Source: a bacterium (GTDB lineage: Bacteria > Hydrothermota > UBA3073 > JACQXS01 > JAGMCI01). Taken from it: a DNA stretch of 60,714 bases. Below are positions 1-60,714 of this stretch, one piece after another. The notes under the pieces are model-generated. The model searched no databases and was not told where the DNA came from. It saw only the letters and a list, made by a program, of their open reading frames with translations. The stretch spans positions 1-60,714 of the forward strand of contig JASEGA010000009.1 of NCBI GenBank assembly GCA_030018315.1, in the 5' to 3' direction. Positions within the stretch are counted from its first letter, which is position 1. The number at the start of each line of letters is the position of its first letter. The translations under genes and the position numbers were made by a program.

Positions 1-199
1 TAGTGCCACAAGTCCCAAGCTTAACCACATCGTATCCTTTAAATTTACTAAACTCTAAATCCGCTGGACTAAACTTAAGCTCCCTAACAATCTCACCTGC
101 AAATCCTGGGATGGCTAAAAGAAAAGCCATAGCTACCATCCCAATCTTTCGGGTTTGAGCCCTCAAGGGCGAAGTCTTCATACTAACGCATTTCTTCAT
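1..199 (-). CDS. Secreted protein, N-terminal part (runs off left edge)
   Basis: An ATG at 199 is preceded by a strong Shine-Dalgarno site (GGAGGTG, minus strand, about 201-210). The reading frame stays open to the window edge. The first 35 or so residues form a signal peptide: a basic N-region, then a hydrophobic stretch MVAMAFLLAIPGFAG. The mature start (EIVRELKFSPADLEF, then a GYDVV block) resembles the propeptide start of secreted C25-type cysteine peptidases. That family guess is weak because only 66 residues are visible. It lies about 100 nt downstream of the TPR gene on the same strand and could be in the same transcript. Confidence 0.6.
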   Translation of the reverse strand, partial: MKKCVSMKTSPLRAQTRKIGMVAMAFLLAIPGFAGEIVRELKFSPADLEFSKFKGYDVVKLGTCGT

Positions 200-302
200 A
201 ACACACCTCCTTTGGAACCACAGATACACACGGATGAAGACACAGAAATTACACAGATAATAAATCTGTGGTCATCAGTGTTCCTCTGGTTATTACCTTG
301 CA
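200..302. repeat. Intergenic CACAGA-rich imperfect palindrome
   Basis: The gap holds repeated ACACAGA/CACAGAT words and an inverted pair (ACCACAGAT near 219, ATCTGTGGT near 265), so it can fold back on itself. A related CACAGAAGGACACAGAG block occurs at about 15043-15070. It looks like a dispersed non-coding repeat; no gene is seen. Confidence 0.5.
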
Positions 303-938
303 TCATTCATTAATAATATAGATATTAGCAATCTCTTGATATTTTTTAATAAGTTCCTCGTCAAACCCAGTTGCTTCTTTAATTTCCTCTATACTATATC
401 CCTTGGTAAGCAGCGCCTTGACTTCATTATAGCCATCTACATATTGAGCAAATCCACCAGTGTTAAACCCAAGAACTTCATTAAGTCTTGGTTTTAGAGA
501 TTCGTCACTTGCAATCAAATCCATTATATTTTTGTATTTTTGGGACTCTTTTCTCAAGTCGTTTTTTGTTCCTGAGAGCCTTAAATAAGTTATTAAACAA
601 TCCATTGCCTCTTTTAGTAAACCAAGTTTAGCATAAAGCCAGGCTAAATTGAAGTAAACTGTCTCATTATAGGGACTGATTCTCAATATCTTCCTGTAAG
701 CTGCTATCCCATTTTCAAATAACCCCTCATCCGCATAAAGGGCAGCTGAACAAAGATACTCCTGAATAGCATTCTCTAATTCTTCTATCATCACATAAGC
801 ATTTCCAATAAGCTCGTGAATATCTGGTTCACCGTTTTGTAAATCAATCTCGCTGTAAATTGAAATTGCTCTCTCATACTCACCTTTTAAAAGGTGAGTT
901 CTTATCCCACATTCAATTTGAGTCCTATCAAACATCAT
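303..938 (-). CDS. Tetratricopeptide-repeat protein
   Basis: The 211-residue soluble protein has at least three TPR-like helical pairs between residues 15 and 125 (for example ENAIQEYLCSAALYA and NETVYFNLAWLYAKLG). A C-terminal helical segment (YSIEEIKEATGFDEELIKKY) looks like a small helix-turn-helix. There is no signal peptide or membrane segment. Two adjacent ATGs (938, 935) could start it. There is no room for a Shine-Dalgarno site because a sigma-54-type promoter (950-966) lies directly upstream, so its mRNA is probably leaderless. The upstream neighbour is a sigma-54 activator, which probably controls this gene. A perfect 20-bp palindrome lies within codons 13-19 (about 882-901). Molecular function is unknown; TPR proteins are scaffolds. 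Confidence 0.75.
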   Translation of the reverse strand: MMFDRTQIECGIRTHLLKGEYERAISIYSEIDLQNGEPDIHELIGNAYVMIEELENAIQEYLCSAALYADEGLFENGIAAYRKILRISPYNETVYFNLAWLYAKLGLLKEAMDCLITYLRLSGTKNDLRKESQKYKNIMDLIASDESLKPRLNEVLGFNTGGFAQYVDGYNEVKALLTKGYSIEEIKEATGFDEELIKKYQEIANIYIINE

Positions 939-949
939 TATGTTTATAT

Positions 950-966
950 AGCAAATTCCGTGTCAG
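950..966 (-). promoter_or_regulatory. Sigma-54 (-24/-12) promoter candidate
   Basis: Minus strand 966 to 950 reads CTGACACGGAATTTGCT, one mismatch from the consensus YTGGCACGRNNNTTGCW, with correct -24/-12 spacing. The predicted transcription start is near 939, one base before the ATG of the TPR gene. Confidence 0.6.
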
Positions 967-1088
967 AACCTATGTTAAAAACAAAAAAAACACTTTTAGA
1001 ATCCTCTTTATGGTTGGTGCATAACCATCTATGAAGTCTATGATAACTTCTACCCGCTATGTATCTACTGGACTAATTTAAGTAAAAA

Positions 1089-1107
1089 TAGGACATTTTT
1101 TGTCCTA
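1089..1107. promoter_or_regulatory. Palindrome TAGGACA-N5-TGTCCTA, candidate activator site A
   Basis: Perfect 7-bp arms around a 5-nt T-rich spacer, centred about 159 bp upstream of the predicted sigma-54 start. It shares its core and spacing with site B (1156-1178). Position and pairing fit an upstream activating sequence for the adjacent enhancer-binding protein. Confidence 0.55.
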
Positions 1108-1155
1108 AATGATTTAACGGAGGGTCAAATTTTGGTATATGACTATATCCCAGAT

Positions 1156-1178
1156 AATAGGACAATTTTTGTCCTATT
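1156..1178. promoter_or_regulatory. Palindrome AATAGGACA-N5-TGTCCTATT, candidate activator site B
   Basis: Perfect 9-bp arms with a 5-nt spacer, centred 69 bp from site A and about 228 bp upstream of the predicted start. It lies just past the stop codon of the sigma-54 activator gene. A transcript hairpin is possible, but no U-tract follows in the direction of transcription, so an operator is preferred over a terminator. Confidence 0.5.
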
Positions 1179-1189
1179 TTGTGTAGATG

Positions 1190-4100
1190 TTACTTTTTAT
1201 CTATGTGGTGGATATTTATTAACCGTCTAAGGTGACGAGGAGAGAATCCAAGTTCTTTTGCTGCATGAGTTACATTGCCACCGTGTCTTAATAGTGCATC
1301 ACGAATATATGCAATTTCAGCTAACTTTTTAGCTTCCCTTTTTGTTTCTTTTAAAGACACTCCCTTTACGACTCCTTTTAGTGGGATTACCTGTTCCTTT
1401 GCAGTAGTAAGCAGGAAATACTTAGTGGAAAGCATTGCTTTTGTGACTATATTGGTATTGGTAAAAATTACTATTTGCTCAATCTCATGTTCAAGTTCTC
1501 TGATATTACCTGGCCAGTTATAGGAAAGTAGCAAATCCATTGCCTCCTTTTGGAAGCCTTTAATACTTTTGTTGTGAATTACACAATATTTTTTTAGGAA
1601 ATGCTGTGCAAGTAAGGGTATATCACTCTTTCGCTCCCTGAGAGGAGGCAGATTTATCTTGACCACCGCTAAGCGATAATACAAATCGCTACGAAATCTG
1701 CCCTCATTTACTTCTTTTTCAAGTTCTTTATTTGTTGAGGTAATAATACGAACATCTACTTTTTTTGATGATACCCCACCTACAGGTCTTATCTCTTTAT
1801 CTTCTAATACTCTCAACAATTTTGCCTGTATTCCAGAAGTTAAATTAGTAACATCATCTAAAAACAGAGTGCCACCATTGGCTTCCTCAAATAACCCCCT
1901 TTTTGTACTTATAGCTCCTGTAAATGCACCCTTCACATAGCCAAATAGTTCGCTTTCTAACAGAGTTTCTAGTAAAGCACCACAAGCAATGGCAACAAAT
2001 TTTTTATCCTTCCGCTTACTATTTTGATGTATAGTTCTTGCAACTAATTCCTTGCCTGTCCCTGTCTCCCCTGTGATTAAGACTGTAGTATCTGTGTCAA
2101 TTACTTTATCTAAAAGATTATATAACTCTTGCATTTTGGGATGTGTACCAACTATATTCTCAAATTTATACTTTACCTCTACTTCTTTTTTAAACTCATA
2201 AACTTCTTTTGAAGGTTTCTCTATTTCTTTAAGACGATTAATTGCTAAAAGAATATTTTCCTTAAGTGTCCCGACAGGTCGGGACTTTAGTTTTTCTAAC
2301 CAGTTCAAAGCACGCTCATCACCAATATTTACTAACCCCTCTATCACCCATCTCTGTATGGATTCGTCTTTTAGTTCAAACAATGAAGTAAGAGTATCAA
2401 ATGCAGGGCTTCCAATCTGTGATAGTATAAAAATAGCATATCGGGGTTCAATTTTGAGTTTAATAGCAGTAACAAGCCAACCCAGTTCGCATCTGCAATT
2501 TTTAATCAAAAAAGGCTCCCACTCATATTTTCTTGCAAGGTTTAGTGTCAGTTTCATATAGTGTTTCAACTTTTGCTCTTCTCTTGGAACAGCTTTTTTC
2601 AAATAGAGTAAAGAAAGCCAAAAGTAGACCTGCATTAAATCGTACTTAACTCCAATGTTTTTAATTATAGAAAGCGAGCTTAACAAAATGGTTTCAGCCT
2701 TTTTGAAAACTCCCAATGCTATTTCAATCTTACCCTTCGTCAAAAGAACTTGTGCAAACAGTAGATCTTCACCACTTTCCTTGGCAAATCTCAATGTTTT
2801 GTTAATGTATTGCTCTGCACGATAGAAATCGCCTTGTAGTAGGTATAGTTTGGCAATGCCTTCCAAGCAGTCAACTTGTTTCTGTTTCTCCTTAAGTCTC
2901 AGATTGAGTGTTAATGCCTGCTGATACTTTCTCATTGCTTCTTCATATTTTCCTGTTTCACCCAACATCTCACCCATTATTGTGTAAGCGTGGACCAATC
3001 CTCTTTGGTCATTGAAATCTTTACAAATTTGGATGCCTCTCTCGACTAATTTCTCACATTGAGCACTGTCTCCTTTTTCCAATGAAATGACAGCCATATT
3101 ATTATAGGTGGCTCCTGCCCAGGGAAGAAGAGCTTTATTATATATTTTCAATATGTCCTTATATATCTCTTCTTCACGATTAAAATCACCTTGATAATGA
3201 TAGAGTACTCCCAGGTTGTGTAGTAACATAGCTTGAAGGTATGGCTTTTCTATTTTTTTACATAAAGAGAGTGCTTTATTTAGAGTTTTAATTGCTTCTT
3301 TAATCTTACCTTGTCTTTGCAAAGCCCCCCTTATCGTATTCAATATATTTGCTTTAAGAAAGTATTCCTTTTGGGGTGCCAAGCGGAGGGCATTTTTCTC
3401 AATCTCTAGTCCTTTGTCTATATTTCCTCCAATAATAGTAATTGCTCCAATCCAATGGAGGGCATAGCATGAACCGAGCTTGTCATTTCTCTCAGTAAAG
3501 AGCTTCTCTGCTTTCCTTAACAAATACATTGCTTTATCCCATTCACTCCACCTATAAAGTATTCTTCCCTTGTAAGCTAAAAGCCAAGGCCGATTAACTC
3601 TCAGATCGGCTGGTAAACTATTTATCCAGCTGTTAACTGCATCTGTCTTTCCTTTATCAATCATATCTACTGCTACTTTTTCTATAAGGGCTGCTGCTTC
3701 CTCCCATTGCTCTGAAGCAAGCCAATATGAAATTGCGCTTTCTATATCATCTACTTGAGTAAAATATCTGGCTGCTTTCCTGTATAAATCTCTAATCAGC
3801 TCTTTACTTAAAGTCTCATTTAACTGGTCTATCAAGAACTTTCTAAAAAGTGGATGATACTTAAAGACTTTCTTCTCACCTAGAGTAATGGAAATGAAAA
3901 GATTAAGCTTCATCAATGAATCTAACATTTCAGCCGAATTACTTATTCCAAGCAAATTATTTAATAGCTCAGGCTCCATAGATTCTAAAATAGATGATTT
4001 AAGTAGAAAAGACTGTAGTTTCTCCGGTAGTTTCTGTAATATCTCATTACCAAAGTATTCAAACACCTTTTCACCAGCCTTTGAGTAGACATCTATCACT

Positions 4101-4828
4101 TCATCAGGCTTTTTATAGCTTAATTCTTGTGATACAAATTGGAGTGCAGTAATCCAGCCTTTGGTATATTCCTCAAGTTTATTCAACTCTACCTCGGGAA
4201 CCTCTGTATGGTAAATATCTTTAAATAGGGCTTGCGTTTCTTCCTGTGTGAATTTGAGTTCTTCCTTTTTAACTGTAAACAATTGCTGTTTTGCATCTAA
4301 CTTTGCTAACTGGAAAGGAGGATAAGTACGAGTTGAAATAATTAAATGCAAATTGGGGAGCTGATGCTCAATGAGATAATTTAATGCATTGTTTATTAAC
4401 TTTGATTCACTAACCTCCTGATAGTCATCTATAAATACGAAAAGCTCATCCTTTAAAGTATCCAGAAGTTCATTGATAAAAGTACCTATTACCATCTCAA
4501 CATTAACAGATGCAATATTTTTAATCACAATTTTTGTTTTATTACCAAAATTTGGATAAGCTTGGACAATACTTTCTACAAGATAAGACATAAACACTAT
4601 AAGGTCGGTATCTCCTTTATCCACAGTATACCATGCTCTTCTATGTTGTTCAATCTCTGAAGCCAAATCTGAAATTAGAGTTGTCTTCCCATATCCGGCA
4701 TCAGCTGAAATTAAAATAAGTTTCTTATCAAGATTAGTGCGAAGTAAGTCTAACAGTCTTTGTCGTTTAAGTATATTTTTACCAAGCTTTGGTGGAGTAA
4801 TCTTTGTCTTTACAATCAAACCTTCCAT
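1190..4828 (-). CDS. MalT-like NTPase/TPR - sigma-54 AAA+ - Fis-type HTH transcriptional activator
   Basis: The 1212-residue regulator fuses two activator architectures. Residues 1-330 are a MalT-type STAND NTPase: KTKITPPKLGKN opening, Walker A near residue 45 (ADAGYGKTT), Walker B-like FVFIDDYQEV, and the ISTRTYPP motif. Residues 370-780 are a long TPR solenoid, followed by a HEAT-like stretch near 800-860. Residues 890-1140 are a sigma-54 interaction domain with Walker A GETGTGKE and an intact GAFTGA loop near residue 966. The C-terminus is a Fis-type HTH (GGNVTHAAKELGFSPRHLRR). MalT-family sensors bind a small ligand in the TPR region and oligomerise; here the output should be remodelling of RpoN holoenzyme. 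Two palindromes and a -24/-12 promoter lie just downstream, before the TPR gene. A perfect palindrome at 2268-2285 is translated in the HEAT-AAA+ linker. Confidence 0.9.
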   Translation of the reverse strand: MEGLIVKTKITPPKLGKNILKRQRLLDLLRTNLDKKLILISADAGYGKTTLISDLASEIEQHRRAWYTVDKGDTDLIVFMSYLVESIVQAYPNFGNKTKIVIKNIASVNVEMVIGTFINELLDTLKDELFVFIDDYQEVSESKLINNALNYLIEHQLPNLHLIISTRTYPPFQLAKLDAKQQLFTVKKEELKFTQEETQALFKDIYHTEVPEVELNKLEEYTKGWITALQFVSQELSYKKPDEVIDVYSKAGEKVFEYFGNEILQKLPEKLQSFLLKSSILESMEPELLNNLLGISNSAEMLDSLMKLNLFISITLGEKKVFKYHPLFRKFLIDQLNETLSKELIRDLYRKAARYFTQVDDIESAISYWLASEQWEEAAALIEKVAVDMIDKGKTDAVNSWINSLPADLRVNRPWLLAYKGRILYRWSEWDKAMYLLRKAEKLFTERNDKLGSCYALHWIGAITIIGGNIDKGLEIEKNALRLAPQKEYFLKANILNTIRGALQRQGKIKEAIKTLNKALSLCKKIEKPYLQAMLLHNLGVLYHYQGDFNREEEIYKDILKIYNKALLPWAGATYNNMAVISLEKGDSAQCEKLVERGIQICKDFNDQRGLVHAYTIMGEMLGETGKYEEAMRKYQQALTLNLRLKEKQKQVDCLEGIAKLYLLQGDFYRAEQYINKTLRFAKESGEDLLFAQVLLTKGKIEIALGVFKKAETILLSSLSIIKNIGVKYDLMQVYFWLSLLYLKKAVPREEQKLKHYMKLTLNLARKYEWEPFLIKNCRCELGWLVTAIKLKIEPRYAIFILSQIGSPAFDTLTSLFELKDESIQRWVIEGLVNIGDERALNWLEKLKSRPVGTLKENILLAINRLKEIEKPSKEVYEFKKEVEVKYKFENIVGTHPKMQELYNLLDKVIDTDTTVLITGETGTGKELVARTIHQNSKRKDKKFVAIACGALLETLLESELFGYVKGAFTGAISTKRGLFEEANGGTLFLDDVTNLTSGIQAKLLRVLEDKEIRPVGGVSSKKVDVRIITSTNKELEKEVNEGRFRSDLYYRLAVVKINLPPLRERKSDIPLLAQHFLKKYCVIHNKSIKGFQKEAMDLLLSYNWPGNIRELEHEIEQIVIFTNTNIVTKAMLSTKYFLLTTAKEQVIPLKGVVKGVSLKETKREAKKLAEIAYIRDALLRHGGNVTHAAKELGFSPRHLRRLINIHHIDKK
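2268..2285. repeat. In-frame palindromic repeat within the activator gene
   Basis: GTCCCGAC-AG-GTCGGGAC is a perfect 8-bp-arm inverted repeat. It encodes the linker residues SRPVGT between the HEAT-like region and the AAA+ domain. It resembles the GC-rich palindromes found elsewhere in the window. Confidence 0.55.
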
Positions 4829-4906
4829 CGTATTTCAATGTAATCTTTTAGAAATTTATTACACAATGGGTTAATTAGCAAGAGAAAATTTTGTAATGTT
4901 TCCTTT

Positions 4907-5443
4907 TCAAGCTAATTTTGGAAGTTTTACTGTAAGTATCCCATCTTTTAAATACGCTTTAACACGGGACACATCTATTTTCGTTGGTAGTTTAATTAAT
5001 TTTGAAAACTTGCCATAATTTATTTCACTCTGATAATAGATACCTTCAACCCTTTTGTTAAATCCAGTAATTTCTACACTTTTAGGTGTAGCTACAAGAT
5101 TTATGGTCTCTTTATCAACCCCGGGTAATTTAATCAGTAACTCAATCTGTTTTTTCTTCTCTATAAGCTCTACAGGTGGAAATCCGGCATATCTAACACT
5201 TACTTTAACCTTATGAGTCTCCCATTCCTGTCTTAATGCTCGATGTAGTGATTCGTGAATTACGGATGGGACATCGTAAAATTTTACTGTGTGATAAAGT
5301 GAGAGAGTCATTTTTAATGTATTTACAATACTCCTACATCTTTGGCATATGCTTAAATGTTTTTCTAATTCACTGCATACAGAAGGAGTGAGGGTACCAT
5401 CAACATATTCTGATATCCATAATAAGACTTGCGAGCATTCCAT
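4907..5443 (-). CDS. Zinc-finger anti-sigma factor fused to an Hsp20/alpha-crystallin domain
   Basis: I start at ATG 5443 (178 residues). It sits one nt after the ECF sigma stop with GAGG upstream; a longer frame only overlaps the sigma gene. Residues 3-36 match the zinc-binding anti-sigma motif C-x25-H-x3-C-x2-C exactly (C3, H29, C33, C36). Residues about 75-178 form an alpha-crystallin domain: LIKLPGVDKETINL, the strand SVEITGF, and the hallmark A-x-LKDGILTVKLPK at the end. No transmembrane helix separates the two, so it should be cytosolic, unlike membrane anti-sigma factors of this class. It also lacks the usual sHSP C-terminal I-x-I tail. Inference: it holds the co-encoded sigma factor and releases it when the sHSP domain engages unfolded protein. 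Confidence 0.85.
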   Translation of the reverse strand: MECSQVLLWISEYVDGTLTPSVCSELEKHLSICQRCRSIVNTLKMTLSLYHTVKFYDVPSVIHESLHRALRQEWETHKVKVSVRYAGFPPVELIEKKKQIELLIKLPGVDKETINLVATPKSVEITGFNKRVEGIYYQSEINYGKFSKLIKLPTKIDVSRVKAYLKDGILTVKLPKLA

Positions 5444-5444
5444 T

Positions 5445-6011
5445 TTACATCCTCTTGAAATAAGCTGATAGCTTTTCTCGTAAATATAATCGTGCACGAT
5501 GTAGTCTTGACTTAACAGCTCCTATTGAGATTCTGAGCACTTTTGCAGTCTGAGAGTTAGAAAGCCCTTCTACATCTCTTAAAACAAACACTGTCCTATA
5601 TTGGGCTGGAAGCGATTTAATCATCCTATCCATAACTCTTTTTAATTCCTCGTGTTCAAGAATGGCTGCCGGATTTTTTGACCAGTCCATAATTTCCTTG
5701 CTGGTAGTAAAGGGTCGGTCATCAAGTGAAACTATCTGTGGCTTTCTTTCTCTAAACTTCATAAGACAAGCATTTGTGGCAATCCGATATATCCATGTAG
5801 AAAAACTTGATTTTTCTTTAAATCTATCAAGTGATTTAAAAGCAGACATAAATGTATCTTGTAAAACATCCTTTGCATCCTCTCGTGAGCCCAGCATTTT
5901 GTAAGCAAGGTTATAAACTTTTGTTTCGTACCGATTGACTAGTTCCTCAAATGCTTTAAAATCGTGCCTCTTTGCTTTTTTCACAAGAGTGCTATCAGAT
6001 ACTTTTATCAC
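5445..6011 (-). CDS. ECF-type RNA polymerase sigma factor
   Basis: The 188-residue sigma-70 family protein has region 2 at about residues 20-90 (FEELVNRYETKVYNLAYKML, DAKDVLQDTF, STWIYRIATN). Region 4 is at about 130-182 (LPAQYRTVFVLRDVEGLS, then an HTH ending GAVKSRLHRARLYL). It resembles the SigE/RpoE-like ECF group. It starts 2 nt after the hpf stop and is followed after 1 nt by the anti-sigma/Hsp20 gene, so the three are co-transcribed. Direct control of hpf by this sigma would be autoregulation; I did not recognise its promoter motif. Confidence 0.93.
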   Translation of the reverse strand: MIKVSDSTLVKKAKRHDFKAFEELVNRYETKVYNLAYKMLGSREDAKDVLQDTFMSAFKSLDRFKEKSSFSTWIYRIATNACLMKFRERKPQIVSLDDRPFTTSKEIMDWSKNPAAILEHEELKRVMDRMIKSLPAQYRTVFVLRDVEGLSNSQTAKVLRISIGAVKSRLHRARLYLREKLSAYFKRM

Positions 6012-6013
6012 TA

Positions 6014-6310
6014 CTACTTCTTCTTTTCCCTTACTTTACTCTCATATTGCTTTATCTTTCTTTTAGCTTTGTCCATACAAGAATTAATTGCTTTATACAT
6101 ATCGTAATCTTGCTCTTTTACCAATAATGTAGGTGCTTTACTTAATTTTATTTGAATTTCAGCTAAATTCCTTGCCCCTTCGCGAGCAAGGACAGTCTCT
6201 ACTTTTAACACTCGTTTAGAAAACTTTTCAAGCTTAGCTAATTTTTTATTGATGAGGTCCTCAAGAACCTTGGATGGCTCAAAGTGTCTCCATGAAATGT
6301 TTACTTGCAT
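6014..6310 (-). CDS. hpf: Ribosome hibernation promoting factor, short form
   Basis: The 98-residue HPF/YfiA-family protein opens MQVNISWRHFEPS, has the basic helices LINKKLAKLEKF and CMDKAKRKIKQYES, and lacks the C-terminal dimerisation domain of long HPF. It binds the 30S decoding channel to shut ribosomes down under stress. A strong Shine-Dalgarno site (AGGAGGG) precedes the ATG. It heads the hpf - ECF sigma - anti-sigma/Hsp20 operon, which ties ribosome hibernation to the proposed proteotoxic-stress switch. Confidence 0.9.
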   Translation of the reverse strand: MQVNISWRHFEPSKVLEDLINKKLAKLEKFSKRVLKVETVLAREGARNLAEIQIKLSKAPTLLVKEQDYDMYKAINSCMDKAKRKIKQYESKVREKKK

Positions 6311-6476
6311 AATCCCTCCTGTTTTATTCTAAGTCACTGGTAAATTTAGTGCCATAACCCCGATTTATTGGGACAAAATCCTTTAATATATAAGGGCTTA
6401 CGGATTCTCACCTATTACACCCCTGTTTGATTCCACCTGGTAGTTTTGGGTCTCCTGACTCAAAATTACCATTTTT

Positions 6477-6498
6477 GGGCAGGTCAGGAGACCTGCCC
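6477..6498. repeat. GC-rich palindrome GGGCAGGTC-AGGA-GACCTGCCC
   Basis: Perfect 9-bp arms in the gap between the GWxTD gene and hpf. The surrounding 6311-6531 carries no gene. Similar CAGGTC/GACCTG palindromes occur inside purA (39953-39976) and, degenerate, near 46761-46780, so this is a dispersed family. It could also act as a transcript-end hairpin. Confidence 0.6.
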
Positions 6499-6531
6499 CT
6501 ACCCATTTTTTCTCATCCCATTTACCAGTCC

Positions 6532-7773
6532 CTATTCTAATAGCTCAGGATTGACCCATTTCCTATAATTTGGGTCTGTTAACTCCTCTTTTATACTTGA
6601 ATAAATAAGTTCATACCTTCCACAACTTAACTTATCAACGAAAATAAAAACTATACCCCCCTTACCAAAATAAATCCACTTCTCGCATGGTCTATAAATA
6701 GGGTCAGCAGGATATTGTTCTACTTCATCAGGTTTTCCATATTTTATCCAAATCTTACCCATATCAGAGTTTCTTCCTATTTCACCTGCTGAAGAAAAGT
6801 GGTTATCTGCATATTTAACACGCTCTATAAAAGTATGAAAGAATGGTCTTTCTACTCTTTTCCAGAAATTAATAAGGAACTCCATCTTCGCATCCTCAGG
6901 TAAGCTATTATAAAAAGCGAGCTCTTCCGGTTTTGCAATGTATTGAATCAAATCGTAATACTTTAATTCTTCATCTGTTAATTTAAATTCATTTTCTTCT
7001 TTTTTAAGACTTTCTACTACAAAAAATGTTTTCTCTTTACTTACAATTTTATCTCCTTGGGAGACTTCAATTTTTAAAATGTAAGTCCCCTCTTCAAACG
7101 CTATGATGTTTATGCCACCAGTCTTTGCAATATCTACTGAGGTTGGAAATATGGAATCAGATGGTAGTTCCTTAACTATATCACCAAATTCATTGAGAAT
7201 AGAGTATTTTATCTCATATTTACTTTCTTTTTTCAAATTGTAAATCTCATTATAGGCGTAAAGGATAGGGTATCGTGCACCAAATGTGGCTTGAGGATTT
7301 GGAATTACTTGTAGTCCATTTTTTACAAACTTGCCATTTCCCTCTACTTGTTCAATATTGGTAGCTAATTCAATATCTGATAAATAAAGAGTAGTGTCTT
7401 GAGGTTCAATCTTAACTGATTTTTGAATAATTTTTTTGTTTTTACCCTCTATCTCAAGCTCAACATTATATTCACCCTCACGCAGAAATAAATCTAACTC
7501 ATCTAATGCATGAAGGTTACGCAATTCTGCCTGCTCATAAGAATTGATGTAAGAGATTCTATCCCATTCTTTATAAATTTCATTTTGGCCCAAAGAATTA
7601 ACTCTCATCTTTATTTTAAAATTGGATTTGAGAACTCCTTTTTCTTCTTCATAAGAAAGCTCAGAATAAGGTATACTTACATAAATTTCACATAAAGTAA
7701 GATTGTTTTCAGCTTTAAATCGAGCTATATCTACAGATAGCTGGGATAGAATGATTAAAAGAAAAATTCCCAT
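6532..7773 (-). CDS. GWxTD-domain protein
   Basis: The 413-residue protein has an N-terminal hydrophobic segment (MGIFLLIILSQLSVD) that fits a signal peptide. A beta-rich region to about residue 250 contains repeated carbohydrate-binding-like strands. The C-terminal GWxTD domain runs from about 260 to 400: FLINFWKRVERPFFHTFIER, then RNSDMGKIWIKYGKPDEVEQ, then EKWIYFGKG. GWxTD proteins are common in Bacteroidetes, Fibrobacteres and WOR-3-like genomes; their function is not established. It has its own promoter (7785-7813) divergent from rpsT, with no Shine-Dalgarno site. Confidence 0.85.
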   Translation of the reverse strand: MGIFLLIILSQLSVDIARFKAENNLTLCEIYVSIPYSELSYEEEKGVLKSNFKIKMRVNSLGQNEIYKEWDRISYINSYEQAELRNLHALDELDLFLREGEYNVELEIEGKNKKIIQKSVKIEPQDTTLYLSDIELATNIEQVEGNGKFVKNGLQVIPNPQATFGARYPILYAYNEIYNLKKESKYEIKYSILNEFGDIVKELPSDSIFPTSVDIAKTGGINIIAFEEGTYILKIEVSQGDKIVSKEKTFFVVESLKKEENEFKLTDEELKYYDLIQYIAKPEELAFYNSLPEDAKMEFLINFWKRVERPFFHTFIERVKYADNHFSSAGEIGRNSDMGKIWIKYGKPDEVEQYPADPIYRPCEKWIYFGKGGIVFIFVDKLSCGRYELIYSSIKEELTDPNYRKWVNPELLE

Positions 7774-7784
7774 TATATTATTAT

Positions 7785-7813
7785 AATATAACTTTTAATC
7801 TTAACAAAGTCAA
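7785..7813 (-). promoter_or_regulatory. Promoter of the GWxTD gene (leaderless type)
   Basis: Minus strand: -35 TTGACT (7813-7808), 17-nt spacer, -10 TATATT (7790-7785). Only 11 nt separate the -10 box from the ATG at 7773. Confidence 0.65.
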
Positions 7814-7822
7814 GAATAATTC

Positions 7823-7852
7823 TTGACATTTACAAAATAGATATAGTATAAT
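7823..7852 (+). promoter_or_regulatory. Promoter of rpsT
   Basis: -35 TTGACA (7823-7828), 18-nt spacer, -10 TATAAT (7847-7852). The rpsT ATG follows 14 nt later with a GAGG at 7859-7862, so the leader is very short. Confidence 0.75.
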
Positions 7853-7866
7853 AAAAATGAGGATAA

Positions 7867-8172
7867 ATGCTTCGTCACCGTTCAGCTATTAAACGTGCCA
7901 AGCAAGACAAAAAAAAGAGCTTGAGACACAAGAAAATTAAATCTGCAATGCATGCTATAATAAAAAAAGCGAAGAGGTCTAAAGCTGACGATGATTTAAG
8001 AAAGGCTTACTCTGTTATTGACAGAGCTGTTAAAAAGGGAGTGCTACATCCAAATACTGCTGCACGCAAGAAATCAAGGCTTGCAAAATTTATTCTCAAA
8101 GAAGTTGCTACAAAAGTTGTTAAAAAAGAGACGAAAAAAACTTCAGAACCAGAACCTCCGAAAGAAGCCTAA
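7867..8172 (+). CDS. rpsT: 30S ribosomal protein S20
   Basis: The 101-residue protein is rich in Lys and Arg and follows the S20 pattern: HRSAIKRAKQDKKKSLRHKK, DRAVKKGVLHPNTAARKKSRL. S20 binds 16S rRNA in the body of the small subunit. It is 12-15 residues longer than usual, ending in a charged tail (KKETKKTSEPEPPKEA). It stands alone and converges with the ACR3 pseudogene, whose end lies 8 nt away. Confidence 0.95.
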   Translation: MLRHRSAIKRAKQDKKKSLRHKKIKSAMHAIIKKAKRSKADDDLRKAYSVIDRAVKKGVLHPNTAARKKSRLAKFILKEVATKVVKKETKKTSEPEPPKEA

Positions 8173-8179
8173 TAGATTT

Positions 8180-9272
8180 TTAATCAAGTATTTTAAAAAA
8201 CCCGCATGTCTTCTTGCATAGCCACACCAAAAATAGCATTATAGGAACCTCTGTTAAGACACCAACTACTGTAGCTAACGCAGCACCAGAATTGACTCCA
8301 AACACTGTTGTTGCAACTGCAATAGCTACCTCAAAGTGATTGCTTCCAGCTATAATTGCAGTTGGGGCAGCATCTTCATAGCCTATACGGATAATTTTGG
8401 CTATTATGTAGGTGAGCACAAAGACGATTAAAATATTGATAAATATTCCAGCTGTAATCATTGCAATGGCAAGAGGCAATTCAATAATGATATATCCTTG
8501 AAGGCTGAATAGGACTATAAGTGTAATCAAGAGAGCGATAATTGCTACAGTTTGTAAAGGAACGACGAGCTTTTTCTCAAACCATCCTAATCCTTTTCTC
8601 TTAATTGTTACTGTTCTTGTAAAATATCCTGCAATAAGTGGTATACATATATAAATTATTACTGAAAATGCAATGGTCTTCCAAGGAATTGGAATCCTTG
8701 ACATTCCAAGTAGTAGTCTGGCTAATGGTGCATATAGGAATACCATTGACAAAGAGTTAACTGCACACATTAGTAAGAGTATGTCCCACATTTCCTTCTG
8801 CAAGATAACTCCACATCAATACCATAGCAGTACAGGGAGCTACACCAAGTAGAATCATCCCTGCCCTGTATTGAAGAGCTGTTTCAGGGGATAGGAATCT
8901 TTTAAATATTACACCGAGGAATAACCATGCAAAAAATGTCATTGTAAATGGCTTTATTCCCCAATTAGCAATTAATGTTGCAGCTATCGGTTTTGGTGTC
9001 TTACCTGCCCTTATTACACGCCTAAAGTCTATCTGTACCATTACCGGATATATCATCCAGAAGAGACAAATACCAACAGGTATAGAGATATGAACTATTT
9101 CTAATTTACCTGATATGTTAGATATCTGTGGAAATATTCTACCTAAGCTTATTCCTGCAATTATACAGAGTGCCACCCATAAACTAAGATACTTCTCCCA
9201 TATTCCAAGTTTTCTTTTCTCCGGCATTTTTCCCATTAGTTTACTATCTAGTTTTCTCACAGAGGGTTCCAT
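8180..9272 (-). pseudogene. ACR3-type arsenite efflux permease, frameshifted
   Basis: Two overlapping frames together make one full-length (about 364-residue) ACR3 permease. The N-terminal part (ATG 9272 to about 8790) carries LSLWVALCIIAGISLGRIFP and GVAPCTAMVLMWSYLAEGN, the conserved ACR3 Cys motif. The C-terminal part (frame ending 8180) carries CAVNSLSMVFLYAPLARLLLG and DAAPTAIIAGSNHFEVAIAVA. One single-nucleotide shift near 8770-8790 separates them. ACR3 exports arsenite across the inner membrane. It is the last gene of the arsR-led operon, and the other genes there are also damaged, so decay is more likely than a sequencing error. Confidence 0.8.
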
Positions 9273-9340
9273 ATACCTCAAGGATTGCTATAGAAAATAT
9301 CCTTAATATTCATTTGTTCATTAGCCATAATTTTTCTTCT

Positions 9341-9763
9341 TCAAGCACTCCAGATTAGATATATTCCACCCAGAATGACAAGAACGCCGCATATCCTCTT
9401 AACTATTATTGCACCTTTGGACACTTCACTCCAGTTCAGATAGTGCTGTGTTATTTCTGTAAAGCTTCCAGCAAAAACGATTACTGAACAATGACCAACG
9501 CCATAAACAATAAGACCAGTGATTAATCCTATTATGGCGATAGTTATTAAGATGCCCAAAGCAAAAAGTGTTGCTATAAGAAATGCTCTTTTGGTCGAAA
9601 TTCTACCCTGCCCATCAATAAATCCGACAATTAAAGGAATGCTCGCCAAGTGACAAGGACTCATCAAGATGCTTATTATACCCCAGATAAAAGCACCCCC
9701 AAGAGCAATGATTGGCGTTGCTTGAATGGAGGTAGATAACGATTCAAGTATCGTTCTTATCAT
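9341..9763 (-). pseudogene. CcdA-family thiol-redox membrane protein with internal deletion
   Basis: The 140-residue frame begins like a CcdA/DsbD-type transporter (SPCHLASIPLIVGFIDGQGRIS, with the first conserved Cys) and ends like one (VYGVGHCSVIVFAG, KGAIIVKRICGVLVILGGIYL). Such proteins are usually about 220-240 residues. The middle helices, including the second conserved Pro-Cys motif, are missing, and the ends are joined in frame after ITGL. Without the second Cys it cannot shuttle electrons to periplasmic thioredoxins. It overlaps the thioredoxin frame by 4 nt, as expected for an operon partner. Confidence 0.7.
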
Positions 9764-10586
9764 TTTACACCCATCTCTTTAAGTTTTTTCTTTATTGCTT
9801 CCTTGTCCATAAACCCCTCATGTCGGTATACCTCTTTTCCATCCTTATCAAAGAATATCTGAGTGGGGATAACTCTTATTTTATATTTACGAGTAACCGC
9901 CATATACTCATCAATTTCTATTATGAGGATTTCAACTTTGCCTTTATACTCTCCCTTCAGTTCATCCAGAATCGGCTCCATCATCTTGCAGGGGACACAT
10001 ATACCCCTTCCAAAATCTGCGAGCACCGTCTTCCTGTCTTAAGGGCCTCATCCAGTGGATTTTTACCTAATTTTGCTTGCTCTTTTTTAATCCATTTATC
10101 ATTTCTCTTTATCTGTGCTTTAGATTTTAATCCCTCTATCTAACCCTCAAATATTTTCTGCTGTTTCCCCTACTTAACCATAGGCTCCAGCTGATATCTT
10201 GTCGATCCAAAGGTTCTGCCTCCAAATTCGTTCTTGTGCTCTTCATAGAAATTTTTTATCTCAGCCTCTGAAACCCTAACCGTGTCAATTACACTTTCTA
10301 TCAAGTTTTGAATCAGAATATTATCACTGCTACCCTCAATATTTTTTCTTTTTGCTTCCTGAATCAGAATCTTTCTAATTATGAGTTCTTCAAGAAAGCC
10401 TATCTTATCACTCTCATAGATAGACTTCTGTTGTGGAGGAAGATTATTTAGCTCTTTATCAAATTCTTTCATAGTAACTCTTTCACCATTTAGTTCAGCA
10501 AGTACTACATTCAGAGCATCCGTTTTCTTATTACAACCTGCCAAAAAGCTAATGCCAAAGATTAAAATTGCCCATCTTTTAAACAT
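9760..10586 (-). pseudogene. SurA-like/PPIase - thioredoxin fusion, broken by two stops and a frameshift
   Basis: The 5' part (10586-10170) encodes a lipoprotein with lipobox FLAGC and a SurA-N-like helical domain. After the first TAG (10170-10172) the same frame continues through GKQQKIFEG, a second TAG, then IEGLKSKAQIKRNDKW and NPLDEALKTGR. A one-base shift near 10026 leads into VLADFGRGICVPCKMM, a thioredoxin fold with active site C-V-P-C and the cis-Pro segment VIPTQIFF. Read through, this is one protein of about 275 residues, a SurA-like domain followed by thioredoxin. It would have worked in the envelope with the adjacent CcdA-like protein. Confidence 0.72.
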
Positions 10587-10597
10587 ATCCCCCCTTT

Positions 10598-12002
10598 TTA
10601 TGTTTTAATAATACCATTTAGAAGAATTTTAATAATAGGCTGCCTCCTGTCGTTGGTATAGAGTTGCAAATTCTCACGCACAGAACCTTGTGGAGCATCC
10701 GACTTCGGCTCCAATGTTATCCTGTATATCTCTTTTTCCACCTCTTGTTTTAAAAGCAGTATTTTGGCTACAAAATATCCTAATTCATCCTGGACCTTGT
10801 TAATACCAAATCCTATTCTCATTCCTTTATTCAATGTTATTTCAAAAACTGCCGAGTCCCCTTGATGAACCTCAAAAGCACATTCTTCTGGTGATATCTC
10901 AATTTTGCCAATAACTGTACCAAAAACAGGTACCTCGATTACAGGCTGTATCTTGCTATTAGTGTAGATTCTCAACTTCTCAGAAAATCTACCTTGAGGA
11001 GCAGTGGGACTCAAAGTTACAGTAATTTTCAACTCCTTCCTTGTCTCCTTCAGAATATTTTGACTTATTTAGAGCAAACTCTTTCGAGCTAATTTCCAAT
11101 CCCTTTACCTTCAGTTTCTCAAGTGCCTCAGGATGCACTGTCAACTTCTGATAGGCACTCTCACCTTCATAAATTTCGCCAAAGTCTATCATTGCAGGAT
11201 TAACTTCTACATCAACCTTAACAATTCCAGTTATCTCCAGTGTAACTATAGGCTCATTAGGGTCGTTTGAATGCACATAGATTTTCTTTGTTATCCTTAC
11301 TTTGAAATTTTTTGAATTAAAAGTTGCCTTAATCTCTCCAGTCCCACCCGGTTCAATCTCTTTTGAAGTAAGACTGACAGCAGTGCACCCACAAGAACTT
11401 CTAATATTTTTAATCTTTAGAACTCCTTGCCCAATATTTTTAAACTTGTAAATATGAATGACTGTGGCTCCTTCATACACAGTTCCGAAGTCAAAAACTT
11501 TTTCATCAAATTGGATATCCGGAAGATTTTCCTCAAAAGTCTCTAGAGTTTGCATTACCTTCTCCCTTTCCTCTTGTCTATAGATTGTTGCCATAATAAG
11601 CCCAATGACAACTGAAAATAACGCTGCTCCAATAAATCTTGCTGCTCCCAAATCATATCCAAAAAGTCTTGCAGAATACACGATAGCCAAAATATTTATG
11701 GCAGGACCAGAATAGAGAAATGCAACAGCTGGAGCTATGCCTGCTCCTCTTTTATAAATTCCACCAAAAAGTGGCAGAACTGTGCATGAACAGACTGCAA
11801 GTATTGTTCCCGAAACTGACGCAACGCTGTAAGATAACTATTTTCTTGCCTGAGCACCAAAATACTTAAGCACTCCTGTCTGAGAGACAAAAACACTAAT
11901 TGCGCCAGCAATAAAAAATGCAGGCACCAAACACGAAAGCACATGAGCCGAAAGATAATCTATCAATGCACTAACTCCACCTTGCAATAATTTTACCCGC
12001 AT
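10598..12002 (-). pseudogene. Permease (ArsP/DUF318-like) - DUF1573 fusion, broken
   Basis: Start ATG at 12002, 5 nt after the arsR stop. The first 63 codons (GGVSALIDYLSAHVLSCLVPAFFIAGAI) are the N-terminus of a DUF318-type permease. A TAG after AQARK interrupts it. The same frame continues with SYSVASVSGTILAVCSCTVLPLF and SGPAINILAIVYSARL, then runs straight into two DUF1573 domains (VFDFGTVYEG, SSCGCTAV). A one-base shift near 11030 separates the last part (APQGRFSEKLRIYTN to 10598). Only the first half of a normal permease is present, so the join to DUF1573 may itself be a deletion scar or an original fusion. Confidence 0.7.
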
Positions 12003-12007
12003 CTCTC

Positions 12008-12349
12008 TTATTTATTGCTTAATTTGACAGCTTTACTTAATCTCTTTCTATCCTCTCTTATTTTGGTGTCTTTATTAAGCCAACCCATTAGTAGTGCTTC
12101 TATAGATTTACAGTATTTATTGTTAAAGTTTTCGTTGATTGAATAATGTATCCAAGCTCCCTTTCTCTCGCTTATCACAAAACCTGCTTCTTCAAGGATG
12201 CCAAGATTTCTTGAAGCTCTCGTTTGTGAAATATTCAATGCTTGCATCACTTCACAGACACAAAGACTTCCCTTGTCTAAAAGCAACTTAATCATCCTAA
12301 TTCTTGTCTCGTTAGATAAAGCCTTAAAAACTTTTATCAGTTCACGCAA
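12008..12349 (-). CDS. arsR: ArsR-family metalloregulator
   Basis: The 113-residue winged-helix repressor has FKALSNETRIRMIKLLL, the metal-binding LCVCEV motif (C-x-C) at residues 30-33, and the recognition helix ISQTRASRNLGILEEAG. The start is TTG at 12349 with Shine-Dalgarno GGAGGTGA 8 nt upstream. ArsR proteins leave DNA on binding As(III) or Sb(III). It is the first and only intact gene of the arsenic/redox operon, with an AT-rich dyad upstream for autorepression. Confidence 0.9.
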   Translation of the reverse strand: MRELIKVFKALSNETRIRMIKLLLDKGSLCVCEVMQALNISQTRASRNLGILEEAGFVISERKGAWIHYSINENFNNKYCKSIEALLMGWLNKDTKIREDRKRLSKAVKLSNK

Positions 12350-12368
12350 CTTTTATCACCTCCAAATT

Positions 12369-12394
12369 ATATATTCAAATATGTGCATATATTA
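12369..12394. promoter_or_regulatory. AT-rich dyad upstream of arsR, candidate operator
   Basis: ATATTCAAATAT followed by GTGCATATATT forms an imperfect inverted repeat 20-45 bp ahead of the arsR start. ArsR-family operators are typically AT-rich imperfect dyads in this position. Confidence 0.45.
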
Positions 12395-12440
12395 ATAAAA
12401 GGTTTTAAGGTTGTCCACATTTTTTAAGAAATTTGGCGGT

Positions 12441-13562
12441 TTATTTGAAAATAGGAAGTATAGATAGCTTTCTAATACTTTCAATCCCAGCTATTAGAGT
12501 GAAGACTTCATTTTTATATTTCTCATAATCTTCAAGTTCTTTTCCTTTCAAAGGTTTAATAGAAGGTGGATTTAATTTAAGTGGGTTTATCCAAGTTCCA
12601 TGTTTCTTCAGCTTAAAGTCAAGGTGAGGACCTGTTGACAGTCCTGTTGACCCCACATAACCAATTATTTGACCCTGACTTATAGACACTCCATTTTTAA
12701 TCCCTTTCCCAAATCTGGATAAGTGTCCATAATATGATTCAAATCCTCCCGTGTGGCGCACAATTACTTGCCTTCCAAATCCACCTCTCCAGCCAGCAAA
12801 AGTTACCTTTCCGCTACCTATACTTCTGACAGGTGTCCCTGTTGGAGCTGCATAGTCTACTCCAAGATGTGGTCTAAATATGCGTAATATTGGATGAAAT
12901 CTTGAGTAAGAAAACTTGGACGATATTCTTACATAACTAATAGGCGATTTTAGAAATAATTTTTGTAAAGCTTTCCCATTTAGGTCGTAATAGCCAGGTC
13001 TTACTTTTGGATAATAAACTCCTGTAAATTCCTTATTTCCTAAGATATAACGAGCCAACAATATTTTACCATATCCTACAAATCTATCGCCTATAAATTC
13101 TTGCGTAGTAAATATCTCAAAAGTATCTCCATTTCGTGTATCAGTATTGAAGTCGATGTCCCAAGTAAACACTCCTTCAGCAAATTCATATACAAGTTGA
13201 GGTGTTCCCCCAACTTTAAGTAGTGCATCCCATAGAGAGCCAGTCTCAATAGTTCCTTTTAAATAAATAAGCACTTTTCTGGGTTGCAATCTTGAAACTT
13301 GAAATAGACTATCAATAATCCAAGTAGCTTTTGGCTGTTCATATCTAAGTTCTATAAATTTGTTATCTCTCATGGTGATATATAATTTATCACCCGGTTT
13401 ACATCTTTTTAAATTTGTTTCTTTACCGAGAGCTGATACTATTTTAGCTACAAGCTCATTTGAAACTTTCTTTGAGATAAGAACCCCAGCTATATTATCA
13501 CCGGGTTTCAGGATATAGGGTTGAAGCCCTACCAAAATAGAAAACACCAAAATCAAAAACAT
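12441..13562 (-). CDS. Secreted M23-family (LytM-type) metallopeptidase
   Basis: The 373-residue protein has an N-terminal hydrophobic segment (MFLILVFSILVGLQPYI), then a LysM/OapA-like region (LKPGDNIAGVLI, CKPGDKLYI) to about residue 190. The M23 domain covers about 225-330: HLGVDYAAPTGTPV supplies the first His and Asp zinc ligands, YYGHLSRF and STGPHLDFKL the rest. The usual H-x-H of the last motif reads H-L-D. Such enzymes cut peptidoglycan cross-links, or activate other hydrolases when ligands are lost. Its promoter (13570-13597) is divergent from efp and leaderless in type. Confidence 0.85.
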   Translation of the reverse strand: MFLILVFSILVGLQPYILKPGDNIAGVLISKKVSNELVAKIVSALGKETNLKRCKPGDKLYITMRDNKFIELRYEQPKATWIIDSLFQVSRLQPRKVLIYLKGTIETGSLWDALLKVGGTPQLVYEFAEGVFTWDIDFNTDTRNGDTFEIFTTQEFIGDRFVGYGKILLARYILGNKEFTGVYYPKVRPGYYDLNGKALQKLFLKSPISYVRISSKFSYSRFHPILRIFRPHLGVDYAAPTGTPVRSIGSGKVTFAGWRGGFGRQVIVRHTGGFESYYGHLSRFGKGIKNGVSISQGQIIGYVGSTGLSTGPHLDFKLKKHGTWINPLKLNPPSIKPLKGKELEDYEKYKNEVFTLIAGIESIRKLSILPIFK

Positions 13563-13569
13563 TTAGCTT

Positions 13570-13597
13570 ATTATACACACAGATTTTCATTTTTCAA
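13570..13597 (-). promoter_or_regulatory. Promoter of the M23 peptidase gene (leaderless type)
   Basis: Minus strand: -35 TTGAAA (13597-13592), 16-nt spacer, -10 TATAAT (13575-13570). The ATG starts 8 nt further on, at 13562. Confidence 0.7.
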
Positions 13598-13619
13598 GTA
13601 ATTTTTGATAAAATTTGGC

Positions 13620-13648
13620 TTGACATTTAAATTAATTAGGATTATATA
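13620..13648 (+). promoter_or_regulatory. Promoter of efp-folD (leaderless type)
   Basis: -35 TTGACA (13620-13625), 17-nt spacer, -10 TATATA (13643-13648). The efp ATG at 13657 follows after 8 nt with no Shine-Dalgarno site. Confidence 0.7.
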
Positions 13649-13656
13649 TTGAATTG

Positions 13657-14217
13657 ATGGAAAAGATTCAAAATGTTAGGAAAGGCACTACTATAAAATT
13701 AGAGGACGAACTCTTTGTCGTTTCAGATTTCTCGCATGTTAAACTTGGACGGGGAGGTGCCTTTGTTCGGCTTAGGATAAAAAATCTACGTACAGGAGCA
13801 GTACTTGAGCGTAATTTGAGTCCTGATGATGAGGTAGAAATTGTGAGAATTGAAGAAAAGCCGTCTCAGTATATCTATAGGGAAAGTAATTTCTATTACT
13901 TTATGGACCAAGAAACCTATGAGCAAATAGCGTTGGATTCAAAACTTTTGAATAATGTTTTAAAATACTTAAAAGAAAATGAAGTCGTAAGAATACTTCT
14001 TGTCAATGGTGAGCCAATTGGAGTAAAGCTACCAAACTTTTGTAAGCTTAGGGTAGTCTCCACAGAGCCACCTATAAAGGGAGCAAGGGTAGCTAGTGGG
14101 CTTAAACCTGCAAAGTTAGAGACTGGTGTTACCGTAAATGTTCCTCTATTTATAAATACGGGCGATATAGTAAAAGTAGATACAAGGACTGATGAGTATA
14201 TAGAGCGTGTAGGATAA
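13657..14217 (+). CDS. efp: Elongation factor P
   Basis: The 187-residue, full-length protein has the KOW-like domain I, two OB domains and the C-terminal ETGVTVNVPLFINTGDIVKVDTR signature. EF-P rescues ribosomes stalled at polyproline. The domain I tip reads VKLGRGGAFV: Arg occupies the site that is Lys34 in E. coli, and Leu replaces the usual Pro, so the modification cannot be EpmA-type lysylation. ATG 13657 is preferred over the TTG one codon earlier. The folD ATG abuts its stop codon. Confidence 0.95.
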   Translation: MEKIQNVRKGTTIKLEDELFVVSDFSHVKLGRGGAFVRLRIKNLRTGAVLERNLSPDDEVEIVRIEEKPSQYIYRESNFYYFMDQETYEQIALDSKLLNNVLKYLKENEVVRILLVNGEPIGVKLPNFCKLRVVSTEPPIKGARVASGLKPAKLETGVTVNVPLFINTGDIVKVDTRTDEYIERVG

Positions 14218-15042
14218 ATGGTAATCGATTGCAAGCAGATAGCTAATTTAATTGAAGAAGAAATAAAGCCAGACGCTCAGAGGCTCAAACCAAGATTGGG
14301 TACAATAGTAGTTGGGAGTGATGAAGGTACTTTGTCATATATGAAAAGTATTAAGAAAGTTGGTGAAAGGATTGGAGTTTTGGTAGATATAATAAATTTA
14401 TCAGAATCTAAGATTGATGAACTTATAGACTTAATTAAGAATTTAAACCTAACCGCAGATGGTATTCTTATAGGAAAGCCTCTCCCAAAGTGGGTTGATG
14501 AAAGCAAACTCGTGGACACAATCTCACCATCAAAAGATATTGACTGTATGCATCCAGTTAATTTAGGTCGTCTATTTCTCAATAAACCATTATTTTGCCC
14601 TTGTACTCCTGAGGCAGTAATTGAGATTTTGAACCGTAGCCAAATTGGGGTTTCGGGTAAGGATGTCGTAATAATAGGTAGAAGTGATATAGTCGGTAAG
14701 CCACTTGCAATTATGTTAATGCAGAGAGGAGTAGATGCCACTATAACTGTATGCCATACAAAGACTAAAGATATTGAGGCTCATACTAAGCATGCAGATA
14801 TACTAATAGCAGCTGCGGGACAGCCAAGATTCGTGAACACTCAAATGGTAAAAGAGGGTGCAGTTGTGATAGATGTAGGTATAAATGTTGAAAATGGTAA
14901 AATTGTTGGTGACGTAGATTTTGATGAAGTGTCAAAAATTGCATCTTGGATAACCCCAGTCCCAGGAGGGGTTGGTTCTGTTACTAGTCGTGTTTTGATG
15001 AGGAATGTAGTGAAAGCAGCAAAATTAAGAGCTAAAAATTAG
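14218..15042 (+). CDS. folD: Methylenetetrahydrofolate dehydrogenase (FolD family), cyclohydrolase doubtful
   Basis: The 274-residue FolD-family protein has CPCTPEAVIEIL, VVIIGRSDIVGKPLA (NADP-binding loop) and the terminal WITPVPGGVGSVTS. FolD interconverts methylene-, methenyl- and formyl-tetrahydrofolate. Two cyclohydrolase residues look altered: the Y-x-x-x-K motif reads YMKSI (catalytic Lys to Ile, with Lys at +5), and the usual VQLPLP is IGKPLP (Gln lost). The Asp in KDIDCMHPVN is kept. By analogy with monofunctional dehydrogenases this copy may only do the dehydrogenase step. The alignment is by eye. It is translationally coupled to efp. Confidence 0.88.
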   Translation: MVIDCKQIANLIEEEIKPDAQRLKPRLGTIVVGSDEGTLSYMKSIKKVGERIGVLVDIINLSESKIDELIDLIKNLNLTADGILIGKPLPKWVDESKLVDTISPSKDIDCMHPVNLGRLFLNKPLFCPCTPEAVIEILNRSQIGVSGKDVVIIGRSDIVGKPLAIMLMQRGVDATITVCHTKTKDIEAHTKHADILIAAAGQPRFVNTQMVKEGAVVIDVGINVENGKIVGDVDFDEVSKIASWITPVPGGVGSVTSRVLMRNVVKAAKLRAKN

Positions 15043-15600
15043 CCACAGAAGGACACAGAGAAATACAGATTTTGTGAAATTGACAGGGATAAAGCAAATA
15101 AATGGTGTTCCTATTGATGTCCTTATTTAGGTCCGATGAAAAGAGCAGTGTATTACTATTTGTGGGGAGAGTGTGCTGAGATGGTAATAGCTCCTCAGGT
15201 AGCTTAGGTAGAAGGTACGACTGCACTAATATACTTTGATACTGATAGGTTTCATTATTTCATAGTACTTTGTTAAAAATGGGTGTAAAATTATATATAA
15301 GTCATTGTAATTCATAAAGTTAAACATGATTGGTAATAAAATTCCAAATTCCAAGCACCAAATCTCAAACAAATCCCAAATTCTAAATTCAAATTTTCAA
15401 GACAGGTTTGGAATTTGGGACATTGGGATTTTGAAATTGTTTGGGATTTGGGATTTGAAAATTGGGATTTTAAGCTACTGAGGCTTTTCTTGAGACAGAG
15501 TAAAGAGATAGGTGCAATTTTCATATGAGATTTAACAAAGGGCTGTTTTAATTCTTGGTTTGGATGAAGAACCTTATTGGGGAATCTACAAAGGCATTTT
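15043..15600. other. Long non-coding gap with repeats
   Basis: No intact gene. 15043-15070 carries the CACAGA-rich repeat also seen at 200-302. 15341-15472 is a run of AAATTCCAAATCCCAAAT-type words, first in one orientation and then inverted, which can fold into a long imperfect hairpin; a related block is at 47912-48140. The last 60 bases before 15601 may be a degraded extension of the methylase remnant. Confidence 0.6.
15341..15472. repeat. Dispersed CCCAAATTC-type inverted repeat
   Basis: Left half repeats CAAATCCCAAATTCTAAATTC-like words; the right half repeats GGGATTTGGGATTTGAAA-like words, its inverse. The centre is near 15410. The same word family recurs at 47912-48140. Coding is excluded by stops in all frames. 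Confidence 0.65.
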
Positions 15601-15865
15601 ATGAAGCAAAACATAGAAATGATGTTTCTATCATTCCAAGAATGTTATCGTGTTTTGCGAAAAAAATAAGTATTACTTGATGGTCATCAGCAAATATCAT
15701 ATATGGATGATAAATAGCAAGGAAGAAATAATAGAAACTTCCTCTATTCTGGGAGACTTGGGAAAATCTGTTGGGTTCAATATAGTTGAGGTTATTGAAC
15801 ATGGTCTATCAAAAGCAGATAAAGGTAAAATTGGGGTTGAAGATATATTGGTTTTTCAAAAGTAA
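15601..15865 (+). pseudogene. Remnant of a DNA methyltransferase C-terminus
   Basis: The frame from ATG 15601 gives FQECYRVLRKN, the helix typical of amino-methyltransferases just before motif-V-like strands. It hits TAA after a run of seven A (15660-15666). Removing one A continues it as KYYLMVISKYHIWM and ends GKIGVEDILVFQK at 15865, typical of the methylase end. The N-terminal part with the catalytic DPPY motif is missing. It is a decayed gene, probably from a lost restriction or orphan methylase, four bases upstream of xseA. Confidence 0.6.
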
Positions 15866-15869
15866 TTAA

Positions 15870-17132
15870 ATGATGAAAGTATATACTGTATCAGAGCTTA
15901 CGATGGCAATAAAGGACTTGATTGAAGGTAGCTTCCCCCCTATTTGGGTTGAGGGTGAAGTGACAAATTATAGGCCATCTGCCTCCGGTCATCTTTATTT
16001 TGACTTAAAAGATGAGGTTGCATTAATTCAGTGTGTTATGTGGAGAGAGAATAGGATGCTCACTACAATTGAAATAAGTAATGGTAAAAAATTACGAGTT
16101 TATGGTGAATTACAGGTCTACGCTAAAGGGGGTAGGTACAACTTAAATATTAGTAGAATATATCCTGTAGGAATTGGTGAGTTACAGATTAAGTTTGAAG
16201 AGTTAAAGCGTAAACTGCAGGCATTGGGGTTATTTGATATCTCGCATAAAAAACCGATACCCGAATTTGCTGAAAGAATAGGTATTGTCACTGCCCTTGA
16301 CGGCGCTGCAATTAAGGATGTAATTAACATAGCCAAGAGAAGGTATAATGGCATAGAGATAGTTGTCCGCCAATCAAGAGTCCAGGGTGATGGTGCTGCA
16401 TATGAGATTGCTCAAGGGATTAACGAATTTAATGAATATGGGGATGTAGATTTAATTATTGTCGGCCGTGGTGGTGGCAGTATTGAAGACCTATGGGCTT
16501 TCAATGAGGAGATAGTTGCCTATGCAATATATAATTCAAAAATACCTGTTATCTCAGCTGTCGGGCATGAAGTTGATTTCACTATTGCTGACTTTGTCGC
16601 AGATTACAGAGCACCTACACCATCGGCAGCAGCTGAGATTGCAGTTAAGGATGCCAGTGAGTTATTGGAAAACATAAGTATCATGGATAAGAGAATTAAA
16701 CACGGGCTAACAAAAAGGGTTAATCAACTTAATGAGAAACTTATCTCTATTAAAAGGAGCTACGGGATTAAAAGACTTAAGAACTTAATTTATCAAAAAT
16801 GGCAAACAATTGATGAGTTTCACCATAGATTAAGCCCAGCATTTGTCCAACCATTAGTTCAAAGGAAGACTGAACTCAAATTCTTAATCCAAGAGCTTGA
16901 AAGGGAGGCTATACAATTTATTAACAACCGTAAAAATGATGTTGTGAGAATAGAGGGTGAGCTATCAGGAATTAATCCCAAAGCCACGTTAAAACGTGGT
17001 TATAGTATATGCTATAAACTACCGCAGAGGAAGGTTGTTACAAGTAGCAAATTATTGTCAAAAGAAGACGAAGTAGAGATTGAGTTTCACAAAGGTAAAG
17101 CAAAATGTGAGGTACTTCAGATAGAGAACTAA
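15870..17132 (+). CDS. xseA: Exodeoxyribonuclease VII large subunit
   Basis: The 420-residue protein has an N-terminal OB-fold (FPPIWVEGEVTNYRPSASGHLYFDLKD), the catalytic core (DLIIVGRGGGSIEDLWAFNEE, ISAVGHEVDFTIADFVAD, APTPSAAAE) and a long coiled coil before the terminal strand NPKATLKRGYSI. It degrades single-stranded DNA from both ends with XseB. ATG 15870 or 15873 could start it. xseB follows after 2 nt. Confidence 0.96.
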   Translation: MMKVYTVSELTMAIKDLIEGSFPPIWVEGEVTNYRPSASGHLYFDLKDEVALIQCVMWRENRMLTTIEISNGKKLRVYGELQVYAKGGRYNLNISRIYPVGIGELQIKFEELKRKLQALGLFDISHKKPIPEFAERIGIVTALDGAAIKDVINIAKRRYNGIEIVVRQSRVQGDGAAYEIAQGINEFNEYGDVDLIIVGRGGGSIEDLWAFNEEIVAYAIYNSKIPVISAVGHEVDFTIADFVADYRAPTPSAAAEIAVKDASELLENISIMDKRIKHGLTKRVNQLNEKLISIKRSYGIKRLKNLIYQKWQTIDEFHHRLSPAFVQPLVQRKTELKFLIQELEREAIQFINNRKNDVVRIEGELSGINPKATLKRGYSICYKLPQRKVVTSSKLLSKEDEVEIEFHKGKAKCEVLQIEN

Positions 17133-17134
17133 AT

Positions 17135-17359
17135 ATGAAGTTTGAAGAAGCATTAGAGAGACTTGAGCAAATTGTAGATATACTTGAGAGGGGTGAAGTA
17201 TCACTTGATGATTCACTAAAGTTATACGAGGAGGGTCAATCTCTAATTAAGTTTTGTAAAGAGAAGCTTGAAAAGGCAGAAGCTAAGGTAAAGGAACTCG
17301 TAAAGGGTGAAAAAGAAGGATTTAAACTAAAAGAGATAAAACTTGAGCAGGATAAATGA
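17135..17359 (+). CDS. xseB: Exodeoxyribonuclease VII small subunit
   Basis: The 74-residue helical-hairpin protein matches XseB: FEEALERLEQIVDILERGEVSLDDSLKLYEEG, then FCKEKLEKAEAKV. It binds the coiled coil of XseA in several copies per large subunit. It sits directly after xseA and 33 nt before dxs. Confidence 0.96.
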   Translation: MKFEEALERLEQIVDILERGEVSLDDSLKLYEEGQSLIKFCKEKLEKAEAKVKELVKGEKEGFKLKEIKLEQDK

Positions 17360-17392
17360 TGGCGGAAAATAAATTCTGTAACTTAAGAGAAA

Positions 17393-19264
17393 ATGGAATA
17401 TAAATATTTGAGTCATATTAATTCTCCACAAGACCTTAAGTCTTTATCTATTAAAGAGTTAAAAGAGCTTGCACATGAGATTCGAGAGGAGATAATACAT
17501 ACTGTCTCCAAGACTGGTGGCCATCTTGCTCCAAGTCTTGGAGTTGTTGAGTTGACTCTTGCATTGCACAAAGTATTTGATACCCCAAATGACAAGATAA
17601 TCTGGGATGTAGGACATCAGACTTATGCTCATAAATTGATAACTGGGAGAAGAGAGCAGTTTCATACCCTTCGCACCTATGGAGGTATATCAGGTTTCCC
17701 AAGAATTGAAGAGAGTGAATACGATGCCTTTGGGACTGGGCACTCGTCTACTTCCATATCTGCGGCTCTTGGAATTGTTACTGCTCGTGATTTAAAAGGC
17801 GATAAATTCAAGGTAATAGCTGTTGTTGGCGATGGTGCTATGACCGCCGGTATGGCTTATGAAGGATTAAATCAAACAGGCTTTATGCGTAAGGATATGA
17901 TAGTAGTGCTCAACGACAATGGCATGTCTATATCAGAGAATGTGGGTGGACTTGCCCGTTATTTAAATAAAATTATTATGACACCTGCATACGCTCACTT
18001 AAAAGCTGATGTCTGGGACCTATTAGGTAAGCTACCTAAAGATTTAAGTGAAAGGGCGCGGGTGGCTGCAAGAAAGCTAAAGGAAGGGTTAAAAAGTTTT
18101 ATTGTTCCTACTATTCTTTTTGAAGAACTTGGATTTGAATACATTGGTCCACTTAATGGGCATGATATTAGAACTTTAATAGAGAATTTTGAGTATGTGA
18201 AAAAAATAAAGGGACCTGTTTTTGTTCATGTAATTACTGAAAAGGGTAGAGGGTATGAGCCTGCAGTTAACAATCCATCAAAATTTCACGGTCTTGGCTC
18301 ATTTGATGAAGTCTCAGGAGAGGTTGTAGAAAATACTCTAACCCCTACTTATACAGATGTATTTAGTGATACTATTGTTGAACTTGCTTCCAATGACAGC
18401 AGGATAGTAGCTATAACTGCTGCAATGCCAGATGGTACTGGACTTAATAAATTCAGATCTACTTTTCCTGATAGATTCTTTGATGTTGGAATAGCTGAAC
18501 AGCATGCGATTACCTTTTCTGCAAGCCTCGCTTTACAAGGCTTAAGGCCTGTATGCGCTATATACTCTACTTTCTTACAACGCGGGTTTGACCAACTAAT
18601 ACATGACATCTGTCTCCAATGTATACCGGTCATTTTTGTCCTTGACCGTGCTGGCATTGTCGGTGAAGATGGACCAACACATCATGGGACATTTGACCTC
18701 TCTTACTTACGCTGTATGCCAAATATAGTGATTAGTGCACCAAAAGATGAAGATGAACTTAGGTGTATGCTATATACAGCGATAAAGTATAAAAATGGTC
18801 CTATAGCAATAAGATATCCAAAGGGTAGTGCGTTTGGCGTTAAATTAGGGGCTATGAGAGAGCTTAAGATTGGAGAAGCTGAAGTATTAAAAGAAGGTAA
18901 AGATGGTGTCATTTTAGCCATAGGGTCAATGGTGTATCCATCATTACAAGCAGCTAAAGAATTAGAAGATGAAAAATTAAGTATCGGTGTCATAAATACG
19001 AGGTTCGTAAAGCCACTTGATGAAAACTTGCTCAAAAGTGTTAAAAATCATAAAATTATAACTATAGAAGAAAATGTACTTAATGGCGGATTTGGGTCAG
19101 CAGTCTTAGAATTCTTCAACAGTCAAGGAATCCGACCACAATTGCTCCGTATTGGGCTGCCTGACCAGTTCATTGAGCATGGCGCACGAAAAATCCTACT
19201 CGAAAAATATGGTCTCGTCTCTGCCAAAATAAGCCAAAGAGTGAAAGAGTTCCTTCAGAAATAG
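17393..19264 (+). CDS. dxs: 1-deoxy-D-xylulose-5-phosphate synthase
   Basis: The 623-residue, full-length enzyme condenses pyruvate and glyceraldehyde 3-phosphate, the first step of the MEP isoprenoid pathway, and also feeds thiamine and pyridoxal synthesis. Visible motifs are GTGHSSTSISAALG, the ThDP-binding GDGAMTAGMAYEGLN...VLNDN, the transketolase DRAGIVGEDGPTHHG and the C-terminal GGFGSAV. It follows xseA-xseB, a common bacterial arrangement. Confidence 0.97.
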   Translation: MEYKYLSHINSPQDLKSLSIKELKELAHEIREEIIHTVSKTGGHLAPSLGVVELTLALHKVFDTPNDKIIWDVGHQTYAHKLITGRREQFHTLRTYGGISGFPRIEESEYDAFGTGHSSTSISAALGIVTARDLKGDKFKVIAVVGDGAMTAGMAYEGLNQTGFMRKDMIVVLNDNGMSISENVGGLARYLNKIIMTPAYAHLKADVWDLLGKLPKDLSERARVAARKLKEGLKSFIVPTILFEELGFEYIGPLNGHDIRTLIENFEYVKKIKGPVFVHVITEKGRGYEPAVNNPSKFHGLGSFDEVSGEVVENTLTPTYTDVFSDTIVELASNDSRIVAITAAMPDGTGLNKFRSTFPDRFFDVGIAEQHAITFSASLALQGLRPVCAIYSTFLQRGFDQLIHDICLQCIPVIFVLDRAGIVGEDGPTHHGTFDLSYLRCMPNIVISAPKDEDELRCMLYTAIKYKNGPIAIRYPKGSAFGVKLGAMRELKIGEAEVLKEGKDGVILAIGSMVYPSLQAAKELEDEKLSIGVINTRFVKPLDENLLKSVKNHKIITIEENVLNGGFGSAVLEFFNSQGIRPQLLRIGLPDQFIEHGARKILLEKYGLVSAKISQRVKEFLQK

Positions 19265-19287
19265 GTATCAGAAGCAAGATAACAGAT

Positions 19288-19728
19288 GTGAGGTTCATCC
19301 CTGTTTTATTTCTTGTTCTCACAGTTGGGTGTTCCCGGACAGTAAAGGTTGAAAGGGTTATTGATGGTGATACGATATTACTTTCAAATGGTGAGCGTGT
19401 GAGGTATATTGGGATTGATGCCCCAGAAACTGTACATCCGATAAAGGGGGTTGAATACTATGGGATAGAAGCGACTGAAGCTAATCGTAGGTTAGTTGAG
19501 AATAAAAGTGTTAAATTAGAGTTTGATGTACAGAAAAGAGATAAATATGGTAGATTACTTGCTTATGTCTATGTGGATACTGTTTTTGTAAATGCTAAAT
19601 TAGTCAGTCAAGGCTATGCAAAGGTCTCTACTTATCCACCCAATGTCAAGTATCAAGAGCTATTCTTGAGACTACAGCAAGAGGCAAGAGAGGCAGGTAG
19701 AGGGCTTTGGACTAAAGAAATTCTTTAA
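19288..19728 (+). CDS. Thermonuclease-family (SNase) lipoprotein
   Basis: The 146-residue protein starts at GTG 19288 and has a lipoprotein signal peptide (FLVLTVGC). The staphylococcal-nuclease fold follows: VIDGDTILLSNGERVRYIGIDAPET with the first catalytic Arg and Asp, then KRDKYGRLLAYVYVD with the second Arg, and LVSQGYAKV. It should cut DNA or RNA at the cell surface with calcium. It lies in the same direction as dxs, 23 nt after it. Confidence 0.88.
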   Translation: MRFIPVLFLVLTVGCSRTVKVERVIDGDTILLSNGERVRYIGIDAPETVHPIKGVEYYGIEATEANRRLVENKSVKLEFDVQKRDKYGRLLAYVYVDTVFVNAKLVSQGYAKVSTYPPNVKYQELFLRLQQEAREAGRGLWTKEIL

Positions 19729-19744
19729 GAGGCATTACCTCAAG

Positions 19745-22276
19745 ATGAGCAAATTTTTAGCAATCGTAATTATTCTTCCTACTATTTTACACTCTTTACA
19801 CTCTGCTTTTTTATCCTCAATTGAAGATACTATTTATCCACATAAATGGTTGTATGCTGGTCCTTTTTCTATAGGGGCAAGGGAAGGGATTATTGGAGTT
19901 TTGGGTTCAATAGAAGGCTTTGTTCCTGAAGAAGGAGTAGAGCTTCCAAGTATATTGGTTCAAGGTGGAAAAGTATTCTGGAAATCTACTGAAGCTGATT
20001 CTTTAGGAAGAGTTATCCTTGAATACAAGGATGTCTGGTGGGATACACTTCAAGATATATATGGGATTGCAGGTGTTTTGAGTGCTAGTTATGCATGGTC
20101 TAAGTTTCAAAACAATGGTGATAAAAGAGCACTGGCAATTGTAAATGGAGTAGGAAGCTTCAGACTAAATGGTAAGGTTTATCCAGGCAATCCTTACGGA
20201 GACAAATATATGGTGACACCGGTGTTACTTAAAGATAGGGATAATGAAATTTTTGTCACAGTCAGCGGGTTTGGTGATGAGCAGTTCAGTTTTAAATTTA
20301 TACCCGTCGCATCTCCTCTCGTGATAATCCACGATGCAACCCTCCCTGATATAATTGAGGGTGAACTACTTTCAAGTTGGGTAGGAGTGAGTTTACTCAA
20401 TACTACAGAAAATAGGCTAAATAATGTAGAGGTTAGAATAGGTGGTAGTGAATATTTTAAACTTAATAAAAAAGAAATAAATAATATTCAACCACTTTGT
20501 ATAAAAAAAGTGCCATTAAAAGTTGAATTAATTTGTGCAATAAGTGAACTTAAGGAGGTTTGGCTTCCAATAAAAGTTATTTGGGAGGGAGAAAAAATAT
20601 GCGAAGATAGTCTAAAATTGAGAGTCAGGTCGAACAATGAATCTTATAAGATTACATTTATTTCTAAAATAGATAATTCAGTTCAATATTTTGCTATCCT
20701 ACCGCCTTTAAATTTTGATAAAGATAGGAAATATGCTCTAATTCTCACTCTCCATGGAGCTGGAGTAGAAGCTCACGGTCAAGTAGATGCTTATACTCCC
20801 AAAGACTGGGCATTCATTGTAGCACCTACAAATCGTAGGCCGTTTGGGTTTGACTGGCATGACTGGGGTAGACTTGATGCACTGGAAGTCTTAAACGAAG
20901 TGAAAGCAAGATTTCCAATAGATGAAAATAGAGTTTATCTAACAGGTCATTCAATGGGTGGTCATGGAGCCTGGCATATTGGGACTGTACAGCCTGACTT
21001 ATTTTCAGCTATTGCACCATCAGCTGGGTGGTCATATCTCCAACTTTATGTTCCATGGACTTTGCAAAAAAGTGAACTGTTTTCACACCCATCTCAACTT
21101 GCTCCTCGTGACATGGTTATAAGAGAAGATGTAGTTCCTGTATTTTTAGAGAATGCACTTAATCTGCCTATTTTTGTTCTACAGGGAGGTGCTGATAATA
21201 ATGTACCTCCAGTACAAGCTAGGATACTTGTAAGTTATTTAAAGGAAATAGGTTACCCAGTCCATTATATGGAAGTCCCAGGAAAGGGGCACTGGTGGGA
21301 TGAGTCTACCACTCCCGGCATTGATTGTGTTGACCATTCTGAACTTATAGGTTTCTTAAAAAACCGTAAACGAACCCCATATCCTAAGCATGTTATTTTT
21401 AAGCTCACAGATATAGGACTTAACAACCAATGTTACTGGGTTAGAATAGATGAACAGGAGTTGCTGTACCATGACTCAAGAATTGAGGCAAATGTTAAGA
21501 ATGACAGTGTATGGGTCTTTACTGAGAACATAAAAGCTTTTACCGTAAATCTTGTACCAGAGCTTGTTCCTGTTGGGAAGATAAACTTTGTGGTTGATGG
21601 AAGAGTATTACATTTTAATTTTAAATCAACTTGTGCAGTCTCTTTTTATAAACAAAGAGGAAGATTTACCTTTGGTGAAACCAGATACAATGGGCTCTAT
21701 AAAACCCTGCAACTCTATGGCCCTATGAAACAAGCTTACTTTACACCATTTGTGCTTGTCTATGGAACTATTGGAGACTCTACTCTAAATCATATTTCTT
21801 ATCATAATGCATGGCTACAAGCTTGGATGTGGTGGCATAGGGCTAATGGGTTTGTAGAGCTACTCCCTGATACAGAGATTACCGATGTAATGATAAAGGA
21901 GTACAATCTTATACTCTTTGGAGGTCCTGAAGTAAATAGCATAACAAAGAGAATAAATTCTTCGCTCCCTATTAGGATAAAAGATAATTCTGTATGGCTT
22001 GGTAAAGATAGGTTGCAACAAAAATCACTTGCACTACAAGAAATCTATCCTAATCCGTTAAACCCAAATAAATTTGTAATTCTCTATGCAGGTACAAATA
22101 TTGGAGGTGAAAAACTCTCCTGCTTTTTCTCTACTTTTTATTCTGGGGCAGGTATTCCAGACTTTGTTATTTATGACCACTCAGTCCAAAAGAAAGGATG
22201 GGCTGGTGTAGTGACGGCTGGCTTCTTTAACCAACACTGGCAACTTGATAAGACACTATTTTATAGCAAAGAATAG
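19745..22276 (+). CDS. Secreted alpha/beta-hydrolase (esterase/prolyl-oligopeptidase type)
   Basis: The 843-residue protein has an N-terminal signal peptide and a beta-rich domain to about residue 310. The alpha/beta-hydrolase domain covers about 320-550: LILTLHGAGVEAHG (oxyanion loop), TGHSMGGHGAWHIG (nucleophile Ser), LQGGADNNVPPVQA (acid Asp) and PGKGHWWDE (His). The last 290 residues form a further beta-rich module. Substrate cannot be told; esters or polysaccharide side chains are likely for this class. It may share the dxs transcript. Confidence 0.8.
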   Translation: MSKFLAIVIILPTILHSLHSAFLSSIEDTIYPHKWLYAGPFSIGAREGIIGVLGSIEGFVPEEGVELPSILVQGGKVFWKSTEADSLGRVILEYKDVWWDTLQDIYGIAGVLSASYAWSKFQNNGDKRALAIVNGVGSFRLNGKVYPGNPYGDKYMVTPVLLKDRDNEIFVTVSGFGDEQFSFKFIPVASPLVIIHDATLPDIIEGELLSSWVGVSLLNTTENRLNNVEVRIGGSEYFKLNKKEINNIQPLCIKKVPLKVELICAISELKEVWLPIKVIWEGEKICEDSLKLRVRSNNESYKITFISKIDNSVQYFAILPPLNFDKDRKYALILTLHGAGVEAHGQVDAYTPKDWAFIVAPTNRRPFGFDWHDWGRLDALEVLNEVKARFPIDENRVYLTGHSMGGHGAWHIGTVQPDLFSAIAPSAGWSYLQLYVPWTLQKSELFSHPSQLAPRDMVIREDVVPVFLENALNLPIFVLQGGADNNVPPVQARILVSYLKEIGYPVHYMEVPGKGHWWDESTTPGIDCVDHSELIGFLKNRKRTPYPKHVIFKLTDIGLNNQCYWVRIDEQELLYHDSRIEANVKNDSVWVFTENIKAFTVNLVPELVPVGKINFVVDGRVLHFNFKSTCAVSFYKQRGRFTFGETRYNGLYKTLQLYGPMKQAYFTPFVLVYGTIGDSTLNHISYHNAWLQAWMWWHRANGFVELLPDTEITDVMIKEYNLILFGGPEVNSITKRINSSLPIRIKDNSVWLGKDRLQQKSLALQEIYPNPLNPNKFVILYAGTNIGGEKLSCFFSTFYSGAGIPDFVIYDHSVQKKGWAGVVTAGFFNQHWQLDKTLFYSKE

Positions 22277-22390
22277 TTTTTAACCTAAAATTACCAAAAA
22301 AACAAGTGGAGTTATCTGCTAAAGAAAAAAATAGAAAAAATGAGTTGCAAAAATGGGAATAGAGTGGTATATCACTAAAGAAGAAAAATT

Positions 22391-22691
22391 ATGAAAACAA
22401 AAACAATTGAAGGAATTAAATCTGTTCTTGAGAATTTGAAAGACCAAATAAAAAAATGAATATAAGGCAGAAATTATTGGTTTATTTGGTTCATACACAC
22501 AGAGGGAGCAGAAAATAGGTAGCGATGTTGACATTCTGGCAAGGTTCTTCAAAGGAGCGACATTACTTGATTTTGTTGGTTTAGCTGACTTTCTTGAGGA
22601 TAAACTAAATATTCCAGTTGATGTTGTTCCTATAGATACAATTAAAAAAGAGATTAGAGACTCTTTAATCAAGGATGCTATTTATATATGA
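22391..22691 (+). pseudogene. MntA-type nucleotidyltransferase antitoxin, frameshifted
   Basis: ATG 22391 opens MKTKTIEGIKSVLENLKDQIK, then a seven-A run (22450-22456) throws the frame onto a stop. Counting one A fewer continues with EYKAEIIGLFGSY, SDVDILARF (the GS-x-DxD nucleotidyltransferase motif) and PVDVVPIDTIKKEIRDSLIKDAIYI to 22691. In MntA/HepT modules this small enzyme AMPylates and silences the HEPN toxin. The adjoining hepT stub confirms the module. Confidence 0.7.
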
Positions 22692-22738
22692 GAGATCCTA
22701 AATTATATTTAAGAGATATTTTGGATGCTATGGATTAA
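22688..22738 (+). pseudogene. HepT (HEPN toxin) stub, 16 codons
   Basis: An ATG overlapping the mntA stop by ATGA encodes MRDPKLYLRDILDAMD and then stops. This is the standard opening helix of HepT ribonucleases, which are normally 110-140 residues with an R-x4-6-H active site that is absent here. The toxin has been deleted. Confidence 0.6.
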
Positions 22739-22829
22739 AAAATTGGTCACTTCTACATACGTCTTTGATAACTGACTCTGGAGGGCTTTTTATTTTACTA
22801 CAAAGTTGAGTAAGTCCCACAAAATGTGC

Positions 22830-22857
22830 TTGACAAATAGTAGATTTGGATTATATT
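22830..22857 (+). promoter_or_regulatory. Promoter of secA (leaderless type)
   Basis: -35 TTGACA (22830-22835), 16-nt spacer, -10 TATATT (22852-22857). The ATG at 22867 follows after 9 nt. The -10 box overlaps the longer possible reading frame, which decides the secA start. Confidence 0.7.
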
Positions 22858-22866
22858 TATTACACG

Positions 22867-25800
22867 ATGGCTAATGTGATAACTAAACTTTTTGGCTCTG
22901 CTAATGAAAGGGTGCTTAATAGCTTAAAGCCCATAGTAGACGAGATTAACCATCATTTTGAAGAATACAGCGGTCTTAAAGTGGATGAGATGCGTGAGTT
23001 TCAGGAGAGGCTACATAATATTTTAGCAGAAGGTAAAGGTTGGGATAAAGCTAATGAGCTAATAGATGAGATGAATAAGCTCTCTAAGGAGCGTGGTGCT
23101 ATATCTGACGATGAACTTAAAAGTAAGACTCAGGAGTTTAAGAATAGAATAAAAGATAGAGTAAAGGATGCAGAGAAAGTTCTTGATGAATTAGAATCCC
23201 GCTTTGAACGTGCTTCATTAGAAGAAAGAGAGTCGCTTTCTTCAGAAATAAATGAAGCTAAATTAAACTTAGAGAATATGGAACGCCAAGTCTTAGATGA
23301 GTTACTCCCCGAAGCCTATGCAGTTGTTAAAGAGACTTGTCGTAGACTACTTGGTAAGTCATGGATGGTTACAGGGCATGAGTGGAAATGGGATATGGTG
23401 CCATTTGATGTTCAGCTTATAGGAGCAATAGTGCTACACCGGGGCAAAATAGCTGAAATGGCAACTGGTGAAGGCAAGACCCTTGTCGCAACTATGCCAA
23501 TGTATTTGAATTCACTCACTGGCAAGGGGTGTCATCTTGTAACTGTTAATGATTATCTTGCAAGACGTGACCGTGAGTGGATGGGCGGTATTTACGACTT
23601 TCTTGGTGTATCAGTTGGTTGTATTCAGACGGGTATGTCGCCTGAAGAGAGGAAGCCACAGTATAATTGTGATATAACTTATGGGACAAACAATGAATTT
23701 GGCTTTGATTACCTCCGTGATAATATGACATGGCGAAAAGAGGATAAAGTGCAGCGTGGTCATCATTATGCTATAGTAGACGAGGTAGACTCAGTTCTGA
23801 TTGATGAAGCACGCACTCCACTTATAATTTCGGGTGCTGTTGAGCGTGTTATAAATCGTGAGTATGCAAGACTTAAGCCTGTAGTTGAGAAAGTTGTCAG
23901 TCGTCAGACCTTACTTGTTAATCAACTTATTGCAGAAGCAGAGAAACTTTTAGCTGATGGCAATGAAAAAGAAGCAGGTATTAAATTACTACAAGCACAA
24001 AGGGGTGCTCCAAAGAACCGTAAACTAATGAAAATTAAAAAAGAACCAGGTGTAGTAAAGCTTATAGAACAGACAGAGGCTGAATTCTTGCGTGATAAAA
24101 AGATTCATGAGCTTGATGAGAAGCTTTATTTTTCAATAGATGAAAAAGGTAATGCGGTTAATCACACTGAAATGGGCAGAGCTGCTATTGCTCCCGGGAA
24201 CCCTGATTTTTTCACCCTTCCCGACCTCTCACAAGAGTTACCAAAAATAGATGAAGACACTAAACTTTCACCACGTGAAAAGTTCGTCGCTAAGCATTCA
24301 ATTGAGCGCGAGTATGCTGAGAAATCTGAGAGACTTCATGTTATAAATCAGCTTCTTAAGGCTTATTCTCTTTTTGAGAAGGATGTTGAATATGTAGTTC
24401 AGCAGGATAAAGTGATAATTGTAGACGAATTTACTGGCCGGCTTATGCCTGGTAGAAGATATTCAGATGGTTTACACCAAGCACTTGAAGCAAAAGAGGG
24501 AGTGGCAGTTGAGGCTGAAACTCAGACACTTGCTACTATAACGCTTCAGAATTATTTTAGGATGTATAATAAACTTGCTGGTATGACCGGTACAGCGGAG
24601 ACAGAGGCTAAAGAATTCTGGGATATTTACAAACTTGATGTAGTAGTGATTCCAACAAATAAACCTGTGCGACGTGTAGAGTATAACGATGTTATTTACA
24701 AGACAAAACGTGAAAAATACAATGCAGTAATAAAAGAGATAGAAACGATGCATCATGCGGGTAGGCCTGTGCTTGTTGGTACTGTATCAGTAGATGTTTC
24801 TGAGACCCTTTCAAGGATGCTCAAACGTAAAGGGATACCACACCAGGTCTTAAATGCAAGGTATCACCAAAAGGAGGCAGAAATAATCGCACTTGCGGGG
24901 CAAGCTGGTAAAGTGACTATAGCTACAAACATGGCCGGTAGGGGAACAGATATAAAACTTGGTGAAGGTGTAGTAAAGTGTGAGCGTTGTTGTATAATGT
25001 GCTCGGATGATTGTTCAAAATGTCCTAAGAAGAGTAAAATGATAGAGTGTCTGACTAAGCCTCCTTGTGGTCTACATATAATTGGAACTGAGCGTCATGA
25101 GGCAAGACGAATTGACCGCCAGCTTCGTGGTAGGTGTGCCCGTCAAGGTGACCCTGGGTCTGGAAGATTTTATCTCTCACTTGAAGACGATTTAATGCGT
25201 CTATTTGGGTCAGATAGGATTGCAGGTGTGATGGCTCGCTGGGGGCCACCTGATGGTGAGCCAATTGAGCATAGACTTGTAACCCGTGCAATAGAAGGAG
25301 CTCAAAAGAGAGTAGAAACCTTCAATTTTGATATTAGGAAGCATTTGCTTGAGTATGACGATGTTATGAACCGCCAAAGAGAGGCAATATATTCCATGAG
25401 GGACGAAATCCTTGAGGGTATGGATTTATCACCTAAAGTGATGGAGATGATAGAAGCTGTGGTTGATGGAATTGTAGATACCCATACTATAGGTACTTAT
25501 TCTGAGAGCTGGGACTGGCTTAGTTTGGTTTCCGAGATAGGGAGTATCTTTTTACTTGAGTTTAGAATTTCAGATGAAGATAAACTTAATATAAAGGTTG
25601 AAGACCTAAGGGAACGATTGAAGTCTGTTATATTTGACTTTTATAAACATCGTGAAAATGAGATTGGGTCTGATACAATGCGAAATCTTGAGCGTCAAGT
25701 TATGTTACATGTAATAGATAAGAACTGGAAAGACCACTTGTATGAACTTGATGCTTTAAAAGAGGGCATAGGACTGCGTGGCTATGGACAACGTGACCCA

Positions 25801-26181
25801 TTAATTGAATATAAGAGAGAATCTTACGCATTATTTGAAGAGCTATTAGATTCAATAAATCGTGAAGTAGTTCGTAACCTTTTTGGGTTACGCTTTGTAA
25901 CCGAGGAGGAACGTAAACGTGAAGCTATTCCAGTTGGGGCAAGGGCATTCAAGCCAGATGTCACCCGTCCTGTGCTTCAGCCTGCTACGGTAGAAGGTGG
26001 GGTATCAGCTATGGGACAGCCTCAGATTGGACCCTCTATACTTAAGCGTCCTTATGAAGTACCGAGAGAACGGCCTGTTGTTACAACTTTTAAGAGGGAT
26101 GGACAAAAAGTAGGTAGAAACGACCCCTGTCCTTGTGGTTCAGGTAGGAAATACAAAAACTGCTGTGGCAGATTTGCTTAA
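22867..26181 (+). CDS. secA: Protein translocase ATPase SecA, with a Cys-rich insert
   Basis: The 1104-residue motor drives preproteins through SecYEG. I start at ATG 22867 (MANVITKLFG), because the upstream in-frame ATG lies inside the promoter. Motifs: Walker A EMATGEGKTLVA near residue 200, IVDEVDSVLIDEA near 310, TNMAGRGTDIKLG near 695, RQLRGRCARQGDPGSGRFYLSLEDDLM near 750, and a C-terminal SEC-C zinc motif (DPCPCGSGRKYKNCC). A large helical insert (about 355-400) resembles those of Bacteroidetes SecA. Unusual is a Cys-rich insert at about 703-732, VKCERCCIMCSDDCSKCPKK...IEC...PPC, placed between the GTDIKLG and GLHIIGTERHE motifs. Confidence 0.97.
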   Translation: MANVITKLFGSANERVLNSLKPIVDEINHHFEEYSGLKVDEMREFQERLHNILAEGKGWDKANELIDEMNKLSKERGAISDDELKSKTQEFKNRIKDRVKDAEKVLDELESRFERASLEERESLSSEINEAKLNLENMERQVLDELLPEAYAVVKETCRRLLGKSWMVTGHEWKWDMVPFDVQLIGAIVLHRGKIAEMATGEGKTLVATMPMYLNSLTGKGCHLVTVNDYLARRDREWMGGIYDFLGVSVGCIQTGMSPEERKPQYNCDITYGTNNEFGFDYLRDNMTWRKEDKVQRGHHYAIVDEVDSVLIDEARTPLIISGAVERVINREYARLKPVVEKVVSRQTLLVNQLIAEAEKLLADGNEKEAGIKLLQAQRGAPKNRKLMKIKKEPGVVKLIEQTEAEFLRDKKIHELDEKLYFSIDEKGNAVNHTEMGRAAIAPGNPDFFTLPDLSQELPKIDEDTKLSPREKFVAKHSIEREYAEKSERLHVINQLLKAYSLFEKDVEYVVQQDKVIIVDEFTGRLMPGRRYSDGLHQALEAKEGVAVEAETQTLATITLQNYFRMYNKLAGMTGTAETEAKEFWDIYKLDVVVIPTNKPVRRVEYNDVIYKTKREKYNAVIKEIETMHHAGRPVLVGTVSVDVSETLSRMLKRKGIPHQVLNARYHQKEAEIIALAGQAGKVTIATNMAGRGTDIKLGEGVVKCERCCIMCSDDCSKCPKKSKMIECLTKPPCGLHIIGTERHEARRIDRQLRGRCARQGDPGSGRFYLSLEDDLMRLFGSDRIAGVMARWGPPDGEPIEHRLVTRAIEGAQKRVETFNFDIRKHLLEYDDVMNRQREAIYSMRDEILEGMDLSPKVMEMIEAVVDGIVDTHTIGTYSESWDWLSLVSEIGSIFLLEFRISDEDKLNIKVEDLRERLKSVIFDFYKHRENEIGSDTMRNLERQVMLHVIDKNWKDHLYELDALKEGIGLRGYGQRDPLIEYKRESYALFEELLDSINREVVRNLFGLRFVTEEERKREAIPVGARAFKPDVTRPVLQPATVEGGVSAMGQPQIGPSILKRPYEVPRERPVVTTFKRDGQKVGRNDPCPCGSGRKYKNCCGRFA

Positions 26182-26297
26182 TAAGATACTGCTTTTTCTC
26201 CCACAATAAAGTCTCTACTTATCTAAAACTCTTTCCTACACCACCATTTCTTGGAGTTTTAAATATACACAAGAAAAGGAGAAAAACGATTTTTTTA

Positions 26298-26325
26298 TTG
26301 ACAAGAAATTAAAAATTATTATAAT
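26298..26325 (+). promoter_or_regulatory. Promoter of the ribosomal protein operon
   Basis: -35 TTGACA (26298-26303), 16-nt spacer, -10 TATAAT (26320-26325). rpsH starts 11 nt downstream with no Shine-Dalgarno site. The rest of the 26182-26336 gap shows nothing else. Confidence 0.75.
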
Positions 26326-26336
26326 TTATGCTATAA

Positions 26337-26723
26337 ATGGGAATGACAGACCCTATAGCTGATATGCTTACTTGTATTAGGAATGCATTACAGGCAGGTC
26401 ATAAGGAATTAGAGGTTCCCGGCTCATGTATAAAGATTGGGGTAGCTGATGTTCTTAAAAGGGAAGGATATATAAAAGATTATAAATTTGAACCCGATAA
26501 TAAGCAAGGGCTTATAAAAATATATCTTAAACCAGCCCCTGTAATCCAGGGACTACGAAAGGTTAGCAAGCCTGGAAGGAGAGTTTACACATCGGTTAAA
26601 AAAATACCAAGAGTGCAAGACGGATTTGGAATTGCAATTCTATCTACACCTCAAGGAATTCTATCTGATAGGGAAGCAAGGAAAGCAAAAGTAGGTGGCG
26701 AAGTATTAGCTTACATATGGTAA
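26337..26723 (+). CDS. rpsH: 30S ribosomal protein S8
   Basis: The 128-residue protein begins MGMTDPIADMLTCIRNA and ends GILSDREARKAKVGGEVLAYIW, full S8 length. S8 binds helix 21 of 16S rRNA. It is the first gene of this operon and has its own promoter: the usual upstream rplN-rplX-rplE-rpsN are absent, and secA precedes instead. Confidence 0.97.
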   Translation: MGMTDPIADMLTCIRNALQAGHKELEVPGSCIKIGVADVLKREGYIKDYKFEPDNKQGLIKIYLKPAPVIQGLRKVSKPGRRVYTSVKKIPRVQDGFGIAILSTPQGILSDREARKAKVGGEVLAYIW

Positions 26724-26727
26724 AAAT

Positions 26728-27267
26728 ATGTCAAGAGTAGGAAAATATCCTGTACAGATACCAGATAAAGTGAGGGTAACAATAGACCAGAATAAGGTAA
26801 GAATCGAGGGTCCAAAAGGTATGATTGAGCGTGAGTTTCCTCCTCAAATAGAGGTTGCTGTGGAAGGTAAAACCATAAAGGTAAGCCAAAAGGGAGATGT
26901 GAAAAACCAAAAATCTATTCATGGAACTACAAGAGCAATTATTAATAATATGGTTACTGGAGTAACTCAAGGCCATGGACGTACCTTACTTATAGAGGGG
27001 CAAGGCTACAGGGCAAAACTTGATGGTAAAAATTTGAGCTTACAGCTTGGGTATGCAACTCCAATACAGTTTACTCCTCCCAAAGGAGTAGAGATTGAAG
27101 TTCCAAGGCCTGAAATGATTGTGATACGTGGGATTGATAAACAACTGGTTGGTGATGTAGCTGCAAGAATAAGGGCAATAAAGTCACCCGAGCCGTACAA
27201 AGGAAAGGGAATAAGATATGAAAGAGAATATGTCAGGAAGAAAACTGGCAAGAAAGCAGTTGTATGA
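26728..27267 (+). CDS. rplF: 50S ribosomal protein L6
   Basis: 179 residues with both L6 folds ([29 protein letters not shown]) and the C-terminal signature [24 protein letters not shown]. It lies 4 nt after rpsH and overlaps rplR by 4 nt. Confidence 0.97.
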
Positions 27268-27596
27268 TGAAAGGACGCGAACGTAGACATAAGAGGGTTA
27301 GAAAAAAGATTTTTGGCACTCCCAATCGACCTAGACTTTCCATATATAAGAGTCTTAAGCATATTTATGCGCAACTCGTTAATGATGTCAACCATCACAC
27401 TTTAGTATTTGCTACTTCTATTGGAATTAAGAATGGAACAAAAACTGAGAAGAGCAAAAAGTGTGGTACACTCCTTGCCAAGCTTGCATCTAAAAATAGA
27501 ATTAATGAAGCTGTTTTTGACCGTGGTGGATATAAGTATCATGGACGAGTTCGTGCACTCGCTGAGGGTGCAAGAGAAGGTGGATTAAAATTTTGA
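27264..27596 (+). CDS. rplR: 50S ribosomal protein L18
   Basis: 110 residues: basic N-terminus, [19 protein letters not shown], and the terminal [26 protein letters not shown], which is the L18 signature. It binds 5S rRNA. It is overlapped by rplF and rpsE on both sides. Confidence 0.97.
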
Positions 27597-28078
27597 TGTT
27601 CACAGAATCCCGTGGAGAAGAATTAGAGGTTGAGGAACGGACAATTAATATAAAGAGAGTTGCTAAGACTCTAAAAGGGGGTAGGAGTATTCGGTTGCTT
27701 GTTTGTTCTGCAGTTGGAGACTCATTTTCACGAGTAGGTATAGGTTTTGGCAAGGCGCAAGAAGTTATGGAAGCTGTAAGAAAAGCTAAGGAGCGTGCAA
27801 AGAAGAATATGATAGAGGTTAAGCATCGTGGCAATACTATCCCGCATATAGTATCTGGAAAATGTGGTGGTGCTAAAATCTTAATCCGGCCCGCCTCCCC
27901 TGGTACAGGAATAATTGCATGCGATCCAGTAAGAATTATCCTTGAACTTGGTGGTATAAAGGATGCACTTACAAAGTCATTGGGTTCAAGTAATGCTGGA
28001 AACCTTGCTAAGGCAACAATTAATGCACTATCAAAACTAAGAACACAGGAAGAGGTATCTAAACTTAGAGGGGTATGA
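27593..28078 (+). CDS. rpsE: 30S ribosomal protein S5
   Basis: 161 residues with the S5 double-stranded-RNA-binding fold ([40 protein letters not shown]) and the C-terminal [23 protein letters not shown]. It overlaps rplR by 4 nt. A dispersed repeat follows before rpmD. Confidence 0.97.
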
Positions 28079-28093
28079 AAAAGTTATCTTCTC

Positions 28094-28122
28094 TTTGTCA
28101 TTCTGAACGAAGTGAAGAATCT
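28094..28122 (+). repeat. Dispersed repeat inserted between rpsE and rpmD
   Basis: The core TCATTCTGAACGAAGTGAAG, followed by AATCTC, is identical to the central part of the 159-bp elements at 39552 and 48198. It separates genes otherwise packed with overlaps and ends two bases before the rpmD ATG, so it supplies rpmD's ribosome-binding region. Confidence 0.75.
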
Positions 28123-28124
28123 CG

Positions 28125-28304
28125 ATGAAAAAATTGAAAGTGACTCAAATAAAGAGTATAATTGGCAGTACCTATAGAAAGAAGCGCACAATGAGGGCTC
28201 TTGGACTCAAAAGAATACGGCACTCAGTAATACACCGAGATACACCACAGATTAGAGGTATGATTGAGCAAGTTAAAGAACTTGTTAAAGTAGAAAATTT
28301 ATGA
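28125..28304 (+). CDS. rpmD: 50S ribosomal protein L30
   Basis: The 59-residue protein reads KKLKVTQIKSIIGSTYRKKR, then LGLKRIRHSVIHRDTPQIRGMI, full L30 length. The start ATG lies directly behind the inserted repeat, with no standard Shine-Dalgarno site beyond GTGAAG. Its stop overlaps the rplO start as ATGA. Confidence 0.95.
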   Translation: MKKLKVTQIKSIIGSTYRKKRTMRALGLKRIRHSVIHRDTPQIRGMIEQVKELVKVENL

Positions 28305-28774
28305 AGGCTATTTTGAGTAATTTATCCCCTCCTTTCACTCGTAAGTCAAGGAAAAGGGTTGGCAGGGGGCTTGGTTCTGGGCATGGCAAAACGGCATGCA
28401 GAGGAACAAAGGGGCAACTTGCAAGGTCAGGTAGTAAGCGTAAACCATGGTTTGAGGGTGGTCAGACGCCACTTATACGAAGAATACCCAAAAGGGGATT
28501 TAAAAACCCGTGCAGGACTGAATACGAGATAATAAATGTTGGTGAGTTTAATAGATTTGAGTCTGGTAGTGTAATTGACCCAGCTTTTTTAAGAAAAGCT
28601 GGACTGGTAAAATCTCGTCTTCCAATTAAGATTTTAGGGGATGGTGAACTTACAAAATCCTTTATAGTTAGAGCTCATAAATTTAGTAAAAGTGCAAAAG
28701 ATAAAATAGAGTCATTAAAAGGAAAGGTAGAAGAATTACCTAAATCCCGCTCTTTTAAGGGGTGGGATAAATAA
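28301..28774 (+). CDS. rplO: 50S ribosomal protein L15
   Basis: 157 residues: NLSPPFTRKSRKRVGRGLGSGHGKT, FEGGQTPLIRRIPKRGFKN and a C-terminal beta domain, all typical of L15. It assembles into the peptidyl-transferase-proximal part of 50S. secY follows after 2 nt. Confidence 0.97.
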   Translation: MKAILSNLSPPFTRKSRKRVGRGLGSGHGKTACRGTKGQLARSGSKRKPWFEGGQTPLIRRIPKRGFKNPCRTEYEIINVGEFNRFESGSVIDPAFLRKAGLVKSRLPIKILGDGELTKSFIVRAHKFSKSAKDKIESLKGKVEELPKSRSFKGWDK

Positions 28775-28776
28775 GT

Positions 28777-30090
28777 ATGTTTCAAAAAATAAGAGATGCG
28801 TTTAAAATACCTGATTTAAGGAACAAAATCCTCTTTACACTTGCAATGTTTGCTGTGTATAGAATTGGGTCACATATTCCTTGTCCTGGTGTAAACTCTC
28901 AAGCAGTTGTGAGTTTCTTTGAACGTGCGGCTGGCACAATTCTTGGTCTTTACGATATCTTTGTTGGTGGAAACCTTTCTCATGGAACCATATTTGGGCT
29001 TGGAATTATGCCTTACATCTCAGCGTCTATTATCTTCCAATTATTAGGAGCTGCACTTCCTGGACTCCAAAAATTACAGCGCGAGGGAGAGGAAGGGAGG
29101 AGAAAGATTAACCAATACTCAAGATACCTAACAGTAGGTATTGGTGCTATTCAGGGAATTGGGGTAGCAATGTTTCTTGAAGGGCTTCAAGGTAGTGCGG
29201 GTGAGCCAGTTGTTTTAAATCCTGGTTTTAGCTTTAGATTATTTACAATGTTAACACTAACAACCGGTACAATATGTATAATGTGGATTGGTGAACTTAT
29301 AACAGAGCGTGGAATTGGAAATGGTATATCATTAATCATAATGGCAGGTATTATAGCACGCGCTCCTACGGATATACTTAATACATATAGAATGGTGTCA
29401 ACAGGTGCATTAAGTATACCTGCAGTAATGTTTCTCATTGTGATTATGGTTGGTATCACTGCAGCAGTTGTTTTAATAACACAGGCTAATCGAAAGATAC
29501 CTGTCCAGTATGCACAAAGAGTGATAGGGAGAAAGATTTACGGTGGTAGAAGTACACACATACCTTTAAATGTAAATGCAGCTGGTGTTATTCCAATTAT
29601 TTTTGCACAATCAATATTAATGTTTCCCGGCACTATAACAAGATTTTTTTCAGGCAGTTTAGTTGCCCAAAACATAGCTGAATTCTTTAGAGAGGGGCAC
29701 TTATTATACACTATTTTTTATGCAGGTCTAATTGTATTTTTTGCTTACTTTTATACTTCAGTTGTGATTAATCCAACAGATATGGCAGAAAATATGAAAC
29801 GTTACGGTGGCTTTATACCGGGGATAAGACCCGGTGCTCCTACAGCAGGTTATATTGATAAAGTAATTTCAAGGATTACACTCCCCGGTGCTTTATTTTT
29901 TGCAGCTATTGCTATTATCCCAATATATTTGATGCATTGGCTACATGTTCCATTCTATTTTGGGGGTACATCTCTATTAATAGTTGTGGGTGTAGCACTT
30001 GACACAGCACGTGCAATTGAGGCTCAGCTTATAATGCGCCACTATGAAGGATTCATAAGAAAGGGAAAAATAAGAGGTAGGAGAGGATGA
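28777..30090 (+). CDS. secY: Preprotein translocase subunit SecY
   Basis: The 437-residue channel protein has about ten transmembrane helices. Visible signatures: FAVYRIGSHIPCPGV, LGIMPYISASIIFQLL, NRKIPVQYAQRVIGRKIYGG, NPTDMAENMKRYGGFIPGIRPG, and a cytosolic tail ending RGRRG. It is the channel for the SecA encoded 3 kb upstream. adk overlaps its stop by 4 nt. Confidence 0.97.
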   Translation: MFQKIRDAFKIPDLRNKILFTLAMFAVYRIGSHIPCPGVNSQAVVSFFERAAGTILGLYDIFVGGNLSHGTIFGLGIMPYISASIIFQLLGAALPGLQKLQREGEEGRRKINQYSRYLTVGIGAIQGIGVAMFLEGLQGSAGEPVVLNPGFSFRLFTMLTLTTGTICIMWIGELITERGIGNGISLIIMAGIIARAPTDILNTYRMVSTGALSIPAVMFLIVIMVGITAAVVLITQANRKIPVQYAQRVIGRKIYGGRSTHIPLNVNAAGVIPIIFAQSILMFPGTITRFFSGSLVAQNIAEFFREGHLLYTIFYAGLIVFFAYFYTSVVINPTDMAENMKRYGGFIPGIRPGAPTAGYIDKVISRITLPGALFFAAIAIIPIYLMHWLHVPFYFGGTSLLIVVGVALDTARAIEAQLIMRHYEGFIRKGKIRGRRG

Positions 30091-30707
30091 GGTTAATTTT
30101 TCTTGGCCCACCTGGCTCTGGTAAAGGAACGCAAGCAGAGCGAATAGCTAAAATTTTTAACTTGCAATTTATATCTATAGGTGATATATTAAGAGAAGAG
30201 ATTAAATTAGAGACTCTATTAGGAAAGCGCGTAAAACCATATATTGAAAATGGGGCTCTTGTCCCAGATAAACTTATACTTGAGATTATGCGTAAAAGGA
30301 TAAGTAATAACCAAGGATTTGTACTTGACGGTTTTCCAAGAACTATTAAACAAGCGATGGGTCTTGATGAAATTACAAAGGTTGATAAAGTCGTCTATTT
30401 TAAATGTAATTCTGACACAATTGTTAAGCGCCTATCAAATAGGCGAATTTGTCCCCAATGTGCAAAAGTTTACAACCTTATAACAAATCCACCAACTGAT
30501 GATGAAATATGTGATAACTGTAAAACAAAACTTAAACAAAGAGAGGATGATAAAGAGCATACAATTAGGAAAAGGATTAAAATTTACAAGTCTGAAACTT
30601 TACCATTACTTAATTTTTACAAAAAAAAGTCAATCCTGGAAGAAGTTGATGCTTCCTCAGGAGTTGATGAAGTTTATTTAAGGCTAAAAGAGGTATTAAG
30701 TGGTTAA
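30087..30707 (+). CDS. adk: Adenylate kinase, zinc-LID form
   Basis: 206 residues: P-loop [20 protein letters not shown], and a LID with four cysteines in two C-x2-C pairs (CPQC...CDNC, about residues 128-152) that should bind zinc. It converts ATP plus AMP to two ADP. It lies between secY and infA; the methionine aminopeptidase gene that often follows adk is missing. Confidence 0.96.
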
Positions 30708-30921
30708 GAAGGAAAAAGGAATAAGAGTAGAAGGTACAGTTACTGAATGTCTTAAGGGTGCTATGTTTAGAGTAAAGCTTGACTCAGGTCATGAAATACT
30801 TGCACATGCTTCTGGTAAAATGAGGATGAATTTTATACGCATCTTACAAGGGGATAGGGTAACTCTTGAACTTTCGCCGTACGATTTGACACGTGGAAGA
30901 ATAATATATAGATTCAAATGA
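30700..30921 (+). CDS. infA: Translation initiation factor IF-1
   Basis: The 73-residue OB-fold protein matches IF-1 ([43 protein letters not shown]). The GTG start at 30700 overlaps the end of adk by 8 nt. IF-1 occupies the A site during initiation. Its stop overlaps rpmJ as ATGA. Confidence 0.95.
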
Positions 30922-31031
30922 AAGTGCGAGCTTCTATAAAACGTATCTGTTCAAATTGTAAGATTGTCAAACGAAAAGGTGTTGTTCGTGTAATTTGTAG
31001 AAATCCTAAACATAAACAACGACAAGGCTAA
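30918..31031 (+). CDS. rpmJ: 50S ribosomal protein L36
   Basis: The 37-residue protein reads [20 protein letters not shown] and ends [10 protein letters not shown], with zinc ligands C-x2-C...C-x4-H. This is the zinc-binding (C+) form of L36. It overlaps infA by 4 nt and precedes rpsM by 2 nt. Confidence 0.97.
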
Positions 31032-31033
31032 AA

Positions 31034-31426
31034 ATGGCACGTATTGCAGGCGTAGACTTACCCCCAAATAAACGAGTTGAGATAGCACTTACCTATATTT
31101 ATGGGATTGGAAGAGTTTCATCTTTACAGATACTTAAGAAAACTGGTGTCTCTCCTGATAGAAGAGTAAAAGACCTTAATGAGAAAGAAATTGAGTTGAT
31201 AAAGAAAGAGATTGAATCAAATTACAAAATTGAGGGTGCAAGACGGGCTGAGGTGAGTGAGAATATCAAGCGTCTTATCTCTATAGGTTGCTATCGTGGA
31301 TTTAGACACAAAGCTGGTCTCCCTGTCAGGGGACAGCGTACTCGCACAAATGCACGCACAAGAAAAGGACCGTCAAAAGGAGCTATTGCTCTTAGGAAGA
31401 AAAAAGTATTAGGAAAGAAGGGATAA
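31034..31426 (+). CDS. rpsM: 30S ribosomal protein S13
   Basis: 130 residues: [53 protein letters not shown]13 sits in the 30S head near the P-site tRNA. It is followed after 3 nt by rpsK. Confidence 0.97.
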
Positions 31427-31429
31427 CAA

Positions 31430-31804
31430 ATGGCTAAACGTGGAAGAATAAGGAGAGTCGACCCTGAGGGTGTGATTCATATTTATGCTACTTTTAACAA
31501 TACAATTGTAACTGTGACTGATAAATCTGGCAACTGTATCAGTTGGAGCTCAAGTGGGGCATCCGGCTTTAAAGGGACTAAGAAAGGAACTCCTTTTGCT
31601 GCAGGAATATGCGCAAGAACATGTGCTCGTGATATTACAAATTTAGGGATGAAAAAAGCCGAAATATGGTTAAAAGGACCGGGACCGGGCAGGGATACTG
31701 CTGTCCGTGCCTTCAGAGTTGCTGGGTTGAAAATAACACTTATAAAAGATATCACTCCAATGCCTCATAATGGTTGTCGTCCACCAAAACAAAGAAGGGT
31801 ATAA
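31430..31804 (+). CDS. rpsK: 30S ribosomal protein S11
   Basis: 124 residues: [38 protein letters not shown], and the signature [17 protein letters not shown] at the end. It forms part of the mRNA exit channel on the 30S platform. Confidence 0.97.
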
Positions 31805-31807
31805 AAT

Positions 31808-32431
31808 ATGGCAAGATATAGGGACCCTGTATGTAAATTTTGTAGAAGGGAAGGCAAGAAACTATTTTTAAAAGGCACTCGTTGTGATACAGATAAATGC
31901 GCCTTTAACAGGAGACAAACTCCTCCAGGTGAGACAAAGAGAAAATTTCATAAACGTGAGTCCGGATATGCTATTCACCTGAGAGAAAAGCAAAAGGTTA
32001 AGCGAATTTACGGTGTTTTAGAGCATCAATTTAGACACTACTTTGAACTTGCTACCAGTAAAAGAGGGGTTACTGGTGAAGTCTTATTACAGTTATTAGA
32101 AAGAAGGCTGGATAATGTAGTTTATAGATTAGGATTTGCACCCTCAAGGAGAGCTGCAAGACAACTTGTAACCCATGGTCATTTCCTTGTGAATAATCAT
32201 AAAATTGATATACCTTCTTATCTTGTTAAACCCGGTGACTTAGTAAGCTTAAAAGAGAAGAGCCAAAAGTTATTAGGGATAGTGGAATCGCTAAAAGTGA
32301 GCCGCGAAATTCCTGTCTGGCTCTCGTTAGATAAGGCTAATTTTAAAGCAGAAGTAAAAGCTATTCCAAATCGCGAGAATATTCCTATTGATATACGTGA
32401 AGAACTAATTGTTGAACTTTATTCTAAGTAG
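31808..32431 (+). CDS. rpsD: 30S ribosomal protein S4, zinc-binding form
   Basis: 207 residues. Cysteines in the N-terminus (CKFCRREG...CDTDKC) form the zinc site of the C+ type. The S4 RNA-binding domain reads [34 protein letters not shown]4 nucleates 30S assembly. The operon ends here; the usual next genes, rpoA and rplQ, are absent. Confidence 0.97.
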
Positions 32432-32611
32432 CATTTCCCAAAAACAAAAATGGTGTCAGGTCTGTATATATCAACAATCTATAAAAATTAAGAAGTGAAA
32501 CAGCAGAAGCTTTTGCACTCCATATTTAGAGAAAAACCAAAAAATGGGGAAACTCCAGAAAAAGTTTAACTTGACATAAGGCAAGCTGTACTATAAAATA
32601 GCTATATTACT
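32432..32611. other. Intergenic gap with an IS-end-like scar and a promoter
   Basis: The reverse complement of 32445-32464 (GACCTGACACCATTTTTG) resembles the presumed insertion-sequence end at 60458-60476 (GACCTGACCCCCATTTG). A promoter for the receptor gene, -35 TTGACA (32571-32576) and -10 TATAAA (32592-32597, 15-nt spacer), lies at the right. No terminator with a U-tract was found after rpsD. Confidence 0.4.
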
Positions 32612-34906
32612 ATGAAAGAGACATTTTACTCGAGTCCTAATTGGTGCATCCTTTTTTTCTTCATCCTTTCAGGTAATGCATTTGCTGATGCTATTATAAC
32701 CGGGTTTGTGACAGATGCATCAAATGGCGAAAAGCTGCCGTACGCAAACGTCTATGTTGAAGGGACAAAGCTTGGCAGCGCTACAAGTGATAAAGGGTAT
32801 TATGTTATACACAATGTTCCACCCGGTAGATATAGGGTAATAGCATCGTATATAGGATACGAAGAAGGTAAGAGAGAGGTAGAAATAGAAGATAAAGGCG
32901 CTATTTCAGTCAATTTTCAATTAAAGCCTGAAGCTGTTAAGATAGAAGAAGTAAAAGTTACTGCAAAGAGGGCATATTTTGAAAAGGGGGTTGATGGAAG
33001 TATTGCAAAGTTTACAATTAGAGACCTTAGGACAGTGCCAAAATTCTTTGAAAGTGACCTTATTAAGATAATACAAACAATGCCGGGTGTTGTAACAATG
33101 CATGACCTATCAAATAGGCTGTATATAAGAGGTGGCAGTCCAGATGAGAATCTCGTCCTCCTTGACGGCATTACAGTATATAATCCGTCTACCCATCTAT
33201 TCGGATTATTCTCTACTTTCAACCCCGACGCTGTTGCAGATATGAAACTATTTTCGGGTGGCTTCCCATCAAAGTATGGGGATGTATTATCATCAGTTAT
33301 AGATGTTACCACAAGGGAGGGGAATAATAAGAGATACACGGGTAGTCTTAGTACGGGGCTTATAACTTCCAAGTTACTATTAGAGGGGCCAATTCCAAAA
33401 GGCTCATTCCTACTTAGTGGACGAAGGACATATTTTGATTTCCTTGTGTGGGCATATTCGCATATTATACATGAAGATGTAAGTCTTCCTTATTATTTCT
33501 ATGACGGGGTTGGTAAAATAAACTTTAACCCATCTCAATCCAATAGGTTTACATTAACAGGCTTTGGTGGTGCAGATGTAATAAGTTTTTCAGAAACAAT
33601 GGATAGTAGAGAAACAACCGAAGGAAGGGTCAACTGGGGCAATAGAGGAGTTTCTTGTAGATGGCGTAAAGTGTTTACCCCTAAATTATACGGTGAAATG
33701 GTTGGTGTTACAAGTAACTTCTTTACAGAATTTAAGTTTGATAGCAAAAGCGAGGACGACAGCATCCAAGTTTATTTTGACCAGCAGATAACAGATTACA
33801 CATTAAAAAGCGATTTCAGTTATTACTTGAATCCGCAACATACTATAAGTGCAGGTGTTGATTTAAAGAAAAATAAGTTTACAGAAGAATGGGGGATTAA
33901 AAATGGTATAAATATGAAGTCTACAAATCCACCTGTTTATTCTAACAAGTTAGTAACTTATATAGAAGAGGAATGGAAGGCAACGCCTATTTTTACAATC
34001 CGTGCCGGAATGAGGGGGATATACTATTCAATAGGAAAGAGAGTTGCGATAGACCCGAGTTTAAGTTTTAGGTACTTACTCAGCCCTAATACTGCTTTGA
34101 AGGGAGCGATGGGGCGATATCATCAGTATATAGTGACACTTAATCCACAAGAATCTTTCTTCACTTTATACGATGTATGGAAGCCGCTTGATGGAACACA
34201 TTCACCACCAGAAGCATATCATGCTGTGTTAGGAATAGAAGAGTGGATAGGCGAGGAGGGCGAGTTTTCTATTGATGGATATTATAAGAAATACTTATCC
34301 CTCCTGATTCCTAAAGAGAGTGAGTTTTCACAATGGATATCACAGCCAAGTGAGAGTTTAAAAGTAGGCTATGGTTATGCTGCAGGAATAGAACTATGCA
34401 TTAAGAAATCGTTTAAATACTCACATGGATGGCTAAATTACACACTTGGGGTTACAAAGAGGCAAGTTGATAGTTTGTGGTATTTTCCACGCTATGATAA
34501 AAGGCATAATTTCAATATAGTTGGGGGTGCGACATTAGGTAATTTTACACTTAATCTAAGATGGTATCTATCTACTGGTTCCCCTTATGCGGGAGAGATA
34601 GCAAGGTACAGAAAATACTGGTATGAGCCCATAGATGATACAATAGTAGGTAGCGATTGGCAGTTTGTAAAAGGCACAAGGGATGCATACAGACTGCCAA
34701 ATTCACATAGACTTGATTTAAACATAAATTATGGAGTTAATATACTCGGAATAAATGGGGTAGTGTATCTGGATATTATCAATGTTTACATGCGTAAAAA
34801 TGTATTTGCTTACTGGTGGGATACTCAAAATGAGCCGCCAAAGAAGAGAGAGATATCAATCTTACCATACCTGATACCAAGTTTAGGTATAAATATTAGC
34901 TTCTAA
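32612..34906 (+). CDS. TonB-dependent outer-membrane receptor with carboxypeptidase-like N-domain
   Basis: 764 residues. A signal peptide (to about residue 25) is followed by a CarboxypepD-regulatory-like beta-sandwich (ITGFVTDASNGEKLPYANVYVEGTKLG), the plug (VKVTAKRAYF, MPGVVTMHDLSNRLYIRGGSPDENLVLLDGITVYNP), and a long beta-barrel ending in Phe (LGINISF). Receptors of this build import large or scarce nutrients using TonB energy. It is paired, 2 nt apart, with a lipoprotein gene, as in SusC/SusD-like systems. The substrate cannot be told. Its start lies 14 nt after the -10 box. Confidence 0.88.
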   Translation: MKETFYSSPNWCILFFFILSGNAFADAIITGFVTDASNGEKLPYANVYVEGTKLGSATSDKGYYVIHNVPPGRYRVIASYIGYEEGKREVEIEDKGAISVNFQLKPEAVKIEEVKVTAKRAYFEKGVDGSIAKFTIRDLRTVPKFFESDLIKIIQTMPGVVTMHDLSNRLYIRGGSPDENLVLLDGITVYNPSTHLFGLFSTFNPDAVADMKLFSGGFPSKYGDVLSSVIDVTTREGNNKRYTGSLSTGLITSKLLLEGPIPKGSFLLSGRRTYFDFLVWAYSHIIHEDVSLPYYFYDGVGKINFNPSQSNRFTLTGFGGADVISFSETMDSRETTEGRVNWGNRGVSCRWRKVFTPKLYGEMVGVTSNFFTEFKFDSKSEDDSIQVYFDQQITDYTLKSDFSYYLNPQHTISAGVDLKKNKFTEEWGIKNGINMKSTNPPVYSNKLVTYIEEEWKATPIFTIRAGMRGIYYSIGKRVAIDPSLSFRYLLSPNTALKGAMGRYHQYIVTLNPQESFFTLYDVWKPLDGTHSPPEAYHAVLGIEEWIGEEGEFSIDGYYKKYLSLLIPKESEFSQWISQPSESLKVGYGYAAGIELCIKKSFKYSHGWLNYTLGVTKRQVDSLWYFPRYDKRHNFNIVGGATLGNFTLNLRWYLSTGSPYAGEIARYRKYWYEPIDDTIVGSDWQFVKGTRDAYRLPNSHRLDLNINYGVNILGINGVVYLDIINVYMRKNVFAYWWDTQNEPPKKREISILPYLIPSLGINISF

Positions 34907-34908
34907 CT

Positions 34909-35646
34909 ATGAAAAAGTTATTACCCATTCTTATTCTTATTATTGTGGGCTGTGAGAAGCCGCCTTTTGAAACCTATCCCGGTGCTCTTAATGTATTTGC
35001 GTTAATAAGGTCAGACCGGCCAAGGCAATGGGTGAAAGTTGAGAAGACATATAAGATGGATGAGTCTGCTACTGGTGGAGTGAGTGATGCACTGGTAGTG
35101 ATTAAGAGTGAAAGCTCTGTTGATACACTGTTTTTATCAGATAGCACCCCATTTACATATGTATCGCGCGATAGTATACCTATCATTCCTATGCATACAT
35201 ATTATATATCTGTGAAAACAGAGGATTTAGACAGTATTTATGGAACAACAACTGCACCAGATACAGTGGTAATTTTACACCCAGAAGATGGGGATACAGT
35301 TAGCTTATCAGATTCGCTGGTCTTCAAAAATAAAAATGTATACAATCAAGATATGTATAATCAATACGATGTTGTAGCATATACAGAAGATACAATGATA
35401 AGCAGTGTAATAAGTGGTATGGGCTACTTTGAAGTAGACACTATTGTTGTAATAAGATTTTCTGCTCTAGTTAAGTCGGCCGGTTTTTATAGGATAAAGA
35501 TAATGACTTACGATAAAAATTACACCCAGTATATACGTGGAAATGAGATAGGTGAGACAAGCAGTTCTGCTGGAATAAAAGGTGGGTTTGGAGTATTTGG
35601 GTCTGCTATTGTTAAAGGGCTCTATATATATATAAAACCAGAATAG
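34909..35646 (+). CDS. Receptor-associated lipoprotein (DUF4249-like)
   Basis: The 245-residue protein has a lipobox (ILIIVGC) and an all-beta composition. The opening EKPPFETYPGALNVFALIRSD and the segment VSDALVVIKSESSVDTL resemble DUF4249 lipoproteins, which partner with TonB-dependent receptors. The tight spacing to the receptor gene suggests a surface complex. Confidence 0.7.
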   Translation: MKKLLPILILIIVGCEKPPFETYPGALNVFALIRSDRPRQWVKVEKTYKMDESATGGVSDALVVIKSESSVDTLFLSDSTPFTYVSRDSIPIIPMHTYYISVKTEDLDSIYGTTTAPDTVVILHPEDGDTVSLSDSLVFKNKNVYNQDMYNQYDVVAYTEDTMISSVISGMGYFEVDTIVVIRFSALVKSAGFYRIKIMTYDKNYTQYIRGNEIGETSSSAGIKGGFGVFGSAIVKGLYIYIKPE

Positions 35647-35669
35647 CTTTCCTCTCAATAAAATTATTC

Positions 35670-35698
35670 TTGATTTTTGTATAAGATTGTGATATTAT
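35670..35698 (+). promoter_or_regulatory. Promoter of the small membrane protein/rnpB unit
   Basis: -35 TTGATT (35670-35675), 17-nt spacer, -10 TATTAT (35693-35698). The ATG at 35711 follows after 12 nt with no Shine-Dalgarno site. Confidence 0.5.
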
Positions 35699-35710
35699 AA
35701 GCTAAGTATT

Positions 35711-36046
35711 ATGAAAAGAAAGGGGTGGTTAATTACTGTTATTGTTCTTCTTGTAGCTCTTGCTGCTATTCTCATTAGTGCACCAAGAATACTTAATATT
35801 ACATTTGAGAAAGCAACAAGAATTCTTGAACAAAATTTTGTTAAACAGGCACCTCCAGAATATGAGACTCGAATACGGGCAGATTTTGACAACTTCATAA
35901 TTGCATTTAAGAAAAACAAAATTAAAAATGAAGCTTTACAAAGATTATCAAGTTTGATAAAGAAAGCTAATGAGGATAAAAAGTTAACTCAGCCAGAAAT
36001 AGACGAAATTTTAGCGTTCATTGAAACTATAATAGGGCTTAAGTAG
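35711..36046 (+). CDS. Small single-pass membrane protein, unknown
   Basis: The 111-residue protein has one N-terminal transmembrane helix (residues 6-26, GWLITVIVLLVALAAILIS) and then a soluble helical domain rich in Lys, Glu and Asp. No family recognised. Its last codons and TAG stop overlap the 5' strand of the RNase P RNA P1 helix by about 6 nt, so the protein and rnpB are probably transcribed together and the RNA is cut out. Confidence 0.65.
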   Translation: MKRKGWLITVIVLLVALAAILISAPRILNITFEKATRILEQNFVKQAPPEYETRIRADFDNFIIAFKKNKIKNEALQRLSSLIKKANEDKKLTQPEIDEILAFIETIIGLK

Positions 36047-36411
36047 GTCGGGTAGTCGTCCCGCACATAATTTATGTACGGGGAGGAAAGTCCGGGCACC
36101 AAAGGGCAAGGTACCCCGGAAAGCGGGGATCCCACACCTATGCATAGGTGCGGGACTGGAAAGTGCCACAGAAACTACACCGCCCTGATAGTCTAATAGA
36201 TGTGTCAGAGTAAGGGTGAAATAGTGAGGTAAGAGCTCACTCCACTCTACAGTGATGTAGATAGGGGGCAAACCCTACCCGGTGCAAGACCAAGCAAAGG
36301 GGAGAGGTGGCCCGCCTTATTTGACCCTTAGGTAGGTCGCTTAGATAAATGATTACCGTCCTGCACATTAATTTATGTGCTAGATACAGAACCCGGCTTA
36401 TAGACCTACTT
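36041..36411 (+). ncRNA. rnpB: RNase P RNA, bacterial type
   Basis: The ends pair as P1 (AAGTAGGTC at 36041, GACCTACTT at 36403). The conserved cores are in order: GAGGAAAGTCCGGGC near 36080, ACAGAAACTACACCGCCC near 36169, GTAAGGGTGAAA near 36210, AGAGCTCACTCC near 36232, CGGTGCAAGACCAAGC near 36279, AGGTCGCTTAGAT near 36333 and ACAGAACCCGGCTTAT near 36386. This is the ribozyme that matures tRNA 5' ends. The ends are set from P1 and are good to a few bases. Confidence 0.95.
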
Positions 36412-36473
36412 AAGCTTCATTGATGTAAACTGAAAATAGACTCAGTCTATCTCAATGCTTATGAAGCTTGATG
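36412..36473 (+). promoter_or_regulatory. Nested inverted repeats between rnpB and thi4
   Basis: AAGCTTCAT (36412-36420) pairs with ATGAAGCTT (36465-36473). Inside lies the perfect dyad ATAGACT-C-AGTCTAT (36436-36450). The outer stem covers both possible thi4 start codons. It could end the rnpB transcript, control thi4 translation, or be an operator. Confidence 0.45.
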
Positions 36474-37237
36474 ATGTAATAATTTCAAAAGCAATAATAG
36501 ATAGGTATACAAAAAAGCTACTTGATTGTTTAGAAGTAGATGTTGCTGTTGCAGGAGCAGGACCTGCAGGATTGACAGCCGGTTATTTTATTGCAAAGAG
36601 TAATAAAAAGGTAGCTATATTTGAAAGTAAACTATCAGTTGGAGGTGGTATGTGGGGTGGTGGTATGATGTTTAATGAGATTGTGGTGCAGGATAAAGGT
36701 AAAGAAATACTTGATGAATTTGGAGTTAAAACTGAACTATACCAGCCAGGCTATTATACAGCAGATTCTATAGAAACTATCAGTAGCATAACGAGTGCTG
36801 CAGTGAAGGCGAGGGCTAAAATCTTTAATTTAATAACAGTTGAAGATGTAATGTTACAGGACGAAAGAGTTACCGGGCTTGTTCTTAACTGGGGAGCAGT
36901 AAAGCTTGCAAGTCTCCATGTAGACCCACTCACAATAAGGGCAAAGTTTGTTATCGAAGCTACAGGACATGCAATTGAACTCCTTAAAATACTCGAAAAA
37001 AAGGTAGGTAAAAAGCTCAAAACTCCATCCGGTGGAATAGAAGGCGAGCGTCCAATGTGGGCTGAGGTTGGTGAGAACCTAATTCTCAATAATACAAGAG
37101 AAATATTTCCAGGTGTATGGGTAGTTGGGATGGCTGCAAATGCAGCTTATGGGGCACCAAGGATGGGTCCTATCTTTGGTGGTATGTTGTTATCAGGTAA
37201 GCACTGCGCACAAAAAATACTTGAACTCCTCCCTTGA
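36455..37237 (+). CDS. thi4: Thiazole synthase Thi4, archaeal (sulfide-using) type
   Basis: The 260-residue protein has the FAD/NAD-binding VAVAGAGPAGLTAGYF, GGGMWGGGMMFNEIVVQ and the terminal GMAANAAYGAPRMGPIFGGMLLSGK. Thi4 makes the thiazole half of thiamine from NAD and glycine. The active-site position that is Cys in the self-sacrificing yeast enzyme reads His here (ASLHVDPL), as in methanogen Thi4, which takes sulfide and turns over repeatedly. The start may be ATG 36455 or 36461. No TPP riboswitch was seen; rnpB lies immediately upstream. It converges with the next gene (5-nt gap). Confidence 0.9.
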   Translation: MLMKLDDVIISKAIIDRYTKKLLDCLEVDVAVAGAGPAGLTAGYFIAKSNKKVAIFESKLSVGGGMWGGGMMFNEIVVQDKGKEILDEFGVKTELYQPGYYTADSIETISSITSAAVKARAKIFNLITVEDVMLQDERVTGLVLNWGAVKLASLHVDPLTIRAKFVIEATGHAIELLKILEKKVGKKLKTPSGGIEGERPMWAEVGENLILNNTREIFPGVWVVGMAANAAYGAPRMGPIFGGMLLSGKHCAQKILELLP

Positions 37238-37242
37238 AGTTA

Positions 37243-38349
37243 TTAAATTCCTGGTGTTATCTTTTGATCTACAGATGTTGCTCCGTGTTGGACCCTTAAT
37301 ATCAGTATACTCTTTATAGGGTCTCTGCTCTTCTTAAAACTTAAAATACCAGTTACACCTTTAAAATCTCTTACTTTACTTAGCTCATTAACAATAGTTT
37401 CACAATTAGCATCTTTCAGTTGCAAATACGCTAAAAGCTTTATTGCATCGTATCCAAGTGCACAAAAGCTTGTCGGCTCCAATACAAATCTACTAACATA
37501 ATTGGCTCTAAAATCCTCTACTTCAGGGTCTTTGCTAAAGAAGTGTGTACAGTAAAAGTTAGTCCCAGTCCTTTTACCAGTTAAATCAAGTAATCTTGGT
37601 GAATCCCAGCCATCTCCACCAAGCAGTGGAGTAGGAATACCCATCTCCCTTGCCTGCTTAATTATAAGCCCAACTTGTGGATAATATCCTGGTACAAATA
37701 TACAATCTGGTTTCATCTTTCTTATTTCTGACAGCTGTCTCCTAAAATCGACATCCGTAGAGCTGTAATATTCCTCCTTAACAATTTCGGCACCTAAATT
37801 TTCAAAACACTCCCTAAAAGATTTAGCGAGGTCTTTTGAATATATTTGTGAAGTATCCACAAGTAGAGCTGCCTTTTTTCTATCTAATACATAGGAAGCA
37901 AACTTTGCCATAGTCTCACCTTGGAACTCATCTGTATAACAGATTCTAAATATCAGATTTGAAACCTTTGTCACAATTGGATTTGTGGCTGATGGAGCAA
38001 TTACAGGGATACGCAAGCTGTCTATGTATGGACCGACAGCTATTACATTCGTGCTGGTCAGCGGTCCAATGATTACACTAACATTCTCAGCTGCTAACTC
38101 TTCAAGTTTCACTCTTGTCTCCTCCCTATCTCCATAATTATCTTTTACAATAAGTGTAAACTTCTTATGCACAGCATACTTCGTACCAGCTGCATTTACT
38201 TCATCAACTGCCATCTTCATACCAAGTAGACAATCTCTACCATAACTTGAGATTGGACCTGTAAGTGGTAAGACTGCTCCTATCTTTAGCTCTTTAGCAT
38301 CACTAATTATTCCTAAGGAAAGGGTTAAAAATAGTAGAAGGTTACGCAA
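37243..38349 (-). CDS. Periplasmic amino-acid-type substrate-binding protein
   Basis: 368 residues. It starts at TTG 38349 with a signal peptide (LLLFLTLSLGIISDA). The type I periplasmic-binding fold reads KIGAVLPLTGPISSYGRDCLLGMKMAVDEVN, NVSVIIGPLTSTNVIAV, IPVIAPSATNP and LLGGDGWDSP. It resembles LivK-like branched-chain amino acid binders, but no permease or ATPase gene is nearby, so the ligand and partner are unknown. Confidence 0.85.
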   Translation of the reverse strand: MRNLLLFLTLSLGIISDAKELKIGAVLPLTGPISSYGRDCLLGMKMAVDEVNAAGTKYAVHKKFTLIVKDNYGDREETRVKLEELAAENVSVIIGPLTSTNVIAVGPYIDSLRIPVIAPSATNPIVTKVSNLIFRICYTDEFQGETMAKFASYVLDRKKAALLVDTSQIYSKDLAKSFRECFENLGAEIVKEEYYSSTDVDFRRQLSEIRKMKPDCIFVPGYYPQVGLIIKQAREMGIPTPLLGGDGWDSPRLLDLTGKRTGTNFYCTHFFSKDPEVEDFRANYVSRFVLEPTSFCALGYDAIKLLAYLQLKDANCETIVNELSKVRDFKGVTGILSFKKSRDPIKSILILRVQHGATSVDQKITPGI

Positions 38350-38399
38350 TTTTACGTTATTCTCAGCAATAGCTGACCTTTTAAATATTGCACCACATT

Positions 38400-38807
38400 T
38401 TATAACAATTCTGCTACAGGCATATCAGGAGATTCGGGATTGATATAAAACTCGCCTGTCTTTGTATTTATAAGTATGTCAAGCTCCTCAAGTATTGGAT
38501 TGCCAATAATCAGTTCATCGTTTGCCTCAATAATTGGGCATGTGCGACTCTTCCTACCAAGAATTTCAATTTCTATAACTGAGCCGACCGGCTTTTCCTC
38601 TATTTTGCCATTTGCATAGCGAACTTTAACGCGGTCAATAACTCGCAACCCTAATTCTTTAGCAATTTTATCTGGGAATGCAACATGTGTAGCACCACTA
38701 TCTATTCTTGCTTTAAGTTCAACTTTGCGTATAGCTTGCTCCTTTATTATACTTCTTGCTATATCTTCGTAATTTGTTATTTTAACTGGGAAATAGATTT
38801 TACGCAT
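38400..38807 (-). CDS. Retropepsin-like aspartic protease-fold protein
   Basis: 135 residues with one DSGAT motif (ARIDSGATHVAFPDKIAKELGL) and a second-half IIGNPILEELDI, the single-lobe aspartic protease pattern that works as a dimer. A Shine-Dalgarno-like GGGAGAAAG precedes the ATG. A distant paralogue lies at 42491-42868. It ends in a short acidic tail. Protease activity and targets are unproven. Confidence 0.7.
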   Translation of the reverse strand: MRKIYFPVKITNYEDIARSIIKEQAIRKVELKARIDSGATHVAFPDKIAKELGLRVIDRVKVRYANGKIEEKPVGSVIEIEILGRKSRTCPIIEANDELIIGNPILEELDILINTKTGEFYINPESPDMPVAELL

Positions 38808-38866
38808 ATCTTCTTTCTCCCAATCCTGCTATCTCTATGATTCTAAATGCTACTCTCTACTCAAAG

Positions 38867-39445
38867 CTACTGGACGTTAACAGTCACGCTTTTCTCGTAA
38901 GCACTACCACCGCATGAGCCGAGAAATCTTAAAGTATGGTTTCCTGTTGGCATTTGTGCACCACCTGCCTGGAAGTAACTGTGATAGTCAGTATTTGCTA
39001 CCTTGTCACCAGCATCAGCTGGGTTTTCATGCTCTCCATAGTTAGGGAATGTTATATATAGGTGGTTGAGGTGATTATCATAATTGAACCTATATGTGAA
39101 GTGTGTCTGTGTGCCGTTGTTAACTCGTACCCCAGTCGCAGTTATCGTAAGTGTTGGTGTGAGTGTAGTATTTACAGTTGTAGTTTCATTTTCGCATACT
39201 ACCACAGTCGTATCGTAATCCGCATAATCTTGAAGTGTCAATTTTATAGAATGCTCACCAACACTTATATTTTCAAGCAAACAATTTGTCTTTTTACCAG
39301 TATCTGTGTTATCTAACCAAATACTTGCCCCAGTAGGAATAGAATTTACCTGGATAGAGCCTGTCTCAGGTGTAGTAGGCTGTTTTTTACAGCTTAAGAA
39401 TACAGTTCCAACAAGTATAGGAATAAACCACAAAAAACGCTTCAT
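38867..39445 (-). CDS. PEGA-domain lipoprotein
   Basis: The 192-residue protein has a lipobox (TVFLSC) and a PEGA-type repeat (GSIQVNSIPTGASIWLDNTDTGKKT...ISVGEHSIKLTLQDYADY), then a beta-rich C-terminal domain. PEGA domains sit on cell-surface proteins; the role here is unknown. A good Shine-Dalgarno site (AAGGAAGGTG) precedes the ATG. Confidence 0.8.
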   Translation of the reverse strand: MKRFLWFIPILVGTVFLSCKKQPTTPETGSIQVNSIPTGASIWLDNTDTGKKTNCLLENISVGEHSIKLTLQDYADYDTTVVVCENETTTVNTTLTPTLTITATGVRVNNGTQTHFTYRFNYDNHLNHLYITFPNYGEHENPADAGDKVANTDYHSYFQAGGAQMPTGNHTLRFLGSCGGSAYEKSVTVNVQ

Positions 39446-39551
39446 AATACACCTTCCTTTTTTCTCAAGATAGTAGCCAAAATTCTATACCGATTATTTT
39501 AATAGAGGCAATTCATGATATTACTTTGTTAAAACTTTGTCAAGTTTTTTT

Positions 39552-39710
39552 TGCTTTTTTGAATAAATATTTTAGGCACCTTTGATTTTCAACCTCTGAT
39601 TTGGTTTTAGACAATTTTGACCTTGTCATTCTGAACGAAGTGAAGAATCTCATAAATCGGTGTCAATCAAGGTGTTGCAAGTTTTGTAAAGTGAATTATT
39701 CAACAAAGCA
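39552..39710. mobile_element. 159-bp MITE-like element, copy 1
   Basis: The ends are inverted repeats: TGCTTTTTTGAATAA at the left, TTATTCAACAAAGCA at the right (one mismatch). The length is identical to copy 2 (48198-48356), with about four differences by eye. The interior carries the TCATTCTGAACGAAGTGAAG motif also found at 28094. There is no coding capacity. T-rich runs flank both ends. The 39446-39733 gap holds nothing else. Confidence 0.8.
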
Positions 39711-39733
39711 AGTTTTTTTGTCAAAAAAATTTG

Positions 39734-41867
<2,134 letters not shown>

Positions 41868-41875
41868 TGTGAGAA

Positions 41876-41904
41876 AACTTACTTGATAGCTTAAATTTTG
41901 TCAA
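41876..41904 (-). promoter_or_regulatory. Promoter of the M23-purA unit (leaderless type)
   Basis: Minus strand: -35 TTGACA (41904-41899), 17-nt spacer, -10 TAAGTT (41881-41876). The GTG start follows after 8 nt. Confidence 0.55.
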
Positions 41905-41938
41905 GGATAAAATGAAAAAAAATTAACAATAAATTAGC

Positions 41939-41968
41939 TTGACAAATTGGTATTTTGGATTATATATT
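41939..41968 (+). promoter_or_regulatory. Promoter of the pilus locus (leaderless type)
   Basis: -35 TTGACA (41939-41944), 18-nt spacer, -10 TATATT (41963-41968). The ATG at 41979 follows after 10 nt. Confidence 0.6.
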
Positions 41969-41978
41969 ATTTATAGAG

Positions 41979-42479
41979 ATGAAAAGTGATGAATCTTGCC
42001 TGCCCGACGGCAAGGCAGGCCTGTCGGCAGACAGAGGTATAGGTCTTATACTTGTAATGGGTATATTTGTAATACTCGGTACTATAGCAGTGGCACTCGT
42101 AACTATGAGTGTTAGCCAAATGAAGCTCAGCCATTATACTACAGATTCAAAACTTGCATTCCATTCTGCTGAAGCCGGTATAGACTATGCAATAGCGATG
42201 ATACCGGGTTATCATGGTGCATTCCCGGATACGCCTGATATATGGATTACGCTACCAAATCAAGCCAAATATAAGAGTGGACTGCCGGATACTACTCCGA
42301 CACCGGCTGAAATTATAGGTATCAGTTATTTAACTGGCTACAGTATGGAATTGGGGTCAGACTTTTTCAGTGTTGTCTATGACCTAACTGCATCTGGCAA
42401 GTTCGAAGAAAGTAAGCGTATAATCAAAGCCAGAGTTAAATGTGGTCCGTTACCGAGTGGTAAAGTTCCTGAATATTAA
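41979..42479 (+). CDS. PilX-like pilus assembly protein
   Basis: 166 residues from ATG 41979; longer frames overlap the promoter. The hydrophobic segment RGIGLILVMGIFVILGTIAVALVTMSVSQ followed by KLAFHSAEAGIDYAI matches the N-terminal helix of PilX-type minor pilins. The first 17 residues (SCLPDGKAGLSADRG) are encoded by a palindromic repeat (42000-42037) that has displaced or extended the normal short leader. It heads a locus ending with a PilY1-like gene. Confidence 0.7.
   Translation: MKSDESCLPDGKAGLSADRGIGLILVMGIFVILGTIAVALVTMSVSQMKLSHYTTDSKLAFHSAEAGIDYAIAMIPGYHGAFPDTPDIWITLPNQAKYKSGLPDTTPTPAEIIGISYLTGYSMELGSDFFSVVYDLTASGKFEESKRIIKARVKCGPLPSGKVPEY
42000..42037. repeat. Palindromic element in the pilin-like gene start
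   Basis: CCTGCC...GGCAGG (42001-42019) followed by CCTGTC...GACAG makes two adjacent hairpins. It shares TGCCCGACGGCA with the birA segment at 52801-52819 and resembles 48001-48020. Confidence 0.65.
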
Positions 42480-42490
42480 TAGGGACGAAG

Positions 42491-42868
42491 ATGGCGGTGA
42501 TTATAAAGGAGATTAAATTAGTGGGTTCAAAGGGTAGTAAGGAATTGGCAGCAATTTTTGACAGTGGAGCAACCTATTCTTGCATAAGACCAGAGGTAGC
42601 AGAGAAACTTGGGCTAGTTGAGCCTTTGCCGGACATAATGGAATTTGGAACTGCAAAAGGTGGCGAAAAGCTAATTGCAGAAAAGAGGGTTACACTTAAT
42701 TTTTATCTAAATGGGTATCGGTTTTCAGATGAGTTTATGCTCATTCCACCACTATCTGAAGAAGTAATAATTGGGGCATCAACACTACAGAAGTGGCGAA
42801 TGAAACTGGACTTTGAGAATGATGAGGTAATCATTGACCCAAGAGTGACAAAACTAAGGCTTTTATAA
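42491..42868 (+). CDS. Retropepsin-like aspartic protease-fold protein
   Basis: 125 residues with AAIFDSGATYSCIRPEVAEKLGL (DSGAT active site) and the second-half EEVIIGASTLQKWRMKLDF. It is related in layout to 38400-38807. It lies 11 nt after the pilin-like gene, in the same direction. Possible processing of surface proteins is a guess. Confidence 0.7.
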   Translation: MAVIIKEIKLVGSKGSKELAAIFDSGATYSCIRPEVAEKLGLVEPLPDIMEFGTAKGGEKLIAEKRVTLNFYLNGYRFSDEFMLIPPLSEEVIIGASTLQKWRMKLDFENDEVIIDPRVTKLRLL

Positions 42869-42884
42869 TATAAGGGGGTGAATT

Positions 42885-43460
42885 ATGTTTAGCTTTATTA
42901 TTTTATTTATTGTTTCGCAACTAGCAGTAGCAAAGGAGGGCGTTAAGATTGGACTTGAGACTACAATATTTGGTCCTTCGCCTATTATATATGAGACTAC
43001 TATTATGAAGAAGGGTAACAAATTACGAATAGATGAGACACTGCCTAACTCAGAAGAGATAGGCTCAGTTGTTATATGGGATGGTAAAGAGTGCTTGCTA
43101 TTTACACCTAATAAGAAGCCACAATCAATATCACCTATAAAGGATGGACTTGACTTCATCGGCTTTAGTAGTGAATTTAAAACAAAAGGTGAACTATGGG
43201 ATATAGATAAAGTGACTGGCCTACCTGTTAAAAAGACGACTTCGGTTGGTGATACATACTATAAAGACTACACACAGATTCATAACTTTGGTGCATTACC
43301 AACACTAATTGAAGAATATAGTAAAGATAGACTTGACCGCCGTACAGTTGTGAAATATGTGGATGATGAAGTAGAGTTGAGGGCAGAGTTATTTGACCTA
43401 CATAAGGTTAAGTTTACAGAGAAGGCTAAAAAAGAGGCTAAGAAACTAAACTTTGAGTAA
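42885..43460 (+). CDS. Secreted protein of unknown function (DUF4412-like)
   Basis: 191 residues with a signal peptide (FIILFIVSQLAVA). The body is beta-rich (ETTIFGPSPIIYETTIMKKGNKLRID, VVIWDGKECLLFTPNKK), like lipoprotein-localisation/DUF4412-type half barrels. A GGGGGTG-like site (AAGGGGGTG) precedes the ATG. Same operon as the pilus genes. Confidence 0.6.
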   Translation: MFSFIILFIVSQLAVAKEGVKIGLETTIFGPSPIIYETTIMKKGNKLRIDETLPNSEEIGSVVIWDGKECLLFTPNKKPQSISPIKDGLDFIGFSSEFKTKGELWDIDKVTGLPVKKTTSVGDTYYKDYTQIHNFGALPTLIEEYSKDRLDRRTVVKYVDDEVELRAELFDLHKVKFTEKAKKEAKKLNFE

Positions 43461-43473
43461 TGGAGAGGGATAA

Positions 43474-43737
43474 ATGAGTTTCACCCAAATATTTACAATT
43501 TTTGCTTCTTGTGTAACAATATTCGCATTTATTGTAGGTATATTTTCTGTTTACAATGGTAGGATGACAAGGAATGAAGTATCAAAAGAGACAAGGGCAA
43601 CAAGAGAGAGCTTAGGTGAGATTTTGATCAGAATGGAAGGGCTTCTTGTCCGAATGGATGAAGAGCTTAAGCTGGCAAGAGAGGAGCATAAAATGATGTT
43701 TGAGGAGCATAAAATGATGTTTAAAAAATTAGGATAG
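43474..43737 (+). CDS. Small membrane/coiled-coil protein
   Basis: 87 residues: an N-terminal transmembrane helix (FTIFASCVTIFAFIVGIFSVY), then a charged coiled coil ending EELKLAREEHKMMFEEHKMMFKKLG. The C-terminal 25 residues are nearly those of the next gene, so the two are partial paralogues. Function unknown. Confidence 0.55.
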   Translation: MSFTQIFTIFASCVTIFAFIVGIFSVYNGRMTRNEVSKETRATRESLGEILIRMEGLLVRMDEELKLAREEHKMMFEEHKMMFKKLG

Positions 43738-43740
43738 GAA

Positions 43741-43780
43741 GAGATTGCTTCGCCCTGATAAATCGGGGCTCGCAATGACA
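43741..43780. repeat. Dispersed GATTGCTTCG...CGCAATGAC repeat
   Basis: GAGATTGCTTCG at the left and CGCAATGACA at the right, with an internal palindrome-like CCCTGATAAATCGGGG. A related copy lies at 52264-52299. It separates the two paralogous small genes. Confidence 0.6.
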
Positions 43781-43817
43781 GTAGTGGATTAAGAAAAAGA
43801 ATGATAGATAGGAGGAA

Positions 43818-44069
43818 ATGATGAACCTATTTCAGTTTTCGTTTGGCATATATTTTGCTTTTGTAGGTGCTTATCTATCCATAATTTTAGCAAGATTACT
43901 CAAGCAAAATGGCAGATTATTGGATAAAATGGACGAGAGTCTCAGGAAAACATTAGAGAAAATAGATGAGGGATTCAAGAAAATGGACGAAGAGTTTAAG
44001 CTTGCAAGAGAAGAGCATAGACTTACAAGAGAAGAGTATAAAATGATGTTTAAAAAATTAGGAGGCTAA
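43818..44069 (+). CDS. Small membrane/coiled-coil protein, paralogue
   Basis: 83 residues: transmembrane helix (FSFGIYFAFVGAYLSIILARLL), then a coiled coil KMDESLRKTLEKIDEGFKKMDEEFKLAREEHRLTREEYKMMFKKLGG. It shares its tail with 43474-43737 but not its membrane helix. A Shine-Dalgarno site (AGGAGG) precedes the ATG. PilY1-like gene starts 1 nt after its stop. Confidence 0.55.
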   Translation: MMNLFQFSFGIYFAFVGAYLSIILARLLKQNGRLLDKMDESLRKTLEKIDEGFKKMDEEFKLAREEHRLTREEYKMMFKKLGG

Positions 44070-44070
44070 G

Positions 44071-46722
44071 ATGAAAAAGCTATCATTTATTTTAGCTTTG
44101 TTTTTGCCCATGTTTTTGTGGGCGGCTGATGAAGATTTGTTCATAGTAACAACTGAGCCTGATGTCCTTATTATACTTGATACATCAGGCTCTATGACAT
44201 GTGATATGGCTGGCAATTATACTTGGGGTGATGGTAGTTCAGATTATCCGGGTAGAGACACTAATGGAGATGGCTATCCAAATGATTCAAGATTGTATAT
44301 AATGAAGAATGCACTATTACAAGTTGTAGACAAGCATAAAGGGATAAGGTTTGGTTTGCTGACTTATGGTCAATATAAGAATGTTAATGAGCCATCAAGA
44401 GGTGGTCCTGGTGGTGGTGGTTGGTATCGTACTTCACCGTATAAACCATCTAATACACAAAATATACCATGGCATGGTGTAGATAAATACTATAATGACT
44501 ACTGGCCAAAAAGCTATCCGGACTCAAAGTACGAAGTCTTGAGGGCTCCTATGGGATTAGCAGGCGACCCCGCCCATATAGGACAAATTAAGTCATGGAT
44601 TGACCACGAGCAAAAGGTACAGGAACTAAGGGCGGATGGTGGCACCCCAATCGGTGGTGCACTTTACTGGGCACGTCAGTATTATACACAGGAGCTTATT
44701 CCAAAGGACCCAGCTAAGAAATGCAGAGGCTACTATGTTTTACTTTGCTCAGATGGAGAGGAGACTGGTTATCCAAACTATAACCCAAATTCACCATATA
44801 CAGAGGCTACAAAGTTACGTAATGTCACAATTGCAGGTGTTAAATACGATATCCGCACTTTTGTTTTGGGCGTGGCAGTGGGCGGAGGAGAAGGTGCAAC
44901 TTGTCTTGATTCAATTGCTAAACTTGGTGGTACCGAGCACTATTATCCTGCTACTACACCCGCACAATTGGATTCAGCACTTGAGGCTATACTTTCAATG
45001 ATAGAAGAAAGGGAAGTCGTCTTTACAGGTCCTGAAGTGCCATCAGTGCGGACAAAGTATTATAGAGATATATTCATTGCATCACTCATCCCTTCAGAAA
45101 AGCCATTCTGGACTGGCTATTTACGGGCATTTAGACTAAATCCGGATGGTACACTGCCAGTTGATACACTTGGCCAGGTATTAACTACACCAATATGGGA
45201 AGCAGGTGAAGTGCTCAAAAATACTTCAATATATGATAGAAACATATACACTGAGAAAAATGGTAGTATCGTCCCATTCACAACATATTATGTAGACTCA
45301 GTTGACCTCGGTGTTCCCAATGATTCTGTTGAGCCATTGATTAACTGGGTACGTGGTGACAATGGATATAATTGGAAGCTTGGTGATATATTCCATTCAT
45401 GGCCAGTATGTGTCGGGCCGCCTTCCCCATGGTATTCTGAAGAAGGATATAACCAGTTTAAGGTTGACAAGGGGCATCGTAGTAAAGTAGTTATAGCAGG
45501 TGCTAATGATGGTATGCTACACGCATTTGATGCAGGTACTTATGTAGCGGCGGGTGACTCATTTTCATCAGGGACTGGGAGTGAGAAATGGGCATTTATC
45601 CCAAATAATCTTTTGCCAAGACTTAAAACTCTGCCAGATACACATAACTTTTATGTTGATGGTAGTCCAGTAGCATTTGAGGCATGGTTTCCATCAGGTC
45701 CTTATGATAAGACTAAGGAGGCAAATGAGTGGAAGACAGTGTTGATATGTGGTGAGCGTGATGGTGGTAGCTATTACTTTGCACTTAATATAACTGATGT
45801 ATATAATCCTACATTTTTATGGAAGTTCACTGATGCAAGCCTCGCTCGTACCTGGTCAACTCCAGGAATTGGTAAAGTGAAAAAATTAGAGGGCTATGAG
45901 GAGTGGGTAGCAGTTATAGGCGGTGGTCTTAATAAGGAAGCAGGTACTAAAGGACGTGCAGTTTATGTAGTTAAAGTTGCTGACGGTAGCTTACTTCGTA
46001 AGTTTACCCATGATGATATGACTTACTCAATACCATCAGAGCCAATGCTTGTTGACATAAATAACGATGTATATGCAGATTATATCTATATAGGTGATAT
46101 TGGTGGTCAATTATGGAAGATAGATATAAGGGGTGGCAGTGATGCAGCATGGACAATTTACAGAGTCTTTGCAGCTCAAGGAGAGCAGCCTTTTTACTAT
46201 CCACCAACTTATGCTCTTGATAATGAAGGCCATTCTTGGCTGTTTTTTGGTGGTGGTGATAGGGACTCAGTTAAAAGGACAAATACTTTTAACAGATTCT
46301 ATGGAATGAGAGACAATGGGCAGACATCCCCTTATACTGACGCAGACCTCGTTGATGTTACAGTGACAGGCACACCAAATGACAACGGCTGGTATATAAA
46401 ATTAGGTAAAAATGAGAAGAGTGTTGGAAAAGCAATTGTATTTGCTGATACAGTATACTTCGTAACTTACGAGCCAACGAAACCTGAAGACCCATGTGAA
46501 ATAGCGGGGCTTGCCAGGCTATACAAAATTTGCTTTACTACTGGTAAAGGGGAATCAGAAGAAATTGGGTCAGGTGTACCGACGAGCCCACAAATCACTG
46601 TTACAGAGGAGGGCGATTTTGTCATATTTGTAGGCGGAAGCGAAGGTGAGTTAGTAGCTGAGAAAATAACAACACCCGGGCCATTTAAGAAAACAATCTA
46701 CTGGAGAGAAGAAAAGTATTAG
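44071..46722 (+). CDS. PilY1-like pilus tip adhesin with von Willebrand A domain
   Basis: The 883-residue secreted protein has a signal peptide (LSFILALFLPMFLWA). The vWA domain (about 28-310) carries the MIDAS ILDTSGSM, a Ca-binding-like DTNGDGYPND and GGTPIGGALYWA. The C-terminal beta-propeller (about 450-860) is PilY1-like: VVIAGANDGMLHAFDAGT, AVIGGGLNKEAGTKGRAVYVVK, DINNDVYADYIYIGDIGGQLWKIDI. PilY1 caps type IV pili and mediates adhesion. It ends the pilus operon started at 41979; pilV, pilW and pilE homologues are not in this window. Confidence 0.85.
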   Translation: MKKLSFILALFLPMFLWAADEDLFIVTTEPDVLIILDTSGSMTCDMAGNYTWGDGSSDYPGRDTNGDGYPNDSRLYIMKNALLQVVDKHKGIRFGLLTYGQYKNVNEPSRGGPGGGGWYRTSPYKPSNTQNIPWHGVDKYYNDYWPKSYPDSKYEVLRAPMGLAGDPAHIGQIKSWIDHEQKVQELRADGGTPIGGALYWARQYYTQELIPKDPAKKCRGYYVLLCSDGEETGYPNYNPNSPYTEATKLRNVTIAGVKYDIRTFVLGVAVGGGEGATCLDSIAKLGGTEHYYPATTPAQLDSALEAILSMIEEREVVFTGPEVPSVRTKYYRDIFIASLIPSEKPFWTGYLRAFRLNPDGTLPVDTLGQVLTTPIWEAGEVLKNTSIYDRNIYTEKNGSIVPFTTYYVDSVDLGVPNDSVEPLINWVRGDNGYNWKLGDIFHSWPVCVGPPSPWYSEEGYNQFKVDKGHRSKVVIAGANDGMLHAFDAGTYVAAGDSFSSGTGSEKWAFIPNNLLPRLKTLPDTHNFYVDGSPVAFEAWFPSGPYDKTKEANEWKTVLICGERDGGSYYFALNITDVYNPTFLWKFTDASLARTWSTPGIGKVKKLEGYEEWVAVIGGGLNKEAGTKGRAVYVVKVADGSLLRKFTHDDMTYSIPSEPMLVDINNDVYADYIYIGDIGGQLWKIDIRGGSDAAWTIYRVFAAQGEQPFYYPPTYALDNEGHSWLFFGGGDRDSVKRTNTFNRFYGMRDNGQTSPYTDADLVDVTVTGTPNDNGWYIKLGKNEKSVGKAIVFADTVYFVTYEPTKPEDPCEIAGLARLYKICFTTGKGESEEIGSGVPTSPQITVTEEGDFVIFVGGSEGELVAEKITTPGPFKKTIYWREEKY

Positions 46723-46728
46723 TAGGGA

Positions 46729-46742
46729 CTTGATTAATCAAG
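46729..46742. terminator. Hairpin between convergent PilY1-like and FBP genes
   Basis: CTTGATTAATCAAG is a perfect palindrome framed by GGGA/GCCC, seven bases after the PilY1-like stop. No U-tract follows on either strand, so terminator function is tentative. A degenerate GGTAGATCTCCTGACCTGCC repeat lies at 46761-46780. Confidence 0.35.
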
Positions 46743-46788
46743 CCCATACCAGTAGGTAGAGGTAGATCTCCTGACCTGCCTAATCCGG

Positions 46789-47889
46789 CTATTTCTCTTT
46801 CTTAAATCTGTCCTGTAGCTTCTTTTTAACTTCAGGTAGTGTAGTGTATTCCATATCTGCGAGTGGCAACCTATGTGGCTCAAACGGTCCATGTCGTCTC
46901 ATATAATCTGTTATCTCATCTGCCATCCTACGAGAGCGCTCAAATGATGGGTCATCAAACATATCACGTGGACCGATAAGTTTGCCATCTGATAATTGAA
47001 AACCTGCCCCTATCACTCTTGGTGGACCATCAAATCTTGTCGGATTAGCTTCCTTAAATGATACAGGCATAAATGGACCATGATGTGAGCCCCTCATCCA
47101 GCCTGCTACAAGATATGGGAGTGCAAAGCCTTCAAGAACTTCACCCACTGCAGGAAAGCCCGATTGGCTACGCACAATAAGAACTGGGTCGTCCTTGCCT
47201 ACATATTTACCTGCTACGAGAGCAAGCTTTTGAGTTGATGATACAGCTGCTATCTCATTATCAGATTTACGCCACACCCTTTTTATGATGTAATGCTCCT
47301 TTGCCCCTATGAAGACAAGCATATCATAGAGTTCTTCAGGTGCTGAAAATATCACAGTCTCCTGTTTAAACACATCAAGGACTTCAAACTTAAATCCATC
47401 ATGTAAGCTTGGGTCTATCACAAGACCTGCTGTATTAAATGGGTCAGCAAATATCTTGTAAAGTGGCAAATTCCATGCACCCGGTGATGTCTTATCACCC
47501 ATAAAGATAATGAGTGGCTCTGATTTTCTCTCAGTTATCTCCATTTCTGCAACCCCGGGTCCCATACCTTTGACATTGCCAGAAAAGGCATCTGATAAAA
47601 TATCCTGCCCTGCACCATATAGTTTCATACGCTTGGCAAGCTCAGTGCAGTCTTTAAATGTATCCCATGCAAGTTTATGTATGGATTCAGAGTCTTCACC
47701 TTTCTCATGTGTCATAATAAGTTCAAGATCATCACCACAATGCATAACATGGAAATCAATAAGTAAGCCTTTATCCTTCGCTATCTTAAGACTCTCTTCT
47801 GCTTTTTTTAGAATATCAGGATGCGATGAAGAATGCCCTACATACCCACCTATATCTGCTTTTATCACAGATACTGTAACTTTAGCCAT
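46789..47889 (-). CDS. Fructose-1,6-bisphosphate aldolase/phosphatase (archaeal type)
   Basis: The 366-residue protein matches the bifunctional FBP aldolase/phosphatase of archaea and deep-branching bacteria: MAKVTVSVIKADIGGYVGHSSSHPDIL, FHVMHCGDDLELIMTHEKG, GMGPGVAEMEITERKSEP, PVLIVRSQSGFPAVGEVLEG. It catalyses both the aldol condensation of triose phosphates and the phosphatase step, making gluconeogenesis one-way. A strong Shine-Dalgarno site (GGGGGTGA) precedes the ATG. It suggests a gluconeogenic or autotrophic-derived metabolism. Confidence 0.93.
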   Translation of the reverse strand: MAKVTVSVIKADIGGYVGHSSSHPDILKKAEESLKIAKDKGLLIDFHVMHCGDDLELIMTHEKGEDSESIHKLAWDTFKDCTELAKRMKLYGAGQDILSDAFSGNVKGMGPGVAEMEITERKSEPLIIFMGDKTSPGAWNLPLYKIFADPFNTAGLVIDPSLHDGFKFEVLDVFKQETVIFSAPEELYDMLVFIGAKEHYIIKRVWRKSDNEIAAVSSTQKLALVAGKYVGKDDPVLIVRSQSGFPAVGEVLEGFALPYLVAGWMRGSHHGPFMPVSFKEANPTRFDGPPRVIGAGFQLSDGKLIGPRDMFDDPSFERSRRMADEITDYMRRHGPFEPHRLPLADMEYTTLPEVKKKLQDRFKKEK

Positions 47890-47911
47890 AATTCACCCCC
47901 TTTACAAAACC

Positions 47912-48140
47912 CCTAAATCCGAAGTACTAAATCCTATTTTCATAAAATCCTAAATCCTAATTTCTAAATCCTAAACAAATCCCAAAATTAAAATTCCAAA
48001 CCTGCCTGACGGCAGTCAGGTATTCCAAACGCTGTTTGGAATTTGGAGAATTGGAATTTAGATATCGTTTAGAATTTAGTGCTTGGAATTTAGGATTTTT
48101 CATTAGGTTAGGATTTAGAATTTCGTGCTTAGGATTTCTC
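47912..48140. repeat. AAATCCTAA/TTAGGATTT inverted repeat block
   Basis: The left part repeats CTAAATCCTAA-like words, the right part the inverse (TTAGGATTT, TTTGGAATTTGG). The centre carries CCTGAC-GGCA-GTCAGG (48005-48020), a member of the GC-rich palindrome family. Together it can fold into a very long hairpin. Similar to 15341-15472. Confidence 0.65.
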
Positions 48141-48197
48141 ATATTTATAGCCCATATTTGAACTATAACACTCCCGTATTGGATGTCAAGAAATAAA

Positions 48198-48356
48198 TGC
48201 TTTGTTGAATAAATATTTTTGGCACCTTTGATTTTCAACCTCTGACTTGGTTTTAGACAATTTTGACCTTGTCATTCTGAACGAAGTGAAGAATCTCATA
48301 AATTGGTGTCAATCAAGGTGTTGCAAGTTTTGTAAAGTGAATTATTCAACAAAGCA
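48198..48356. mobile_element. 159-bp MITE-like element, copy 2
   Basis: The left end TGCTTTGTTGAATAA and right end TTATTCAACAAAGCA are perfect 15-bp inverted repeats. It is about 97% identical to copy 1 by eye and in the same orientation. It lies just upstream of the lipoprotein promoter region. Confidence 0.85.
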
Positions 48357-48414
48357 AAAAACTTGACAAAATATTAAAGTAATATAAAATTGCTTGTATA
48401 TGAGGAGGTGTAAT

Positions 48415-49185
48415 ATGAGATGGTTTTTCTTAATCCCGGCGTTAGTTGGGCTTACAGCTATCAACTGTGTTAAGCCGACTGAGCCACTAAAGGAAGTAGA
48501 GGATAGCCTTATTGAAGAGCCATTCTTTAAGGCAATTGACAACACATCATGGTCTGGTGACATTATTTTAGGGACAAAGGTGCCTACAAAAGCGTGGAGA
48601 GAGGCAAGTGTCAAGAGCAAGGATTACACAATTAGTGTCATAGGAGACACTGCAAATGTAGGTGTTACAGTTGTATGGGATGTGACCCTAAATGTAGTCT
48701 ATGATAGTGTAGACACTGTCCCAAAGCCTGCCCCGTGTTACAAGGGTAATATTAACTTCCGCTTTGTAAAAGTAGAGAAATGGAAACTAAATGCACTATC
48801 GCCAGCTAATATCAAAGCTGATTCTGCTCTTGATGTACTAAAAATAGATTCAGTCCATGTGCAGTCCAATACGACAGTGATTTCACTTACTAACCCTACT
48901 GCTCTAATGTCAGTTGACACTTGGCCGTTTACATTCAATGTTGGTGATTTAGTTACTATAAGTGTATGGGGACCGGATTCTTCTCATGCTATAGTGCTAC
49001 TACACACTTCCGAAGACAAACATAGATTTGAGTGGGATGGCACCAAATGGGTTATTACAGGGGTACCTGACACAGCCGGTGTTTATTGGTGTTTTATTGA
49101 TGCAATTAATCGAGATGTAATTTTTGACAAAGCTGTTATGGCTGACCGTACCGTAGCGTGGGGTATTCCGTATAAAGTGGAATAG
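48415..49185 (+). CDS. Lipoprotein of unknown function
   Basis: 256 residues from ATG 48415, chosen for its strong Shine-Dalgarno site (GAGGAGGTG, 48402-48410) and because it gives a clean lipoprotein signal (FFLIPALVGLTAINC). The body is beta-rich with no recognised domain; the second half (FEWDGTKWVITGVPDTAGVYWCFIDA) looks like an Ig-like fold. A -35 TTGACA at 48363-48368 lies upstream, next to the MITE. Confidence 0.6.
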   Translation: MRWFFLIPALVGLTAINCVKPTEPLKEVEDSLIEEPFFKAIDNTSWSGDIILGTKVPTKAWREASVKSKDYTISVIGDTANVGVTVVWDVTLNVVYDSVDTVPKPAPCYKGNINFRFVKVEKWKLNALSPANIKADSALDVLKIDSVHVQSNTTVISLTNPTALMSVDTWPFTFNVGDLVTISVWGPDSSHAIVLLHTSEDKHRFEWDGTKWVITGVPDTAGVYWCFIDAINRDVIFDKAVMADRTVAWGIPYKVE

Positions 49186-49271
49186 TTAAATTTAAAAGCA
49201 TCCTAATCACATTTCACACCTTCAATGGGTAACCTCATTTTTATTGTGATTACTTATTAAATTTGCTTAAT

Positions 49272-50606
49272 ATGGCACTACTTTCACCAGAAATTAAAGA
49301 GCTGTTAAAGGATAAGGACTTTGACTCACTTAAAGCTATGCTATCCGAATTAGAGCCAGCTGATATTGCTGAGCTTATTAAACCATTACCCCCACATTCC
49401 AAGATTGCTGTTTTCAATTTACTTGAGTTTAAAATTGCACTTGAAGTATTTGAGCAATTAGAAGTGCACGATGAGATTGACATTTTGAAGTATCTTGATA
49501 AATCTAAAGCTGCAGAGTTATTGAATGAGATGTCCCCTAATGACAGGGCAGACTTATTCATACAGCTTACACAAAGGGAGGCACAGCGTTTTCTATCACT
49601 TATGAGAGAGGAGGAGGCAAGAAATGTAAAGGAACTTATAAGTTACCTGCCTCATACTGCTGGTGGCATTATGACAACTGAATTTGCATGGCTGCCGGAC
49701 TCAGTTACTACAGGGGAGGCAATAGATTTTTTAAGACGAGAAAAGATAGATTTTGATTTTTATCAAATTTATGTCCTTAGTGATAAGAGACAACCTTTAG
49801 GGATTATCTCATTAAAGGGGTTGATTACTTATCCATCAGATACACCTATTAAGAAAATTATGACCAAGATACCAGCTGTTCCATTAAATATGGACCAGGA
49901 GAAGGTAGCTAAACTTATTTATAAATATGACCTCGCCTCCATCCCAGTAGTTGACTCTGATAAAAAGATACGCGGTATCGTTAAAGTAGACGATGCAATT
50001 GATGTGATAGAAGCCGAGCATACAGAGGATGCACATAAGTTTGGTGCTGTCACTTCTGCACCTGAAGATTACCTTTCTGCTAAAGTTATAAATATAGCTA
50101 AATCACGAGTTATTTGGCTTATCGTCTTATTAATTGCAAGCTTTATGTCTGGTACTATAATTGAGAAATACTCTTATGTGCTTAATGCAATGGTATCACT
50201 TACAATTTTTATACCCCTACTACTTGATTCAGCTGGTAATGCGGGGACACAGGCAGCGACTGTCGTTGTGCGTGGCTTAGCTATAGGGGAGATTGAGTTT
50301 AGCTCAATATGGCGTGTTGTAAGGAAAGAGTTTTTGACTGGCATCTTAATGGGGATAGGACTTGGAATACTGACTGCAATGAGAGCACTGGTAGTTAAGA
50401 CAAGTCCACTATTTGGACTTACAGTTGGCATTTCTATGGTTGCAGGTATTTGTGTAGCTACAACTATTGGTGGTATACTTCCTATCATTTTTCAAAAGCT
50501 GAAACTGGACCCCGCCCTTATGTCAAGTCCATTGCTTACTACAATTATGGACTCAACTACACTTCTTATATATTTTGGAGTAGCTATTAAGATACTACAA
50601 ATATGA
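49272..50606 (+). CDS. mgtE: Magnesium transporter MgtE
   Basis: 444 residues from ATG 49272. The N-terminal helical domain (ELEPADIAELIKPLPPHSKIAVFNLL), two CBS domains (IMTTEFAWLPDSVTTGEAIDFLRRE; KIMTKIPAVPLNMDQEKVAKLIYKYDLASIPVVD) and five transmembrane helices (SFMSGTIIEKY, LLLDSAGNAGTQAATVVVRGLA) are in the usual order. It is a Mg-gated channel. The next gene overlaps its end by 4 nt. Confidence 0.95.
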   Translation: MALLSPEIKELLKDKDFDSLKAMLSELEPADIAELIKPLPPHSKIAVFNLLEFKIALEVFEQLEVHDEIDILKYLDKSKAAELLNEMSPNDRADLFIQLTQREAQRFLSLMREEEARNVKELISYLPHTAGGIMTTEFAWLPDSVTTGEAIDFLRREKIDFDFYQIYVLSDKRQPLGIISLKGLITYPSDTPIKKIMTKIPAVPLNMDQEKVAKLIYKYDLASIPVVDSDKKIRGIVKVDDAIDVIEAEHTEDAHKFGAVTSAPEDYLSAKVINIAKSRVIWLIVLLIASFMSGTIIEKYSYVLNAMVSLTIFIPLLLDSAGNAGTQAATVVVRGLAIGEIEFSSIWRVVRKEFLTGILMGIGLGILTAMRALVVKTSPLFGLTVGISMVAGICVATTIGGILPIIFQKLKLDPALMSSPLLTTIMDSTTLLIYFGVAIKILQI

Positions 50607-51568
50607 AAGCTAAGATTGAATCTAATGGGGCTATACTTCTTGGCGATTGCTTAACTTGTGATGCCCACTTTAATAGACCAATAAGGGTGGTGACACATGC
50701 TCACCTTGACCACATACTGGGACTTGAAGACAGTATCAACGAGTGTGAGCAAGTGTTGATGACATCTCAAACAATGGATATGGTTAAAATTATAAGGGGA
50801 AATAAACTCGTCAATTCGCAAAAAATACACTGCCTACAGTATGGAACTCCATTTATCTATGGAAATGAAAAAATAACCCTATACCCAGCTCATCATATTA
50901 TTGGGTCAGCTCAAGTTCTCCTTAACTCTGACTCTCGTATAGTTTATACAGGTGATTTTAGGCTGTGCAGCAATATCATTGAAGCAGATACACTTGTTAT
51001 TGAAGCAACTTATGGAAACCCACAAAGAAGACGTAAGTTTAAAAATGAAGTCAAATCAAGGCTTATTGATTTAATTAAAGAGTCACTTAAAGTTGGGTCA
51101 GTGTATATATTTGGTTATTATGGTAAATTACAAGAAGCGCTCGAATTTGTCCATAATGCAAATATTGGGGTCCCAGTGGTGGTACCAGAAAAGGTGTTTA
51201 AAATGATGCAAATGTGTGAGAAGTATGGGATGGAGTTTGGTAAGTATATTTGTTCAACATCTACTGAGGCCAAAGGGCTTTCGCAATTTATTGGCCTTTA
51301 CCATATGGGGGCAAGACAGTGGGTAGGTAAGGATGCCGTTAAGATTTACTTATCTGGATGGGAATTTAAAGAACCAGTTAAAAAGGAAAGTGAAACCGAA
51401 TTTACAGTCGCATACTCTGACCATGCAGACTTTGACGACCTTATTGAATATGTTAAATTAAGTAAGCCTAAACTTGTCATAACTGACAATAAGAGAGTAG
51501 GTGATGCAGTAACTCTTGCACAAGAGATAAAAAAACAGCTCGGTATCCAAGCTTACCCAATGCCATAA
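50603..51568 (+). CDS. Metallo-beta-lactamase/beta-CASP nuclease (archaeal mRNA 3'-end processing type)
   Basis: 321 residues: the MBL metal site VTHAHLDHILGL, YPAHHIIGSAQVLLNSDSRIVYTGDFRL, and EATYGNPQRRRKF, then a beta-CASP-like region with IYLSGWEF and AYSDHADFDDLIEYV. It resembles the archaeal family annotated as mRNA 3'-end processing factor or SNM1-like exonuclease. The substrate in bacteria is unknown; DNA repair and RNA trimming are both possible. It is translationally coupled to mgtE. Confidence 0.8.
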   Translation: MKAKIESNGAILLGDCLTCDAHFNRPIRVVTHAHLDHILGLEDSINECEQVLMTSQTMDMVKIIRGNKLVNSQKIHCLQYGTPFIYGNEKITLYPAHHIIGSAQVLLNSDSRIVYTGDFRLCSNIIEADTLVIEATYGNPQRRRKFKNEVKSRLIDLIKESLKVGSVYIFGYYGKLQEALEFVHNANIGVPVVVPEKVFKMMQMCEKYGMEFGKYICSTSTEAKGLSQFIGLYHMGARQWVGKDAVKIYLSGWEFKEPVKKESETEFTVAYSDHADFDDLIEYVKLSKPKLVITDNKRVGDAVTLAQEIKKQLGIQAYPMP

Positions 51569-51649
51569 ATGTAACCATTTACTTATCTAAGCCAAATTTT
51601 GCTCATTTCCTTACTAACGCAAGTCTTAAAACTCAAAAGTTAAACCTAC

Positions 51650-51697
51650 AACTTAAAAGTCAAAAACTTTATTCTTTTCTTCTACTTTTAAGTTTTT
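51650..51697 (+). terminator. Intrinsic terminator-like hairpin
   Basis: ACTTAAAAGT (51651-51660) pairs with ACTTTTAAGT (51684-51693), extended by one A-T pair, and TTTT follows at 51694-51697. It ends the mgtE-nuclease transcript before the convergent MBL gene. The loop is long (23 nt) and the stem AT-rich. Confidence 0.45.
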
Positions 51698-52259
51698 ATA
51701 AATAGAGTGGCATCTCCTCACCAACTGTTGTTGGTGGACCGTGGCCTGGGCAGATTTTGGTGTCAGGCGGTAGTATCATAATCTTATTTCTTATACTTTT
51801 TAAAATATCGCGTTCATCACCACCTGGCAGTTCCGTATTCCCATAGCCTCCACAAAATATTGTATCACCACTTAAAAGTATATTTTCTATAAGGAAACAA
51901 CAGCTACCAGGTGTATGACCTGGTGTATGAATAACTTTAATTGAGGTTTTACCAAATTTGAGGAAAGCTCCATCATTGATTTCAAAATCAAATATATTAG
52001 ATGTTTTATCAAGAGGTGCTACCTCAAGTGGATGAATTCCGGCTCTCACATTAAGTGCATTTTTGACATCAATTAGAGCTTGTGTATGGTCAAAGTGGTT
52101 GTGTGTCAAAAGTATAATTTTTACATAAAGCCCATCACATGCAGCAATAATCTTATCAGCTTCTGCACCCGGGTCAACAATTACACCTTCGTTTTCTAAG
52201 CTTAAAATGTAAGCATTAGTCTCTAAAGGACCAACAACTATCCTTTGAAGCTTTATCAT
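51696..52259 (-). CDS. MBL-fold hydrolase, glyoxalase II-like
   Basis: 187 residues: LETNAYILSLENEGVIVDPGAEAD, the metal site LTHNHFDHTQAL, IHTPGHTPGSCCFLIE, LSGDTIFCGGYG, and ICPGHGPPTTVGEE. This is the small hydroxyacylglutathione hydrolase-like family. Thioester or similar substrates are likely. It is downstream of birA in the same direction, separated by a dispersed repeat. Confidence 0.88.
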   Translation of the reverse strand: MIKLQRIVVGPLETNAYILSLENEGVIVDPGAEADKIIAACDGLYVKIILLTHNHFDHTQALIDVKNALNVRAGIHPLEVAPLDKTSNIFDFEINDGAFLKFGKTSIKVIHTPGHTPGSCCFLIENILLSGDTIFCGGYGNTELPGGDERDILKSIRNKIMILPPDTKICPGHGPPTTVGEEMPLYL

Positions 52260-52263
52260 AAAT

Positions 52264-52299
52264 GAGATTGCTTCGTCATTTCGTTCCTTGCAATGACGA
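52264..52299. repeat. Dispersed GAGATTGCTTCG...GCAATGACGA repeat
   Basis: The left GATTGCTTCGTCATT and right GCAATGACGA are inverted partners (CGTCATT / AATGACG). It is related to 43741-43780 and fills the birA-MBL gap. Confidence 0.6.
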
Positions 52300-52311
52300 G
52301 AAAGGATAACA

Positions 52312-53043
52312 TCACCTTATGAACTCAACTTCTGATGGTGTCAACTTACTTATTATACCAGTGGCTTCCCTAAGTAGTAGGCTACCATCACATTCAATAT
52401 CACAAAATTCACCTAATATTTCATCACCCTTTACTTTAATTATTACCCTTTCACCTAACAACAAAAGGCGGCTTTTTATAAGATTTAATATGTCTTCTCG
52501 TTCAATGTTATTTTCAAAATTAATGATAAACTCGTTCAAAAACTCTTCATTATCAATTTGGGAGCCAAGTTCTATCCTTAAAGAAGTGGCATCCGGTAAC
52601 TCTTTTGGGAAGTTTACTTGATTTAAATTAACTCCTACTCCAATAACTAATTTTTCACCTTCACTCTCTGTCAGTATACCACCTATTTTTTTACCCCTAA
52701 TTAAAATATCATTTGGCCACCTTATTCCTGTGGTTAATGGGCTAAATTTCTTAATCGTCTCAACAATACTAAATGCAGTCCTCAGTGATGGAATAGATAT
52801 CTGACTGCCGTCGGGCAAGTTTTTTGGTGTTACAATGCTACACCATAGTCCACCTTTTGGAGACCACCAATACCTACCCCATCTCCCTTTCCCTTTGGTT
52901 TGTTCATTGGCTACTATAATAAAGTAATCAGGCATCTCATTATTTTGGAGCAGCTCCTTTGCAGTCTCATTTGTAGAAGCCAATGTTTCATAGGAATAAA
53001 TTTTTTTAAAAAGATGAGGTCTCGCTTCTTTTGGTTCTTCCAT
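52312..53043 (-). CDS. birA: Biotin--[acetyl-CoA-carboxylase] ligase
   Basis: 243 residues, catalytic form without the N-terminal DNA-binding domain. Motifs: SYETLASTNETAKELL, ANEQTKGKGRWGRYWWSPKGGLWCSIV (GRGRxxR-type biotin site reads GKGRWGR), IRWPNDILIRGKKIGGILTE, IGVGVNLNQ. It attaches biotin to carboxyl-carrier protein. Residues about 78-83 (LPDGSQ) are encoded by a copy of the palindromic repeat family. Its promoter is of leaderless type, and the lack of a DNA-binding domain means it is not a repressor. Confidence 0.93.
   Translation of the reverse strand: MEEPKEARPHLFKKIYSYETLASTNETAKELLQNNEMPDYFIIVANEQTKGKGRWGRYWWSPKGGLWCSIVTPKNLPDGSQISIPSLRTAFSIVETIKKFSPLTTGIRWPNDILIRGKKIGGILTESEGEKLVIGVGVNLNQVNFPKELPDATSLRIELGSQIDNEEFLNEFIINFENNIEREDILNLIKSRLLLLGERVIIKVKGDEILGEFCDIECDGSLLLREATGIISKLTPSEVEFIR
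52801..52819. repeat. Palindrome-family fragment within birA
   Basis: The minus strand reads CTTGCCCGACGGCAGTCAG. TGCCCGACGGCA is shared with 42000-42037, and ACGGCAGTCAG with 48001-48020. It encodes LPDGSQ in frame. Confidence 0.55.
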
Positions 53044-53052
53044 CTTGCAATT

Positions 53053-53081
53053 ACAATAATGGAGGTATTCATTTTTGTCAA
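53053..53081 (-). promoter_or_regulatory. Promoter of birA (leaderless type)
   Basis: Minus strand: -35 TTGACA (53081-53076), 17-nt spacer, -10 TATTGT (53058-53053). The ATG at 53043 follows after 9 nt. Confidence 0.65.
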
Positions 53082-53168
53082 CTCAAAAAATGAGTAAAAA
53101 AACTGTTAGGTAAAAAAAATAAAAATTAGAACTTTTTGCTGAAAAGTAACACTTTTTGCAAAAAAACT

Positions 53169-53189
53169 TGCTTTGTTGAATAAATATTT
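53169..53189. mobile_element. Solo end of the MITE-like element
   Basis: TGCTTTGTTGAATAAATATTT matches the left 21 bases of copy 2 (48198) except where that copy varies; the rest of the element is absent. The 53044-53260 gap shows no other feature. Confidence 0.6.
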
Positions 53190-53260
53190 CAGGGTAGAAT
53201 TCCCAGTAAGATTATAAGCTCAGTTTTAAATTAGATTTATTTAAAATAGATTTGGTGTTC

Positions 53261-55192
53261 TCATTTTCTCGGTCTTTCCAATAAAGTAATAAACTTTTTT
53301 GCCTTTGGGTGGAATGAATCCAGTCTTAAAGTCTTCCAAAAACTATCGAGAGCATTGTCAATAAGACCAAGTTTATAATTAATAAGACCGGAGAGATAGT
53401 AAAGCTCTGGTTCGTAAGGCAGGTTTTTAAGACATAATTTAGCATACCTTAAAGCATTTTTAAAATTTCCTTCTCTATAATAGAGAAAAGAAACCCTTAA
53501 TATAGAATCGGGATAATTGCTTTTAAGGTAGTTTGTTTTTGCTTTAGAGAGAACTTCCTTCTTTTCCTGAATAAGGCCTAGAAGAAATAGGCGTTCTTTT
53601 CTATTGAGTTCCCTCAATTTATTTATACCATTTGTAAATAGCTCTGCCAGAACCTCTATACCACGGTGCCTTTGATAGCTTTTAAGGAGACTAAACCCCA
53701 TCTTGTACCTGACATTAATATTTGAAGGAGATAAAAACATTGCCTTTTTGTAAAAATCAGATGCTTCTGCAAAGCGGTTGTTCTTAAATAATAGGTTACC
53801 GGTCCTTATGTATGGTTCAACTTTTTGTGGTTCGTCCTTTATTGCTTCTTTATAGTAATCATCAGCGTAGAAAAGGGGACTGTTTCGACGCCTAAATTCA
53901 GGAGAAAGTGATGGTCTGTGTCTCTCAAATAAATTGCCAATGAGAAAAAAAAGTCTTGCAAATGAAAATTCTTTCTCTGTAGTCTTTTTTGCTCTCTCCT
54001 TCACATTGAAGTCCTTTAAGATAAGCCCTTTTAGCCTCATCTCTCAATTCCCTTTCATAGTAGAGATTTCCAAGCGAGATGTATGCGTGGGAATCTTCGG
54101 GCTTCAATTTTATAGCCTTTTTATAGCTTTTTTCTGCTTTGTAAAATTCCCTCAGTTGTGTATATAGTCTACCAAGTAGAATATGAGTATTGTGATTATT
54201 CGGGTTTATTTTGATGTAATTATAAAGAAGCTTCGCAGCTATCGTAAGTGTTGGTTTAGATTCTTGTTCCCACTTCTGGCTGAGCAAAAGCGCAGTATTA
54301 CCGAAGTGGTAGTAGACTCTGTTTTTTCTTTTCTTTTTGGGAGTTTTTTCCACAATAGAGAGCAATTTCTCAGCTCGATGATACATAGTGTGGTACCTTA
54401 TCACTTCTTCATAACCTCGGTTTGCAATCTCTCCACGTTTATCTTCATGAGTTAAATAATATTCTGCAAGCTCTATAAAGTTATTAGGTTTATATGTTAC
54501 TAAATGATATCTGTCCTTGAATAGGTCTAAAAGACCGTTTGTAATGTACTCAGATAAAAGCATCCTACCACAAGCCATAACCTGAAATACTCTAGTATTG
54601 ACACCGTTAGAAAAACTCTCATTTAAACCAATTTTTGACTTACTGGACACTGCTACAGCTTCCTCTGGAGAAATTCTTTTCTCTCCTATATTTGGTTTAT
54701 GCATTACATCAAACCTTCTCTTTAGTTCATTTAATATTGCAATTCTCTTGAGACGAAAACGCCTACTCGTAATTCCAACAAACACAATATCGTAGATTCT
54801 CTCTTCCTTGTACGGCTTATATATCTCAATATCAACACCACGGGGTAACTAATGAGCATTAAATCCCATTTTTAAAAATCTTAAGGCACAATCCTTCTGG
54901 TCTACAAGTGTAAGGTCAAAAGAGTGTGCGTACTCCTTTTGCCAATAAAAATTAATAGGAGTATCTATAGTATACCAGACACTCAGTGCCGATGCCTCAT
55001 GTATATCATATCATATGGAGGAAATGGGAAGCTCATTGAGGTAAAAAGAATAAAATCGGGACTCTCTCCAATACTTCCTAAAACTTCCCTTATTGAAAAA
55101 TCTGCTTGTGTGGTGGGTGTATTTATTACAGTATGACCCATTTTTCTAAGTTCCTTATCAAAATATGGTTTACCTAGGGAAAGGATAAACAT
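53261..55192 (-). pseudogene. Glycosyltransferase (CgeB-like) - TPR protein, broken at three sites
   Basis: Read through, this is one gene of about 640 codons. The start (ATG 55192, 1 nt after the HprK-like stop) gives FILSLGKPYFDKELRKMGHTV. A 5-base tandem duplication (GATATGATAT, about 55004-55015) shifts the frame. The next frame carries SVWYTIDTPINFYWQ and DCALRFLKMGFNAH, a TAG at about 54848 where relatives have Trp, then LPRGVDIEIYKPY and the donor-site region FSNGVNTRVFQVMACGRMLLSEY. TPR repeats follow, with one more single-base shift near 54010, to the end at 53261. It belongs to a RiPP-like cluster and probably decorated its product or a surface target. Confidence 0.75.
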
Positions 55193-55193
55193 C

Positions 55194-56126
55194 TTAAAAT
55201 AGCTCCTCGGTAATTTTTTCTATCCAACCTTTACCTAATTCAATCATATAACACTCTGTTTCTTTCACAAGGTCAAAAATAAAATCAAATCTCTTTCTAT
55301 CATCCGGGTAGAACAGTCTTGTTGAAGAGAAATTCATTTTATCTCCAAATATTCTGCAGAGTGTATCCTTTTTCCCTATGCTCTTGACTTTTAATCCTTG
55401 GCATTTAGAAAAACAAGGTAAGAGTATTTTGTGTAAAATACTCTTACCTAAAGTAGGAAAAACCTCATTTAGTTTTATAGTATAATTCTTGACAAAAGGA
55501 TTCAATTCAGGATAAAGACGCAGGAGCTCGTAATCTGCATGAGATGGCCAATAACATGAGAATAGCTCCCACTTTCCTCTTTCCTTTTTCAATAGTACCA
55601 TATCATCATCTAAAAAACTAAACCCTTTTCTAAGTAGTGAAATACAGAGGGTAGTCTTTCCACTCCCACTAGGTCCTACTAATAGGTATCCACGCCCATC
55701 TCTTGATACTGCCGCAGAATGTAGGGGAATATAACCTCGACAGCCAAGTGAGAATGATATTCCTTGTGAGAGCGCTCTATTGCACAGAAATTGCTTTTCG
55801 CGTGCATTCCTCTTTATATAAACTGTCTCTGTTAATCTATGCTCATCATAGACAATAAACATCTCATCATCCCATTTTTGTAGGTAAATATTCCCGTCTT
55901 TATATGTTACAAAATTGAACAGCTTCTCTGGTGGGCTTGAAGGAAAATGTCTTACACTTGTTTTAGATAAAAGAAACTGTCCCCTTAATTTAGGAAACTT
56001 ATTTGAGTAGAGATATGTAACTACAATACTATCATCTATAGAGCCAAGGATAGGAATATTCAATGAACTGAGTAGTTCTCTATTGTTTAATATTAACTTT
56101 AGATGAGGCTTTTCAATAATAATCAT
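55194..56126 (-). CDS. HPr-kinase-like ATPase
   Basis: 310 residues. The C-terminal half (about 150-300) holds an HprK-like P-loop: HSAAVSRDGRGYLLVGPSGSGKTTLCISLLRKGFSFLDDDMVLL. The N-terminal half is unlike true HprK. Such HprK-related proteins accompany PqqD-like proteins in peptide-modification clusters, including lasso peptides where they phosphorylate the precursor. It overlaps the radical SAM gene upstream by 4 nt, so it is in the same operon. Confidence 0.78.
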   Translation of the reverse strand: MIIIEKPHLKLILNNRELLSSLNIPILGSIDDSIVVTYLYSNKFPKLRGQFLLSKTSVRHFPSSPPEKLFNFVTYKDGNIYLQKWDDEMFIVYDEHRLTETVYIKRNAREKQFLCNRALSQGISFSLGCRGYIPLHSAAVSRDGRGYLLVGPSGSGKTTLCISLLRKGFSFLDDDMVLLKKERGKWELFSCYWPSHADYELLRLYPELNPFVKNYTIKLNEVFPTLGKSILHKILLPCFSKCQGLKVKSIGKKDTLCRIFGDKMNFSSTRLFYPDDRKRFDFIFDLVKETECYMIELGKGWIEKITEELF

Positions 56127-57130
56127 GTCTTCATACTTTTTATAACAGCCTCATCCTCAAGCTTTCTAAACTCTTGAGTGAACTTACAGAAAGTTTTAGG
56201 TGCTCTACAGTAATCCCTGTTCTCTATATAAGCCATGGCAGGACACCTTGTACAGAATTTTAAGTATTTACAAGAACGACAATCTATTAAGTCATTAAGA
56301 GTCAAATTTCTAAGTCTTAAAAATACCTCTGAGTAATTCCATATCTCACCAAGCGATTTTTCATAGATGTTACCTGCCTCCAGTGGAAAGTTAGGACAGG
56401 GAAGGACTCGTCCATCTGGACAAATAGTACATCCTGTAACACCAGCAGAACATAGCATGCCATAGTTATAATACTTGAGGGGTTCTATAGAGAACGTTTC
56501 TACAAACTTTATATTAGGATTTTTGGCAATCTGATATATGTCTGAAGTCGGAATCTGGTACTCTATCGGGCTCATGTCGTAATTTCTTTTCCCACTTATA
56601 ATGGCAGCGAATATTAGCTTGAGATATGGCATTCCGTTGAACATACTTCTTACTTTAGGTACTTCGTGGTAGTTGATTTTTGTTATTGGAAACTTTACTG
56701 TAGTTTTTACACCCCTGCTTGAAAGATTTTGTATACCAGCCATTACTTTTGAAAATGCACGTACACCTGTAAAACTTACATAAGTATCGTCTGATGCGCC
56801 GTAAAGGGTTAACTCCACACCGTATACATTAAGCTGTGCAAGTCTACCTGCAATATCATCTGTAATTAGTGTACCATTTGTACCGAGACGGACTGCAAAC
56901 CCCCTATTTCTTGCTTCCTCTATAATATCAAGGCAGTCACTTCTCATAAAGGGCTCACCACCCGATATTTTAAGAAAAAGGGTGCCAAGCTCAGCTGCCT
57001 CATCCATGAGTTTAATAAGGCGTGCTTTCTTTAATACACCTCTATAGTTTTCAAGAAAACAGTAACGACACCTTAAATTACAGTTTTGAGTTACTTCTAT
57101 TAAAAGCCTTATGAGAGGGTATCTCTTCAT
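56123..57130 (-). CDS. Radical SAM/SPASM peptide-modifying enzyme (second)
   Basis: 335 residues: EVTQNCNLRCRYC (C-x3-C-x2-C cluster site), LKISGGEPFMRSDCLDII, TNGTLITDDIAGRL, then a SPASM region with CSAGVTGCTICPDGRVLPCPNFP...GNIYEKSLGEIW...CRSCKYLKFCTRCPAMAY that should bind auxiliary iron-sulfur clusters. SPASM enzymes form thioether or C-C cross-links in ribosomal peptides. It overlaps the PqqD-like gene upstream by 4 nt. It is a paralogue of 57443-58411. Confidence 0.9.
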   Translation of the reverse strand: MKRYPLIRLLIEVTQNCNLRCRYCFLENYRGVLKKARLIKLMDEAAELGTLFLKISGGEPFMRSDCLDIIEEARNRGFAVRLGTNGTLITDDIAGRLAQLNVYGVELTLYGASDDTYVSFTGVRAFSKVMAGIQNLSSRGVKTTVKFPITKINYHEVPKVRSMFNGMPYLKLIFAAIISGKRNYDMSPIEYQIPTSDIYQIAKNPNIKFVETFSIEPLKYYNYGMLCSAGVTGCTICPDGRVLPCPNFPLEAGNIYEKSLGEIWNYSEVFLRLRNLTLNDLIDCRSCKYLKFCTRCPAMAYIENRDYCRAPKTFCKFTQEFRKLEDEAVIKSMKT

Positions 57131-57456
57131 ACTTGCGAAACCAAGCCTTCTTGTAACAAATTAGTCACAAACTCAAGTACATCTGCCTTTACATCAACAC
57201 TCTTATTCTGAGGGATGGCACAATCTCTCTTTATTACATCTACAACCGTACTTATAGATTTATCGCCATCAAATTGTTTCCAGATATAACTTGCTATTTT
57301 ATTAAGGGTATAAAATTTGCCCGAAGGTATATGAAGGAGAAGAATCTCACCCTCAATTTCTCGCCAAGCAAGCTCTTCTTCTTTCCTTTTGACCTTCGTC
57401 CCGAGCTCAGGTCGAGGGACTTTATTTGAAATAGAGCATTGTTTATCGTTCTCCAT
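57127..57456 (-). CDS. PqqD-family RiPP recognition protein
   Basis: 109 residues. The PqqD-like winged helix-turn-helix starts near residue 25 (LAWREIEGEILLLHIPSGKFYTLNKIASYIWKQFDGDKSISTVVDVIKRD) and ends DVLEFVTNLLQEGLVSQV. Such proteins bind the leader of a precursor peptide and present it to the radical SAM enzyme. It overlaps both flanking radical SAM genes. Confidence 0.85.
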   Translation of the reverse strand: MENDKQCSISNKVPRPELGTKVKRKEEELAWREIEGEILLLHIPSGKFYTLNKIASYIWKQFDGDKSISTVVDVIKRDCAIPQNKSVDVKADVLEFVTNLLQEGLVSQV

Positions 57457-58411
57457 AATATCCCTTTACTATTTTACATGTAAAGTCGGGTCTCCTAAAC
57501 ATATTGCCATGCGTGAAGTAAGCAACACTGCAGCATCTCCTACATTTCCAAAAGAATTTACAGCCATAGCAGTCTACGAAATCCTTTGGTGTAGCATTTC
57601 TTATTTTAAGAAGAACATCGGAGTTATTCCATATCTCATCAAAAGACTCGTTATAGATATTACCCGCAGAAAGGGGAAAGAACTGGCATGGGTAAACATC
57701 GCCATTAACTGCAATATAACAGCCATGGATTGCATGGTAACAATTTAACCCTTTAGGATTATGCCTACGTTCATGTGCGATAAACCTATTTGAAGGATAG
57801 CCCATTTTTAGCAATTCAATTATCTTACTGGGTTCCAAAGAACAAGCTGCAGGAGGGCGACTTCCGTCATGCCTATTAAACATGAGAGGATTAAAATTTA
57901 CATTTGTTAAAGGAAATCTACTAAGAATTTGGACCATTTTATCCATGTCTTGAACATTATTATTAGTTATTGGGATATTCACTGTGACATGACAATTATT
58001 TTCAAATAATGTCTCAAGTGATTTAATCGCACACACATATCCATCAGCTACACCTGTCACTGCTTCATAAGTTGAGGCGGATGCACCGTAGAAGCTTAGA
58101 ACATAGGAAAGAACACTAAGTTTCTTCAACTCCTTAACAATTGAGTTTGTAATTAATGAACCGTTTGAGTATACGGTTACATATAACCCTCTTTTACGTG
58201 CTTCTGAGACTATCTTTAAGAAATCTGGATAAAGAAAAGGCTCTCCCCCTGTAAGACGGATGTAGAGACCTTTTAGACGCGTGAATTCATCAAATATATC
58301 TACTATTTTAATGAATGGTATATCTAAGTTAAAGTCTGTGATGTAACAATGCTTACATCTAAAATTACAGTGGCTAGTTATCGCTATCTCGAGAATGTTT
58401 ATAATAGCCAT
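57443..58411 (-). CDS. Radical SAM/SPASM peptide-modifying enzyme (first)
   Basis: 322 residues: EIAITSHCNFRCKHCYITDF (cluster site), IRLTGGEPFLYPDFLKIV, YSNGSLITNSIV, and a SPASM region CYHAIHGCYIAVNGDVYPCQFFPLSAGNIYNESFDEIWNN...CYGCKFFWKCRRCCS. It directly follows the precursor-peptide gene (73-nt gap). A Shine-Dalgarno-like AAGGAT precedes the ATG. Having two SPASM enzymes suggests two different modifications or a sequential one. Confidence 0.9.
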   Translation of the reverse strand: MAIINILEIAITSHCNFRCKHCYITDFNLDIPFIKIVDIFDEFTRLKGLYIRLTGGEPFLYPDFLKIVSEARKRGLYVTVYSNGSLITNSIVKELKKLSVLSYVLSFYGASASTYEAVTGVADGYVCAIKSLETLFENNCHVTVNIPITNNNVQDMDKMVQILSRFPLTNVNFNPLMFNRHDGSRPPAACSLEPSKIIELLKMGYPSNRFIAHERRHNPKGLNCYHAIHGCYIAVNGDVYPCQFFPLSAGNIYNESFDEIWNNSDVLLKIRNATPKDFVDCYGCKFFWKCRRCCSVAYFTHGNMFRRPDFTCKIVKGYYGER

Positions 58412-58484
58412 TCTATCCTTACAGCTAACTTGTTAGGCTTCCGTATAAATTATAAAGAGTCTATAAAAATAACACTCCGTAAGA

Positions 58485-58682
58485 CTATTCAGCTTCAGGT
58501 GGACAGCCTGGTGGAGAAATTTTGCATGCCATATAATCTAACTTATAATTATTATAATTATAATAATAGGAATTGGCAAAAGCATCTTTCTGGTCATCGT
58601 ATTTGGTGATCAGTGGTTTCTCATATTTGAGCTTTTTTCGCATCACTTTTTCTCCCTTTCCACCTTTTAAACTTTTTCCCAT
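58485..58682 (-). CDS. Candidate RiPP precursor peptide, Tyr-rich
   Basis: 65 residues with a strong Shine-Dalgarno site (AAGGAGGGG) before ATG 58682; a second ATG at 58643 is possible. A basic leader (residues 1-19) is followed by Y20-E-K-P23-L-I25, which resembles the YxxP-x-L motif read by PqqD-type recognition domains of lasso systems. The presumed core holds six tyrosines (39, 40, 41, 43, 46, 50) in an Asn/Tyr-rich run, then C53 and C60 in a Pro-Gly-rich tail ending CPPEAE. It lies first in a run of radical SAM, PqqD-like, radical SAM, HprK-like and glycosyltransferase genes on one strand. No relatives are known to me. Confidence 0.72.
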   Translation of the reverse strand: MGKSLKGGKGEKVMRKKLKYEKPLITKYDDQKDAFANSYYYNYNNYKLDYMACKISPPGCPPEAE

Positions 58683-58719
58683 TTTCCCCTCCTTTTTATC
58701 AAATTTTAATCCTTTATTT

Positions 58720-58750
58720 ACTATATCACATTTTTTTACTCATTTGTCAA
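58720..58750 (-). promoter_or_regulatory. Promoter of the RiPP cluster
   Basis: Minus strand: -35 TTGACA (58750-58745); -10 TATAGT (58725-58720, 19-nt spacer) or the overlapping GATATA (17-nt). The precursor ATG lies 37 nt further, with a proper leader and Shine-Dalgarno site. Confidence 0.5.
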
Positions 58751-58763
58751 ATTTTTTTATTTT

Positions 58764-58786
58764 GTGGGGATGACTGATGACCCCAC
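58764..58786. terminator. Hairpin GTGGGG-N11-CCCCAC
   Basis: Between the upstream radical SAM gene (ending at 58912) and the RiPP promoter. On the minus strand it is followed by an A-rich, not U-rich, tract, so it may be a Rho-type pause or a barrier rather than an intrinsic terminator. The rest of 58683-58911 shows no gene. Confidence 0.35.
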
Positions 58787-58911
58787 ATGATAACCACTTT
58801 CTATGAAATTGTTAAAATTATCTAAAATCACAGAAGGTAAATTAAATACTTTACCAACAGTCCATAAACTGTGCATAGAATTTTAATTTAGGCAGTATCC
58901 TAACTTTCTAA

Positions 58912-60387
58912 TTAATAAATCTCTGGGAAACCTACTTCTAAATGCTCCCACACTTTTAGAGCCTTCAATAGTTGTATTTCCTTCACCATATTATTGATGC
59001 TTTCTTTTGTTTTTGAATTTATGTTATTGAGAAAATATTTAAAGACATTGCCGCTATTCATATTTTTAATAAATAAATTCTGCAAACTCTTTATTGCCAA
59101 TGAACTCAGCCCTTTTACCCGATATACAAGTTCTTTTCTTATAAAAAGTTTCTTGTTAGGATTTAATATAACTTCTTTACCAGCTTCAGTAAAACTAATA
59201 TTCTCTGTTAATATTGGCCTAAAATAACTTATGATTAAACTATATTTATCGAAATTAATATACTTTAAGAGAGATGGATGGAAAAAAAGCTCTGTCTTGG
59301 TATCATTTAATGACCACAAATTATTCGTACATTTATTCTTTTCTATGATTTTAACAATCCTTTTTATATTTGTTGGTGAATTTTGAATTGATAAACTCCT
59401 TATATATCCCGCACTCGTTATTTTTTCAAAATTTTCTCTAATTAAAGATGCCGCTTGTTTCCTATAGCCTCTTTGATGAAACTGGGCTTTATAAGCACTC
59501 GAACAATAGTTAATTGGTAGCCTTATTTTATTATCCAGAGCGTATCTTATAAGCTTTAGTGCAGTCATTTCTGATTCAAAAATAGGTACAGTAGAATAAT
59601 GAAGAAAGGTATAGTTTCGATCAATATAATTCTTATAATTATACTTAGTAGTAAGTAATTGATGTAAGTTTAAATAATTAACACCAATCCTCTGCATTTG
59701 GACTAAACTTTTTTTTAGTATTTCATAATCCTCTGGGATAGCGGGAATTTCAACTGTAACTGTATTTATAGTATTAACAGCTAATTCTATACAGTGCAAA
59801 TCATAATCTCTGGCACTAATATTGAATCTAATCTCATCAAGCCCAGCTTCTTTCAATCTTTTAGACTTATCTCTATCAATTAAATCACCATTTGTATATA
59901 TCCAGAGATAAATCTCTTTTCCAAATCTTTCTCTGATTTTCTTTATATATAACAATAATTTTTCAAAAACTAGCATGCACTCACCACCGCTAAAGCCGAC
60001 ACCTTTAAAATCAAACCTCTCTAAATAATCAAGATAATCTTTGAGAGTATTAAATACAATACCCTCCCCCTCCGGCACTTTTGGGGGACGTTCTTTTTTT
60101 ATCTTTCGATCTTGGGGACAAAAAAAACAATTAGCTGTACATAGACCATTTATAAACATACAGGACCATCTCCCTTGTCCGCATATTAAACACCCTGGAG
60201 ACAATCTGCCAGTATATATCTTGTTCTTCATAGAACTATAATTGACTTCATTAGACAGAGAGCTCAATAACTTATCTCTTTCTTTATTTGCCTGTATAGC
60301 TTCTTTTTTTGTTAACCACTTTAGCTCTGAATAAGCCCACCCGATATATCGTTCAATACTACTCATATTTATCTCTTTGAGCTCCAT
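58912..60387 (-). CDS. Radical SAM protein, COG2108-like (PFL-activase related)
   Basis: 491 residues. After a Cys-rich entry (GCLICGQGRWSCMFINGLC) comes the cluster motif C-T-A-N-C-F-F-C (C-x3-C-x2-C), then GVGFSGGECMLVFEKLLLYI, WIYTNGDLIDRDKSKRL and DEIRFNISARDYD. The last 200 residues are helical with no recognised fold. This resembles a family distantly related to pyruvate formate-lyase activase with unknown substrate. A Shine-Dalgarno site (AAAGGTGAAGG) precedes ATG 60387. It lies upstream of the RiPP cluster on the same strand; whether it is part of it is open. Confidence 0.75.
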   Translation of the reverse strand: MELKEINMSSIERYIGWAYSELKWLTKKEAIQANKERDKLLSSLSNEVNYSSMKNKIYTGRLSPGCLICGQGRWSCMFINGLCTANCFFCPQDRKIKKERPPKVPEGEGIVFNTLKDYLDYLERFDFKGVGFSGGECMLVFEKLLLYIKKIRERFGKEIYLWIYTNGDLIDRDKSKRLKEAGLDEIRFNISARDYDLHCIELAVNTINTVTVEIPAIPEDYEILKKSLVQMQRIGVNYLNLHQLLTTKYNYKNYIDRNYTFLHYSTVPIFESEMTALKLIRYALDNKIRLPINYCSSAYKAQFHQRGYRKQAASLIRENFEKITSAGYIRSLSIQNSPTNIKRIVKIIEKNKCTNNLWSLNDTKTELFFHPSLLKYINFDKYSLIISYFRPILTENISFTEAGKEVILNPNKKLFIRKELVYRVKGLSSLAIKSLQNLFIKNMNSGNVFKYFLNNINSKTKESINNMVKEIQLLKALKVWEHLEVGFPEIY

Positions 60388-60457
60388 GCCTTCACCTTTT
60401 GTTTATCTTCTATTTATATTATGTAATAGCTAAGTTTTTCTAAAAATATAATATATT

Positions 60458-60476
60458 GACCTGACCCCCATTTGTC
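60458..60476 (+). mobile_element. Presumed left end of an insertion sequence
   Basis: GACCTGACCCCCATTTGTC lies about 85 bases before a transposase-like start, where IS terminal repeats usually sit. A similar sequence in inverse orientation occurs at 32445-32464. The right end is outside the window. Confidence 0.4.
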
Positions 60477-60560
60477 AAGACATATTTCTCCAAAATGTCA
60501 CTTTCAAGCAAGAATGTCCCGTATGGTGTATAATTCCCTCCAGACAAGAAAGGAGGGGAC

Positions 60561-60714
60561 ATGTTCGCAGAATCCTGTGGAGAAAAGTTTCAAATAAGAA
60601 AGGTTACAGAAAAAGTGGCTGGAAGGTTTGAGGTTTTATCACTTGTAAAGAGGCAACTTATAACTCTAAAGATAGCCTCTCAAGAATTGGGACTCTCCTA
60701 TAGGCACACTAGGC
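60561..60714 (+). CDS. Transposase-like N-terminal HTH (runs off right edge)
   Basis: ATG 60561 has a strong Shine-Dalgarno site (GGAGGGG) and a -10-like TATAAT at 60529-60534. The 51 visible codons end with a helix-turn-helix (LSLVKRQLITLKIASQELGLSYRHTR), the opening DNA-binding domain of IS-type transposases such as the ISNCY group. The catalytic domain lies beyond the edge. Confidence 0.6.
   Translation, partial: MFAESCGEKFQIRKVTEKVAGRFEVLSLVKRQLITLKIASQELGLSYRHTR

Follow-up and report, generated by a model that had tools for sequence, protein, structure and literature searches.

A predicted RRE-guided peptide locus that combines two radical SAM/SPASM enzymes with an HprK-like kinase

Introduction

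Does a compact run of minus-strand genes in a bacterial contig make a modified peptide and, if so, where is that peptide modified and how new is the gene set behind it? The window analyzed here is the 60,714 nt at positions 1-60,714 of contig JASEGA010000009.1 (assembly GCA_030018315.1), and all coordinates refer to it. The original prediction was of a new RiPP-like cluster whose product would be cross-linked at Tyr or Cys and possibly phosphorylated or glycosylated. We conclude that a small modified peptide is very probably the product of the locus, and we hold with high confidence that it is a RiPP locus guided by an RRE, the leader-binding protein.

Results

Organization of the locus

Genes for a precursor, SPASM1, a PqqD-type protein, SPASM2 and an HprK-like kinase follow one another on the minus strand. 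All five are intact and closely packed, in an operon-like arrangement, and are listed here together with the broken gene behind them.

58485..58682, minus strand: precursor peptide, 65 aa, with leader Y20-x-x-P23 and a C-terminal core with C53 and C60
57443..58411, minus strand: radical SAM/SPASM enzyme 1 (SPASM1), CNFRCKHC, SPASM cysteines intact
57127..57456, minus strand: PqqD-type RRE (leader-binding protein), PqqD family match, lasso-peptide RREs as best solved relatives
56123..57130, minus strand: radical SAM/SPASM enzyme 2 (SPASM2), CNLRCRYC, SPASM cysteines intact
55194..56126, minus strand: HprK-like kinase, probable precursor-peptide kinase, H136-x14-G-xx-G-x-GKT-x15-DD
53261..55192, minus strand: glycosyltransferase (Glyco_trans_1_2)-TPR gene, broken by two changes of reading frame and an in-frame stop

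The four enzyme and RRE genes overlap by 4-14 bases (57456/57443, 57130/57127 and 56126/56123), and their coordinates and domain matches agree with the overlapping SPASM, PqqD, SPASM and HprK-like genes that had been predicted on one strand. The predicted 65-residue precursor was likewise recovered as ORF 58682-58485, with an AGGAGG ribosome site just upstream. Its leader, YEKPLITKYDDQKDAF, carries the Y-x-x-P-L-I motif as Y20-E-K-P23-L-I, with a YxxP of lasso/PQQ type, a Tyr/Asn-rich stretch (YYYNYNNYKLDY) is present, and the core contains two cysteines, C53 and C60, in A-C-K-I-S-P-P-G-C-P-P-E. Consensus promoters occur before this precursor at about the chance rate and before the precursors of a sister locus above it, and were not used as evidence. 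A radical SAM gene further upstream (60387-58912) was considered as a cluster member and left out, because it has no counterpart adjoining the sister cluster and shows only marginal similarity to a non-SPASM radical SAM protein of cluster L114.

The downstream glycosyltransferase gene is broken

The cluster had been expected to end in a single TPR-glycosyltransferase gene, which proved not to be the case. The stretch 55192-53261 begins 1 base past the kinase stop, and its coding runs in a first frame, continues in a second that contains one in-frame stop, and then returns to the first. In the sister cluster, on contig C35, the kinase is not followed by such a gene. Judging from its frames, it is probably a pseudogene rather than a working part, and a sequencing fault may be the source of the breaks. 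Since the gene is broken in the window and has no equivalent in the sister cluster, the predicted glycosylation of the product is left without support; with its reading frame broken, this downstream gene was ruled out as a peptide glycosyltransferase.

The window cluster itself contains no peptidase or exporter gene. The predicted absence of a protease is thus correct for the window locus but fails genome-wide, as two SipW-like peptidases are encoded on contigs C1 and C29, one of them inside another cluster of the window's type. With neither a peptidase nor an exporter in the cluster, and with a decayed gene downstream, the locus could be losing function. The same observations might be taken further, to mean that the window cluster is decaying and inactive and only its C35 sister is functional. 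We consider this unlikely, since the precursor and the four enzymes are all open with their catalytic motifs intact, and the sister cluster is likewise without a glycosyltransferase behind its kinase.

A sister cluster points to cysteine rather than tyrosine

Contig C35 of the same genome carries SPASM1, PqqD, SPASM2 and HprK genes in window order, preceded by two precursors of 60 aa in tandem. Identity to the window proteins is 57% for SPASM1, 63% for SPASM2 and 59% for the kinase, and the Fe-S cysteines are kept in the C35 SPASM enzymes too. When the genome was searched with a precursor as query, exactly three were found, the one in the window and the two on C35. KKLKYEKP is identical in all of them, within a common leader KKLKYEKPxxTKY, and all three have a C-terminal C-x6-C-P-P-E followed by two or three residues. 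Between the tandem C35 precursors 10 codons differ, 9 of them changing the amino acid and most lying in the core, with no change at the Cys pair or the PSPCPPE stretch. A conserved leader joined to a diversifying core is the usual course of evolution for RiPP precursors.

The window copy is the only one of the three with the Tyr-rich stretch, and the core positions kept across them are Cys and Pro only, which rules out Tyr as a conserved core feature. A Tyr cross-link or other Tyr modification, by PqqE- or mycofactocin-like chemistry, could still be argued from this stretch and from the STSYYDYYNL of the C38 precursor. Such a product is improbable given what the sister precursors lack and keep, and given that the window stretch is encoded by AT-rich near-repeats. 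Of the predicted cross-link at Tyr or Cys, the Tyr part is therefore weakened, because both sister precursors lack the stretch and keep both cysteines; comparison of the three precursors makes Cys the likelier modification site.

The SPASM enzymes form a closely related pair

Radical_SAM and SPASM domains exceed the Pfam cut-offs in both SPASM1 and SPASM2. Each enzyme has an intact radical SAM motif, CX3CX2C, together with its SPASM cysteines (CX12GX4C and CX2CX5CX2C). SkfB is the best solved relative of SPASM1. The best SPASM family matches (AhbD, NirJ2, WgkB, mycofactocin and ScmE/F) stand for different reactions and all fall below the cut-offs. The 25 best family matches of each enzyme include no sulfatase-maturase model.

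A 59-row SPASM tree grouped the window pair with the sister pair (100/98), within an 18-row clade (98/93) that contains enzymes from PqqD/HprK loci in several phyla. Other loci have separate pairs. Because SPASM1 and SPASM2 are closest relatives of one another, the tree indicates that they are the product of a duplication in the lineage of the window organism.

The RRE is of lasso type and the kinase resembles BsfK

The PqqD-type protein matches PF05402 at 50.4 bits against a cut-off of 23.4, and among solved structures it is closest to lasso-peptide RREs (TbiB1, 5v1u; E 9e-5 for TbiB1). RREs of lasso type bind YxxP leaders (PMC12710340, PMC13381572).

The kinase matches Hpr_kinase_C (E 8e-6) and TIGR04352 (E 1e-14), in each case under the cut-off, that of Pfam and that of the model, respectively. 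Its motif, H-x14-G-xx-G-x-GKT-x15-DD, has the same spacing as in BsfK, a demonstrated lasso precursor Ser kinase that is stimulated by the RRE (PMC10368454), and HprK-like kinases phosphorylate Ser in such precursors (PMC10368454, PMC13381572). A structure model of the kinase matched the HprK/PEPCK fold and was confident only from about residue 125. Homology is weak beyond the P-loop region, and since the model is of low confidence at residues 1-119, an HprK fold is supported in the P-loop and C-terminal parts only. Each of the five HprK-like kinases in the genome is encoded at a locus that also has PqqD genes and SPASM enzymes. From the BsfK-identical spacing and this five-of-five association with PqqD genes we infer that the product is probably phosphorylated, in line with the original prediction.

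Related clusters occur in several phyla

Among 60 relatives, no close homologue at E 1e-50 was found beyond the organism's own genome, and the genome-contig scan gave no match above 37% identity. Similar PqqD/SPASM/HprK sets do occur in the phylum (L067, L068 and L113-L115), where an independent search with the kinase as its starting point turned up more PqqD-SPASM-YxxP-HprK sets. A separate route led to similar sets in other phyla, among them Thermodesulfobacteriota, Bacillota and Nitrospirota. Almost all of the related clusters found contain SPASM genes, and often there are two or three. Several of these clusters also encode a SipW-like S24/S26 peptidase and an NTP_transf_5 protein, both in a single ORF in L113, and an ABC transporter was found in related ("sister") clusters as well.

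Most related clusters are accompanied on the same strand by small ORFs that carry [YW]xxP and, further on, a Cys. Near the related enzymes, [YW]xxPx[hydrophobic] followed by Cys was seen in 15 of 84 same-strand small ORFs, compared with 2 of 87 opposite-strand ones (Fisher p = 5e-4), a value that is somewhat optimistic because the count includes repeats within single loci, two in L009 and three in L035. No precursor was found at two loci where the enzymes are present, L037 and L024, the latter being cut off. The lack of a conserved small ORF in related clusters had been named at the outset as grounds for doubting a RiPP-like cluster, as had a grouping of the SPASM enzymes with sulfatase maturases; conserved small ORFs do adjoin the enzymes and that grouping was not seen, and the RiPP-like assignment held.

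Discussion

Our best explanation, at a probability of roughly 0.7, is an RRE-delivered YxxP precursor that is cross-linked by the SPASM enzymes, phosphorylated by the kinase and freed of its leader in trans. The RRE would bind the Y20-x-x-P23 leader and pass the precursor to the SPASM pair, which would cross-link the core via 5'-deoxyadenosyl radicals, most likely forming thioethers from C53 and/or C60; we regard Cys thioethers in the product as reasonably likely. The RRE may also stimulate the kinase, which would phosphorylate a core Ser or Thr, with S56, between the two cysteines, as the first candidate. The leader would then be removed in trans by a SipW-like peptidase from another place in the genome, the step that such a peptidase performs for linear polyphosphorylated peptides (LPPs) (PMC13381572). 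The glycosyltransferase, presumably dead, would have no role in the pathway.

The claim that the cluster is new stands in part. Its novelty is only partial because the SynChlorMet cassette of NCBIfam has the same kinds of genes; the window nonetheless falls outside both SynChlorMet and LPPs. The literature library searched, which excludes most subscription papers and preprints, described no RiPP cluster with HprK and radical SAM genes, contained no characterized example of a leader and RRE shared by a radical pair and a kinase, and included no paper naming SynChlorMet or ScmC/E/F. We lean towards the view that the multi-phylum PqqD/SPASM/HprK clusters whose precursors have [Y/W]xxP leaders and Cys cores are one undescribed RiPP class, coupling radical cross-linking with phosphorylation and often accompanied by a SipW-like peptidase and a nucleotidyltransferase. 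The window and C35 would then be a lineage-specific branch of this class, with SPASM1 and SPASM2 arising by duplication.

If this is true, the class links lasso peptides and LPPs with radical SAM peptides, and a single short leader motif, with a single RRE, serves the two cross-linking radical enzymes as well as the peptide kinase. It would also provide candidate precursors for the uncharacterized SynChlorMet cassette and suggest that an RRE-kinase-SipW-nucleotidyltransferase module is common to otherwise different RiPPs. The locus would offer a small, testable five-gene set, and the genome, with five such clusters, is a candidate for studying how RRE cross-talk is avoided.

Comparison with known systems

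The SynChlorMet cassette (NCBIfam TIGR04248-TIGR04251), a named but uncharacterized system, shares with the window an HprK-like protein (ScmC), a PqqD-like protein (ScmD) and two SPASM enzymes (ScmE and ScmF), and all four Scm models match the window below threshold. The window might thus be an ordinary SynChlorMet cassette, and a true one, L035 on a Nitrospirae contig, also has YxxP precursors, three Cys-containing YQKPE[L/I] peptides in tandem between ScmF and ScmC. This reading is very doubtful. True cassettes (L030 and L035) score 580-640 bits, whereas the window scores are 3-5 fold under the cut-offs (107/400 bits for ScmE, 86/400 at best for ScmF, 36/100 for ScmD and 32/125 for ScmC). 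The gene order PqqD-ScmE-ScmF-precursors-ScmC differs from the precursor-SPASM1-PqqD-SPASM2-HprK order of the window, as does the precursor type. Neither ScmE nor ScmF falls in the supported 18-row clade of the window enzymes; each has a clade of its own. The cut-offs and the tree rule out strict SynChlorMet membership, and the position of ScmE and ScmF in two other clades means that a set of PqqD, HprK and SPASM genes occurs with more than one SPASM lineage.

LPPs (PMC13381572, 2026) have a discrete RRE, an HprK-like kinase and a YxxP leader, as the window does. They also share a SipW-like peptidase, NTP_transf_5 and an ABC transporter with the window's related clusters, which thereby approach the LPP core set; among the ORFs of 53-60 kb there is no SipW-like peptidase, NTP transferase or MsbA-like transporter. 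The product could accordingly be mainly a linear (poly)phosphorylated peptide of LPP or paeninodin type, with a minor SPASM change and no defining cross-link. We give this little credence, since nearly every related cluster has SPASM genes and no radical SAM enzyme is named for LPPs (PMC13381572), the window leader agrees with the LPP consensus YxxPxVLxHQxIxFETxxS at YxxP only, and the conserved core cysteines fit radical thioether chemistry.

The preferred reading, a cross-linked and phosphorylated peptide, shares parts with two further groups. Paeninodin-like and BsfK lasso peptides (PMC10368454) have a PqqD-like B1 RRE, a YxxP leader and an HprK-like kinase with the spacing seen in the window. 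They differ in having a macrolactam cyclase and a B2 peptidase, neither of which is encoded by any ORF in 53-60.7 kb; the window has SPASM enzymes in their place. Sactipeptide and ranthipeptide synthases (SkfB, AlbA and PapB) combine radical SAM and SPASM domains and act with a Cys-containing core, as in the window; their sequence similarity to the window enzymes is weak, and for the window the thioether is a proposal. What distinguishes the window from these synthases is its separate RRE protein and its kinase.

Genes and a repeat in or near the probable RiPP clusters

Upstream of the window precursor, and on its strand, lies a further radical SAM gene, of which no counterpart was found beside the sister cluster on contig C35.

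window 58912-60387, minus strand: radical SAM protein (491 aa, CTANCFFC motif) without a SPASM domain

The same genome carries a large sister cluster on contig C1, in which three SPASM enzymes, a PqqD protein and an HprK-like kinase accompany a precursor with a YTEPAV motif and several Cys, together with a SipW-like peptidase, an NTP_transf_5 protein and a UPF0489-TPR protein. In L113, a stretch from the same phylum, the peptidase and nucleotidyltransferase occupy one ORF immediately 3' of an HprK-like kinase gene, and this sharing ties their functions to each other. Within the 8 kb examined around the genome's sixth PqqD-type gene (L118, also contig C1), no SPASM or kinase genes were detected.

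L012:998-11154: large sister cluster
L113:2910-3806, plus strand: SipW-like peptidase and NTP_transf_5 nucleotidyltransferase in a single ORF
L118:2822-3127, minus strand: sixth PqqD-type gene, ~9 kb from the C1 cluster

An interspersed repeat present twice in the window has a further copy on contig C1 (L118:1651-1810) and also occurs where contigs C35 and C38 break off. The repeat is likely to be mobile or structured, and to be the cause of these breaks in the assembly.

window 39552-39711 and 48198-48357: repeat of ~160 bases, copies 97.5% identical

Comparison with SynChlorMet

In a true SynChlorMet cassette on a Nitrospirae contig, three Cys-rich ORFs lie between ScmF and ScmC, and we propose them as candidate SynChlorMet precursors.

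L035:8119-9011 (JACRPZ010000083.1), plus strand: three tandem Cys-rich ORFs, leader YQKPE[L/I]
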